A stretch of 48,649 nucleotides of DNA from Candidatus Kapaibacterium sp. (GTDB lineage Bacteria > Bacteroidota > Ignavibacteria > Kapaibacteriales > UBA4661): assembly GCA_025358765.1 (NCBI GenBank), contig JANYIG010000145.1, forward strand, positions 1-48,649, in the 5' to 3' direction. The notes under the pieces were generated by a model. The model had not been told where the DNA came from. It was given only the letters and a program-made list of their open reading frames with translations, and searched no databases. Positions 1 through 48,649 of this stretch are shown piece after piece. Positions within the stretch are counted from its first letter, which is position 1. Every line of letters begins with the position of its first letter. A program made the translations under genes and the position numbers.

Positions 1-40
1 TAGATAAATTCCTGAAAACCGCATCAAACCTTACGCCCAA

Positions 41-128
41 GAACCCCACTCAATCTCCCCTTATAAGGGGAGAAGCAAGACGCAACACGTCTTCGTGGCG
101 GCTTGCAGAGGGGTGATGCGCTTGAGGG
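41..128. repeat. GC-rich intergenic repeat fragment
   Basis: The stretch carries the self-complementary block CTCCCCTTATAAGGGGAG (about 53-70), then CACGTCTTCG and GAGGGGTGATGCG. The 10-mer CACGTCTTCG and the 'gaggg...gatgcg' tail recur in the gap at about 7800-7925, so I read both as copies of one dispersed repeat family. No gene is visible in the first 188 bases. Confidence 0.45.
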
Positions 129-188
129 TAGTCAAAGTTATCTAAACTTAAATGTCTTAGCAGTGTAATCTTTTTTTATTGTACCTCT

Positions 189-1067
189 ATGAGTCTTTCT
201 TTAGCTTTTGTCACCCTCGCAGCCCTGCTCTTTCCGAGTTTTCAGCTGTTCGCTCAACCCAATATTCAAACGGCAGATTCACTCAAACTTTCGCTCAAAG
301 CGCCGTCGTTACAGGCGTTACCCGATTTACGGAATCTCGATCTTTCTGGCTGGGAAGGACGTGATCGGCTGGAGGGCACAGCACGCAACGCTTTTCACGC
401 TAACAGGAATCGCCAGAAAAACCGTCCTTGGCGCGACCTTAGCACGGAAGAGGCTCGCAAGGATGTGCAAGATTGGACGTTTGAGCAGTATGTGAACACC
501 ACAAACCGCTATAGCGCTGAAATAGGGCTAAACCTCAACCCCTTCGACGCAAAATTCTCCGACGTGCAACGTGATTCTCTTGCGAAAAAGCTGGTTCCCT
601 ACGAACGGCAATTAGTCTCGGTTACGGGTTATTTGGTGATGACCTACCCCGGACCACCGGAATCGTGCAATAGCAACAGCGCGGAGTTTCACGATTGGCA
701 TTTGGAGCTGCTTGCCGCGCCGCTCGGCCATTATCCTCGCATCGGCGACCCAACGTCCATCATAGCCGAAACCACGCCCCACACCGAACAAGCGCTTTGG
801 GCAAGTGGCATACGCTTGCAAAAACTTGCAGCGTTCATTCGCACGGGCGATCCACCCCGCTTACAATACCATCCGACCGGCTCGAAGCCGCATAAAATCC
901 GTGTGACGGGGTATTTGTTTTGGGATGCGTCGCACAGCCGAAGCGGTGAAGACATTGGCACAACGATAGTACGCGGCGGCAATAGCGGTTTTAGCCATCC
1001 GTGGCGGGCAACGGCGTGGGAAATTCATCCTATCCTGAAAATGGAAGATTTGGGAACCGAAAAATAA
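189..1067 (+). CDS. Secreted hypothetical protein, OB-fold-like C-terminal part
   Basis: A 292-residue protein with an N-terminal signal peptide (hydrophobic residues about 3-20, ending near LFAQP, a signal peptidase I-like site), so probably exported. Two similar segments, VTGYLVMTYPG near residue 145 and RVTGYLFWDASH near 240, followed by RATAWEIHPI near the C-terminus, look like the beta-strands of an OB-fold or nuclease-accessory protein. I do not recognise a named family and no catalytic motif is evident. The start is the first ATG that leaves a complete signal peptide; no clear Shine-Dalgarno site precedes it. It ends seven bases before the convergent PLP-enzyme gene, so the two are unlikely to be co-regulated. 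Confidence 0.75.
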   Translation: MSLSLAFVTLAALLFPSFQLFAQPNIQTADSLKLSLKAPSLQALPDLRNLDLSGWEGRDRLEGTARNAFHANRNRQKNRPWRDLSTEEARKDVQDWTFEQYVNTTNRYSAEIGLNLNPFDAKFSDVQRDSLAKKLVPYERQLVSVTGYLVMTYPGPPESCNSNSAEFHDWHLELLAAPLGHYPRIGDPTSIIAETTPHTEQALWASGIRLQKLAAFIRTGDPPRLQYHPTGSKPHKIRVTGYLFWDASHSRSGEDIGTTIVRGGNSGFSHPWRATAWEIHPILKMEDLGTEK

Positions 1068-1074
1068 TCGTCAT

Positions 1075-2235
1075 TCAATGGTATCCGAGTGCTTGCGCCA
1101 AATCCGCAATCAGGTCATCAGCGCTTTCCAAGCCAATGGAGAGCCGCAACAGGCTTTGCGGCGTGGGCGAATCCACGCCTTCAATCGAAGCACGGTGTTC
1201 CACGAGGCTTTCTACACCGCCTAAACTCGTTGCCCGCGTAAAAAGCGTCAGCCGTGCCGCCATATCCATCGCTTCTTGTGCGCCGCGCCCAGCATCGGCA
1301 TGAAGCTCTATCGAAACCATCCCGCCAAAACTCCGCTCCCCAAGACCGTTCATTTGCTTGCATGCGAGGTCGTGATAAGGATTGTCCTTCAAACCCGGAT
1401 AATGCACTCGCGCAATCTTCGGGTGTGACGCAAGGAATGAAGCGACTTTCATAGCGTTTTCGCAGTGAACACGCATTCTGTGGGGCAACGTTGATACGCT
1501 CCGCAAAATCAGCCACGAATCAAACGGTGAAGGAACCGCACCGCCAAGATGTTGGAATAACTCAATCTGCTCGAAAAAAACATCCTTCTGCTTCGCAATC
1601 ACCACGCCACCCATCGCATCGCTATGACCGCCAAAATATTTCGTGGATGAGTGCATCACAAGGTCGCAGCCAAGCTCCAACGGTCGCTGCACGAGCGGAG
1701 CCCACGTGTTATCGCACACGCAAAGCGCACCGGCATTGTGGGCGATGGTTGAAACCGCCGCGAGGTCGGTGAGTTTTACGGTTGGATTGCACGGTGTTTC
1801 CGTCCAAAGCAGCTTCGTATTCGGCTGGACGGCGCTTTGCACGGCGTTTAAGTCGGTCATGTCCACAAATGTTGATTGCAAACCCCAGCGACCGTAAAAC
1901 TGTTTGATGAGCGTTTTGATGGCGTAATACATCTCGTTCGGCGCAACCACGTGGTCGCCCGGGCTGAGGGAATGCAGAATACTCATTGCCGATGCCATAC
2001 CAGACGAAAAACATACTGCACCTGCGCCGCCCTCCAACTGCGCCAAACAGGTCTCTAACGACTGACGATTCGGGTTGTTTTCGCGGATGTAGATATAGCC
2101 GGAAGCAAAACTGCCGTCCGGCTCGCGCTCAAACGTGGTGGAAAGCACGATGGGTTGCGTCACCGCGCCGGTGCTTGGGTCTATGCCGCGTCCGGCGTGG
2201 ATTGCTTGGGTGTCGAGAGAATGGGAATTTTGCAT
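1075..2235 (-). CDS. Trans-sulfuration family PLP enzyme (cystathionine gamma-lyase / gamma-synthase / methionine gamma-lyase type)
   Basis: A 386-residue cytosolic PLP enzyme of the Cys/Met metabolism family, which usually forms tetramers and acts on cystathionine, O-acyl-homoserine or methionine. The N-terminal SLDTQAIHAG and PIVLSTTF signatures, CFSSGMAS near 75-82, ETPCNPT near 146-152, DNTWAP near 175-180 and the PLP-binding HSSTKYFGGHSD with Lys199 are all present. An in-frame ATG 96 nt further upstream would add a hydrophobic, non-homologous extension, so I start at 2235, where the sequence MQNSHSLDTQAIHAG matches family N-termini. Substrate cannot be fixed from the sequence. It is divergent from the toxin-antitoxin pair across 126 bp. 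Confidence 0.9.
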   Translation of the reverse strand: MQNSHSLDTQAIHAGRGIDPSTGAVTQPIVLSTTFEREPDGSFASGYIYIRENNPNRQSLETCLAQLEGGAGAVCFSSGMASAMSILHSLSPGDHVVAPNEMYYAIKTLIKQFYGRWGLQSTFVDMTDLNAVQSAVQPNTKLLWTETPCNPTVKLTDLAAVSTIAHNAGALCVCDNTWAPLVQRPLELGCDLVMHSSTKYFGGHSDAMGGVVIAKQKDVFFEQIELFQHLGGAVPSPFDSWLILRSVSTLPHRMRVHCENAMKVASFLASHPKIARVHYPGLKDNPYHDLACKQMNGLGERSFGGMVSIELHADAGRGAQEAMDMAARLTLFTRATSLGGVESLVEHRASIEGVDSPTPQSLLRLSIGLESADDLIADLAQALGYH

Positions 2236-2279
2236 AATGGGTGCAAAAAAGAGGATTGCAAAAAAAATCGTGAGCTTAC

Positions 2280-2311
2280 TTCGATGAACATGATAAATCT
2301 GTGTATATTTG
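2280..2311 (+). promoter_or_regulatory. Candidate Bacteroidetes-type promoter for the DUF433/DUF5615 pair
   Basis: TATATTTG at 2304-2311 fits the TAnnTTTG -7 element, and TTCG at 2280-2283, exactly 20 nt upstream, is three of four matches to the TTTG -33 element. The predicted start of transcription is about 45 nt before the antitoxin ATG. The -7 box alone could occur by chance. Confidence 0.4.
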
Positions 2312-2361
2312 GGACACTGAGGCATTATCAACGGTCACATTAGGATGAGGAAGATGTAATC

Positions 2362-2604
2362 ATGACAGCTTACAATCTTATTACTATTGACCCAGAAATT
2401 CTGGGGGGAACGCCAGTATTTTCGGGAACACGAGTCCCAATACAAACGCTTTTTGACTATATAGAAGCGGGCGACCCGTTAGAGCGGTTTCTTGACCATT
2501 TTCCTAGTGTTCACCGCAACCATGCTGTTGAGCTTTTGGAGGAAGCGCAACGCTCCATGCTGAATTCCATTGCCACAAAAGAGGTTGGCGCAGAGGCAGT
2601 ATGA
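2362..2604 (+). CDS. DUF433 antitoxin-like protein
   Basis: An 80-residue DUF433 protein. The family hallmark ILGGTPVFSGTRVPI (residues about 13-27) is intact and is followed by a predicted helical segment with EAGDPLERFLDHFP, the DNA-binding winged-helix-like part of the family. DUF433 proteins usually sit upstream of a PIN-like DUF5615 protein and are treated as antitoxins. The next gene is exactly that and overlaps by four bases (ATGA), so the pair is translationally coupled. Autoregulation through the candidate promoter just upstream is likely by analogy, not shown. Confidence 0.88.
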   Translation: MTAYNLITIDPEILGGTPVFSGTRVPIQTLFDYIEAGDPLERFLDHFPSVHRNHAVELLEEAQRSMLNSIATKEVGAEAV

Positions 2605-2936
2605 GAATTTTATTGGACGAATGTCTGCCGCGCGTACTCGGTCAAGAACTATCTGAGCATCACGTTCGTACTGTGCGTGAAATGCAATGGAGCGGTAGCA
2701 AAAACGGCAAACTGCTTGCTCTGACTGCACAAGAATTTGACGTATTTCTGACAGTAGATAGCAATATGCGCTACCAACAAAACATGATTACATTTGCTAT
2801 TGCTGTTGTGACGTTGGTAACAGTCAGCAATCGTTTGGAACATATTTTGCCGCTTGTGCCGCATTTACTTGAGATATTACCGACGATTCAACCCTACACA
2901 TTGACCGAACTCACCGTTTCTAAGCCATCATCATAA
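2601..2936 (+). CDS. DUF5615 PIN-like protein, probable toxin
   Basis: A 111-residue PIN-like protein. It begins MRILLDECLP, the DUF5615 signature with acidic residues Asp6 and Glu7, and has a second acidic cluster FDVFLTVDSN (Asp47, Asp53), as expected for a metal-dependent RNase fold. Nuclease activity is inferred from the fold; the family is only lightly characterised. It is the second gene of the DUF433/DUF5615 operon. The C-terminal 20 residues are less conserved-looking. It converges on the histidine kinase gene 18 bp away. Confidence 0.87.
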   Translation: MRILLDECLPRVLGQELSEHHVRTVREMQWSGSKNGKLLALTAQEFDVFLTVDSNMRYQQNMITFAIAVVTLVTVSNRLEHILPLVPHLLEILPTIQPYTLTELTVSKPSS

Positions 2937-2954
2937 CTTCATATAGGGCGAAGA

Positions 2955-4655
2955 TCAAGCGCTGATGGGTGCTGACATACGCGGAATTTGCACGGTGAAT
3001 GTTGTTCCGCTGCCGACTTCGCTCTGGCATTCTATCAACCCACCGTGCGCGTCCACCGAGCGTTTCACAATAGCTAGCCCCAAACCAGTGCCGGGCGCAA
3101 GCCCTGTGTTTTTACCACGATGGAATAAATCAAAGATTTTCGGCAGGTCTTCTTCAGGAATGCCAATGCCTTTGTCTTGCACACGAAAAGCGATATGCGT
3201 GTCGGTGCAGATAACGTCGAACACTATATCCGTATCAATAGGTGAATATTTGAAAGCGTTGAGCAATAAATTCAGCAAAATGTAGCGAATTAATTGTTCA
3301 TCCAGATAGGGCGTTTTACACGCTGACAAAGGGTCGTGAAAGATAAAATTCACCGTCCGCTCTGCTCCGCGGTTGGCAGCAAAGGCTGTACAGGCTTCGT
3401 CTATAATCTGAGCGCACAACTCCGCAAGCTCGACGTTATGAGGACGGAAGGCAATACCTTCGGTTCCAGAACGTTCGATAAACAACACGTCCTCCAAAAG
3501 CTCCGTCATGCGCTGAATGCTACTTTCGATTCGGGAGAAGAAATTCTTCCGCTTTTCCTCGCTCAGATTCACGGCATTTTGCAGCAGTTCCGACGACGAA
3601 AGAATAATCGTCATTGGCGTACGGAACTCGTGCGAAACTAACGATACAAAGTGTGATTTGAGTTCGTTCAATTCTTTCTCTTTTTGTAGCGACGCACGAA
3701 TCTCGTTTTCCGCACGTTTCAGGATGCTCACGTCGGTGATGGCAGTAATAGCAAACTTCGCGTTTTGTTCGGTCGCAAATTTTGTCGTCGTGAAAAATAT
3801 ATCCACTCTATCCAACTTTTTGGTCGTCACCACGCGCTCGCCCATGATTTCTTCCATCATTGAATTGCCCAACAACTCACTCAGTCGTTCGATGGATTCC
3901 GCATGTTCTTGTGGAGGATACATGACGGTAAATGGCAGCCCGATAAGCTCTGTGGGTGATTCGTAGCCGATAATTCGGGCGTATGCTTGGTTGACACGAA
4001 CGTATTCACCTTGTTCGTTCACGACGGATAAACCAACGTTCACCGTGTCAAAAATAAGCGATAAAAGTTGTTCACTTTCGTGTAATGCCTGTTCTGCTTG
4101 CTTTTTTTCCGCAATTTCGCGGGTAAGCTCTTCGTTCATTTCTTGCACTTGGAGCGTTCGTTCAGCAACACGATGCTCAAGTTCTTCATTCAGCATTCGC
4201 ACTGTTGCTTCCACACGAGCGCGTTCCTCTGCTTCGCGCAAAGCACGGTCGCGCATATGCTGGTACTTGAGCGCTTGTTTGGTGAGGTCGGTAATGTCTT
4301 GAATGGAAAACAGCGCATAAAAGCCCAGTTCGTTGGGGTTTTTGAGCGGTGTAACGGTTGTGTGTTGAACGCGAAGCGAGCCACTCGGTAGTTGGCAGGG
4401 AATAATGTGCTTGTGAAGATGTGAGGAAAATACCGCGGGCAAACCACGCATAAAAACTTGTTCCAAACGGCGTTTGTACTTCATATTGGTCAACTGGGGA
4501 AAGCGTTGACGGATATCCATTCCCAAAATCTCATGCCGTGCAATGCCCGACCAATGCTCCATACAGGTATTCCAATGCACAACGGTAAAATCGTTCCGTA
4601 GAACAATCGTGCCGATAGGCATCTGGTCAAGCAATAACAATGAGGGAAGAAGCAT
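2955..4655 (-). CDS. PAS-PAS sensor histidine kinase (cytoplasmic)
   Basis: A 566-residue kinase with no transmembrane segment. Residues about 5-125 form a PAS domain (MPIGTIVLRNDFTVVHWN), followed by a long coiled coil (about 125-195), a second PAS domain (about 196-315, SLIFDTVNVGLSVVNEQG), a HisKA domain with the phospho-acceptor His342 in VSHEFRTPMT, and an HATPase domain with N-box Asn466 (LLNAFKYSP), DKGIGIP and GTGLGLAIVKR. All catalytic boxes look intact. It lies 50 bp downstream of the CheC-like gene on the same strand and probably shares its transcript. No partner response regulator is adjacent; the nearest is at 14.3 kb. The input signal is unknown. Confidence 0.9.
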   Translation of the reverse strand: MLLPSLLLLDQMPIGTIVLRNDFTVVHWNTCMEHWSGIARHEILGMDIRQRFPQLTNMKYKRRLEQVFMRGLPAVFSSHLHKHIIPCQLPSGSLRVQHTTVTPLKNPNELGFYALFSIQDITDLTKQALKYQHMRDRALREAEERARVEATVRMLNEELEHRVAERTLQVQEMNEELTREIAEKKQAEQALHESEQLLSLIFDTVNVGLSVVNEQGEYVRVNQAYARIIGYESPTELIGLPFTVMYPPQEHAESIERLSELLGNSMMEEIMGERVVTTKKLDRVDIFFTTTKFATEQNAKFAITAITDVSILKRAENEIRASLQKEKELNELKSHFVSLVSHEFRTPMTIILSSSELLQNAVNLSEEKRKNFFSRIESSIQRMTELLEDVLFIERSGTEGIAFRPHNVELAELCAQIIDEACTAFAANRGAERTVNFIFHDPLSACKTPYLDEQLIRYILLNLLLNAFKYSPIDTDIVFDVICTDTHIAFRVQDKGIGIPEEDLPKIFDLFHRGKNTGLAPGTGLGLAIVKRSVDAHGGLIECQSEVGSGTTFTVQIPRMSAPISA

Positions 4656-4705
4656 ACGTCACAAGTATGTGTGCAAGGTTCAAGAGTATCGTACACAGAG
4701 AGTCG

Positions 4706-5311
4706 TTAGACAGCCGTTCCCGATTGAACGGAGGATAATACGGTCATCAACGCCTGAGGTTTTAAAAGCATGATGATACTCCCACAAACCGTGTATTGGT
4801 TTGCAATGGAGCAACACACCTCTGAAAGCACTATCACATCATTTGCCGTAAGTGTGCGAAGCGTAATAAGCTCGTCGGAAATGGTCTCGAAATACGTTGG
4901 TACGGAATAGCGTAGCTCGCCGCCGTGTTCAGCAAGAACCTCCATTATTCCATTGAGGAGGATATTGCCAATTTCCAGAAAAACACTATTGCGAATAGCG
5001 TCCATGTCCGTCGCGCCCTCATCGTCGTTGAGCAATAACAGAGCAAACTTTGCGGCGCGGTCAACGGAAAACACAAGGAACGCCTTGCCAGAGATTGCCT
5101 CCGAAAAATCAACCTCCACGACCGATGCCCGATACTGGCGTTCTGGCTCAAGATAGTTTGCCATTTCATGTTGCGAAAACACACGAACGGAGCCAATAGT
5201 AAGGGCTATCGTACTTTGAGTACCATCATTGATAATAGAGGCTGCGCGTTCCATCCCCGTTTGCAACAGCTGTTTGAGTGCTTCGATATATTTGTGGTTC
5301 AATATCATCAC
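4706..5311 (-). CDS. CheC-like phosphatase family protein with one intact active site
   Basis: A 201-residue protein of the CheC/CheX/FliY superfamily, whose members dephosphorylate CheY-P or similar receivers. The second pseudo-symmetric helix carries an intact D/S-x3-E-x2-N motif: Ser109, Glu113, Asn116 in NSVFLEIGN, followed by SVPTYF as in CheC. The first helix (residues about 11-25, ALKQLLQTGMERAAS) lacks the Glu and Asn, so only one active site is expected. It is first in a two-gene unit with the PAS-PAS kinase, which suggests that it tunes that kinase's output, but this is inference. No chemotaxis core genes are in the window. Confidence 0.75.
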   Translation of the reverse strand: MMILNHKYIEALKQLLQTGMERAASIINDGTQSTIALTIGSVRVFSQHEMANYLEPERQYRASVVEVDFSEAISGKAFLVFSVDRAAKFALLLLNDDEGATDMDAIRNSVFLEIGNILLNGIMEVLAEHGGELRYSVPTYFETISDELITLRTLTANDVIVLSEVCCSIANQYTVCGSIIMLLKPQALMTVLSSVQSGTAV

Positions 5312-5343
5312 TATCCGTAGCGTTGGTATATCGTCATCCTTTG

Positions 5344-5374
5344 CAAATTTACTTCTTTTTCGTGCTGAGACAAG
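5344..5374 (-). promoter_or_regulatory. Candidate promoter of the CheC-like/kinase unit
   Basis: On the minus strand TAAATTTG (plus coordinates 5344-5351) matches the TAnnTTTG box, with CTTG (5371-5374) 19 nt upstream as a three-of-four match to the TTTG element. The predicted start is about 25 nt ahead of the CheC-like ATG. Confidence 0.4.
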
Positions 5375-5446
5375 AATATTTCATGGTATCGGTTTGGTGA
5401 TGGAAAAATAACGATTGAGTAACGTATTTCTTATTGGTAATGCCTT

Positions 5447-5466
5447 ACGTAATATCCACGTAATAT
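5447..5466. promoter_or_regulatory. Two direct ACGTAATAT repeats, operator-like
   Basis: ACGTAATAT occurs at 5447-5455 and again at 5458-5466, an 11 bp period that puts both copies on the same helix face. A related ACGTATT lies at 5422-5428. The pair sits about 55 bp upstream of the chemoreceptor start and on the divergent side from the CheC-like unit, so it could be a protein binding site. No regulator is identified. Confidence 0.3.
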
Positions 5467-5520
5467 GACAACCGTAATTTGTGTCCATCATCAACATTTA
5501 GTCATGGTCACAACTATTGT

Positions 5521-7767
5521 ATGAAGTCCTTTCCTACTGCCGCACTCAAAAGTACATACTCTAACACTGGAAAAATCACGCTGTTCAAAAAATTATTAGG
5601 TTTAGCGTGTTTAATTCTTGCGCTCTGCGGTTTGGTTCTTGTATTCTTGCGTCTTGAAATCGCTGCTTACGGCGAGCGCGATGATGTTCGTAATCTAAAC
5701 GTGTTTGTCCTCAAAGCCCATCGTCATGAGCGCGATTTCCTTGTCAACCGCTCTATGATTGAAATCCAGCGTTTTAATGAAGCTGTAATGGCGTGCGATT
5801 CCGTCCTGCAACCATATCAACAGGACAACAACGGGCGGGCGCTGCAAAGTTACATCAACGAGTACCGTCAGCACGTAAAAACTATCGTCGCAACAATGCA
5901 AGAGCGGGGTTTGAACGAAAACTCGGGCGCGGAGGGAGCATTCCGCAAAAGCGTTCACAGCATTGAGAATATCGTTGAACGTGCTGGTCAACATGAAATG
6001 ATGAATGCTTTGCTCCAAGCACGGCGCAACGAAAAGGACTTTATTTTACGCCGTCAAGACAAATACGTGACGGCGGTACAGCACACGATTGAAGACCTCC
6101 GTGCGGCATCTGCTCGTGCGCCACTTCCCCAAGCAACAAAGGAAGAGATTACCGTGCTTTCCGAAAATTACCTCAAAAACTTTGCGATATTGGTTGGTTT
6201 ATTCAAGAACATTGACGCGCTTGACACGCAGTCGCACAAGGATTTTGAGCAAATTAATCTTGTTATCGGCACGATGGTGCAACAGAAAGAATCGACTGCC
6301 ACTACGTATCGCTCGATATCGCTTATGGTGCTGCTTATAGCGCCTATTCTTGCCTTGTGGATAGCCGTTCGCACAGCGCGTAACATCTCTAATCCGGTTG
6401 TGGCGCTGGCTCACGGTGCAGACCGTGTTTCGCAGGGCGATTTTTCGGCGGTGATTGATGTCCACACACGGGATGAAATCAGCCATTTAGCGTTGTCATT
6501 TAACCTTATGGTCGAGAGCATCCGCGTGATTACCGAAGAACTCCATATCGAAAAGCAGGGTGTCGAGCAGAAAGTTCACGATGCTGTACAAACCATGCTG
6601 CGTGACAAATTATATCTTTCCAAGAGCGTCGAGACCATGCTTTCCTCCATTGAACGCTTTGCCAACGGCGATTTGACCACCCGCTTGCAAACGCAACATC
6701 ACGATGAACAAGGCGATATTCTCCGGCTTTACCACGGTTTTAATAGGGCGATTGACGATATTGAACAGGTGATGAGCAGTGTTGCGACGGCAGTATCTCA
6801 GACGGCAGCGGCAGGCATGACAATAACGAACGACACCAACGAGTTGAATGCTGGAGCGAAAGAACAAACACAGCAAACCTCCAACACCGCACGGCTCGTT
6901 GAGGAAATGGCGGCTATGACTTCGCAAGCAATGGATAGCGTCAATGTTGTTTCCATCTACGCCACACAAGCGCGGGAGAATGCGAAGAAGGGCGTTGCAA
7001 CGGTAGAACACACAACACATGGCATCCAATCTATTGTGGAGGCAACACGCCAGATGGAGCGCCAGATAGCATCGCTCACGAACCGCATAGAGAAAATTGA
7101 TGAGGTTGTTAGCACCATCCGCGAGATTGCAGATCAAACGAACATGCTTGCCTTGAATGCTTCTATCGAAGCGGCTCGTGCAGGTGAACACGGTCGTGGT
7201 TTTGCCGTCGTTGCCGACGAAGTAAAAAAACTCGCTGACCGCACGGCAGAAGCCACAAAGGAAATCACAGTAACTATTCGCAACGTACAACAAGAAGCAC
7301 ACAAGGCAGATGAATCCATGACGCTTGCCCGCCAAACGGTTCAAAACGGCATAGAATTGACGCAAGGTATTACCTACACATTTGAGGAAATTTTGAACGA
7401 CGCACTGCAAGTGTCATCCGCAATTTCGCAAATTCAGGCAAGCAGCAAAGAGCAAAAGCTCATGAGCGAAAAGGTAAGTGCAAACGTTCAAACTATAGCA
7501 ACGGTCGTGATGCAATCCGAGGACAATATCAAGCGTCTGGCAGGCATCGCTGGTGAACTTCAACGCTCGATGGAAGAAGTACAACGCAATTTGGAGCATT
7601 TTACGTTGTCGAAGAACACTGATGCTGCTGACGATTACTCTGCCGAACGACGAGCATATTTTGGTCTGCCACAGCACAAACCCCACAATTCCCACACAAA
7701 CGCTCTTTCGGTGGCAAACGCCTTCCCCAAAGCATTACCCAATGGCAGAGTATCTGCTTGGAATTAA
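5521..7767 (+). CDS. Methyl-accepting chemotaxis protein with HBM-like sensor domain
   Basis: A 748-residue transmembrane chemoreceptor. TM1 is about residues 24-44, TM2 about 265-284. Between them lies an all-helical sensor with two matching motifs, [11 protein letters not shown] (about 68-77) and [11 protein letters not shown] (about 168-178), the pattern of helical bimodular (HBM) domains that bind organic acids in McpS. A HAMP domain follows (about 285-340), then a second HAMP-like segment (about 376-418), and the signalling domain with the hairpin tip [20 protein letters not shown] and [21 protein letters not shown]. An in-frame TTG at 5479 would extend it by 14 residues; I chose ATG 5521. 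Cytoplasmic partners (CheA, CheW) are not in the window. Ligand is unknown. Confidence 0.9.
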
Positions 7768-7799
7768 GAAACTGTTTGAAAACTCTTGATAGCTCTTAC

Positions 7800-7925
7800 C
7801 TCAATTCGCCCCCAGAGGGAGAGAAAGTAAAAAATAAAGCCATCGGTAAGCCCTCGGTAAGCCCTCGCCTGCCACGTCTTCGAGGGGAGAGGGTTTGGGT
7901 GAGGGGCAAGCATTGATGCGATATT
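7800..7925. repeat. GC-rich intergenic repeat with tandem CGGTAAGCCCT units
   Basis: This gap between convergent genes holds two adjacent copies of TCGGTAAGCCC (about 7842-7864), then CACGTCTTCG, GAGGGGAGAGGGTTTGGGTGAGGGG and ATTGATGCG. It resembles the repeat at 41-128. No coding sequence or clear terminator is seen between 7768 and 8007. Confidence 0.45.
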
Positions 7926-8007
7926 GATGAGGTTTCAAACACTCTTTATGGATTGCAAAAAAACACTCAGTCTATTTCCGTTCGGACTTCAACACGGTAT
8001 TGTATCA

Positions 8008-11000
8008 TCAAGACTTAGGGCGTTTCTGTGTCAAAAGGGCTTCCACCAGCGCATCCATTTCGCGGAGTTCGTCGGCAAGCACCGCCCGCACCGTGCTTCG
8101 GAGCCGACCAAGCGTACGTGCGTCCAAATCCATCGTGCCTGTGTCGCCTAAGTGGTCGAGCGCTTTTGCAGCGCAAAGCCGCCCAAGCTCTGCAAGCCAT
8201 CTGTGTTCTGCTTTTGCGGCGTTGAACTGCGGCAATGGCAACTCCAATATCTTTTTGTGAACATGACGTGCTCCAAACAAACCCCGCGCCTGAAATTCCT
8301 TGATAGCGTGGTTTGTAAAACCACAATTCAAATAACACGTCAGATACCACGCCTCTTCCACGCTGTCTGTAGCAAACCAGTAGGTTGTCGAATCTATAAC
8401 AAACTCTACGTCAAAATCCTGTCTATCCACCACAACCGCGCTTGCGTCCTGCGCCGATGCCGTGTACAGCACAAGATACCGCGTGTTCAGGTTTTGGTCG
8501 GTGAGTTTGTGTTGCCAATTCACATAATCGCATAAACGTACATCTTCCTGTTTATTGCGCTCGGTTTTATGTTTATCCCACAGTTCTTCGGCGCTGCGGA
8601 ACCACTTGGCGGTCTCGAAATCGCTGTGCTCGTCAACCATCTGCTTGGCGGTGAGAAGTTCAATTTTTTTTGAAACTCCATCAGTTGTTGCTGTTTTGTT
8701 CACCGATACAGGCAGCAGCACAAGCAACGGATTCACGAGTGCGAAGGGAAGAATATTTTTTGCAATCGCCGTGCGGAACAAATAATCAGTGCTGACCGTG
8801 CTTGCAAGCGTCAGTGATTTCCACGGCTCTTTAGCATCGCGCAAAATAGTTGTGCTGGTTTTGAAAGGGAGTTTACGCCCGCGCAATTCCGCATCGGGCG
8901 GCAGCGGGAGCGCACTGCCGCTTGTGTCGCGGCGGTCGGACTCCACAAAATAAAAGCTGCGGGGGATAATGGTTGCGCCTTGTTTGAACAGCGGCGCATA
9001 ATGGCTTTCTTTTGCTTTGGAGTTGGAACGTGTATTTGTCAAGGCGCTGCGTTTTTTGGTTGCGCCCGAAAGTTGGGAATAAAACCAACGTGTTGGCTCA
9101 AAATTCACCGTGCGTTGCGCCTCGTTCCAGTGCAGATGCGGCGTTCGTAGCCGTCCGGTTGCCAAAAAACCTGCCGTTCCCTCTTTGGAAGAAATTGCCC
9201 GCCCGCCCGCCCAGATTTCACGTGCTTCTTCAGCCACAATCACGCAAGACGGCACACGAAAAAGCGGCTGCACGTCCAAATCCCACACTTCCGTGATTTT
9301 GAACCCTAATGTCTCGCCGGAGCGCGTGTTGTCATGCTGGTCGGCGGTGAGGAATGCACGTGGGAGTACGAAGGCAAGGATTCCGCCTGTTTTTAAAAAA
9401 TACGATGCCGCATGAGCCAGGAAGATGGCGGCTATTTCTAAATGCGGCTTATTTGCTTTGCTCTTGGGCAGAAGGTGATATTTGGTTGCCAATTCGCTTA
9501 GGAGGCTTTGATATGTAGCATTGCTCACGCCCGCGTAGGTGAGCCACGGCGGGTTGCCGACAACGATGTCGAACTGTTCACGCAGAAAAAGCGGTTTATA
9601 GCTGTTTTGCAGGATAAATTTCCAGATGCTATCGCGGTTTTGCTCTTTGGCTTCCTTGAAAGCGCGATAGAGGTCGTAATAACTTTTCGTGATGCTTTCT
9701 GGTTGGTCGTACTTAAACGCACGGGCGCGAAGATGCGTTGCAAAGGCTGCAAAGGTTGTTGGGTCGAGGTTCTGCGTTTTGTGTGCAAAGAAATCGCAGA
9801 GGTCAATTGCGGCATCAAATTCATCGGGTTCGTTAAAAATCCGCACATCCACCGAGCAGGGTGTTTCGTCAATATGAATATTGAAAAACTCGCTTTCGTA
9901 CAAATTCATCGTTCCTTCGGCAACGAGCAAGGAATTAGCGAGGTAAACGCTCAACGTGATGGGTTCATGCGCCTTGTGGAGCAGGTCGCCAAGGGCAAGC
10001 ACCATAGTCGTTTTGGCGATTTGCACCGAAAGCGGGTGAATATCAATGCCCACAACTTGTTTGGCAAGTTCGGCTGCGGAACTCTCTGGGAACGCCGTAC
10101 GCAAATGGGCGAGCGCCGCACGCAAAAACGAGCCGCTTCCGCAGGCGGGGTCAAGAATGTGACTGTATTTTTTGACGGGTAAAGCGGACAGAATCCTCTC
10201 GCAGAGCCAGTCTGGAGTATAATACTCGCCGAGTGCGTGGCGGGTTTCGAGGTCAATCAGTTCTTGATACACGCCCTTCAAAATATCTTCGCGCACGTCC
10301 GAAAAATCGTACTGCTCAATTTTGCTCGTAATGGCGCGAAAAACGGGTTTCAAGCGTTGAAAATATGCAGGATCGGCAATCCAATGAAAAAAATCATCTT
10401 CCACAAACTGCCGCACCATCAGCGATTCAAATGCCGTGCCTTTGATGACTTCCTGGAGTACAGAGCCTTCAATGTGCGGGTTCTGGGACAACACACGGTA
10501 CGCAAGAATTTTCGCAAACACGCTCAAATACGTGTGGACAAAAAACATCCGTTTGCGCTCGTCCGAATCATCGAACGAGCCGTAGGCAACGCTCAGAAAT
10601 TTGAGCCATTGGTCGTAGGCGACTTGCAAATGGGACTGGGTGAGCAAATCTTTCACAAGCGTTTCCATTGCACGCATTGAGGTCAAAAACACACCGGAAG
10701 ATTCGCCAAAATCAATCGTGACGGCTTCGAGCGTGGCGCGTTGGAGCTCGGTACGAAAAAGGAAGCGGTCAAGGAAGTAAAAAAACTCAGGGGCGTTGTC
10801 GCTGGTGAGCGTGAAGGAAGTTACTTCCTTGAGTGCATCGGCACTAATGCTGTTGAGGTTCGTGAGCAAATGTTCGTAATTCGGCGCAAATATTTTCCAG
10901 CGCACACAATCGGTGGCTATAAGCGTAAAATCGTACGTTTCGCCCGAATGCCAATTACCCTGCACGTATTCTGCAAGTTGTTCTTGGGCGTGTCGTGCGT

Positions 11001-11292
11001 TGGCATTACGGCTAATATCGCGCTCAAACTCAATGATGACATTGTTGTATTGAGTGTCTGCTCTGCCAGATTTGGAGCCGTCACGATTACCGCGAATGTC
11101 TGCAAACGGTATGTTGGCAATAGTGCGCTCTGCGCCAACACTCATCTGGTCAATCACCGTTTTTGCACGGCTGTCGCCTGAAAAAAGCCGTTCCAAAAGG
11201 GATTTGAATCGTTCTTTTTTTGCTAATTCACTGTTTGCTTGTTTGACTGTAGCGAGGTAGGATTGTATTTCTGCAATAGTTTCAGCGTTCAT
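8008..11292 (-). CDS. Type IIG-like restriction-modification protein / N6-adenine DNA methyltransferase
   Basis: A 1094-residue single-chain enzyme. The SAM-binding motif I HILDPACGSGSF (about 379-390) and the catalytic motif IV DIVVGNPPW (about 575-583) define an Eco57I-type adenine methyltransferase. The N-terminal 120 residues carry GRADTQYNNVIIEFERD (about 76-92), the place of a PD-(D/E)xK nuclease in type IIG enzymes, but here the final element reads E-F-E, not E-x-K, so cleavage activity is uncertain. The C-terminal third would hold the target recognition domain. No separate restriction or specificity gene is adjacent, as expected for type IIG. I start at ATG 11292 (MNAETIAEIQ); an ATG 12 codons upstream is possible. 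It acts on host and incoming DNA in the cytoplasm. Confidence 0.82.
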   Translation of the reverse strand: MNAETIAEIQSYLATVKQANSELAKKERFKSLLERLFSGDSRAKTVIDQMSVGAERTIANIPFADIRGNRDGSKSGRADTQYNNVIIEFERDISRNANARHAQEQLAEYVQGNWHSGETYDFTLIATDCVRWKIFAPNYEHLLTNLNSISADALKEVTSFTLTSDNAPEFFYFLDRFLFRTELQRATLEAVTIDFGESSGVFLTSMRAMETLVKDLLTQSHLQVAYDQWLKFLSVAYGSFDDSDERKRMFFVHTYLSVFAKILAYRVLSQNPHIEGSVLQEVIKGTAFESLMVRQFVEDDFFHWIADPAYFQRLKPVFRAITSKIEQYDFSDVREDILKGVYQELIDLETRHALGEYYTPDWLCERILSALPVKKYSHILDPACGSGSFLRAALAHLRTAFPESSAAELAKQVVGIDIHPLSVQIAKTTMVLALGDLLHKAHEPITLSVYLANSLLVAEGTMNLYESEFFNIHIDETPCSVDVRIFNEPDEFDAAIDLCDFFAHKTQNLDPTTFAAFATHLRARAFKYDQPESITKSYYDLYRAFKEAKEQNRDSIWKFILQNSYKPLFLREQFDIVVGNPPWLTYAGVSNATYQSLLSELATKYHLLPKSKANKPHLEIAAIFLAHAASYFLKTGGILAFVLPRAFLTADQHDNTRSGETLGFKITEVWDLDVQPLFRVPSCVIVAEEAREIWAGGRAISSKEGTAGFLATGRLRTPHLHWNEAQRTVNFEPTRWFYSQLSGATKKRSALTNTRSNSKAKESHYAPLFKQGATIIPRSFYFVESDRRDTSGSALPLPPDAELRGRKLPFKTSTTILRDAKEPWKSLTLASTVSTDYLFRTAIAKNILPFALVNPLLVLLPVSVNKTATTDGVSKKIELLTAKQMVDEHSDFETAKWFRSAEELWDKHKTERNKQEDVRLCDYVNWQHKLTDQNLNTRYLVLYTASAQDASAVVVDRQDFDVEFVIDSTTYWFATDSVEEAWYLTCYLNCGFTNHAIKEFQARGLFGARHVHKKILELPLPQFNAAKAEHRWLAELGRLCAAKALDHLGDTGTMDLDARTLGRLRSTVRAVLADELREMDALVEALLTQKRPKS

Positions 11293-11701
11293 AAATGCGA
11301 GTGAGTGACAATAAAAAATCTTGGGCAATAGCGCGTAGATTCACGGCTATATCATCAAGCACTGAAAAATACGGCTTTGTTTATGAAAGAACAACGGGGG
11401 CTTTTGCAAAGAGGCTGGAGTGCGAAATTTATTTCGCATAGCCGTAGCGTAAAATCTTGATGCGCGGAATAAATTCCGCACTTCAGTGCCGATTCACAGA
11501 GAGTCCACGTGCCTTGATCTATCAGACTAACCGCCGCTACACAGACGGGAAAGTGAATCCCCAATGATTTTTTTGCTATTTTGCCCCATCACGATGTTGC
11601 GCGTGTGCGGTTCCTACACAAACAAGCAAGAGCAGGACGAAAAAGCATCGTTGAATCATAATGTTGCCGAGATAAAGCTATAAATTAGATACGTAATTAT
11701 G
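11293..11701. other. Gene-poor gap with palindromic repeats
   Basis: About 400 bp without a convincing gene. It contains the REP-like palindrome pair annotated separately. The rest, about 11491-11700, shows no promoter, RNA or coding signal that I could support. A 69-codon minus-strand frame is made of the palindromes themselves and is not a gene. Confidence 0.5.
11413..11487. repeat. REP-like pair of palindromes
   Basis: Palindrome 1 at 11421-11438 is TGCGAAAT-tt-ATTTCGCA. Palindrome 2 at 11464-11479 is GCGGAAT-aa-ATTCCGC. The surrounding arms ctggAGTGCG and CGCActtCAG are themselves inverted relative to each other, giving a head-to-head pair like a bacterial interspersed mosaic element. 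Such elements are normally moved by a RAYT transposase elsewhere in the genome; none is in the window. Confidence 0.6.
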
Positions 11702-11750
11702 ACTATAAAACCAAACTCTGGAATCACAGATCACGTCTATGATTCCAGAG
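11702..11750 (-). terminator. Intrinsic terminator of the TPR kinase gene
   Basis: CTCTGGAATCA (11716-11726) and TGATTCCAGAG (11740-11750) form a perfect 11 bp stem with a 13-nt loop. Read on the minus strand it is followed by TTTGGTTTTATAG. The upstream arm overlaps the last codons of the kinase, and the stop codon lies in the loop. Confidence 0.75.
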
Positions 11751-14010
11751 CTTCCATGTCCGAAGGCTGCAATAGCCTTGGCAGCGTGACGATAAACGTG
11801 CTGCCCTCTCCATACTCGCTTTCCGCCCACACGTACCCGCCGTGAAGCTCCACTATATGCTTTATGCTCGATAATCCCACGCCGTTCGAGGATTCGCCAC
11901 CTGTTGGTTTAGCAGAAAGCCGCTGGAAAAATCCGAAAAGTTTCTGTTTGTCATCGTCCGTCAAACCCGGTCCTTCGTCCTGTACTTCTAAACGAACTAT
12001 CGTATTCGTTGCCTGTAACCGAACATGGATGATTGTGTCGTAGAGGGAATATTTTACCGCATTACTGATTAGATTGTCAACTACTTGTGTTAAGCGTTTC
12101 CAATCACCATAGACAATGCACATACCATCAAACGAAACCTCAATTTGTTGTCGCTTACGAATGGTATGGTGTTGATACGTCGCAATCACGTCAGCACAGA
12201 GATCGGCAATGTTGACAGGGCGTTGGTGCAATTCGACTTTTCCAAGTTGAATCGCTGCCTGATCCAACAACTCTGCAATAAGGCTATACATATTCTGGGC
12301 GGATTTGACGATCATCTCTATCATTTTCGGTGCGTCCGGCGTTGTTAATCTCTCGCCTTGCAACAGCCGAGCTACACCCAGAATCGTCGTGAGGGGATTT
12401 TTAAGGTCGTGAGCGGCAATGCTCAACAGTTTGACTTTTACTTCGTTTTCTGCTTCCAATTTGGCATTGGTTTGAAGCACATCAATCACCACAGCGTGCA
12501 TATTTTGTGTTGATTGAACGAGTGCGTCGAGCCGCTGCTGGTTTGCAGGATGATCTGATTCGGGATGATGAAAGGATTCTGAAACTTCAGTCAAGGTCGA
12601 AAGAAGGTCTTTGATGTCGTGCGAGGCGATATGAAGAAACTTCATCTTGATTTCATTTGCTTCTTCCAGTTCATGGTTTGTGCTTTGCGACTGAAAAATA
12701 GTCTCTTGTAGTTGAGTATTGGTAAGCTGTATGCTCTGCGACTGCTCGGTCAGTGTTTGTTGTTGTTGCAAGATTTCGGCATTGGCTTCTGAAAGGGCTG
12801 AATTTTTTTCTACCAGCACTTTTTCCGAACGTTGTTTGATGCGATAACGATTGAAGAGCAATATCAGCACTGCTATCAACAAGATTACCCCAATAATAAG
12901 CGCATTGCGCCAGACCACCTGTAGTTTTTGGTTTTGTTCGAGCAATTGAATTTGACGCTCTTTTTCCGTTGTTTCATATTCAACTTGAATTTTAGCAATC
13001 TTTTGATTGTTCTCTTCACTGAAAATTGAATCGCGTACGACAATGTACTGTTTGTAATAGGCAAACGCCATTTTTTCATTCCGTAACGAGTCGTAGCTTT
13101 GAGAAAGTGTGAGAAGTGCTTCTTGTTTTAGCAGCCGTAGATTTTCTTTGTCCACTATCACGAACGATTGTTGAGCAATTTCTATGGCACGGTGAGCATT
13201 CCCTATTTTATTATTAATATCAGCAATGTTCAACAGAGTCATCGCTTCTCCTTCTTTGTCTCCTATCTTTTGACAAATCTGAAGCGCTTCCGACTCGTAT
13301 TCCAATGCGAGAGTATATTTTTTCTGGAGTGCGTACACAGCACCTATGCCCGCCATTGACGACCAAATTCGCTTTTGATTACCCAATTCTTTTTTTATTT
13401 TCAATCCTTGCAGATGATATTGCAGCGCTTGTTCATACTTGCCCTGATCAGCGGAAAGCGCTCCCATGTTGGTCAGTGAGTATGCTTGCGCTTGTTTATC
13501 CCCTATCTCTTGTGCTATTTTTAAGGCATCATTGTAATATCGTAAGGCTAATTCTGGTTGATGTTGGGTATCATGAACGATTCCGATACTATTAAGCGCT
13601 TTTGCTATTCCGCGCTTATTGCCAAGCTCTTGATAGGCTGTTAATGCTTTTATATCTGCTTCGAGCGCTAAAGCGTGTTTACCCTGTTTCCACAAAGCAA
13701 TCCCCATGTTGATAGAAGACAAGGCAATCCCTTCTTTGTATTGTATCTCTGATGCCACCTCTTGAGCATGTTTAGCATATAAAAACGATTGTTCAATATT
13801 GCTTCGAATTACTACTGTTGCAAGCTCATTTAACGATTTTACAAGCACAGTATCCGTTTTTCCCGATGTAGTGTACTGGCGTACGATAGTTTCGAGCGAA
13901 TCTACCGTTGCCTGTTGCCCTTTTAGTGGCACGACGTAAAGAATCAGACTCATACATATTAGTACAATATAAACCAAAGAGTGGTCTGTGTACAAACCGC
14001 GTTTTCTCAT
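11737..14010 (-). CDS. TPR sensor histidine kinase with two tandem H-box domains
   Basis: A 757-residue membrane kinase. A signal or anchor segment (about 12-28) is followed by some six tetratricopeptide repeats (about 60-330), a transmembrane helix (about 369-387), and a Gln-rich coiled coil. Then come two H-box regions: FLHIASHDIKDLLS with His464 and LLSIAAHDLKNPLT with His534, each preceded by similar EANEIKMK/EAENEVKVK helices. One HATPase domain follows (N-box Asn650, DEGPG, GVGLSSIKHIVE). The first H-box lacks the usual Asn/Arg-Thr-Pro part, so His534 is the likelier phospho-acceptor. It is divergent from the LytTR regulator gene at 14.3 kb, a plausible but unproven partner. Confidence 0.88.
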   Translation of the reverse strand: MRKRGLYTDHSLVYIVLICMSLILYVVPLKGQQATVDSLETIVRQYTTSGKTDTVLVKSLNELATVVIRSNIEQSFLYAKHAQEVASEIQYKEGIALSSINMGIALWKQGKHALALEADIKALTAYQELGNKRGIAKALNSIGIVHDTQHQPELALRYYNDALKIAQEIGDKQAQAYSLTNMGALSADQGKYEQALQYHLQGLKIKKELGNQKRIWSSMAGIGAVYALQKKYTLALEYESEALQICQKIGDKEGEAMTLLNIADINNKIGNAHRAIEIAQQSFVIVDKENLRLLKQEALLTLSQSYDSLRNEKMAFAYYKQYIVVRDSIFSEENNQKIAKIQVEYETTEKERQIQLLEQNQKLQVVWRNALIIGVILLIAVLILLFNRYRIKQRSEKVLVEKNSALSEANAEILQQQQTLTEQSQSIQLTNTQLQETIFQSQSTNHELEEANEIKMKFLHIASHDIKDLLSTLTEVSESFHHPESDHPANQQRLDALVQSTQNMHAVVIDVLQTNAKLEAENEVKVKLLSIAAHDLKNPLTTILGVARLLQGERLTTPDAPKMIEMIVKSAQNMYSLIAELLDQAAIQLGKVELHQRPVNIADLCADVIATYQHHTIRKRQQIEVSFDGMCIVYGDWKRLTQVVDNLISNAVKYSLYDTIIHVRLQATNTIVRLEVQDEGPGLTDDDKQKLFGFFQRLSAKPTGGESSNGVGLSSIKHIVELHGGYVWAESEYGEGSTFIVTLPRLLQPSDMEALES

Positions 14011-14019
14011 AATAATTCA

Positions 14020-14045
14020 TAATAATGTTGATGGGGTCATTATTA
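14020..14045. promoter_or_regulatory. 8-bp inverted repeat before the TPR kinase
   Basis: TAATAATG (14020-14027) and CATTATTA (14038-14045) are perfect inverted copies with a 10-nt spacer, ending 10 bp from the kinase start codon. It could be an operator or an mRNA hairpin over the ribosome binding region. AT-rich sequence makes chance occurrence possible. Confidence 0.3.
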
Positions 14046-14168
14046 AATATGTCCATATCTTTCGTAGCACTTTTGACTTCTCGTCGGTCAAGCACTCTCT
14101 ATCTTAAAGTAACGGCACAATAATAGGAAAATTGAACGGAAATAATATCTATATATTACCAACGTCCA

Positions 14169-14234
14169 CGGCGACTCAGCCGAAAAAAAGGACGGTTCGG
14201 CACAAGCCGATTGTTCTAACAACAACAATAGGCT
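14169..14234 (+). promoter_or_regulatory. Chain of overlapping stem-loops upstream of the LytTR regulator
   Basis: Four stems share arms in series: CGGC/GCCG (14169-14182), GCCGAA/TTCGGC (14179-14201), TCGGC/GCCGA (14197-14210) and AGCCgATTGTT/AACAATaGGCT (14205-14234, one mismatch). Neighbouring stems cannot form together, as in attenuators or riboswitch leaders. It lies about 90 bp before the regulator start. The rest of the 311 bp gap (14011-14321) shows no gene. Confidence 0.35.
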
Positions 14235-14321
14235 AAGTTTGTAAACAGATGGAATGATTATCTAAACTTCAATACTTGACAGCCATAGAAATTTGTGCCA
14301 CACGGTCTTTCTCAAAAACTC

Positions 14322-15095
14322 ATGCTGCGAACAGTCATTATAGACGATGACGAGATGGTCAGAAAAACCCTTGCCCTATTGCTAAAGGAATATTCTCCTG
14401 ATATAGCGATTGTGGGCGAGGCAGCAGCATTTCATGATGCCGTCCGTCTTTTGTATGAACATCAGCCTGATATTGTGTTTATGGATGTTCAACTCACTGA
14501 CACGACTGGTTTTGAAGTGCTGAATGCGTTTAACGAGAACGTGTTCGCAGTAATTATGATGAGTTCGTATAGTCAGTACGCTATCGAGGCATTTGATTAC
14601 GGCTCGAAAGGTTATCTTCTGAAACCCTTCGACGTAGAAAAACTGACCAGCGCGGTAGAACGTGCCCGCGCAACATTGCGCCTGCTCAAAGAAATACGGG
14701 AATACAAACAACAACTTGAAGAACAACAGCACCGCATCGCGCTCCCAACATCTATTATCATCAAATCAACAAAAGGCAATTTCACCACGTATTTGACAGA
14801 TATTATTTCCTGCTCTTCACACTATGGCTATACCAGAGTAGCACTACACAACCACACCACGCTTCTTTCTATCCACACATTAGCGGAATGGGAGCAATGG
14901 CTTCCAACAGGGGATTTCATGCGTATTCACCGTTCGCACATCATCAATAGACACCACATAGCTCAATGGGAGCACGATGGTAAAGAGGGAATTGTCCGCA
15001 TGTCGAATGATGAGATATTGGCTATATCAAGAACACATAAAGCCGATTTTATTGAACGTATTGAAACAAACCGACTAACAGACGACAAAGGATAA
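14322..15095 (+). CDS. LytTR-family response regulator
   Basis: A 257-residue response regulator. The receiver domain (about 1-120) has the acidic pocket VIIDDDE, phospho-acceptor Asp55 in IVFMDVQL and Lys101 in GYLLKPFD. After a coiled-coil linker rich in Glu and Gln (about 120-145) a LytTR DNA-binding domain runs to the end, with IIIKSTKGNFTTYLTDI and FMRIHRSHIINRHHI. Start is ATG 14322 (MLRTVIIDDDE); an upstream GTG at 14295 is less likely. It probably takes phosphate from one of the neighbouring kinases, most simply the divergent TPR kinase. DNA targets are unknown. Confidence 0.9.
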   Translation: MLRTVIIDDDEMVRKTLALLLKEYSPDIAIVGEAAAFHDAVRLLYEHQPDIVFMDVQLTDTTGFEVLNAFNENVFAVIMMSSYSQYAIEAFDYGSKGYLLKPFDVEKLTSAVERARATLRLLKEIREYKQQLEEQQHRIALPTSIIIKSTKGNFTTYLTDIISCSSHYGYTRVALHNHTTLLSIHTLAEWEQWLPTGDFMRIHRSHIINRHHIAQWEHDGKEGIVRMSNDEILAISRTHKADFIERIETNRLTDDKG

Positions 15096-15133
15096 GAATT
15101 TATATCACATTGGATTAGATAGAGGGTAGCATT

Positions 15134-16591
15134 ATGACCATGTTTCGCCATATCCATTTGCAAAGTACGACTACCGATTCTGACATGCAACAACCAAAAA
15201 AAAACTGGCAGATGATTATGTCGAGCCGATTGCAGCAGTTTGCGCTCCACAATAAAAACCGATTCCTCCCATATTTCTATCAACACAAGGCATTCCTACT
15301 ATCATTGACAATGTGGCTGGCGCTTCCAACGCTTTTTGTGAGCGTTGCGGCAGTGTTTTATACGCCATTGCATTATTTCCTTGAACTAAGTCTTCTTTAC
15401 GTTGTGTTGAAGACGTTGGTCAGCAAAGAACAAGAGCAGCAGAAATTTAAGACTAAACGAGAAACGCTACAAAACACAATAGACGAAATGATAATGCTCA
15501 TTCTTGAGGAACGAACGTCCGTACAAACTCAAGAAAAAGCAATATTAGATGCTTCACAGGAATTGCGGCAGATGATAGAGCATGATGTCGCTATGATATT
15601 GGCAGATATGGAACATTTTGCTTCTGGTAATGTGAATGTTCGGACATCTGGAGCAGTAACAGACAATATTCGTCCGCTCTACGGAGGATTTGATCAAGTT
15701 GTGCAAAAAATAGTGTCGTTTGCTACATCAGTACAAGAGACATCGGCAAACGCGCTTCAAGCAACCGTCAAGGTCACGCAGCGTGCTGAAGATCTGTCGG
15801 AAACAATGCTCACACAAACAACTAAGCAGACGCAACTTATTGTTGAATCAATTAAAGCAACGCAAGCAATCATGGTCACAAGCACCGAACAGATGACCGT
15901 TGCTGTTGAGGAAGCTACTCAGGCACAGCGGGAAGCCACCGCAAGCGGAACCATTGTGAATGAAACAATCAATGGCATTCAACGCATTGCCTTGACGATT
16001 ACTTCTGTTGCCGACATTATTGCTTTATTGAAAAAAAGCAGTCAAGCAATTGGAGACACGACTACCATGATTGCCGAAGTAGCAGACAGAACAAACCTTA
16101 TTGCATTGAATGCTGCCATAGAAGCAGCACGGGCTGGTGAGCATGGACGCGGCTTCACAGTGGTTGCTGATGAAATCCGCAAGCTCGCCGAGTGTACACA
16201 AAAAGCGACGAAAGAAATTACGACTACCATCAAGCAGATACAGCACCAAACATCCGAAGCCACTGCAGAGATGGAACATGGATTATTAGCAATTCGCACA
16301 CAGCAACAGCAGGCGCAGAAAGCCGGAGATTCTCTTCAGCGTATTATTGAGCGGGTAGAAACAATGTCGCATGTTATTGACTGCATAGCCAATATTAATC
16401 AAAAACAAATCAAGGCTATGAATGGAATCGCCGACAACGTGAATACTATCGTAGGCATAACAGAGCGAGCGGCTATAGCAATGGGCGAAACTGCGTGGAG
16501 CATGGAAGGCATACAAGCAATGATGAAAAAATTAGCAAGGCTTGCTGCTAGCCAATTCAAAATAAAACGCGAAGCGAAGCTGAATCATTAG
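15134..16591 (+). CDS. Methyl-accepting chemotaxis protein without extracytoplasmic sensor domain
   Basis: A 485-residue chemoreceptor. Two hydrophobic stretches (about 53-76 and 81-96) are separated by only a few residues, so they form a hairpin with no periplasmic sensor. A coiled coil (about 97-150) and a HAMP-like segment (about 155-195, [20 protein letters not shown]) lead to a full signalling domain with the tip [20 protein letters not shown] and [21 protein letters not shown]. Any input must come from the membrane, the cytoplasm or another protein. The next gene encodes a free globin. Gap to the upstream regulator is 38 bp, so the two may be co-transcribed. Confidence 0.9.
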
Positions 16592-16754
16592 GCTCGGAGC
16601 TGTTTCAGACGCAAAATATGCAGCCCCAATCAATCCCCAACCAATCCATAATTTAATGAACTTATTATCACTCATCGTTCGCAACCAATGACGGCAGTAA
16701 TGATATACATAAAACAAAGTTCCTGTTTTTTTTCACTCATCGAAGGTCTCTATA

Positions 16755-17195
16755 ATGACAACGACAAATAATATTGTTTTGACAAGTAATGAAATTGAGC
16801 TTGTTCAATCTACGTTTACCAAGGTATTGCATATTTCAGATGCTGCTGCCACATTATTCTACAATCGTCTCTTTGAGCTTGATCCGTCAGTCAGACATCT
16901 TTTTCCAGCAGAGATAACGGAACAAAAGAAAAAACTGATGGGTACTCTAAAAACAGTTGTGTTTAGCTTACGCCAACTTGAAACGATTGTTCCTGCTATT
17001 GAGGAATTAGGGCAACGCCACGTACGGTATAAAGTAGAGGAAAGGCATTACGAAACCGTTGGTGCGTCTTTATTATGGGCATTGGAACAAGGGTTAGGAA
17101 AAGACTTCACTGCTGAGGTAAAAAGTGCATGGGTTTCTGCATATACCCTCATATCGAACACAATGAAAAATGCGGCACATGGTGTTTCCGCATAG
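16755..17195 (+). CDS. Single-domain bacterial haemoglobin (Vitreoscilla/flavohaemoglobin type)
   Basis: A 146-residue globin aligning over its whole length with Vitreoscilla haemoglobin and the globin part of flavohaemoglobins. The proximal haem ligand is His89 (LGQRHVRYKV), Tyr36 is at B10 (TLFYNRLF), a Gln near 57 fits E7, and the HYETVG segment (98-103) and the AWVSAY helix match. No reductase domain follows. Family members bind O2 or NO and detoxify NO or serve O2 supply or sensing. It is 163 bp downstream of the sensor-less chemoreceptor, with no clear Shine-Dalgarno site. Confidence 0.9.
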   Translation: MTTTNNIVLTSNEIELVQSTFTKVLHISDAAATLFYNRLFELDPSVRHLFPAEITEQKKKLMGTLKTVVFSLRQLETIVPAIEELGQRHVRYKVEERHYETVGASLLWALEQGLGKDFTAEVKSAWVSAYTLISNTMKNAAHGVSA

Positions 17196-17252
17196 TTTTC
17201 CTCTGTAACCTTCGGAACATAGACGAAGCATCGTGTTTGATATATTCAATTT

Positions 17253-17458
17253 TTGTAACTGGTCAGGTAGATGTTTTGCTCTTTTGTTAAAATATGGGCT
17301 AAAATTTACAATAAACTCTGAAAATTGCCTAATTTTTTACGATTCTTATTGCCGTTTTTACAAAATCATCTAAATTTTGGAGAAATTGGAATAATGACAA
17401 CAGGAAAAGTGCCGAAATTTATCGAAAAACGCCAATTTTTAGACCTGACCAGTTACAA
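17253..17458. mobile_element. MITE-like element with perfect 16-bp terminal inverted repeats
   Basis: TTGTAACTGGTCAGGT at 17253-17268 is the exact inverse of ACCTGACCAGTTACAA at 17443-17458, bounding about 206 bp of AT-rich DNA. TTCAAT lies just outside both ends (17245-17250 and 17460-17465), a possible target duplication though not flush with the repeats. No transposase is inside; a 25-codon frame from ATG 17394 runs through the right repeat and is probably accidental. The element fills most of the 325 bp gap between the globin and the next kinase; the remainder holds nothing I can support. Confidence 0.6.
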
Positions 17459-17520
17459 CTTCAATAGATAAGAACAAAGTCTAAGGACAATTTACACGCT
17501 CATTATTTTTGAAGGGCGAC

Positions 17521-19245
17521 ATGGATACGCTTTCTATAAAAAAAGGATATCGCACCACGATTGCACTACAACACCAATTCAAGAAAAAATCATTGTTAGC
17601 TGGATTTATTTCAGACCAACAATATAATAATGGTGAGTTTTGTCAATTTGAGAGGCTACTTATGCGTGTGGAACCCGAAGTTTTATGCAAATCATTGATT
17701 GAGGAGGCACTGACACCACAATTATTTTATCACCCACAAACGGGGGATATTATTGTGGCAAACCCAGCGTTATGTAAGTTTTTAGGGTATAGTCACCATG
17801 AAATTGTACGTAAAAACCTTATAGATTTGATTCACCCTGAAGACCGACGGTTTGAACAAGAGTTGTTTTTTGACAGCCGAAAGAATAATAAAAATAATGA
17901 GACGAGTTCAGTGAAACGATACTGGACAAAATCTGGTGAACTTCTTTGGGTTATTCTGTCAGCAAAACGTATTACTGATGAACAAGGAGAAGTAGTCTTT
18001 GTTATGGCTACCCTTCAAGATGTTAGCTCGTTTAAACAAACAGAGGAAAAATTCTTGGGGTTAATCGGACATCTGGAGCATCGGTTGAGCGAATCTTCGC
18101 ACGAAATTGAGCAGTTACGGTCACAAGTCAAAAAGACAGACTCCTTCCGACAGAAATTTGTTGAAACCGCCTCACACGAATTTCGCACCCCATTAACGGT
18201 TATCCAAACAAACCTTGAAATTGTTCAGCGTTACAAAGATAAATTAAATGAAGCGGCAATCAATCAACGCTTTACTTCCATTTATGAGGGAATTCAGCAT
18301 ATCACAGTCCTGTTGGATAATGCCTTGCATATTGAAAGTCTTACACGTCAAGAACTTTTGACGGATATATCGGATGATTGTTTGAGTAATGAGAACGAAG
18401 AGCAGGTATTGGTACAAGTCCCAGAATTGGGTGTTGCGGTTGTAAATCCGGCGCATAAGAACAAACGAGATGACTTATTGGCTCTTCAACAAGGCTCGCA
18501 AGAAGAAGATATAAAAATAATGATCCATGATTTACAAAACCCTCTTTCGAGTGTTATGCTCATGGCAACATCCATTGAGCGAAATTGGCACAAGATGTCT
18601 TTGCTGGAAATCAAGGGTGCATTGCAAGCCGTACAACGCAATACAATGCGGATGAAAAATATGATAACCCAATTTCTGGAGGTTAGTTCATTGGAAAACA
18701 TGGTTATGACTGATGCACAGCAGAGGGTGGATCTTGTAGAATTTATCCAAACAGTTGTTGATGAGCATAAAGAGCAAGCAGCAGCAAAACATCTCACACT
18801 CCATTTTAAATCAGATATTGAAACAGCATTTATTACGAGCAGCAAAGATTCGTTGACTCGCATTATCGAAAATATATTGTCTAATGCTTTGAAGTACTCG
18901 TATCAGAACACAGCAGTCAATGTTTGTATTGCGCCCGTGTCTATCTCCTCTGCCAGAAAACGGTTTGAAAGAAAAACCGCGAACCGTAAGACAGAACATC
19001 TCGAACAATATGTTCGTATAGCAATTACCAATCAAGGTCAAGGAATTCGTGATGAGGATATGGGTCGTTTGTTCACCAAGTTTGGGCGTTTGTCGGCTCA
19101 TCCGATGGCGGGAGAATCTTCAACAGGATTAGGTTTGTGGATTGTTAAACGGTTAGTTGAGTTTATACAAGGACACATTTGGTGTGAGAGTACGTACGGC
19201 GAAGAGGCGACATTTTTTGTGGAGCTTCCCCTGGCTCGTACGTAA
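17521..19245 (+). CDS. PAS sensor histidine kinase with two tandem H-box domains (cytoplasmic)
   Basis: A 574-residue soluble kinase. A PAS domain spans about 58-175 (LFYHPQTGDIIVANPALCKFLGY, with the PAC part near 140-170), followed by a first HisKA with FVETASHEFRTPLTV and His219. A linker leads to a second H-box KIMIHDLQNPLSSV with His336, then one HATPase domain (N-box Asn455 in LSNALKYS, NQGQGI, STGLGLWIVKRLVE). The C-terminal region is strikingly like the TPR kinase at 11.7-14 kb, both with SAxPxxGESS before the G2 box, so the two are related. I chose ATG 17521 over TTG 17509. No regulator gene follows. Confidence 0.88.
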   Translation: MDTLSIKKGYRTTIALQHQFKKKSLLAGFISDQQYNNGEFCQFERLLMRVEPEVLCKSLIEEALTPQLFYHPQTGDIIVANPALCKFLGYSHHEIVRKNLIDLIHPEDRRFEQELFFDSRKNNKNNETSSVKRYWTKSGELLWVILSAKRITDEQGEVVFVMATLQDVSSFKQTEEKFLGLIGHLEHRLSESSHEIEQLRSQVKKTDSFRQKFVETASHEFRTPLTVIQTNLEIVQRYKDKLNEAAINQRFTSIYEGIQHITVLLDNALHIESLTRQELLTDISDDCLSNENEEQVLVQVPELGVAVVNPAHKNKRDDLLALQQGSQEEDIKIMIHDLQNPLSSVMLMATSIERNWHKMSLLEIKGALQAVQRNTMRMKNMITQFLEVSSLENMVMTDAQQRVDLVEFIQTVVDEHKEQAAAKHLTLHFKSDIETAFITSSKDSLTRIIENILSNALKYSYQNTAVNVCIAPVSISSARKRFERKTANRKTEHLEQYVRIAITNQGQGIRDEDMGRLFTKFGRLSAHPMAGESSTGLGLWIVKRLVEFIQGHIWCESTYGEEATFFVELPLART

Positions 19246-19545
19246 TAATTCTAAAATTGATTAAAATAAATCATCAACGTCATTGTTACGTGTCTACAGA
19301 ATAGTTTGGAGTGAAAAACTTTTCCGATTCAATCTAATCTAATTATGAACAAAAAACGCCTCCTTACCCGGGCGGCAGATTGAATGCTGACTCTCGCTTG
19401 CCTATCGTTTCGAGTAAGTAAGTATTCAACGCTCAATAGAGCCGCGCAAATCTCCATCATTAAAAAATTGGGACGTTCCAAAAACGATAAAACTTTTGCA
19501 CTCCGATTGTCATGGACAGACATAGACCGAATATTGATCGCTTCC
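19246..19545. other. Gap with no recognised feature
   Basis: Three hundred bases between convergent genes. The first 90 are AT-rich; the remainder is of average composition. Open frames exist on both strands but none has a recognisable start context or family match, and the longest plus-strand one is mainly antisense to the next gene. Confidence 0.4.
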
Positions 19546-20157
19546 TCAAAGGTTTTTAAGAATCTTTTCACCTTTTGTGAAAATCTTTGCGGTCGTTTTT
19601 TGTTCGAGCGTAACAAGAAGTTTTGGGAGGATAAGACCCGTTACGCGGCGCGGATATTCATGGACTTCACGTGCGTCGTGAGCAGCGGGATCGGTGTAAT
19701 AAAATGTAACGATGTTCCAGATGGGATCTTTTTCGACTTCGATAAGGTGAATTTGGTCATAACGAATAAGCCGAAAATCTTCCTCGAAAATTTTCCTTCC
19801 AAATATCCCAAACGTGCGAATTTGCAAGCGTTGTTGCTTCATGCGATAGGCTATCTGTACAGTGTTGATTGTAAATCCAAGTGGCACAGCATAGCGCTCA
19901 ACGCGGGCTTCCTCCGTCCAGATGTATCCGATGAAGAAAAATAATATTGCTAATAGGACGAACGAAGCGATCCAATACATCATCAGTGGGTCGTATGTAT
20001 AATAAATATCCTCGCCGAGCTGCATCAAATCTACATCTTTGAAGCGATATTTGTCAATATACTGGCGATACGCCGTTGCACCAAACGCCAGCCAACTGTA
20101 CGCAAATGCTACGTAGAGCGCATGCCAGAACACGAGAAGGTCGAAATTGGTCGTCAT
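19546..20157 (-). CDS. Membrane protein with C-terminal PH-like domain, function unknown
   Basis: A 203-residue protein with two transmembrane helices (about 8-30 and 57-80). The cytoplasmic remainder, from about residue 88, has alternating beta-strands (RLQIRTFGIFGRKIFEEDFRL, DQIHLIEVEKDP) typical of the bacterial PH-like folds found after one or two membrane helices. I do not recognise a named family. Its ATG overlaps the stop of the carboxypeptidase gene by four bases, so the two are translationally coupled. That argues for a link to envelope or secretion functions, but there is no direct evidence. Confidence 0.7.
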   Translation of the reverse strand: MTTNFDLLVFWHALYVAFAYSWLAFGATAYRQYIDKYRFKDVDLMQLGEDIYYTYDPLMMYWIASFVLLAILFFFIGYIWTEEARVERYAVPLGFTINTVQIAYRMKQQRLQIRTFGIFGRKIFEEDFRLIRYDQIHLIEVEKDPIWNIVTFYYTDPAAHDAREVHEYPRRVTGLILPKLLVTLEQKTTAKIFTKGEKILKNL

Positions 20158-22616
20158 TTTTCGCCTACTAAAATAGTTTGTTTCGAGCTTAACGTACCGC
20201 CTCCGACAGTATTATTGCTTACAATCACCAGATAAACACCACGCGGCAGCGAGGGATTCCTGAATGCTCCGATTCCATCTTGAATAGTCACGGCATCAGT
20301 GAAGACACGCTGTCCGAGCATATTGAAGATTGTCACGGTAAGCGTCTGTTGTGGCACGGATTGCAGCATTGCCGTTGGAACAATGATTTGCAACTCCCGC
20401 TCTCCTAGTACAACGTTTGGCAACACCCGTAAGTCGTTGACAACGGTAAGCATCGTTTGACGCGCTGCAACAGAATCTTTATACGTGCGAAGCGCAATAT
20501 CACTCAAATACCAGCCGTCGAATTGCCCGCCGTTTGCGTCGGAGAGTACGCCAAATCGTAACATAATATCCTTCCCGACAAACTCATCGAGCGAACATTC
20601 CTGACGAATCCATTGCGGGAAATTACCGTCAAAGCCAAATCCATCGGTCGGTTGCGCTCCGCCTTGTCCGGGCTTCATTAATGAGCTTTGAAGAGATTTC
20701 CACGTTACTCCGTTATCAACAGAAGCTTGGGCAACGGCAAAGTCATAATTTGCTTCTATTGACCATTTTGTGCGAAATTCGAGTGTTGCCGAACGTACGC
20801 CACGTAAGCTGATGGACGAGCCATACCGGACATAATTAGCATCACGAATACGGTACAACCCGCTCGGGCTATCGGTCAGCACAGATTTTCCAAGCTCGCG
20901 GTCAGCAACAACTCCCCAACGCCCAAGTTCCCATTTGCTGGCATCGCCGGAGAATAAATCTATTCGATCCGGCTGAAATATTTGCATTTGCACTGTGTCG
21001 CGGCGCGGCACACCTTCTTGGGTTATGAGGATTTCCACAGGAATCCGTGCGCCATTGGCGACGGTAGAGTCTGCTTGCACATCAAAAATCTCGCGCTGAA
21101 ATTCCGTTGAACGAAGTTTTTTAAGCGCACGTTGTGGAAGTGCAATATCAACACCTTTTACAAGCGGGGTGATTCTGAGCGTAGCTTCCTCACGTGCTTG
21201 AACAATGCCGAGGTTTTGCACCTCAATATTGATGCGCGTTCTCCCCGTTTGCTGGCTTTCTGTCAAAAATGTTTGCACCGGACGCAGGTTCGTTTCTGCG
21301 CTCCACGCAGTTTGCAGATTTGTACTGAGGTTCTCAACGCCTTGGGGAATGATGCGGTCTGCGGAGGGCCAGAACGTGTCTGTTACTGTCCCGACTTCCG
21401 GTGTCATCGTCATGATTTTGCCATGACCATCACTTTCGCCGTACATCCAATCGTCCGATGCGCCCCGCACAGAATAGCCAACGGTTTGCAGGTCGCGTCC
21501 ACCAGAATATCTATTCACCTTTGTGATTTCCGCACAAATCGCTCGAAAGTAGGTGGAATCCGGCGTTTCACGCTCTGTGTAGGAATACGGATAAATCAGC
21601 AAGTTGCTGTACGTATGATAATTGATGGCAGTTTTGAAGGCGTGGCGATTGCAAAAATCTCGAATCGCCTGCGTTTCCGGCTCGGAAAACGGTGCAGTGC
21701 CTCGATACGTGTCGCTGCTGGGTGACGTACTGGAGCCATTGTTGGGCGAACTCCAGTATTCCTGAGTGCCATAGTTGCGGTTCAAATCCACGCCAACCGT
21801 GCCGTTGCTGTTGCGGCGACGATTTTTACGCCACATACCACCACCTTCGGGGTTGTTTATTTGATTATACGCATAACCATCAGGATTGGTCATCGGTACA
21901 ACGTAGAGCTGGCGGTTATTGAGCAAATACTGGGCTTCAGGGTCGTTTGCGGCAAAGCGCTCAAACAAATCCCAGAGCAAATACACAAGGTTGGACGCGC
22001 TTCCCGGCTCGCGGGCGTGATGCACAGCAGTGTAGAGGATTTCGGGTTTCCTTTGAGCCAGCGCAGAAGCGGTTCCCACGCGATAAGCATAGATTGGACG
22101 CGATTCAATGGATGAGCCAATTGTCTCCGGCGTGGTGATAAGGTCAGGAAATTGCGTTTTCATGCGGGCAAATTCGGCATCTAATTCGTCCAGCGTATAA
22201 AAACCGCCCATAGAGCCAAGTTTGAAGTTGCGTGGAGCCGCAATTGAACCACCGCGTCGTTTATCCTGAGAAAAATCGTGCAGGAAAATTTTGCTTTTGG
22301 CAATACGTTCACGATTTTGCGCCTGAACATCCGATACAATCACATCCACACGAACGCCGCGCTTTTGCAAATCTGCAAGCGTGGTCGCGTTGAAGTGTGC
22401 CTCCACATATACGTCACGTTTGAGAACGCTATGTTCAATTTCCACGCCCGCGTCCTCCGCGTCATAGAGCGAGAACGTGTCGGAGAACCACACCCGTCCG
22501 TACACCACGCGCTCTGGTGCTTGCGCGAACAAGCATGAGCTGGAGAACAGCAACGCGAATAACAGCATGAAGAGCAAAGCGCTCAACAGCCGACGGAGTT
22601 TGAATAACGTTGTCAT
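20154..22616 (-). CDS. Secreted M14 zinc carboxypeptidase with type IX secretion C-terminal domain
   Basis: An 820-residue metallocarboxypeptidase that removes C-terminal amino acids from peptides outside the cell. A signal peptide (about 1-32, ending LFAQA) comes first. The M14 domain (about 135-430) has zinc ligands His200 and Glu203 in HHAREPG, His334 in INYHTYS, the NPDGY and DLNRNYG substrate-binding signatures and the catalytic Glu407 in MTPEVGT. A beta-rich region with a MAM/jelly-roll-like part follows (about 550-700). The last 80 residues (VTIFNMLGQRVF, LPRGVYLVIVSNN) form a type A T9SS sorting domain. An upstream in-frame ATG would add 83 residues before the signal peptide, so I start at 22616. 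It is downstream of the phosphatase gene. Confidence 0.9.
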   Translation of the reverse strand: MTTLFKLRRLLSALLFMLLFALLFSSSCLFAQAPERVVYGRVWFSDTFSLYDAEDAGVEIEHSVLKRDVYVEAHFNATTLADLQKRGVRVDVIVSDVQAQNRERIAKSKIFLHDFSQDKRRGGSIAAPRNFKLGSMGGFYTLDELDAEFARMKTQFPDLITTPETIGSSIESRPIYAYRVGTASALAQRKPEILYTAVHHAREPGSASNLVYLLWDLFERFAANDPEAQYLLNNRQLYVVPMTNPDGYAYNQINNPEGGGMWRKNRRRNSNGTVGVDLNRNYGTQEYWSSPNNGSSTSPSSDTYRGTAPFSEPETQAIRDFCNRHAFKTAINYHTYSNLLIYPYSYTERETPDSTYFRAICAEITKVNRYSGGRDLQTVGYSVRGASDDWMYGESDGHGKIMTMTPEVGTVTDTFWPSADRIIPQGVENLSTNLQTAWSAETNLRPVQTFLTESQQTGRTRINIEVQNLGIVQAREEATLRITPLVKGVDIALPQRALKKLRSTEFQREIFDVQADSTVANGARIPVEILITQEGVPRRDTVQMQIFQPDRIDLFSGDASKWELGRWGVVADRELGKSVLTDSPSGLYRIRDANYVRYGSSISLRGVRSATLEFRTKWSIEANYDFAVAQASVDNGVTWKSLQSSLMKPGQGGAQPTDGFGFDGNFPQWIRQECSLDEFVGKDIMLRFGVLSDANGGQFDGWYLSDIALRTYKDSVAARQTMLTVVNDLRVLPNVVLGERELQIIVPTAMLQSVPQQTLTVTIFNMLGQRVFTDAVTIQDGIGAFRNPSLPRGVYLVIVSNNTVGGGTLSSKQTILVGEK

Positions 22617-22710
22617 CACGGAAGAGGTTTGGGAGTGGGAAATGATGGGTTGACAAACAGCACTATCATCAATAATTTGCAATGGACAGTAACTTTTGTG
22701 CAGAGTCCAT

Positions 22711-24039
22711 TCAAAATTGAACGAACGGCTGTGGCGTTGGGGCTTTGGAAAATACTTTTGTATTCTCCGTCGGAGCTTCACGCTTAATAACAACAAGAGT
22801 TTTATCGTCCGAATATTCGCCGCCGATAGAAAATTTCTGTACCTCTTCAATGCAGAGATAGGCAATATCCTTGGCAGATTCCTTATGATGCTTGCGGAGA
22901 ATACCTTTCAGGCGACTTTCTCCAAAAAGTTTACCCGTTTTGTTTTGTGCCTCGACGATGCCGTCAGTGTAGAGCAATAGTACATCGCCATGTCGCATGT
23001 TGATGTTTTCAATGCCAAATCGTTGGTTGGGGACAAGTCCTAATAGGCTGCCGGTGGAGGGAAGCATAAAAAAATCTCGCGTTTTGGCGCGGTAGTGAAT
23101 CGGGCTATTGTGACCGGCATTCGCATACAGCACCAAACCGTTTTCCGACGTTGTGAGTTCGCAATAAAAGAGCGTCACAAAACGCTCGTAGGGGAAGGTG
23201 TCGTAGATAAGCGTGTTCAACCGAGAAATCAGCGCCGCTATCTTCGTGTCGAAGCTCACACCCATACGGACTGCGCCAGAAACAAAAAGTGCTTGAATGG
23301 CAGCCGGAAGCCCTTTGCTGGCAGCATCGCTGATAACAATGCTGAGGCGTTTTTCGTAATCCGAAGCGGGCTTGAGATAATCAAAATAATCGCCGCCGAC
23401 CACGCGGTCTGGCACGGAAATCCCAAAGATGTGATAATCGTGAAAAATAGTTTCGTGGTCGGGCAACAAACTCCGCTGGATTTCCCATGCTTGATTGAGG
23501 TCTTTTTCAAGGATTTGATGCTCGTGCTGGCGCTCCAAATCACGCAAACGAATCCCGACCGCGCTTGAAATGATATTAATAACGTCGTAAAACTTATCAC
23601 TTAGTTCTGCGGTATTAAAGGCAAGGACGTATTTGTAAAATTTTCCACTTTTGCGCTTGATGATTTCGCCCACACCCGTTGCCGAATACAAGTGAACACC
23701 CCGTTCGCGCAGCACAGCATCCGTCTCGTATTCCATGATGGTGCGTTTGTACGCTAACTGCCCAAAAAGTGGATAATCGCAGACGTTGATGCTATACTCT
23801 TCGGGAATGTCGTCAAGCGAACCGTGTTGATACCGGAGAATGTACGTATCGTCGGTTGTGTCTAATTCCCAGATGCGACCACCGGTGATTTCAATATCGG
23901 CACGCCCAACAATTTCTCGCATAACGGAGGTGAGTAATTCAACTTCGTTTGCATATTTGCCGGATGCCAATTTATCCACAATGCGGTAAATTTGCCGCTG
24001 CGTCATTACGGACGATGATTGTGTGCGTCTGTTCGCCAT
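22711..24039 (-). CDS. GAF-type sensor / SpoIIE-family PP2C serine phosphatase
   Basis: A 442-residue cytoplasmic protein. An N-terminal GAF-like domain (about 15-175) is joined by a helix (HQILEKDLNQAWEIQRSLLP, about 178-198) to a SpoIIE/RsbU-type PPM phosphatase. Metal-binding acidic residues are present in VVGGDYFDY, ISDAASKG, LYTDGIVEA and the C-terminal SDDKTLVVIKR. Such proteins usually dephosphorylate anti-anti-sigma factors in partner-switching systems, but no STAS or RsbW gene is in the window. The gene starts 23 bp after dapA, so they likely share a transcript. Confidence 0.9.
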   Translation of the reverse strand: MANRRTQSSSVMTQRQIYRIVDKLASGKYANEVELLTSVMREIVGRADIEITGGRIWELDTTDDTYILRYQHGSLDDIPEEYSINVCDYPLFGQLAYKRTIMEYETDAVLRERGVHLYSATGVGEIIKRKSGKFYKYVLAFNTAELSDKFYDVINIISSAVGIRLRDLERQHEHQILEKDLNQAWEIQRSLLPDHETIFHDYHIFGISVPDRVVGGDYFDYLKPASDYEKRLSIVISDAASKGLPAAIQALFVSGAVRMGVSFDTKIAALISRLNTLIYDTFPYERFVTLFYCELTTSENGLVLYANAGHNSPIHYRAKTRDFFMLPSTGSLLGLVPNQRFGIENINMRHGDVLLLYTDGIVEAQNKTGKLFGESRLKGILRKHHKESAKDIAYLCIEEVQKFSIGGEYSDDKTLVVIKREAPTENTKVFSKAPTPQPFVQF

Positions 24040-24062
24040 AGATTCAAGTGGTAAAGTGCGTT

Positions 24063-24956
24063 CTACGGAAGAATCCCTGCTTCCACCAAGCCCGCTCTGA
24101 GTTTGGCTTTGTTCGCCTCGCCTATAGGAACAAGTGGAAGTCGAAGATGCTCTTGAATCAATCCCATCATCGCCAAGGCAGCTTTTGCCGGAATCGGATT
24201 CGATTCGATAAAATTCAACTTCATCAATTCGAGTAAGTTGTACTGTAGCCCGCGTGCCTTCACAAAATCGCCCGCCAATGCCGCACGAACCAAATCGCTA
24301 AACTGCGAAGGAGCATAATTGCTTATCACAGAGATTACACCCAGTCCACCACAAGCAATCAAGGGTAATGCAAGCGAGTCGTCGCCTGCAAGTACGGCAA
24401 ATCCAGCCGGAGCGGAGCGGATAATCTCCATCATCTGGTCAAGATTGCCAGAGGCTTCTTTTGTTGCAATGATGGTTGGACATTCTTCGGCAAGCTGCAA
24501 TTGCACGTCCACCGGCATACTCAAACCTGTCCTGCCCGGCACGTTGTAAATGATAATAGGCAGATCTGACGCATCGGCAATCGTCTTGAAGTGTGCAATC
24601 ATGCCGCGCGGTGTGGGCTTGTTGTAATATGGGCTTACGGATAATGAAGCGGCTGCACCTAATGTTTGTGCCGTTTTATGGTACTGAGCTGCCGATTTTG
24701 TGTCGTTCGAGCCAGTTCCCGCAACAACAGGTATGCGTTTGTTGACCTTTTCGATAGCAAATCGGATGACGGAAATATCCTCCTCGACGGTCATAGTGGC
24801 GCTTTCGCCCGTTGAACCACAAACGACAAGGTATTCCACGCCACCGGAGATTTGAAATTCGATGAGTTTTGCTAACGAGGTAAAATCAATGGAACCATCC
24901 GCCAAATACGGTGTTACAAGAGCCGTTCCAGTTCCATAAAAACGATGGGTATTCAT
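24063..24956 (-). CDS. dapA: 4-hydroxy-tetrahydrodipicolinate synthase
   Basis: A 297-residue enzyme joining pyruvate and aspartate semialdehyde in the lysine and diaminopimelate pathway, in the cytoplasm. Schiff-base Lys166 is in IIATKEASG, Tyr137 and Arg142 in IIYNVPGRTG, and the N-terminal GTGTALVTPY and CGSTGES signatures (about 8-17 and 47-52) are present. Length is typical. It is the first gene of the minus-strand group with the PP2C phosphatase and carboxypeptidase; co-transcription with those is a matter of spacing, not shared pathway. Confidence 0.95.
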   Translation of the reverse strand: MNTHRFYGTGTALVTPYLADGSIDFTSLAKLIEFQISGGVEYLVVCGSTGESATMTVEEDISVIRFAIEKVNKRIPVVAGTGSNDTKSAAQYHKTAQTLGAAASLSVSPYYNKPTPRGMIAHFKTIADASDLPIIIYNVPGRTGLSMPVDVQLQLAEECPTIIATKEASGNLDQMMEIIRSAPAGFAVLAGDDSLALPLIACGGLGVISVISNYAPSQFSDLVRAALAGDFVKARGLQYNLLELMKLNFIESNPIPAKAALAMMGLIQEHLRLPLVPIGEANKAKLRAGLVEAGILP

Positions 24957-24996
24957 TCACGATGGGAAATCTGTGAAACAAAACAAATTGATGAGA

Positions 24997-25004
24997 CAAA
25001 CTTA
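24997..25004 (-). promoter_or_regulatory. Candidate -7 box before dapA
   Basis: The minus strand reads TAAGTTTG here, matching TAnnTTTG, about 41 nt ahead of the dapA ATG. No good TTTG element is found 19-21 nt upstream, so support is limited. Confidence 0.3.
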
Positions 25005-25068
25005 CAAAACTTCGGTCATTCTTGCACGGTGAAAACTTTCCCCAAACACTTGGGCGTACACCACATTC

Positions 25069-25596
25069 TCAATCGTTACCTCTCTTCATGGGTTGTAAAA
25101 TCAAAAACCATACTGCCGTGAAATAACCAAGCATTGCTAAGAGTGGTGCGCCGCTCAGAACACTAATGCGTTTGAGTACAAGCTCTTTGCCAACGTCCAG
25201 CGTAAGACTACCATCTTGGACAAGCAACACTAATTTGAGGTCATAGAACATTTGGATTGCCTCAACCGGTACATACAGCGCAATCAATGCACCTGCGATA
25301 AATAAGCCACCACGAACCTTCCACGTTCGTCGCAGCATCAGCCATAGCGTTCCCCCAAGAACCGCAAACAAACCGTAACTGACCATCGTGTAAAACGCGG
25401 TGATGCCAAAGAGCCGGATTGTTTGCAACACAGCATCGGCACTCATGGCGGGCTTGAACGTGAGCGTTCCGGGAATAAACAGCTCAAAGGCAATTGCCGC
25501 TCGCACCGTCGAACCACCCAACCAAATAATACCGCTCACGGCGGCAAGAAAAAGCAGCATTTTTTGTGTCGTCGAAAGATGAATTGCAGTGTTCAT
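25069..25596 (-). CDS. Four-helix integral membrane protein, function unknown
   Basis: A 175-residue protein with four predicted membrane helices (about 13-33, 62-88, 96-118 and 146-167) and a short loop between the third and fourth. I recognise no family. It lies 112 bp upstream of dapA on the same strand with the candidate dapA promoter between them, so it may be its own transcription unit. The plus-strand nrnA-like gene diverges from it across 177 bp. Confidence 0.7.
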   Translation of the reverse strand: MNTAIHLSTTQKMLLFLAAVSGIIWLGGSTVRAAIAFELFIPGTLTFKPAMSADAVLQTIRLFGITAFYTMVSYGLFAVLGGTLWLMLRRTWKVRGGLFIAGALIALYVPVEAIQMFYDLKLVLLVQDGSLTLDVGKELVLKRISVLSGAPLLAMLGYFTAVWFLILQPMKRGND

Positions 25597-25773
25597 TGGT
25601 TTTAGAATAGTAAACAGAGGAAATCACAATATTTTTGAACGCGCAAAATACTAAAACCAACGCAGAATCAGCGAGCCAAATCGTTGCTACTACAGGAAAA
25701 AAGCGTATTATTGTGTTGTTCGGTCAAAGTAGGCATCGTTCCTTCTTCCTGTGTCACCCCTTGTTAGCACGTA

Positions 25774-26781
25774 ATGAACCCTATTATTCTTCTTGATTGT
25801 TCGGAAGCACTTCGTCAGTGTGCCTCTATCCTGCGCGGCGCTCAAACCATCGTTCTCACGTCGCATGTCAATTCTGACGGTGATTCATTAGGTTCCTCGT
25901 TGGGGCTGTATCACTTGCTTACACAGCTTGGCAAGACCGTTCACATCGTCAATCCAAGCGCTGTGCCGAAGAGTTTTCGGTTTTTGCAGGGCAGCGAAAA
26001 AATTCAGGTTTTTGATGACTCACAGCACACCGCACTCCTTGCCTCGGCGGATGTGCTTGTTGTGTTGGATGCTAATGCGCCATCACGAATGCGCGGTATG
26101 GAGGCGGCAATCGTTGGCTCGCCTGCTCGAAAACTCGTCATAGACCATCACCAAGAACCGCAGCCGTTTGCAGAGATGTATGCTGTTGATACAGAGGCGT
26201 GTTCAACGGCAGAACTCATCAGTCGTTTGGTGGTGCTGGTTGGCGAAGAACAGTTTACGAGACCACTTGCGGAGTGTTTATACACAGGTATAATGACCGA
26301 CACGGGGAATTTCCGCTTTCCACGCACGACGGCAGACGTGCATCGCACGATTGCGCGGCTCATCGAAGCTGGTGCCGACCCAACGTACATCTACGAAAAC
26401 GTATTCAACCAAAACCCGCTCAACCGCTCAATTTTACTTGGCAAGGCGCTTTCGGACTTGCGTTTGTATCACGACGGCAAACTGTGCGTGATGACGGTCG
26501 CCCGCGCCATGATGCAGGAAACAGGCGCAAACGAAGACCAAATCGAAGGTTTTGTGGAACTCACGCTTGGGTTGGAAGGTGTACAGATGGGTGCATTGGT
26601 GGTAGAACTTGCGGATATGGTCAAAATTTCATTACGCTCCAAAGGTGAGATTCCCGTGAACCAAATTGCTAAACACTTTGGTGGTGGTGGTCACATTAAC
26701 GCTGCTGGGTGCAGAACCCATCAACACTCGTTCCAACGGGCGCAAGAATTGATTGTGGAGTTTGCGAAACCGTATCTGTAA
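25774..26781 (+). CDS. nrnA: DHH/DHHA1 phosphoesterase, NrnA-like nano-RNase / pAp phosphatase
   Basis: A 335-residue cytoplasmic phosphoesterase. The DHH-family metal motifs are in order: HVNSDGDSLG (His31, Asp35, Asp37), VVLDAN (Asp99), VIDHHQ (His125, His126) and MTDTGNFRFP (about 174-183). The C-terminal DHHA1 domain ends in FGGGGHINAAGC. NrnA enzymes degrade 2-5 nt RNAs and the sulfur by-product pAp, and some cleave pGpG or pApA. Which of these is used cannot be read from sequence. Length is typical. It stands alone, divergent from the small membrane protein. Confidence 0.88.
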   Translation: MNPIILLDCSEALRQCASILRGAQTIVLTSHVNSDGDSLGSSLGLYHLLTQLGKTVHIVNPSAVPKSFRFLQGSEKIQVFDDSQHTALLASADVLVVLDANAPSRMRGMEAAIVGSPARKLVIDHHQEPQPFAEMYAVDTEACSTAELISRLVVLVGEEQFTRPLAECLYTGIMTDTGNFRFPRTTADVHRTIARLIEAGADPTYIYENVFNQNPLNRSILLGKALSDLRLYHDGKLCVMTVARAMMQETGANEDQIEGFVELTLGLEGVQMGALVVELADMVKISLRSKGEIPVNQIAKHFGGGGHINAAGCRTHQHSFQRAQELIVEFAKPYL

Positions 26782-26897
26782 AGTTTTCTCAAGCATTTTT
26801 CCCGTTGGTTTTTCAGGTGTGTTTTATGTAGTTTTACGGGCAACGAATACAGGCATAGATACATCTACAATGTTCAATCTATAATCTTCAAAGACAT

Positions 26898-28901
26898 ATG
26901 AGTATCAAAAATTACCTCTTCATCCTTGTGCTGTTCGGCGCATTCAGTTTGATTACGTTCAACGTGCGGCGCTTGATTTCGTACTTAACCGTCGGCAAAC
27001 CCGAAAACCGCATAGACAATATTCCGGCACGAATAAAACTTTTGCTGACCGTTGGTTTTGGGCAAACGAAAATTTTGCGCGATAAAGTAGCCGGACCAAT
27101 TCACGCTGGAATATTTTGGGGTTTTTTGGTACTCTTAGCCTCCGCTACCGAAGGCATTCTGGAAGGCTTACACGAGGGCTGGTCGCTGAATTTTCTGGGA
27201 CCAATCTACTCCGTCTTTACGGTTTTGATTGACATTTTTTGTGTTGTAATTATCATCCTCTCACTTGCGGCAATCTGGCGACGCTACATCACAAAACTCA
27301 CACGGTTGCAGGTGGATGGCGAAAAAATTGAAGCCGGTGTGATTTTGCTTACTATTTTTTGTATTGTCACCTCCATTTTGCTCCAAAATTCCGCTCGCGT
27401 CCGCATGGAAGCTGATTTTTCGTATGCTGTGCGTCCTGCCGCAACTATCGTTGCTGGGTTTATGTCCCCAGATGGCGCTCACACGGTGTTCGAGGTGTTC
27501 TTTTGGTCGCATATGTTATTGGTGTTTGGGTTTATGAATTATCTGCCGTATTCCAAACATTTGCACGTGCTGACCTCCCTCCCGAATACATTTTTCGGCA
27601 ACTTAACCTATCCGAACACGCTGAAGCCTATCAATTTTGAGGAAGAAGGCATTGAAAAATTTGGCGCGAGCGACATCGAAGATTTTACGTGGAAAACGCT
27701 ACTTGATGGTTACACGTGTACGCATTGCGGGCGCTGCACGAGTGTTTGTCCGGCAAACCAAACAGGCAAAATTCTCGACCCGCGGGCAATCATTGTTGCC
27801 ATCCACGACCGCACGATGGACAAAGCGCCGCTTGTCTTAAAACAGCGTGGCGGTGCAGAGTTGACCGTGGAAGAGCAAGCAATCATGGACAAAAAACTCA
27901 TTGGCGATTATATTCCCGTCGAAGCGCTCTGGCAATGCACTACTTGCGGCGCGTGCCAGCAAGAATGCCCTGTGATGATTGAACACGTGCCGGCAATCGT
28001 AGATATGCGTCGTTCGCTCGTGCTGATGGAAGCGAACTTCCCACCGGAAATTCAGCCTGCGTTTGGCAATATGGAAAATAATTTTACGCCGTGGCCATTC
28101 GCATCGTCCGAACGCGCTGATTGGGCGGAAGGAACGGGCATTAAAACCGTCGCCGAAGACTCTGATTTTGACGTGCTGTTTTGGGTAGGCTGCGCGGGCA
28201 GCTACGACGAACGGGCAAAAAAAGTAACCCGTGCTTTTGGCGAGCTGATGCAACTTGCTAACGTCAATTTCCGCATTCTCGGAACCGAAGAGCGCTGCAC
28301 CGGCGACCCAGCACGTCGCGCAGGTAATGAATACCTTGCCGATATGCTCACAAAAATGAACGTGGAAACGCTGAATGGCTACAACGTAAAAACCATCGTC
28401 ACGACCTGCCCGCATTGCCTGAACACGCTCACAAACGACTATCCGCAGTTTGGTGGGAACTATGAAGTGATGCACCACACACAGTATATCAACAACCTCA
28501 TCAACGCCAAGAAGCTCGATATTAAGGGCAAAAATGGCATTTCACCAGAGGCAATCACCTACCACGATTCTTGCTATCTGGGTCGCTACAACGACGAGTA
28601 CGAGGCTCCCCGTGCGTTGTTGGAAAACGTACCCGGCTTGAATATTGTGGAAGCAAACCGCAGCAAAGACCGAGGCTTTTGTTGCGGAGCGGGCGGCGCA
28701 CAGATGTTCATGGAGGAGCTTGAGGGCAAGCGCGTCAATATTGAACGCACGGAAGAATTGCTTGCAACGGGCGCAAACACAATTGCCGTGAACTGTCCGT
28801 TTTGTATGACGATGATCAATGACGGTGTAAAATCGAAGGACAAAGCCGACGACGTGCGTGTGCGCGACGTTGCGGAAATTTTGTTGGAATCGTTAAAATA
28901 A
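26898..28901 (+). CDS. Membrane-fused Fe-S oxidoreductase (HdrD/GlpC-like with CCG domains)
   Basis: A 667-residue protein. The N-terminal part has about five membrane helices (4-24, 68-85, 100-128, 148-168, 203-222) with histidines (HAGIFWG, FWSHML) that could bind haem as in NarI-like cytochrome b. The cytoplasmic part has two 4Fe-4S motifs, CTHCGRCTSVCP (Cys274-284) and CTTCGACQQECP (Cys347-357). Two CCG domains follow, marked by WVGCAGS/TCPHC and HDSCYLGR/GFCCGAGG/NCPFC. This layout is that of HdrD-like or electron-transfer-flavoprotein-linked quinone reductases. The redox partners are unknown; no ETF or acyl-CoA dehydrogenase gene is adjacent. It likely passes electrons to or from the quinone pool. 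Confidence 0.87.
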   Translation: MSIKNYLFILVLFGAFSLITFNVRRLISYLTVGKPENRIDNIPARIKLLLTVGFGQTKILRDKVAGPIHAGIFWGFLVLLASATEGILEGLHEGWSLNFLGPIYSVFTVLIDIFCVVIIILSLAAIWRRYITKLTRLQVDGEKIEAGVILLTIFCIVTSILLQNSARVRMEADFSYAVRPAATIVAGFMSPDGAHTVFEVFFWSHMLLVFGFMNYLPYSKHLHVLTSLPNTFFGNLTYPNTLKPINFEEEGIEKFGASDIEDFTWKTLLDGYTCTHCGRCTSVCPANQTGKILDPRAIIVAIHDRTMDKAPLVLKQRGGAELTVEEQAIMDKKLIGDYIPVEALWQCTTCGACQQECPVMIEHVPAIVDMRRSLVLMEANFPPEIQPAFGNMENNFTPWPFASSERADWAEGTGIKTVAEDSDFDVLFWVGCAGSYDERAKKVTRAFGELMQLANVNFRILGTEERCTGDPARRAGNEYLADMLTKMNVETLNGYNVKTIVTTCPHCLNTLTNDYPQFGGNYEVMHHTQYINNLINAKKLDIKGKNGISPEAITYHDSCYLGRYNDEYEAPRALLENVPGLNIVEANRSKDRGFCCGAGGAQMFMEELEGKRVNIERTEELLATGANTIAVNCPFCMTMINDGVKSKDKADDVRVRDVAEILLESLK

Positions 28902-28958
28902 TTCGAGACCCAGAAACTGGTTTTTGTCTTTCAAAACGCTATAAACGGTGCGATTTTT

Positions 28959-29744
28959 ATGGATGCAACAAGTACAAACACTCGTCAAGAACGAGAACGA
29001 CAATTTCACAATGAACTCGTGGAAAACGATATCCGCACGGTGGTGTATAAATACCATTCTGTATTGGACGCTTCGCGGGCATTATTCAAGCAGCATTTAG
29101 AACAACTTCCACGTGGTAGTTCCGTGCTTGAATACGGCTGCGGTCCTGGCTCCCATGCGTTTTGGCTTGCAAAATCAGGATGCACGGTTACAGGGATTGA
29201 TATTTCCGATGCGGCAATTGCTCAGGCGCAAGCAGAAGCCGAGCGGCAGCAAGTGGCGGATAAAACCACGTTCTACGCGATGGATGCAGAGACACTCACC
29301 TTTGCGGATGAATCCTTTGATTGTGTCTGTGGTTCAGCGATTATCCATCATTTAGACATCAAAAAATCCATGCAAGAAATCGTGCGAGTGCTAAAGCCAA
29401 ACGGTTGTGCGGTATTTATTGAACCGTTAGGACACAATCCGCTTATCAACCTCTATCGTACACTTACGCCGCGCCTACGCACTCCCGACGAACATCCGCT
29501 ACTCGTTTCCGACCTCACTATGATGGCGCGGAGTTTTGAAACAATAGAGACACAGTTTTTTCACCTGACCGATTTGGTTGCCGTTCCTCTGCGCAACACG
29601 CCCCTATTTCACGGCATAGTTGCTGCCTTGCAAGGCTTTGACAGAGCGGTGTTTGAGGCATTGCCGTTCATGCGCCGTCATGCGTGGATGAGCGTTATAC
29701 GATTATCGCATCCGCTCAGTACCGAACGCTTTTCGATGAAATGA
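28959..29744 (+). CDS. Class I SAM-dependent methyltransferase
   Basis: A 261-residue soluble methyltransferase of the UbiE/MenG-like Methyltransf_11/25 type. Motif I is SVLEYGCGPGSHAFWL (about 55-70), motif II VTGIDIS, motif III FYAMDAETLTF, post-motif ADESFDCVCG and motif IV IVRVLKPNGCAVFIEP. The acceptor substrate is unknown. It starts 57 bp after the Fe-S oxidoreductase, so an operon is possible. The last eight codons fall within one arm of the inverted repeat 29718-29873, and the C-terminus may therefore have been altered by that repeat. Confidence 0.85.
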   Translation: MDATSTNTRQERERQFHNELVENDIRTVVYKYHSVLDASRALFKQHLEQLPRGSSVLEYGCGPGSHAFWLAKSGCTVTGIDISDAAIAQAQAEAERQQVADKTTFYAMDAETLTFADESFDCVCGSAIIHHLDIKKSMQEIVRVLKPNGCAVFIEPLGHNPLINLYRTLTPRLRTPDEHPLLVSDLTMMARSFETIETQFFHLTDLVAVPLRNTPLFHGIVAALQGFDRAVFEALPFMRRHAWMSVIRLSHPLSTERFSMK

Positions 29745-29873
29745 CCGCTGAGGCGCAGAGGACGCTGAGTTTGGAAATAACATTTAACCTTTTCTTTTTA
29801 CCTGTTCTGGATCCTCTGCTCTCTCTCTCTTGACGGTTTCTGTCAGCCTCTGCGCTCAAATCCGTTCGGTACT
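29718..29873. repeat. Inverted repeat of the GCGCAGAGG type
   Basis: AGTACCGAACG (29718-29728) is exactly inverted at 29863-29873, and GCGCAGAGG (29753-29761) is inverted as CCTCTGCGC (29846-29854), with extended similarity around both (GCTGAGG... and ...TCAGCC). A CT-dinucleotide run lies at about 29818-29830 inside it. The left arm covers the 3' end of the methyltransferase gene. It looks like a small dispersed element; there is no coding sequence inside. Confidence 0.55.
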
Positions 29874-29966
29874 AAAATCGCATCCGAAAAAATAACCATC
29901 GGGGAAAGAATTACGCTCGTTATCTGACATCTGAAAATAATTATACCGAAATCTACTATTACGTTC

Positions 29967-30485
29967 ATGTCCTACACAATCCATTCCGACTATCTCAGCG
30001 CGTCGCTTGAGGCAACAACAAACAACAATATTGTCACGCTTTCCAACGAGCAAACGTTCACGTTCGAGAGCGATGGCGAAAGTAACGTGTTTTTTCTGGT
30101 GCAAGACGGACGCAAAACGCCCATCATTGCCACGTTTGAAGGACGTAACACGGTCAAACTTTCCGTCAATGGTTATAATTACGTATTAGATGTGCTTTCC
30201 GAGCGCGACCAATACTTCGCACAACTCTTGAAAGCCACGGCGACTGCGACTTCGGGGACGATGAAAGTTGCAGCACCCATGCCGGGTTTGCTCAAAACTA
30301 TTGCCGTTCAAAACGGTCAGCACGTCAAAAAAGGCGAACGACTCTTCATCCTCGAAGCAATGAAAATGGAAAACGACATCAAAGCACCCACCGAAGGCAT
30401 CGTTACTGGCTTGAATGTGAATGCCGGAACTGCCGTCGAAAAGGGTTTCCCGCTGTGCATGATTGAAGCGGCAAAGACAAGTTAA
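29967..30485 (+). CDS. Biotin carboxyl carrier protein
   Basis: A 172-residue carrier protein. The C-terminal biotinyl domain (about 98-169) has MKVAAPMPGLL, the biotinylated Lys133 in EAMKMEN, and hairpin-forming GIVTGLNVNAGTAVEKG. An N-terminal beta-rich domain (1-90) and an Ala/Thr-rich linker precede it. Such subunits serve acyl-CoA or oxaloacetate carboxylases. The carboxylase and transferase partners are not in the window, so the enzyme it belongs to is open. The gene is followed by a plausible terminator. Confidence 0.88.
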   Translation: MSYTIHSDYLSASLEATTNNNIVTLSNEQTFTFESDGESNVFFLVQDGRKTPIIATFEGRNTVKLSVNGYNYVLDVLSERDQYFAQLLKATATATSGTMKVAAPMPGLLKTIAVQNGQHVKKGERLFILEAMKMENDIKAPTEGIVTGLNVNAGTAVEKGFPLCMIEAAKTS

Positions 30486-30502
30486 AAATAAGCAGAACAA
30501 TC

Positions 30503-30554
30503 AAGCGGCAGAACCCCGCAAAGAGAAAAATGTGACCCTCTTATCCGCTTTTTT
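30503..30554 (+). terminator. Bipartite stem terminator after the biotin carrier gene
   Basis: AAGCGG (30503-30508) pairs with CCGCTT (30545-30550), with an inner AAGAG/CTCTT stem (30521-30525, 30538-30542), and six T residues end at 30554. It separates the biotin carrier from the pyrimidine cluster. Confidence 0.5.
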
Positions 30555-30629
30555 ATGGCATTACGATGCTGATTTTTGTATTTTCTTGCCAATCAATGTT
30601 TACCCTCCTGTTTAAGAAGAGTTGTTATT

Positions 30630-32015
30630 ATGAATACCCTCCTTATTCGCAATGGCACTATTGCCACAGCTTCCGATACGTACACGGGAGATATTTTTAT
30701 TGAGAACGAGCGCATTAGCGCTCTTGGTGCAGCGCTGAACGTTCAAGCTGACCAAATAATTGATGCAAGTGGCAAATTAGTGTTTCCGGGCGGTATAGAC
30801 CCGCACGTACACCTTGAAATGCCGTTTATGGGTACGTTTTCGAGCGACAGCTACGCTACTGGTACGCAAGCTGCGTTGCACGGCGGCACGACCACCGTCA
30901 TTGATTTTATTCTGCAAACACAAGGTAAATCTTTGCGTTCAGCATTAGAAGAATGGCAGGGGCGTTCTAATGGAAACTGTTACGGCGATTATTCCTTCCA
31001 TCTGGCAGTCACCGACTTCAACGAGCGCACTAAACCTGAAATCCAAGAAATGGTCGAAAAAGAAGGGATTACTTCCTTCAAAACATTTATGGCGTACAAA
31101 GGTGCGCTCATGATTGACGACCGCCAAATGATGGGTTTGATGGAGGAAGTAAAACGCTGCGGCGGGATGGTCACGGTTCACGCCACGCATGGCGACATGA
31201 TTGATTACCTCATTGCCAAACATCGTTCGGAAGGCAAACTCTCACCGCTGTATCATTATCTTTCTCAGCCCGAAATCACCGAATCAGAAGCCGCAGAGCG
31301 CTTTATAGACATGGCGCATTACACGGGCGTTCCGGCGTATATTGTGCATCTGACTTGCGAAGGCGCATTAAATCACGTCCGTGATGCGGCAAAACGCAAT
31401 CAAACGGTGTTTGTGGAAACGTGTATTCAATATCTGCTGTTGGATGCCTCGCTCTACGAAAACAATTTTGAAGGCGCAAAATGGGTGATGAGTCCGCCGT
31501 TGCGTGAAAAAAAAGACCAAACAACGCTCTGGGCGGGACTAAATCAAGGTTTGGTAAGGGTTGTCGCCACCGATCATTGCCCGTTTACGTGGGAACAAAA
31601 AAAGATGGGCGAGCATGATTTTTCCAAAATTCCCAACGGGCATCCTGCCATTGAACACCGTATGGAACTCTTGTTTTCCGAAGGCGTTCGCACGGGCAAA
31701 ATCAGCTTGAATAAATACGTGGAAGTGACCTCTACCAACGCTGCAAAGATTTTCGGAATGTTCCCGCGCAAAGGCACACTCTCGATTGGTGCCGATGCCG
31801 ACATCGTTATTTTTGACCCGAACGAGCAGCACACTATTTCTGCCAAAACACACCATCAAAACACCGATTATTCCGCGTACGAAGGCTGGCAAGTGACGGG
31901 AAAATGCAAAACCGTAATTTTGCGCGGACGTGTGGCGGTGGACAACGGAAAAACTGTTGTTGAAAAAGGGTATGGGCAGTTCGTGCGGCGCGGAAAAACC
32001 TCGCTTGTGGTGTAA
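30630..32015 (+). CDS. Dihydropyrimidinase (D-hydantoinase family)
   Basis: A 461-residue cytoplasmic amidohydrolase opening the ring of 5,6-dihydrouracil or dihydrothymine, step two of reductive pyrimidine degradation. Metal ligands are His59 and His61 (GIDPHVHLEMP), the carboxylated Lys151 (SFKTFMAYKG) and His184 (VTVHATHGD); PPLREK and VATDHCPF follow. Numbering matches thermostable D-hydantoinases closely. Start is ATG 30630 with MNTLLIRNGTI; a longer reading from 30576 adds 18 non-homologous residues. It heads the cluster that continues with the ureidopropionase, receptor and PreTA, which makes the pyrimidine role more likely than a hydantoin role. Confidence 0.93.
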   Translation: MNTLLIRNGTIATASDTYTGDIFIENERISALGAALNVQADQIIDASGKLVFPGGIDPHVHLEMPFMGTFSSDSYATGTQAALHGGTTTVIDFILQTQGKSLRSALEEWQGRSNGNCYGDYSFHLAVTDFNERTKPEIQEMVEKEGITSFKTFMAYKGALMIDDRQMMGLMEEVKRCGGMVTVHATHGDMIDYLIAKHRSEGKLSPLYHYLSQPEITESEAAERFIDMAHYTGVPAYIVHLTCEGALNHVRDAAKRNQTVFVETCIQYLLLDASLYENNFEGAKWVMSPPLREKKDQTTLWAGLNQGLVRVVATDHCPFTWEQKKMGEHDFSKIPNGHPAIEHRMELLFSEGVRTGKISLNKYVEVTSTNAAKIFGMFPRKGTLSIGADADIVIFDPNEQHTISAKTHHQNTDYSAYEGWQVTGKCKTVILRGRVAVDNGKTVVEKGYGQFVRRGKTSLVV

Positions 32016-32138
32016 TTAATATTGGAGAATGTTAGTTACAAAACGATGAAACACTGCGAAACGGTATCAATATCTGAAGTTTTTCTATAAAATCAAACAC
32101 ACAATTCAATACTATCTTTCACTTCAATCCCAGCATGT

Positions 32139-33005
32139 ATGCCGCGTATCATCAAATCCGGACTTATCCAAATGAGCCTACCCAAAACTGAAGGTGAAGG
32201 TACGATTCAGGAAATCATCAAAGCGATGGTGGACAAACACATCCCTTACATCGAAAACGCCGGCAAACAGGGCGTACAAATCCTGTGTTTGCAGGAAATT
32301 TTTAACACGCCCTATTTTTGCCCCGGGCAAGACAAGATGTGGTACGCTTCTGCTGAATCTGTTCCCGGACCAACAACGGAGTTGATGGCGCAGTACGCCA
32401 AAAAATATAACATGGTCATCATTGTGCCGATTTACGAAAAAGAGCAAGCGGGCGTGTTGTACAACACCGCCGCAGTGATTGATGCCGACGGCACGTATTT
32501 AGGCAAATATCGCAAAAACCACATCCCGCACACGTCAGGCTTTTGGGAAAAGTTTTTTTTTAAACCGGGTAATTTGGGTTATCCGGTGTTTCAAACCAAA
32601 TACGCCAAAGTGGGCGTGTATATTTGTTACGACCGCCATTTCCCCGACGGCGCACGGTGTTTGGGGTTGAATGGGGCGGAAATTGTGTATAATCCCTCGG
32701 CAACAGTGGCGGGTTTGTCGCAATACTTATGGAAGCTGGAGCAGCCCGCGCACGCGGCGGCTAACGGCTATTTTATGGGGTGCATCAATCGTGTGGGCAT
32801 GGAAAAGCCGTGGAACTTGGGCAAGTTTTACGGTTCGTCGTATTTCGTTGATCCACGCGGACAAATTTTCGCCAGTGCTTCCGAAGACAACGATGAATTA
32901 CTCGTGGCGGAGTTTGATTTGGACATGATAGACGAAGTGCGGTCCACGTGGCAGTTCTTCCGTGACCGCCGACCGGAAACCTACGGAAAATTGGTAGAGC
33001 TTTAA
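32139..33005 (+). CDS. Beta-ureidopropionase (N-carbamoyl-beta-alanine amidohydrolase)
   Basis: A 288-residue nitrilase-superfamily enzyme that hydrolyses N-carbamoyl-beta-alanine to beta-alanine, CO2 and ammonia, the third step of the reductive pathway. The catalytic triad is Glu53 (CLQEIF), Lys126 (YRKNHIP) and Cys163 (VYICYDRHFPD). The N-terminus MPRIIKSGLIQMS fits the family and fixes the start; an ATG four bases earlier is out of frame. It lies 123 bp downstream of the dihydropyrimidinase. A related N-carbamoyl-D-amino acid hydrolase or putrescine amidase is a less likely alternative given the context. Confidence 0.9.
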   Translation: MPRIIKSGLIQMSLPKTEGEGTIQEIIKAMVDKHIPYIENAGKQGVQILCLQEIFNTPYFCPGQDKMWYASAESVPGPTTELMAQYAKKYNMVIIVPIYEKEQAGVLYNTAAVIDADGTYLGKYRKNHIPHTSGFWEKFFFKPGNLGYPVFQTKYAKVGVYICYDRHFPDGARCLGLNGAEIVYNPSATVAGLSQYLWKLEQPAHAAANGYFMGCINRVGMEKPWNLGKFYGSSYFVDPRGQIFASASEDNDELLVAEFDLDMIDEVRSTWQFFRDRRPETYGKLVEL

Positions 33006-33103
33006 GAGCGCTGAATCCAAGTGCGGAGCTGTTTTTGGGTAAATGATAAATCTTGGATAGTAGCTCAATTGCATTGTAATGTCTGCTATTACAGGGAGGA
33101 ATC

Positions 33104-35215
33104 ATGAATAATAGAGTGGTCGTCGTAGCCAGCGTTGTCATCTTTCTGCTTGGAGTTTGTTTTGTATCGGCACAAAATAATGCGGACGACAAAAAAACAT
33201 CCATAAAAGCATGGGCTGAGTTTACGCTGGAAGAATTGATGGATATTCCGGTGACAGTTTCCACAAAAATGAAACAGTCCCAACGTGAAGCACCGAACAT
33301 TGTTACCGTAATTACGGCGGAGGACATTCGCAATAATCATTGCCGAGATTTGGTGGATGTTTTTGCGATGGTTCCCGGATTAAATGTTGCAAAAGATTTA
33401 AATGAGGCTTCGTTGATTTCACGCGGCTTATACGGGTTTGAAGGACGAGCGTTAATTTTAATTGATGGAATGCAATTAACCGACCTTTATTTTGGGTCAT
33501 ACACTTTTGGCAACGATATTCCCGTACACCTGATTGATCGCATAGAAATTATTCGCGGACCGGGTTCGGTGATATACGGCGGGGCAGCGGAATTGTCGGT
33601 TATCAATATTATTACTTCGAGCGGCGAGCAGGTTCACGGTATTGAAGCAAGTGCACGATACGGGCAACTTCCCTCTGCTTTTGGTCATGCCGATGTGGGC
33701 ATAAAAGCGGGAGAAAAGACGAAAGTAATTGAGTATTCGCTTTTAGCTTCGTTCGGGCGTGCTGAACGTTCAGATGGTTTGTATCCACGGTTTGGTTTCC
33801 GCCCCGACATCCAGCATGATTATTCCACTGCGGGCGCTGGTGCTACGGATGTGATTTTCAAGGCAACTGTACTCAAGAACACGGAAGTGAAGGCGTATTT
33901 TCACAGCTATTTTAACAACTTTTTAGATAACTTTTCCGTTTCAAACCAGCTGCCCGCGGAGCGGCAAAAACAGCTTACCGATTCGCTCAAAAGCGTCAAG
34001 ACCAATACATCGCGTTTTTTGGTGTATGGCGGCGAAATCGTTCATAAAATTGTTGTCGGTGAGTCTTTGACCATCACGCCTGCTCTGAATTATCAATACA
34101 GCGAATCCTTCACTAAAGACAAACGTGAAAATCCTGCTATTTCTCGGATAAAACCCTCGGCTCTTGCGGAATGGCGCGAGGGCAGTTTTGAATATTCATT
34201 CGGTGGTGAGGCTTTTTGGGACCACGGCTCTATTCTTAAGCCGGACAACCCCAAGGACAATGAAGGAAACGGTTATCGCAAGGTTCGCACAGACCCAATT
34301 TCAGAAACCGTGACCATTTACAATTATGCGCTCTACGGCAGTATCGTTTACCGTTCAGCACCTTTTTATCTGACTGCCGGAGCCCGCTACGACAACAACG
34401 AACTTTTCGGCAATGCTATAAATCCACGTATCGGCGCAACATACGTGACCGATAAATTTCACGCTAAATTATTGTATAGCTCCGCCTTTCGAGCGCCGCT
34501 TATGGCAAACAACGCATGGAGTAAATTTGGGCTTGACCCCACAAAACCTTGGAGAACAGACGTTAAGCCGGAAAAAACGGAGGTTGTGGAACTCGAACTC
34601 GGCTATAAACTTATTGATAACCTGTATGCTTCGGCAAATGTATTTTATCAAAAAGTCCAAAACATCATTGAATTTCGGTATAATGTCAAAGACGATGATC
34701 TGTTTTCCAACAATGGGGGAACAATTGCCACGTACGGCTTGGAAACAGAAGTGAAGTACGTTACGCCGCTCTATCGGGGCATGTTCAATCTGTCGCTGGT
34801 TGCCCCACAACTGTTTGATGACCCGGCAAACGTATTTGTACATAATGCCAAAGGCGGTGACACATATTTGGCGCTACATGCACACGATGAGCTTATGGGT
34901 GTGCCAAATCTAAAAATTTATACAAGCCATAGTTTTGTGGTAACACCCGATATTTCTTTGAACGCAAATATGCTGTATCTGTCGCCCAAAAATGCTATGA
35001 CGGATTTTGGCAAAACCGCAACGCTACCCGCGCAAATTCTTGTGGGCGGAGGAATAATCATTGATAATGTGGCAAACAATCTGAATATTGGGATTTCCGT
35101 ACATGACTTGTTCAATCAGCGCCTAAATTTGGTCACGCCGTTTTATGATAGCGGCTATGACACATATTTCTGGAAGGGGCGCGAAATTTCAATAGCATTG
35201 CGTTATACATTTTGA
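33104..35215 (+). CDS. TonB-dependent outer membrane receptor
   Basis: A 703-residue outer membrane receptor. After a signal peptide (1-23, ending FVSAQ) comes a short N-terminal region, then the plug domain (about 55-175, with PNIVTVITAEDIR, VDVFAMVPGLNV and IEIIRGPGSVIYG) and a barrel closing in ISIALRYTF with terminal Phe. It is a strong translation start: AGGGAGGA at 33093-33100 precedes the ATG. Energised by TonB, it would import a ligand across the outer membrane. Position between the ureidopropionase and preT suggests a pyrimidine or related nucleobase as ligand, an inference from context only; siderophore uptake cannot be excluded. Confidence 0.9.
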   Translation: MNNRVVVVASVVIFLLGVCFVSAQNNADDKKTSIKAWAEFTLEELMDIPVTVSTKMKQSQREAPNIVTVITAEDIRNNHCRDLVDVFAMVPGLNVAKDLNEASLISRGLYGFEGRALILIDGMQLTDLYFGSYTFGNDIPVHLIDRIEIIRGPGSVIYGGAAELSVINIITSSGEQVHGIEASARYGQLPSAFGHADVGIKAGEKTKVIEYSLLASFGRAERSDGLYPRFGFRPDIQHDYSTAGAGATDVIFKATVLKNTEVKAYFHSYFNNFLDNFSVSNQLPAERQKQLTDSLKSVKTNTSRFLVYGGEIVHKIVVGESLTITPALNYQYSESFTKDKRENPAISRIKPSALAEWREGSFEYSFGGEAFWDHGSILKPDNPKDNEGNGYRKVRTDPISETVTIYNYALYGSIVYRSAPFYLTAGARYDNNELFGNAINPRIGATYVTDKFHAKLLYSSAFRAPLMANNAWSKFGLDPTKPWRTDVKPEKTEVVELELGYKLIDNLYASANVFYQKVQNIIEFRYNVKDDDLFSNNGGTIATYGLETEVKYVTPLYRGMFNLSLVAPQLFDDPANVFVHNAKGGDTYLALHAHDELMGVPNLKIYTSHSFVVTPDISLNANMLYLSPKNAMTDFGKTATLPAQILVGGGIIIDNVANNLNIGISVHDLFNQRLNLVTPFYDSGYDTYFWKGREISIALRYTF

Positions 35216-35260
35216 AAACCCACACTTCCATACTTCACATTCACAACTTTACACTTTGTT

Positions 35261-36616
35261 ATGCCACTTCAGAACCATCGTCTTGAACCGCAAGAATACG
35301 AGCGTAATTTCACCGATATTCATCCGCCTTTTGAGCTATTGGACACGGCGTTTATCGAGGCAAATCGGTGTTTGTATTGCTACGATGCTCCTTGTACAAA
35401 ATCTTGCCCCACAAGTATTGACGTGCCGCAGTTTATCAAACAAATCTCAACGGGGAATATCAAAGGTTCCGCCGAAACAATTTTTTCGGCAAACATCATG
35501 GGTGGTGGTTGCGCGAAAGTTTGCCCCGTCGAAAAACTCTGCGAAGGTGCTTGTGTCTATAATCTGATGCACGAAAAACCCATTCCGATTGCCAAACTCC
35601 AGCGTTTTTCCACCGAACGCGCCATTGCCGCGCAGTGGAAGCTCTTTGAACGAAAACCTTCCAACGGCAAACGTGTGGCGGTGATTGGTGCCGGACCTGC
35701 GGGGCTTGCTTGCGCTCATGCGCTGTCGCTCGAAGGGGTGAATGTCACCATTTTCGAGAAGGAGGCAAAAGGCGGGGGGCTGATGACCTACGGCGTGGCG
35801 GCGTACAAAGTAACCGATGAATTTTGCCAAGAAGAAGTAGATTGGATTACCTCTATTGGCGGCATTGAGATTCGCTACAACACGGAAATTGGCAAGGACA
35901 TGAGTTTTGAAGATTTACAAAGCGAACATGACGCAGTTTTTATCGGCATTGGTGTTGGAGTGGCGCGTCATCTGGGCATTCCGGGTGAAGACCTTGACGG
36001 TGTGGTGGATGCAATCAAGTTTATCTACGACATTCGCACAAAAGACTATGCCGACGTATCGGTGGGCGATAAAGTGGTGGTGATTGGAATGGGGATGACG
36101 GCGATAGATGCTGCAACACAGTCCAAACGGCTTGGCGCAAAAGAAGTCGTGATGGTATATAGGCGTGACGAGGGTGAAAAATCCTGTACCGATGCAGAAT
36201 TAGATATTGCCAAATTAGACGGATGTTCGTTTGTATGGCTTGCGAATCCCAAGGAAGTGTTGGGTGCAAATGGTAAAGCAACAGCCCTCGTTTGCGACAA
36301 CGTGCGCCTTTCGGACACGCCCGATGCTTCCGGCAAACGCGCAATCATACCAACGGGCGAGACTGTTACCATTGAAGCCGATATGATTATTCGTGCGGCA
36401 GGGCAAACACCATTTGAAGAATTTATCCAGCATTCGGCATTAACCAACAATAGCGGCAAAGTCAACACAAACAGGCAACAGGCGACAAACCTCAAGGGTG
36501 TATTTGCGGGTGGGGATTGCGTGAATGGCGGCAAAGAAGTCGTGGATGCCGTGCAACACGGGAAGGATGCGGCGCTGGGGATATTGGAATATTTGAAACC
36601 ATCACACAAGGAGTAA
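35261..36616 (+). CDS. preT: NAD-dependent dihydropyrimidine dehydrogenase subunit PreT
   Basis: A 451-residue flavoprotein with Fe-S centres that feeds NAD(P)H electrons to PreA for reduction of uracil or thymine. The N-terminal domain has two Cys clusters (Cys37, 40, 45, 49 and Cys84, 88, 94, 98), the FAD GxGxxG is VIGAGPAGLA (about 141-150), and a second GMGMTAID motif binds NAD. It is GltD-like but the PreA partner downstream settles the name. The current C-terminus is KPSHKE, while a displaced copy further on ends NITH (see 37214-37300). AAGGAG in the last codons acts as the ribosome site of the next gene. Confidence 0.93.
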   Translation: MPLQNHRLEPQEYERNFTDIHPPFELLDTAFIEANRCLYCYDAPCTKSCPTSIDVPQFIKQISTGNIKGSAETIFSANIMGGGCAKVCPVEKLCEGACVYNLMHEKPIPIAKLQRFSTERAIAAQWKLFERKPSNGKRVAVIGAGPAGLACAHALSLEGVNVTIFEKEAKGGGLMTYGVAAYKVTDEFCQEEVDWITSIGGIEIRYNTEIGKDMSFEDLQSEHDAVFIGIGVGVARHLGIPGEDLDGVVDAIKFIYDIRTKDYADVSVGDKVVVIGMGMTAIDAATQSKRLGAKEVVMVYRRDEGEKSCTDAELDIAKLDGCSFVWLANPKEVLGANGKATALVCDNVRLSDTPDASGKRAIIPTGETVTIEADMIIRAAGQTPFEEFIQHSALTNNSGKVNTNRQQATNLKGVFAGGDCVNGGKEVVDAVQHGKDAALGILEYLKPSHKE

Positions 36617-36619
36617 GAT

Positions 36620-36865
36620 ATGCAAACCATTTATAAGCTACAGCCTCAAGAAATCAATGAAGACTTTATGCGGTTTTTGCGGAGTACATTTGAACATAAT
36701 ACTCGTGTAAAAATCACCATTACCGTCGAGACCGATGACAGCGATTTTAATGATGCCCATATACCGCGAGCAAGCGACAAAGAAAACACGGAAATTGGCG
36801 CTATGTTCCGTGCAATGAGTGATGAGGACAAAGAAGCGGCTTTTACGAAAATGATTGATCTATGA
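36620..36865 (+). CDS. Probable antitoxin of a RelE/ParE-type pair
   Basis: An 81-residue acidic protein I cannot place in a named family. An N-terminal helix-rich segment, a central beta-strand RVKITITVETDDSD and a C-terminal helix with SDEDKEAAFTKMIDL resemble the layout of small antitoxins that wrap a RelE-type toxin. Its ATG lies three bases after the preT stop and uses AAGGAG (36608-36613), which is in preT's last codons. It overlaps the toxin gene by four bases (ATGA). The module is absent from a usual pre operon and probably arrived by insertion. Confidence 0.72.
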   Translation: MQTIYKLQPQEINEDFMRFLRSTFEHNTRVKITITVETDDSDFNDAHIPRASDKENTEIGAMFRAMSDEDKEAAFTKMIDL

Positions 36866-37146
36866 AAAAAATTGCCATCACGTACAGCAAACAAGCACAA
36901 AAGTTTTTGGCAAAAAATGGCGAGGCGCTCACGGAATCTCAAGCAGATTTTATTATTCAAAAGGCAATGCGTAAACTTTTGAAGATAGAAGAAAATAACA
37001 GCGATATTGTTGCCTTGCATGGCGAGTTACAGGGTTTATACCGTATTCGTAAAGGAGACTTTCGAGTAGTATTTGGTTATGAAAATGGCGAAATTATTCT
37101 GGTTAGCATTAAGCGCATTGACCGTCGCGGACAGGTGTATGATTAA
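36862..37146 (+). CDS. RelE/ParE-family toxin
   Basis: A 94-residue basic protein of the RelE/ParE superfamily. Family features are the N-terminal strand KIAITYSKQAQKFLAK, the central LHGELQGLYRIRKGDFRVVFGYENG and the closing VSIKRIDRRGQVYD. RelE proteins cleave mRNA on the ribosome and ParE proteins poison gyrase; the RRGQVY ending fits the RelE side better, but the target is not decidable here. Coupled to the preceding antitoxin gene. It interrupts the preT-preA operon, so readthrough from pre transcription is likely. Confidence 0.85.
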   Translation: MKKIAITYSKQAQKFLAKNGEALTESQADFIIQKAMRKLLKIEENNSDIVALHGELQGLYRIRKGDFRVVFGYENGEIILVSIKRIDRRGQVYD

Positions 37147-37213
37147 TCAGATTTTCAAGCCAAACCACCTCGAATTTTAGCTTGACTCCCCTATCGTAAA
37201 AGTTTATGAAAGC

Positions 37214-37300
37214 AACGGCGGCAAAGAAGTGGTGGATGCCGTGCAACACGGGAAGGATGCGGCACTGGGAATTTTGGAGTATTTGAACATTACGCACTAA
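37214..37300 (+). pseudogene. Displaced 3' end of preT
   Basis: Twenty-eight codons (37214-37297, stop at 37298-37300) repeat the end of preT: the first 24 encode the same residues as preT codons beginning at 36524 (NGGKEVVDAVQHGKDAALGI and onward). Six of the 72 nucleotides differ, all at third positions and all synonymous. After that the tails diverge: NITH here, KPSHKE in preT. It has no start codon in frame and is 15 bp before preA, the spacing expected for an original preT-preA junction. I read it as the ancestral preT tail left behind when the toxin-antitoxin segment came in. Confidence 0.85.
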
Positions 37301-37315
37301 CATTTACAAATTATC

Positions 37316-38584
37316 ATGGCAAACCTCGACTCAACTTTTCTCGGCATTTCTTCGCCGAACCCTTTCTGGCTGGCTTCTGCGCCACCGACGGATAAAAAAA
37401 TCAATGTGTTACGTGCTTTTGAAGCGGGCTGGGGAGGTGTTGTCTGGAAAACGCTTGGCGACCAGGTGAAAAACGTGTCCTCGCGTTATGCGGCTGTGGA
37501 TTATGGCGGGCAACGTATGATGGGGTTAAATAATATTGAGCTTATCTCTGATCGCCCGTTAGACATAAATTTGCGCGAAATCCGCGAGGTGATGAAAGAA
37601 TTTCCCGACCGTGCAATGGTCATCTCGCTGATGGCGTGTACTGACCGCACAAGCTGGCACGACCTCGTAAAACGGGTGCAAGACAACGGCTGTCATGGAT
37701 TAGAATTAAATTTCGGTTGCCCGCATGGTATGACCGAACGAGGCATGGGTGCGGCTGTGGGGCAAGACCCAGAAATAGCAAAAATGGTGGTAGAGTGGGT
37801 GATGGAAGTGGCTGAAGTTCCCGTTCTCACCAAACTCACGCCGAATGTTCATTCTGTTGTCCCAACCGCCAAAGGTGCGTTGGAAGGCGGCACGAACGGA
37901 TTTGCACTCATTAACACCATTCAATCGTTGATGAGTGTTGATTTGGATACGTTTATTCCGTATCCCAATGTTGGCGGACATACAACCTTTGGCGGATATT
38001 GCGGTCCTGCGGTCAAGCCAATTGCGCTCAAAATGCTCACCTCGCTTGGATTAGACCCCGCAACCGCCAACACGCCTATTTCCGGCATCGGTGGCGTAAC
38101 TACGTGGCGCGACGCGGTGGAGTTTATGCTGCTCGGCGCGGGCAACGTTCAGGTGTGTACGGCAGTAATGAAGTATGGCTTCCGTATTATCAATGATTTG
38201 TGTTCTGGCATGTCGCATTGGATGGATGAAAAAGGATTTGTTTCCACAAGTGAATTTGTAGGTTTGTCCATTCCGAAAGTGACGGATTGGGAAGATTTAG
38301 ACTTAAATTTTCACATTGTGGCAAACATTAACGAAGACAAGTGTATTCACTGTGGGCTCTGTTATATCGCCTGCGAAGACGCTTCGCACCAGTCTATCAG
38401 CCTTGCTCCTGGGCAGCCCTACAACACCTACGCCATCAAGGAAGAAGAATGTGTGGGTTGTAATCTCTGCAAACTTGTCTGCCCTGTGACGGATTGTATC
38501 ACCATGGTCGAGCAGCGCAAGGGCGAGGAATACTTGAATTGGACGGAGTTCCAACGTCGCGGATTGCCACTGAATGAGCATTGA
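37316..38584 (+). CDS. preA: NAD-dependent dihydropyrimidine dehydrogenase subunit PreA
   Basis: A 422-residue FMN and Fe-S subunit that reduces uracil or thymine to the dihydro form, step one of the pathway. The dihydroorotate-dehydrogenase-like barrel has NPFWLASAPPT, ELNFGCPHGMTERG (about 130-142), AKLTPN-like VLTKLTPNV and SGIGGVTTW. The C-terminus has two 4Fe-4S motifs, CIHCGLCYIAC and CVGCNLCKLVCP. From memory, the position of mammalian DPD Cys671 (GMGLACGQ) reads AAVGQ here, which I believe is usual for bacterial PreA. It is the last gene of the pyrimidine cluster. Confidence 0.94.
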   Translation: MANLDSTFLGISSPNPFWLASAPPTDKKINVLRAFEAGWGGVVWKTLGDQVKNVSSRYAAVDYGGQRMMGLNNIELISDRPLDINLREIREVMKEFPDRAMVISLMACTDRTSWHDLVKRVQDNGCHGLELNFGCPHGMTERGMGAAVGQDPEIAKMVVEWVMEVAEVPVLTKLTPNVHSVVPTAKGALEGGTNGFALINTIQSLMSVDLDTFIPYPNVGGHTTFGGYCGPAVKPIALKMLTSLGLDPATANTPISGIGGVTTWRDAVEFMLLGAGNVQVCTAVMKYGFRIINDLCSGMSHWMDEKGFVSTSEFVGLSIPKVTDWEDLDLNFHIVANINEDKCIHCGLCYIACEDASHQSISLAPGQPYNTYAIKEEECVGCNLCKLVCPVTDCITMVEQRKGEEYLNWTEFQRRGLPLNEH

Positions 38585-38657
38585 GGAAGCCTGTTGCTTT
38601 TTTGCAATCCAGTCAACAAAACTTTCTCAACGGACGGAAAAACTAATCTGACCAACT

Positions 38658-38696
38658 CCAAAATCTAAACCCAAAATCTAAACCCAAAATCTAAAC
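38658..38696. repeat. Three perfect tandem copies of a 13-bp unit
   Basis: CCAAAATCTAAAC occurs at 38658-38670, 38671-38683 and 38684-38696 with no gap or mismatch. It sits 41 bp upstream of the chosen DUF2911 start (ATG 38738). It may be slippage-prone and could affect expression of that gene. Confidence 0.7.
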
Positions 38697-38737
38697 AGCG
38701 TATCACTATTTTTTTAATGCCTAAATTGACTACTTCC

Positions 38738-39277
38738 ATGAAAAAATTTGCTATTGCCTTGCTTATCGTTCTTGCCGTGCTGGCTGCTGTGGGTGCATAT
38801 TTATTCTTACGTCCGCGTGTGAGTCCAGCGGCAACCGCCAGTATTGACGCTGCCGGAACAAAGATAACTGTTTCGTACAGCAGTCCCGTCAAAAAAGGAC
38901 GATTGATTTTCGGAGCGCACGACACGAAGGCGCTTGTTCCTTACGGCGAAGTCTGGCGTACGGGCGCAAACGAAGCCACAGAAATTACGTTCAGCAAGGA
39001 TGTAATAATCGGCGGGAAACCCCTAAAAGCAGGAAAATATACGCTTTTTACGATTCCTGACCGTGACAAATGGACAGCGATTATCAATGGCGAGACGGGG
39101 CAGTGGGGTTTGTTTTACAAGGAGGCAAAAGACGTTTTGCGGACGGAAGCAACCGTGCAAACAAGTGCAGAGGTTGCAGAAGCGTTTGTTATTCGTTTGG
39201 AGAAGAGTGACACGGGCGCAACGCTCGTGATGCACTGGGACACTACAACTGCTTCGTTGCCGATTCAAGTCCAGTAG
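38738..39277 (+). CDS. DUF2911 family protein, secreted or membrane-anchored
   Basis: A 179-residue protein with an N-terminal hydrophobic segment (about 4-24) serving as signal anchor and a DUF2911 domain covering the remainder, marked by ISYSSPxKKGRLIFG-like VSYSSPVKKGRLIFG, PYGEVWRTGANEATEITF, GKYTLFTIPD and WGLFYKEAKDV. DUF2911 is common in Bacteroidota envelopes but its role is unknown. ATG 38738 (MKKFAIALL) gives a normal signal-type N-terminus; ATG 38717 seven codons upstream is also possible. It follows preA by 153 bp and is likely a separate unit. Confidence 0.85.
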   Translation: MKKFAIALLIVLAVLAAVGAYLFLRPRVSPAATASIDAAGTKITVSYSSPVKKGRLIFGAHDTKALVPYGEVWRTGANEATEITFSKDVIIGGKPLKAGKYTLFTIPDRDKWTAIINGETGQWGLFYKEAKDVLRTEATVQTSAEVAEAFVIRLEKSDTGATLVMHWDTTTASLPIQVQ

Positions 39278-39565
39278 CATGGCGCGAAGGCTGCAATATC
39301 CCATGATGATCGTCACTATTTTTTATCAATCCGAAAAAGAACTCGTGTTTTCGTAACTTTTTGCCTTCCCAACTCAAACGCCGCGTGCCCATATCGCTCC
39401 TGTATTCTACCTCATCTCTATCAGAGAACGAGTGGATTTTTGCGGGTTATTTCGCCGTAACGCCGTATATTGAAAAGTTTGCCTCGTAACCATTACGGAG
39501 CGTTTTCGTAAAAACCGACAGCGACTATTTTTCATTTAATTTCAAACCAATTACAGGAGAGCTCA

Positions 39566-40801
39566 ATGGCTGATTTATTTCAAAAATGCCTCGAATTTAC
39601 TCGCGCCGATGAAGTGAAGGAAATGGGTTTGTATCCGTATTTCCGTGCAGTGCAAGAAAGCGAAGGTCCCGTTGTGATGATGGAGGGACGTAAAGTTATC
39701 ATGGCTGGCTCGAACAACTATCTCGGTTTAACAGGCGACCCGCGTGTGCGCGAAGCCTCCATCAAAGCCATCGAAAAATACGGCACCAGCTGCTCTGGCT
39801 CGCGCTATTTAACCGGAACGATTGACCTACACAATGAACTCGAAGCACGCTTGGCGAAGTTTTTGGGCTACGAATCCTGTATGCTCTACAGCACGGGCTA
39901 CCAGACGGCTCTCGGCGTGATTTCCGGATTGGTGACGCGGGGAGAATACGTTGTCTCCGATAAGGAAAATCATGCGTGTATTATCAATGGGGCGATGCTT
40001 GCCAAAGGTGGGTTAGCAGAATTTGTGCGGTACAAACACAACGACATGGCAGATTTGGAGCGCGTTCTGTCAAAAATCCCCGAAGACGCTGGTAAATTTA
40101 TCGTGACCGACGGCGTGTTTTCCGTAACGGGCAGCATTGTGAATTTGCCAGGAATTGTGGCATTGGCGAAAAAGTACGGTGCACGTGTTCTTGTGGATGA
40201 TGCCCATTCGACGGGCGTTATTGGGCAGGGCGGACGTGGTACTGCCAGCCATTTTGGGATAACCGACCAAGTGGATATGACGATGGGTACGTTCTCGAAA
40301 ACGTTTGCGTCGCTTGGTGGTTTTGTTGCCGGACCGGAGCGCGTTATCAATTACCTCAAACACAACTCTCCGGCGCTTATTTTCAGTGCCAGCCCAACAC
40401 CTGCTTCGTGCGGTGCGGCGTTGAAGGCATTGGAAATCCTCGAACAAGAACCACACCTTGTGGATGACCTCATTCGCAATGCCGCTCGTGTTCGCAAAGG
40501 TTTATTGGCGGAAGGTTTTAACGTGATAGACAGTCAAACGGGTATCGTTCCCGTGGTTGTAGGTTCGCTCGAACGGGCGCTCGTGATGTGGAAACACCTG
40601 TACGACCGCGATTTGTTCGTCAATGCGTTTGTGCCGCCCGGAGTGCCGCCAAACCTCAGTATGATGCGGACAAGCTACATGTCTTCGCACCGCAACGAAC
40701 ATTTGGATAAAATCATAGAAATTTTCACAGAAGTGGGACATGAGCTTGGGTATATTGGTGCTGGTGCGGCGGGGGTAAATGCCAACGGCGTTCATGCCTG
40801 A
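39566..40801 (+). CDS. spt: Alpha-oxoamine synthase, serine palmitoyltransferase-like
   Basis: A 411-residue PLP enzyme of the family that includes KBL, BioF, HemA and serine palmitoyltransferase (SPT). PLP Lys245 is in [12 protein letters not shown], His214 in [10 protein letters not shown] and His136 in ENHACI. The segments MGLYPYFR near 20-27 and [10 protein letters not shown] near 156-165 match Bacteroides SPT as I recall it, so sphinganine-type lipid synthesis from serine and an acyl thioester is the best guess. 2-amino-3-ketobutyrate CoA ligase is the main alternative. A good ribosome site AGGAG (39555-39559) precedes it. The 288 bp upstream hold no gene. A strong terminator follows, so it is monocistronic. 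Confidence 0.85.
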
Positions 40802-40833
40802 AATTCAGAAGAGTGTGTCCAAAATTTACATTT

Positions 40834-40879
40834 ATGCCCCCTCATCGTGCTGTCGCGGTGAGGGGGCATTTATTTTTAT
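40834..40879 (+). terminator. Strong intrinsic terminator after the SPT-like gene
   Basis: ATGCCCCCTCA (40834-40844) and TGAGGGGGCAT (40859-40869) form an 11 bp stem with a 14-nt loop, then TTATTTTTATT. All elements of a rho-independent terminator are present. Confidence 0.9.
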
Positions 40880-41007
40880 TACTGAAAGATAGTGATGATA
40901 GTGATGTTATTCGGTTTCCCGCCACCTAAAACAATCTAACCACCACCACACCTTCAATCCTTCGTTGTGATGTTCGTACTTGTTCGTAAATTGCATCCGC
41001 AATTCAC

Positions 41008-41043
41008 GTATGACCAACGATCAATGACGAACGACCCATGACC
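41008..41043. repeat. TGACCAACGATCAATGACG-type repeat spanning the folD start
   Basis: A run of related words (TGACCAACGA, TCAATGACGA, ACGACCCATG, ACC) covers the folD initiation region. The same words, in both orientations, make up 43927-44053 in the propeller kinase. The folD ATG lies inside the repeat. Confidence 0.5.
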
Positions 41044-41919
41044 AGAATCCTCGACGGAAAAGCAATTGCCGCAGAACTCCGCGCAGAAATCGCCGAGAAA
41101 ACCGCCATACTCAAGCAAACACGAGGCATTCAACCGGGCATAGCGCTCCTACTTGTGGGCGAAAACCCCGCATCGCAAGTCTATGTTCGCTCGAAGGCAA
41201 AAGCCTGCGAGGAGCTTGGATTCTACTCCGAAACGCTGCATAAACCCGCCGATACAAGCGAAGAAGACGTTTTGGCGCAAGTCCGCGCTTGGAACACCGA
41301 CCCGCACATTCATGGGATTCTCGTGCAATTACCTCTGCCCAAACACATTGATGAAATGCGCGTCCTGCTTGCCATAGCGCCAAGCAAGGACGTAGATGGT
41401 TTTCATCCTGAAAACGTCGGGCGTTTGGTTGCTGGGCTTCCGGGCTTTGTTTCGTGTACGCCGGCGGGAATTATGGAAATCATTAAACGCTCGAATATTG
41501 AGATGAGAGGCAAACACGCTGTCGTCGTCGGGCGTTCCAACATCGTCGGTAAACCAATGGCAAATTTACTTTATCAGAAAAACCCACACGCTAATGCCAT
41601 TGTTACTATCTGTCACACAGCCGCAGCAGATTTAGCGTACTACACAAAACAGGCTGATGTCTTGATTGCTGCCGTTGGTGTGCCGGAGGTGATTACGGGC
41701 GAGCAGGTGAAGGATGGCGTGGTGGTGATTGACGTGGGCATCAACCGCATTGTGGATGCCAGCGCACCAAAAGGGACGCGGCTTGTGGGCGATGTACACT
41801 ATGAAAGCGTTGCGGCAAAGGCTTCAGCAATTACGCCGGTTCCGGGCGGCGTTGGACCAATGACGATAGCGATGCTCATGTCGAACACATATCAATCGGC
41901 GGCAGGCGAAGTGTATTGA
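41038..41919 (+). CDS. folD: Bifunctional methylenetetrahydrofolate dehydrogenase / methenyl-THF cyclohydrolase
   Basis: A 293-residue cytoplasmic enzyme interconverting 5,10-methylene-, methenyl- and 10-formyl-THF for one-carbon supply. Active-site Tyr49 and Lys53 are in SQVYVRSKAKACEE, then GILVQLPLPKH, PSKDVDGFHPENVG, the NADP site VVGRSNIVGKPMANLL and TPVPGGVGPMTIAMLM. The start is ATG 41038 (MTRILDGKAIA), matching family N-termini, though it sits in a short repeat and has no Shine-Dalgarno site. It is followed after 60 bp by the propeller kinase gene, functionally unrelated. Confidence 0.95.
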   Translation: MTRILDGKAIAAELRAEIAEKTAILKQTRGIQPGIALLLVGENPASQVYVRSKAKACEELGFYSETLHKPADTSEEDVLAQVRAWNTDPHIHGILVQLPLPKHIDEMRVLLAIAPSKDVDGFHPENVGRLVAGLPGFVSCTPAGIMEIIKRSNIEMRGKHAVVVGRSNIVGKPMANLLYQKNPHANAIVTICHTAAADLAYYTKQADVLIAAVGVPEVITGEQVKDGVVVIDVGINRIVDASAPKGTRLVGDVHYESVAAKASAITPVPGGVGPMTIAMLMSNTYQSAAGEVY

Positions 41920-41979
41920 CAAGTTTCATGTAGCAAACGCCAAGTATCAAGTTTTTATACTCGTTCGTACCAACACCCG

Positions 41980-44900
41980 ATGCACGTTTTGATGTTGATG
42001 ATAGCATTCGTGCTTGCTGTGCTGCATTACGCGCCAGCGCAAGCGCAGTCGTCGAGCAACAATCTCAGTTTCCGCCGAATCTCTGTGGAACAAGGATTGT
42101 CCCAAAGCACACCATATGTGATTTTGCAAGATCGTACTGGTTTTTTGTGGATTGGCACGTCGGATGGATTAAACCGCTACGATGGCTATACGTTTAGGGT
42201 ATATCGCCATATTCCTTCGGATAGCACGTCGCTTTCTGACAACTTTGTGCAAGCGTTGTGCGAGGATGCTCAAGGCAACCTTTGGGTGGGAACGCGCGAC
42301 GGCGGCTTGAATAAACTTGATGCACGAACGGGACGCTTCACCACTTATAAATACAACCCCGCAAACCCACACAGCATCAGCAGCAACTATATTTCATCTA
42401 TTGCCCTCGGCGCTCAAGGCGAGCTTTGGATAGGAACCGAAGGCGGTGGCGTAACCCGCTTCGACCCCGCAAGCGGCTCGACAACAGTGTTTCAGCATAA
42501 CCCCAACAAACCGTTACATTCCCTTAGTAGCAACCTCGTTCTTGCCATCTGTGTTGACCATGCGGGCAACGTGTGGCTCGGTACGGGTGATGCGGGCTTA
42601 AGCCGCTTTAATCCTCGCACAGGAGTTTGGACAACGTTCCAACATAATAGCAACGATGCTCGTAGCCTGAGCCACAATACTGTTCGCGCAATGTTAGAAG
42701 ACCGCTCCGGCACATTGTGGATAGGAACCGAAGGTGGCGGCGTAAATCGCTTCGATGCAACGACCGAGACGTTTACGCAGTATCGTCACAGCGTCGAATA
42801 TGCTTCCAGCCTTAGTAATGACGCTGTTCATACATTATTAGAGGATAAATACGGAGCGATTTGGGTGGGGACAGTGGACGGATTAAATCGTTTCGAGCGC
42901 AACGCAAATGCTGGCAAAGGCGCATGGACGGTCTATCGGGAACAGCCCAACAGCCGACGTTCGATAAGCGGCAATACAATCTTTTCGCTTTTCCAAGACA
43001 GAACGGATTTGCTTTGGATAGGTGTCTATGGTGGTGGCTTAAACACTGTGGATATGGGATTTAACGCCTTCACGACACACAATATCCTTCCAAACCTTCC
43101 GAAAGCGCTCGGGGCAGTCTTTTCTATATGCGAAGACCGTCGTGGGAATGTTTGGGTGAGTTCACGAGAATTGGGTCTGCTCCGCTTTGAATCGGGCGAC
43201 AATAATCGTAAAGTTCTCGCCAATAGTGACATTGCAAACGCTGGTATTACTCGCTTTCGACATAACCCCGCCGACACGACAAGCATCAGCAGCGATGCAG
43301 CAACCTTTATTTACGAAACCCGCGACGGTACACTATGGGTAGCTACACAAAACGGGCTGAATCGTTTTGAGCCGCAACAACAAACATTCACGCGCTTTCT
43401 GGCTGATACAAGCGTTGGGAGTTTGAGCAACAACAGCATATTCACGTTGTTCGAGGATAAAAACCATATGCTGTGGATAGGAACGCTCGGCGGTGGTTTA
43501 AATCGTTTTAACCCAATCACACATAGCTTTACGACATTCAAATACGACCCACGCAACCCACGAAGCCTGAGCAACAACGTTGTGCGCTCCGTCTGCGAAG
43601 ACTCATCCGGTACGCTTTGGATTGGCACACGCGGCGGCGGACTGAACCGCTTCAATCCCCAAACACAAGATTTTACGCGCTTTTTGCATGACGAACGCAA
43701 TCCCAAAAGTTTGAGCCATAATGCCATCTTCGCGCTGCATATTGATCGCGTTGGAACGCTGTGGGTCGGCACACAAGGCGGTGGCTTGAACCGCTTCAAT
43801 CCCCAAACACAAGACTTTACGGCGTTTCAGGAAAAAGATGGTTTAGCAAACAATGTTGTCTATGGCATTTTGGAGGACGCGCCGGGTAATCTCTGGCTCA
43901 GTACGAACAAAGGTGTGTCGAAGATGGTCATTCGTCATCAGTCATCAGTCATTCGTCATCAGTCATTGGTTGATCGTCAGGCGGCAGATGCACATTCTTC
44001 CCCAACAACCAATGCACCAATGACCAATGCACCAATGACCAACGACCAATGCATTTTCCGCAACTACGACGTTCGAGACGGCTTGCAGTCAAATGAGTTC
44101 AATGCCGGCGCGTATCACAAAGGACAATCTGGACGATTCTATTTAGGCGGCATTCGGGGCATGAACGAATTTTATCCCGACAGTGTGCGCGACAATCCTC
44201 ACGTTCCGCCAATCGTTATCACAACGTTCAAACGCTTTAACGATGAAATCCCTCTGCCAACGATTTTAATGAGCGATACTCTGAGTGCGAGTGTTACACT
44301 ATCCTACCGCGATAATTTTTTCTCGTTCGAGTTTGCAGCATTGGATTTTATTTTGCCAGAAAAAAATCGGTATCGTTACAAACTTGAAAGTTTTAACGAC
44401 ACGTGGATTGACGCGGGAACCAGACATGAAGCCTCGTACACGGACGTTGATCCGGGCGAATACGTGTTCCGTGTGCAAGGGAGCAACAACGACGGCGTTT
44501 GGAATGAGCAAGGAGCAATATTGCGCGTTGTGATTTTGCCACCGTTCTGGCGCACGTGGTGGTTCCGAACGCTTGTCATTGTCCTGATAGTGGGTGTGGT
44601 AGCGGGGTTTATGATATGGCGGATTCGCACGGTACGGTTTGCCGAGACACTCCGCCGCGAGATGGCGCAATTGGAACTTCAGAGCCTGCGGTTGCATATG
44701 AATCCGCATTTTATCTTCAATTCCATCAACTCCATTCAGTACCTTATCTCTGAGGGCGATGCAAAAGCCGCAATGCGATATCTATCCACGTTTGCCTCGT
44801 TGATGCGGCGTATTCTCAAACAAACCGATCATCTTCACATTTCTATTGCCGATGAAATCGAGCTTTTAACGATGTATATCGAGCTTGAACAACTGCGCTA

Positions 44901-45324
44901 CGACTACACCTTTAGCTACGAACTGCATTGTCCGCAATTGAACGAGATTCGCCACGTCTTCATTCCTGCAATGGTCATTCAGCCATATGTAGAAAACGCC
45001 ATTCGTCATGGTCTTGGCACGCGGAGTAGTAATGGCAAGGTTCTGGTAGTGTTGGAGTCACATCCGAATGACGCAAACGCTCTGCGATGTGTTGTGGAGG
45101 ATAACGGCATTGGGCGGGAGAAAGCACAGGAGTTACAGAAAAAAGCGCACACAAGTCTCGAAGACACCAATCATTTATCTATCGCAACAACCGTGACGCA
45201 ACGCCGATTGGAATTGCTGAACACGGCTCGTAGTGCAACTATCGGCATACAATACACCGATTTGCACGATGCGGACGGCGGCGCAAACGGAACTCGCGTA
45301 GAGATTCATTTGCCAATCTTGTAA
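41980..45324 (+). CDS. Two-component regulator propeller / LytS-type histidine kinase
   Basis: A 1114-residue sensor. A signal peptide (about 1-22) leads to a periplasmic domain of WxGTxxGGLNRF-type propeller repeats: I count 13 up to residue 648 and a fourteenth near 725 (FYLGGIRGMNEF), enough for two seven-bladed propellers. A Y_Y_Y domain (about 785-850) and one membrane helix (about 858-882) follow. The kinase part is LytS/YehU-like: MNPHFIFNSINSIQYL with His910, and HATPase motifs VIQPYVENAIRHG and VVEDNGIGREKA. Residues about 650-691 are a repeat-derived insertion between the last two propeller units. The LytTR regulator 28 bp downstream is its clear partner. Ligand unknown; such proteins often sense polysaccharides. 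Confidence 0.92.
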   Translation: MHVLMLMIAFVLAVLHYAPAQAQSSSNNLSFRRISVEQGLSQSTPYVILQDRTGFLWIGTSDGLNRYDGYTFRVYRHIPSDSTSLSDNFVQALCEDAQGNLWVGTRDGGLNKLDARTGRFTTYKYNPANPHSISSNYISSIALGAQGELWIGTEGGGVTRFDPASGSTTVFQHNPNKPLHSLSSNLVLAICVDHAGNVWLGTGDAGLSRFNPRTGVWTTFQHNSNDARSLSHNTVRAMLEDRSGTLWIGTEGGGVNRFDATTETFTQYRHSVEYASSLSNDAVHTLLEDKYGAIWVGTVDGLNRFERNANAGKGAWTVYREQPNSRRSISGNTIFSLFQDRTDLLWIGVYGGGLNTVDMGFNAFTTHNILPNLPKALGAVFSICEDRRGNVWVSSRELGLLRFESGDNNRKVLANSDIANAGITRFRHNPADTTSISSDAATFIYETRDGTLWVATQNGLNRFEPQQQTFTRFLADTSVGSLSNNSIFTLFEDKNHMLWIGTLGGGLNRFNPITHSFTTFKYDPRNPRSLSNNVVRSVCEDSSGTLWIGTRGGGLNRFNPQTQDFTRFLHDERNPKSLSHNAIFALHIDRVGTLWVGTQGGGLNRFNPQTQDFTAFQEKDGLANNVVYGILEDAPGNLWLSTNKGVSKMVIRHQSSVIRHQSLVDRQAADAHSSPTTNAPMTNAPMTNDQCIFRNYDVRDGLQSNEFNAGAYHKGQSGRFYLGGIRGMNEFYPDSVRDNPHVPPIVITTFKRFNDEIPLPTILMSDTLSASVTLSYRDNFFSFEFAALDFILPEKNRYRYKLESFNDTWIDAGTRHEASYTDVDPGEYVFRVQGSNNDGVWNEQGAILRVVILPPFWRTWWFRTLVIVLIVGVVAGFMIWRIRTVRFAETLRREMAQLELQSLRLHMNPHFIFNSINSIQYLISEGDAKAAMRYLSTFASLMRRILKQTDHLHISIADEIELLTMYIELEQLRYDYTFSYELHCPQLNEIRHVFIPAMVIQPYVENAIRHGLGTRSSNGKVLVVLESHPNDANALRCVVEDNGIGREKAQELQKKAHTSLEDTNHLSIATTVTQRRLELLNTARSATIGIQYTDLHDADGGANGTRVEIHLPIL
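43927..44053. repeat. In-frame short-word repeat inside the propeller kinase gene
   Basis: The left half is built from GTCATTCGTCATCA/GTCATCA words, the right half from ACCAATGCACCAATG words, which are similar in inverse orientation (CATTGGT). It is in frame, without stops, and encodes Ser/Gln/His-rich then Asn-Ala-Pro-Met-Thr repeats. The same words occur at 41008-41043. Confidence 0.7.
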
Positions 45325-45352
45325 TCATGTTTCAATCACATTCTACATCGTT

Positions 45353-46186
45353 ATGAATATCCGCGTTGTTGTTGTGGATGACGATCATAAACCCCGCGCC
45401 CTGCTTATCAAAGCACTCCATCAGTATTTCCCGCAAGTGACGGTTGTTGCCGAAGCTAATTCTGTGCAAACAGCGATTGATGCCATCACGGAGTACAAGC
45501 CCGATGTCGTGTTTCTGGATGTGGATTTAACCTACGGCACGGGGTTCGACGTTTTGGATGCCTTCGATGACCCCGATTTTGCGGTGCTGTTCGTCACGGC
45601 ATTTGAGCACTATGCGATTAAGGCGATTGAGTATTCGGCAGTGGGATATATTGTAAAACCTATTGACCCCGAAGACTTCCAACGCAAGGTGCAGCGCACG
45701 TTTGACCGTTTGTTCCCGGAAGGAAGTTTGGGTGACGATACAACAAACTCGAAACAATCCACGCCAACGATACTTCCCTCCACGTCCCCGCCTTTGCTGG
45801 TTTCTGCACCGATTTCTGTGCCAGTATCTATGCCCGTGCCATTCATCAACCCTTTGGCAGATAAACTTGTGTTGCCCTCCAACAGAGGTAGGCAACTTGT
45901 GGAGATTCGGGACATTGTGTATTGCGAAGCGCAGAGCAACTACACAAATTTTTACCTAACGGGTACGACAAAACCTATCACGGTGGCAAAAACATTAAAA
46001 GAATTCGAGGAGACGTTACTTCCAAAAGGATTTTTTCGCATACACCGCTCGCATTTAGTAAATCTGGCACATTTGAAGGAAGTTATCCGCGAGGGAAACG
46101 CTTTGTTTGTGCGGCTTTCCGGCGTTTCCCACAGCATTGCCGTCGCGCGGATGTTCCACGACAGCCTCCTTGACCGCTTGCCGTAA
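45353..46186 (+). CDS. LytTR-family response regulator
   Basis: A 277-residue regulator pairing with the propeller kinase directly upstream (28 bp gap). The receiver domain has VVVVDDDHK, phospho-acceptor Asp56 in VVFLDVDLT and Lys102 in GYIVKPID. A Pro/Ser/Val-rich linker of about 40 residues (about 128-168) separates it from a LytTR DNA-binding domain (about 172-275) with IVYCEAQSNYTNFYL and FFRIHRSHLVNLAHL. The linker is longer than in the regulator at 14.3 kb. It converges on the adenine deaminase gene with 25 bp between stops. Confidence 0.93.
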   Translation: MNIRVVVVDDDHKPRALLIKALHQYFPQVTVVAEANSVQTAIDAITEYKPDVVFLDVDLTYGTGFDVLDAFDDPDFAVLFVTAFEHYAIKAIEYSAVGYIVKPIDPEDFQRKVQRTFDRLFPEGSLGDDTTNSKQSTPTILPSTSPPLLVSAPISVPVSMPVPFINPLADKLVLPSNRGRQLVEIRDIVYCEAQSNYTNFYLTGTTKPITVAKTLKEFEETLLPKGFFRIHRSHLVNLAHLKEVIREGNALFVRLSGVSHSIAVARMFHDSLLDRLP

Positions 46187-46211
46187 AATGCTTTAAGGAA
46201 GGAGACAACAA

Positions 46212-47879
46212 TCAAACACGCACGTCGGTAAACGCAAATTGTTTGCCGCTAAACAACCCTTTATCACTGAGCTTGAGGTCAGGAATCACCAAAAGTGCCA
46301 TAAACGAAAGTGTCATAAATGGCGCATGAAGCCTCGAACCGAGCGTTTTTGCAAGTGCGTCCAGACGGGAATACTGCTCACCAACGGTGAACCCGTCGTC
46401 GGTCGTCATAATGCCCGCAACGGGCAACGGCAATGTTTCGACGCTTCCGTCAGCCGTGACCACACAAATACCGCCCCGCGCTGCAATGATGCCGTTCACC
46501 GCCGCACAAAGTGCTTCGTCGCTTGTTCCTACGGCAATAATATTATGCGAATCATGTCCGACGCAGGAAGCCAGAGCGCCCGTTTTTAAGCCGAAATTTT
46601 TGATGAATGCGATTGCGGGTGCTTCTTCGCGGTAACGATTGACAACCGTCATTTTCAGAATATCGCGCTCAACGTCAGCAACGAGCATTCCATCACGGAT
46701 TGCTGGTGGTTCGTGGATTTCGTTCGTGATGAGTTGACCGTCCAATGCTTCAATCACACGAATTGCGGTCGCACCGTTTGCCGGAAGCAAAAATTGGTCA
46801 GTTTTTTTTGGCGAAGCGTTAAAATTATTTACTACGCTTGTTTGTACGCGGGGAATGAGGGAAGTTCCGCGTTCCGCCACGAGTTGCCCGTTGATATATG
46901 TTTGTTGCACACGGAAATCCACGAGATTATTGACAACAATACAATCTGCCGCATCGCCGATTTGCAACAAGCCCACATCCAAGCCGTAGTGCCGAACAGG
47001 GTTTACGCACGCACATTGCAATACGTTCATCACGTCGTAGCCTTTTGCGACGGAGCGGCGGACAATTTCGTCAAGGTGGCTCACCACAAGGTCGTTCGGG
47101 TGTTTGTCATCGCTACAGAACATCACTTGCGCGGTGTGGCTTGCAATCAAGCTATGAAGTGCTTCGTAGTTTTTTGCTGCTGAACCCTCCCGAATAAGAA
47201 TCTTCATGCCATATGCCAATTTATCGAGCGCCTCGTCAAGCGTGAAGCATTCATGGTCGGTGGTAATGCCAATACCCGCCGCGGTTCCTGCTGCAATATA
47301 TCTGCGGGCATCTTCGCCGCGCAGACCGGGTGCGTGACCATCCACAGGTTTCCCAAGTTCGTGGGCAATACGGATTTTTTCCATCACGTCCGCATCGTTA
47401 AACAATACCCCCGGGAAATTCATCATCTCACTGAGGTATTTTAAGCCGTCACGCTCAAACAACTCCCGAATATCCGCAGCCGTCACGACCGCGCCAGCGC
47501 TCTCGAACGTTGTTGCCGGAACGCAAGATGGAGCGCCAAAGTTGAACTTAAAATTCACGAGCTTGCCATTGTCAATCATATAACGAACACCAGCAATACC
47601 CAACACATTAGCGATTTCATGCGGGTCAGAAACCGTGCCAACTGTGCCGTGCATCACCGCCAACCGCGCAAATTCTGAGGGGACAAGCATGGAGCTTTCC
47701 ACGTGAACGTGAGCATCTACGAAGCCCGGAAGGATAAACGTGTCGTAATGATTATTAGGTTCGTGGGTGACATCGGTAATCATTCCATTCTGAACATGAA
47801 TCGTTCCAGCAACAATGGAACGGTTCACAACATCAGCAATCATACCGGAAAGGGAGAAGGAAGTTGTTGGAGAATTCAT
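46212..47879 (-). CDS. ade: Adenine deaminase
   Basis: A 555-residue amidohydrolase converting adenine to hypoxanthine, in the cytoplasm, for purine salvage. Metal-binding motifs are [53 protein letters not shown] and [11 protein letters not shown]; the C-terminal Ade-specific domain has CVGHDSHNI and [10 protein letters not shown]. Start is ATG 47879 ([11 protein letters not shown]); an ATG 12 codons upstream adds residues without family support. It is divergent from the tRNA-Val gene across 120 bp. With the pyrimidine cluster it shows the strain uses free nucleobases. Confidence 0.93.
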
Positions 47880-47927
47880 AACGTACAGAGGAAGGTGGAA
47901 AAAACAGATGCTCAAATTAAAAAAAGA

Positions 47928-47959
47928 TTTGCATTCCGAGAAGAACTGTCGTAAATTTG
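47928..47959 (+). promoter_or_regulatory. Bacteroidetes-type promoter of tRNA-Val
   Basis: TTTG at 47928-47931 and TAAATTTG at 47952-47959 are separated by exactly 20 nt, an exact fit to the TTTG-N19-21-TAnnTTTG consensus of the Bacteroidetes primary sigma factor. Transcription would start about 34 nt before the mature tRNA. Confidence 0.7.
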
Positions 47960-47999
47960 TCTCTCTTTAATTGATGAAAGCATCAATTACACTCAATCG

Positions 48000-48074
48000 G
48001 GGCGATTAGCTCAGCTGGTTCAGAGCGCCTGCCTTACAAGCAGGATGTCGGGGGTTCAAATCCCTCATCGCCCA
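48000..48074 (+). tRNA. tRNA-Val(UAC)
   Basis: A 75-nt cloverleaf: acceptor GGGCGAT/ATCGCCC (48000-48006, 48067-48073), anticodon stem CCTGC/GCAGG with loop CTTACAA (48033-48039), anticodon TAC at 48035-48037, and GGTTCAAAT in the T arm. The discriminator is A48074 and CCA is not encoded. Confidence 0.95.
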
Positions 48075-48080
48075 CTTCAA

Positions 48081-48110
48081 AAAGCCTCAAAACGCGAGGC
48101 TTTCTTTTTA
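48081..48110 (+). terminator. Intrinsic terminator after tRNA-Val
   Basis: AAAGCCTC (48081-48088) pairs with GAGGCTTT (48096-48103), 7-nt loop, followed by CTTTTTA. Confidence 0.8.
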
Positions 48111-48137
48111 GAACATCGGTGAACAATCGTCTGTATT

Positions 48138-48222
48138 GCAGAAGTGGCGGAACTGGCAGACGCGCTGGACTCAAAATCCTGTGGACTTAACATCCGTGTG
48201 GGTTCGACTCCCACCTTCTGCA
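48138..48222 (+). tRNA. tRNA-Leu(CAA)
   Basis: An 85-nt class II tRNA: acceptor GCAGAAG/CTTCTGC (48138-48144, 48215-48221), anticodon loop CTCAAAA with CAA at 48172-48174, a long variable arm around GTGGACTTAACATCC, and GGTTCGACTC in the T arm. One mismatch (T-T) is in the anticodon stem. CCA is not encoded. Confidence 0.94.
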
Positions 48223-48241
48223 CTGCCTTCATGGTAACAAT

Positions 48242-48280
48242 GGCTTCAAACCTTAAATGTTTGAAGCCGTTTTTGTTTTC
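48242..48280 (+). terminator. Intrinsic terminator after tRNA-Leu
   Basis: GGCTTCAAAC (48242-48251) pairs perfectly with GTTTGAAGCC (48259-48268), 7-nt loop, then GTTTTTGTTTTC. Confidence 0.85.
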
Positions 48281-48649
48281 GTCCTTTTCACATCCTAAAC
48301 GTTCTTTAAAATACCCTCTTTTCTACTCAAACTCTTCTCCAAAACGGTTCTCATTGGTTTCCGTTGGAAAGACCAGTTTTTAGGAAGGAAAATTGCGGCT
48401 ATGAACTATGGCTGTCATGCCAACGGCGGTTGGCATCCATAACAATCAAGCAAAATTCTACGCGGTTTCTATGGATTCCAGCCGGAGTGTATCCCGGCAA
48501 AGTCCGGGACTGGAATGAACTGTCTTAACAAGCAAGATTTTTTTTCGGCGCATGAGCGGGCAACGCCGGTAAATAGCCGCTGACGAAGTGCTGCCCTGAT
48601 TTGACCAATGCAAAAACCTGTTTCAAGAGTTTGTTGATAATCGCTATAC
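48281..48649. repeat. Gene-free end region with nested hairpin repeat
   Basis: No gene is supported here. It holds a hairpin TGCCAAC-ggcg-GTTGGCA (48418-48435) and a nested stem: ATTCCAG/CTGGAAT (48475-48481, 48510-48516) enclosing CCCGG/CCGGG (48493-48497, 48504-48508). The wording 'ATGGATTCCAGCC...GGAATGA' is of the kind found in many dispersed bacterial intergenic repeats. The last 130 bases are unremarkable. Confidence 0.5.

Follow-up and report, generated by a model that had tools for sequence, protein, structure and literature searches.

Domain databases list a few HisKA-HisKA-HATPase architectures, and two-component kinases with more than one HisKA domain are, to our knowledge, rarely seen. 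Our literature search, in which subscription journals were thinly covered, found no description of a tandem HisKA. Among the closest described systems, HisKA proteins without a HATPase domain have been suggested to have a phosphotransfer or phosphatase role (PMC5847659), the DHp-CA module of DivL is proven to read a regulator in its phosphorylated form (PMC4211667), and CheA proteins that combine several Hpt domains with a single ATPase demonstrate that extra phospho-His domains are tolerated and used (PMC10782961). The kinase described here, P0001, is encoded in a 48,649-nucleotide stretch of Candidatus Kapaibacterium sp. (contig JANYIG010000145.1; the window), where its features are as follows:

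17521..19245, + strand: P0001, a 574-residue histidine kinase with the order PAS-DHp1-linker-DHp2-CA (open reading frame and translation, Pfam domains, hydropathy)
17737..18024, + strand: PAS domain, residues 73-168 (PF00989, 50.2 bits; PF13426, 47.9 bits)
18148..18342, + strand: DHp1, the first HisKA domain, residues 210-274 (PF00512, HisKA tree, model)
18175-18177, + strand: codon of His219 in the H-box SHEFRTPLT, a motif starting at residue 218
18343..18498, + strand: variable linker between DHp1 and DHp2, residues 275-326 (17% identity to the paralogue P0003; low pLDDT)
18499..18702, + strand: DHp2, the second HisKA domain, residues 327-394 (PF00512, HisKA tree)
18526-18528, + strand: codon of His336 in the H-box IHDLQNPLS, a motif starting at residue 335
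18847..19236, + strand: CA (HATPase_c) domain, residues 443-572 (PF02518, 72.8 bits)
19030-19032, + strand: Asn504 in place of Asp in the G1 box of the CA domain

The reading frame of P0001 is open from its ATG, and Pfam recognizes a single PAS and a single HATPase_c domain in the product. The first-pass annotation of this DNA described a soluble kinase with two intact-looking H-boxes in front of one ATPase domain, and both parts of that description were confirmed. We found no membrane segment in P0001 (the best 19-residue hydropathy was 0.92), and His219 and His336 are located as claimed. When each region was scanned alone against PF00512, for which the Pfam cut-off is 26.9 bits, the profile recognized both independently, DHp1 at 41.7 bits (E 1.2e-10) and DHp2 at 32.8 bits (E 7e-8). 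P0001 therefore departs from the architecture of one HisKA per HATPase and is a variant inside the HisKA kinases, with two HisKA domains and one HATPase. No Hpt (P1) or CheW-like domain was matched in P0001 by Pfam at E values up to 10.

The same tandem occurs in a second protein of this genome, which is encoded on another contig:

G000:C76:1994-3208: P0003, a 404-residue tandem HisKA kinase without a PAS domain

P0003 is 43% identical to P0001, and its two H-boxes, SHEFRTPLT (47.5 bits) and VHELKNPLA (41.7 bits), both retain the His, with no sensor ahead of DHp1. An H-box arising by chance was ruled out, given that both domains of P0001 exceed the Pfam cut-off and that the tandem is repeated in P0003. 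An assembly chimera is also unlikely, given that the same tandem lies on two separate contigs at this level of identity.

We then considered how widespread the arrangement is. The genome contains 117 HisKA domains over the cut-off, in about 115 HisKA kinases, and two per open reading frame are found only in P0001 and P0003, so the earlier statement that normal kinases have one HisKA holds in this genome with these two exceptions. A search with a profile of the tandem region, which would miss tandems built from unrelated DHp domains, found no other tandem, either across 123 genomes of the order or in sampled genomes of the phylum (395) and the class (391), two sets that overlap in part. Tandems with other DHp types may therefore exist in the sister genomes. 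Among 137 kinase open reading frames of relatives and diverse bacteria, no tandem was present besides the window's own copy. A scan of genome contigs returned ordinary PAS kinases only; its loci were chosen by the motif ASHEFRTP, and the invariance of that motif in the resulting alignments (A3 and A7) is therefore uninformative. A mixed alignment (A4) was left out because DHp1 fragments were placed onto DHp2. The homologues, in which one of the two HisKA domains might have proved unrecognizable and not conserved, did not contradict the first-pass annotation, the first domain being known from two proteins only. Collectively, these searches indicate that the tandem is real, rare and lineage specific.

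The carboxy-terminal half of P0001 resembles a familiar kinase. In the predicted structure, residues 317-574 match WalK and Thermotoga maritima HK853 at Z scores of about 22, with 23-28% identity, and DHp2-CA is thus, as modeled, a normal kinase core. His336 is invariant across 24 aligned sequences and is followed directly by the CA domain, as in HisKA-type sensor kinases, according to both Pfam and the structure match. When CA domains are aligned, P0001 has the invariant residues of three ATP-binding motifs, namely the N-box Asn, the F-box Phe and the Gly residues of G2. The G1 box reads NQGQG, with Asn at a position where 118 of the 122 aligned CA domains of the genome have Asp and four have Asn; P0003 keeps the Asp. 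Asn at this position is rare yet found in the kinases ThkA and VanS (PMC10017428), so the P0001 kinase need not be dead, although its activity may be weak.

The two HisKA domains of P0001 have different ancestries. In a tree built from 118 of this genome's HisKA domains, the DHp1 domains of P0001 and P0003 are sisters (support 100/99) among SHEFRTPL-type PAS kinases, and the DHp2 pair falls in the large HDLKNPL group. Internal duplication was ruled out for these two proteins, given that DHp1 falls in one HisKA group and DHp2 in another; by its phylogenetic placement, the tandem is a gene fusion, the joining of two different HisKA types. P0001 and P0003 also cluster in a tree of DHp-CA cores (95/63), where their nearest neighbors are short single-HisKA kinases of a sister genus, L032 of genome G007 (342 aa) and L033 of genome G005 (314 aa). 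The P0001 locus and both of these genomes share the gene order TPR kinase, LytTR regulator, MCP-like protein, globin and short kinase, and L032 and L033, which lie in the same cluster as P0001, are thus its positional orthologues. Given that these orthologues have a single HisKA, PAS-DHp1 would be the gained part, and most simply PAS and DHp1 were gained in the window's lineage before the duplication that gave rise to P0001 and P0003. The orthologues manage without DHp1, so it is dispensable for the basic kinase. The gene neighboring P0003 was searched for in the sister genomes and was not found.

Upstream of P0001, the shared gene order includes the following:

11737-14010, - strand: P0002, a TPR kinase and the second tandem HisKA kinase of the window, with its HisKA units at 12226-12672
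14295..15095, + strand: REC-LytTR response regulator (PF00072, PF04397), a candidate partner, with gene order kept in G005 and G007
16755..17195, + strand: single-domain globin adjoining P0001 (PF00042, 54.9 bits), with orthologues in G005 and G007

The LytTR regulator is a candidate partner of P0001 by position only. The signaling cluster (window 11737-19245, L268 and L269) is conserved in two genera, and its MCP-like protein lacks a HAMP match. The sister-genus cluster additionally contains a DUF5694 gene, and G005 has two globins. Elsewhere in the window, a gene at 4706-5311 (- strand), which adjoins an MCP gene (5479-7767) and a PAS-PAS-HisKA kinase gene (2955-4655), encodes a protein of 201 aa whose CheX-like match lies below threshold (20.2 bits). 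Related single-HisKA kinases of the sister genus (L031:1045-2379, L036:609-1916 and L091:1426-2706) share a conserved C-terminal tail of about 130 aa past the HATPase, which by eye resembles a YHS domain; in L031 it has no Pfam match. A 768-aa open reading frame on a further contig of the window's genome (G000:C147:10307-12610, L186) ends in a HisKA domain with no in-frame HATPase behind it, and it may be either a CA-less HisKA protein or a frameshift.

P0002, which lies 3.5 kb from P0001, provides a different kind of tandem. Its two HisKA-like units are 70 residues apart, at His464 (SHDIKDLLS, 14.8 bits) and His534 (AHDLKNPLT, 51.8 bits), and the first unit is the sister of the second in the HisKA tree, and internal duplication was accepted for this protein. 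In the first unit the H-box Pro is missing from each of the three orthologues, and the G007 orthologue has Asn where the His would be. Unlike DHp1 of P0001, this extra HisKA is degenerate and presumably structural.

In DHp1 of P0001 there is no sign of degeneration. P0001 and P0003 are 57% identical across DHp1 and 46% across the CA domain, with 41% for DHp2 and 17% for the linker, and the H-box helix is 83% identical in DHp1 versus 39% in DHp2 (Fisher p = 0.003). For ordinary kinase pairs of this genome with CA identities of 42-50%, the same helix is 56 +/- 13% identical; values of at least 83% occur in 2.3% of these 399 pairs and values of at most 39% in 10.5%, in a comparison where the 399 pairs are not independent and the tandem side is one pair from one genome. 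At four-fold sites, P0001 and P0003 share the third base at 3 of 7 positions in the helix and 3 of 21 in the CA domain. Recent gene conversion was not supported as the cause of the DHp1 conservation, given that the synonymous positions have diverged. On this moderate evidence, the constraint on DHp1 appears stronger than that on a normal HisKA, and the constraint on DHp2 weaker. Of the two HisKA domains, the added one is better preserved and thus probably has its own job.

We considered that this job could be purely architectural, with DHp1 acting as a second dimerization and signal-coupling domain and His219 taking part in no phosphate chemistry. In an AlphaFold2 model of residues 50-300 (mean pLDDT 85), the PAS exit helix runs straight into the first helix of DHp1, and the second hairpin helix comes next; such a continuous helix is what is expected of a coupling element. 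A structure search with this PAS-DHp1 model returned PAS folds at Z scores of about 15, and DHp1 alone was barely covered. P0002 likewise shows that a DHp repeat with a structural role could exist in this lineage, its first HisKA being without the Pro in 3 of 3 orthologues and without the His in one. However, both P0001 and P0003 keep His219, the Glu next to it and the Thr-Pro of the H-box intact, no compared stretch is more conserved than the H-box helix, which also stands above ordinary kinases of equal divergence, and P0003 retains DHp1 with no sensor in front of it. The sequence evidence leans against a merely structural DHp1, and we regard this explanation as unlikely.

The first-pass annotation had left a choice between one structural dimerization domain and two alternative phospho-sites. 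It did not note the fusion origin of DHp1, the presence of DHp1 in a paralogue, or the degenerate second tandem HisKA of the neighboring kinase at 11737-14010. A putative second phospho-site fits the evidence better than a merely structural domain, in that both motifs are complete and the DHp1 helix is 83% identical against the 56 +/- 13% of ordinary pairs, and alternative sites for the same ATPase would fit less well than a site that faces a regulator. The single CA domain could in principle phosphorylate both His336 and His219, through a swing on the flexible linker or in trans within the dimer, with each site serving its own regulator. Both H-boxes are complete, multi-Hpt CheA proteins with a single ATPase are a familiar case (PMC10782961), and the linker is predicted to be disordered at residues 272-313, leaving room for such a reach. 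These residues have pLDDT values below 50 in the full-length model, which shows both DHp1 and DHp2 as hairpins and is weak overall (mean pLDDT 59.7). Against this, the CA domain is tied to DHp2 and models as part of a normal DHp-CA core, DHp1 belongs to another HisKA group so that the CA would be serving a foreign DHp, and the G1-box Asp of P0001 is an Asn. Autophosphorylation at both sites thus seems rather improbable to us.

The difference between the paralogues at the G1 box raises the further idea that P0001 is a weak or noncatalytic sensor subunit that pairs through DHp1 with the sensorless P0003, whose CA is of the consensus type, so that the pair makes one kinase. P0001 has the PAS domain and the Asn, P0003 has no PAS domain and the normal Asp, the pair is best conserved in DHp1, and the DHp2-CA branch of P0001 is the longer (1.39 versus 0.48). 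This idea has little to recommend it overall: the two genes lie on different contigs, the Asn is compatible with function as in ThkA and VanS (PMC10017428), and the remaining catalytic boxes of P0001 are intact.

The explanation that we prefer, and that we would place just short of an even chance, is that P0001 has an ordinary DHp2-CA core to which a PAS-HisKA unit was fused, with DHp1 as a second regulator-facing station that tunes the core. We hypothesize that a PAS-HisKA piece from a different kinase group, without its own HATPase, was joined to the amino terminus of a soluble HisKA core. The CA domain would autophosphorylate His336 on DHp2 as usual, and the PAS domain would drive DHp1 through the continuous helix. 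DHp1 would in turn either exchange phosphate with a receiver through His219, by phosphotransfer or dephosphorylation, or read the state of the receiver, and would thereby tune the DHp2-CA core. DHp1 would in this way be a functional second site for response-regulator docking and for phosphotransfer or phosphatase activity. Several points count against this proposal: the SHEFRTPL motif is conserved within its HisKA group anyway, P0001 carries no fused receiver, and the DHp1 surface may be kept for stability as a dimerization and signal-coupling domain. A stronger form of the proposal, which we consider doubtful, is that a single ATPase goes with two functional phospho-His stations, located on DHp domains of separate ancestry, and that phosphate exchange with the regulator sets the activity of the core, which would place a reader and a writer in one polypeptide.

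The state before the gain (an orthologue with one HisKA in the corresponding locus), the state after it (the pair of tandem paralogues) and a degenerate contrast (P0002) are all at hand. Together, these three states make testable both the role of a DHp domain without its own ATPase and the way in which new phospho-sites are added to signaling proteins.

In comparison with known systems, P0001 shares its DHp2-CA core with WalK and T. maritima HK853 and differs from them in having a complete HisKA of another group between the PAS domain and the core, as well as the G1-box Asn. The sister-genus kinases of G007 and G005 occupy the same cluster position and are its closest DHp-CA relatives, but they lack both PAS and DHp1. 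The proteins described as a "possible incomplete histidine kinase" (PMC5847659) share a PAS-HisKA unit whose His is intact and which no HATPase immediately follows, whereas in P0001 this unit is fused to a complete DHp-CA kinase. Multi-Hpt CheA proteins (PMC10782961) likewise place several phospho-His domains ahead of a single ATPase, but these are Hpt (P1) domains accompanied by CheA/CheW domains, and those of P0001 are HisKA. DivL (PMC4211667) is the precedent for a DHp-CA module that serves as an input by reading a response regulator; it has a single DHp and a Tyr where the His would be, whereas P0001 keeps both His219 and His336 and was for that reason rejected as a DivL-type pseudokinase.
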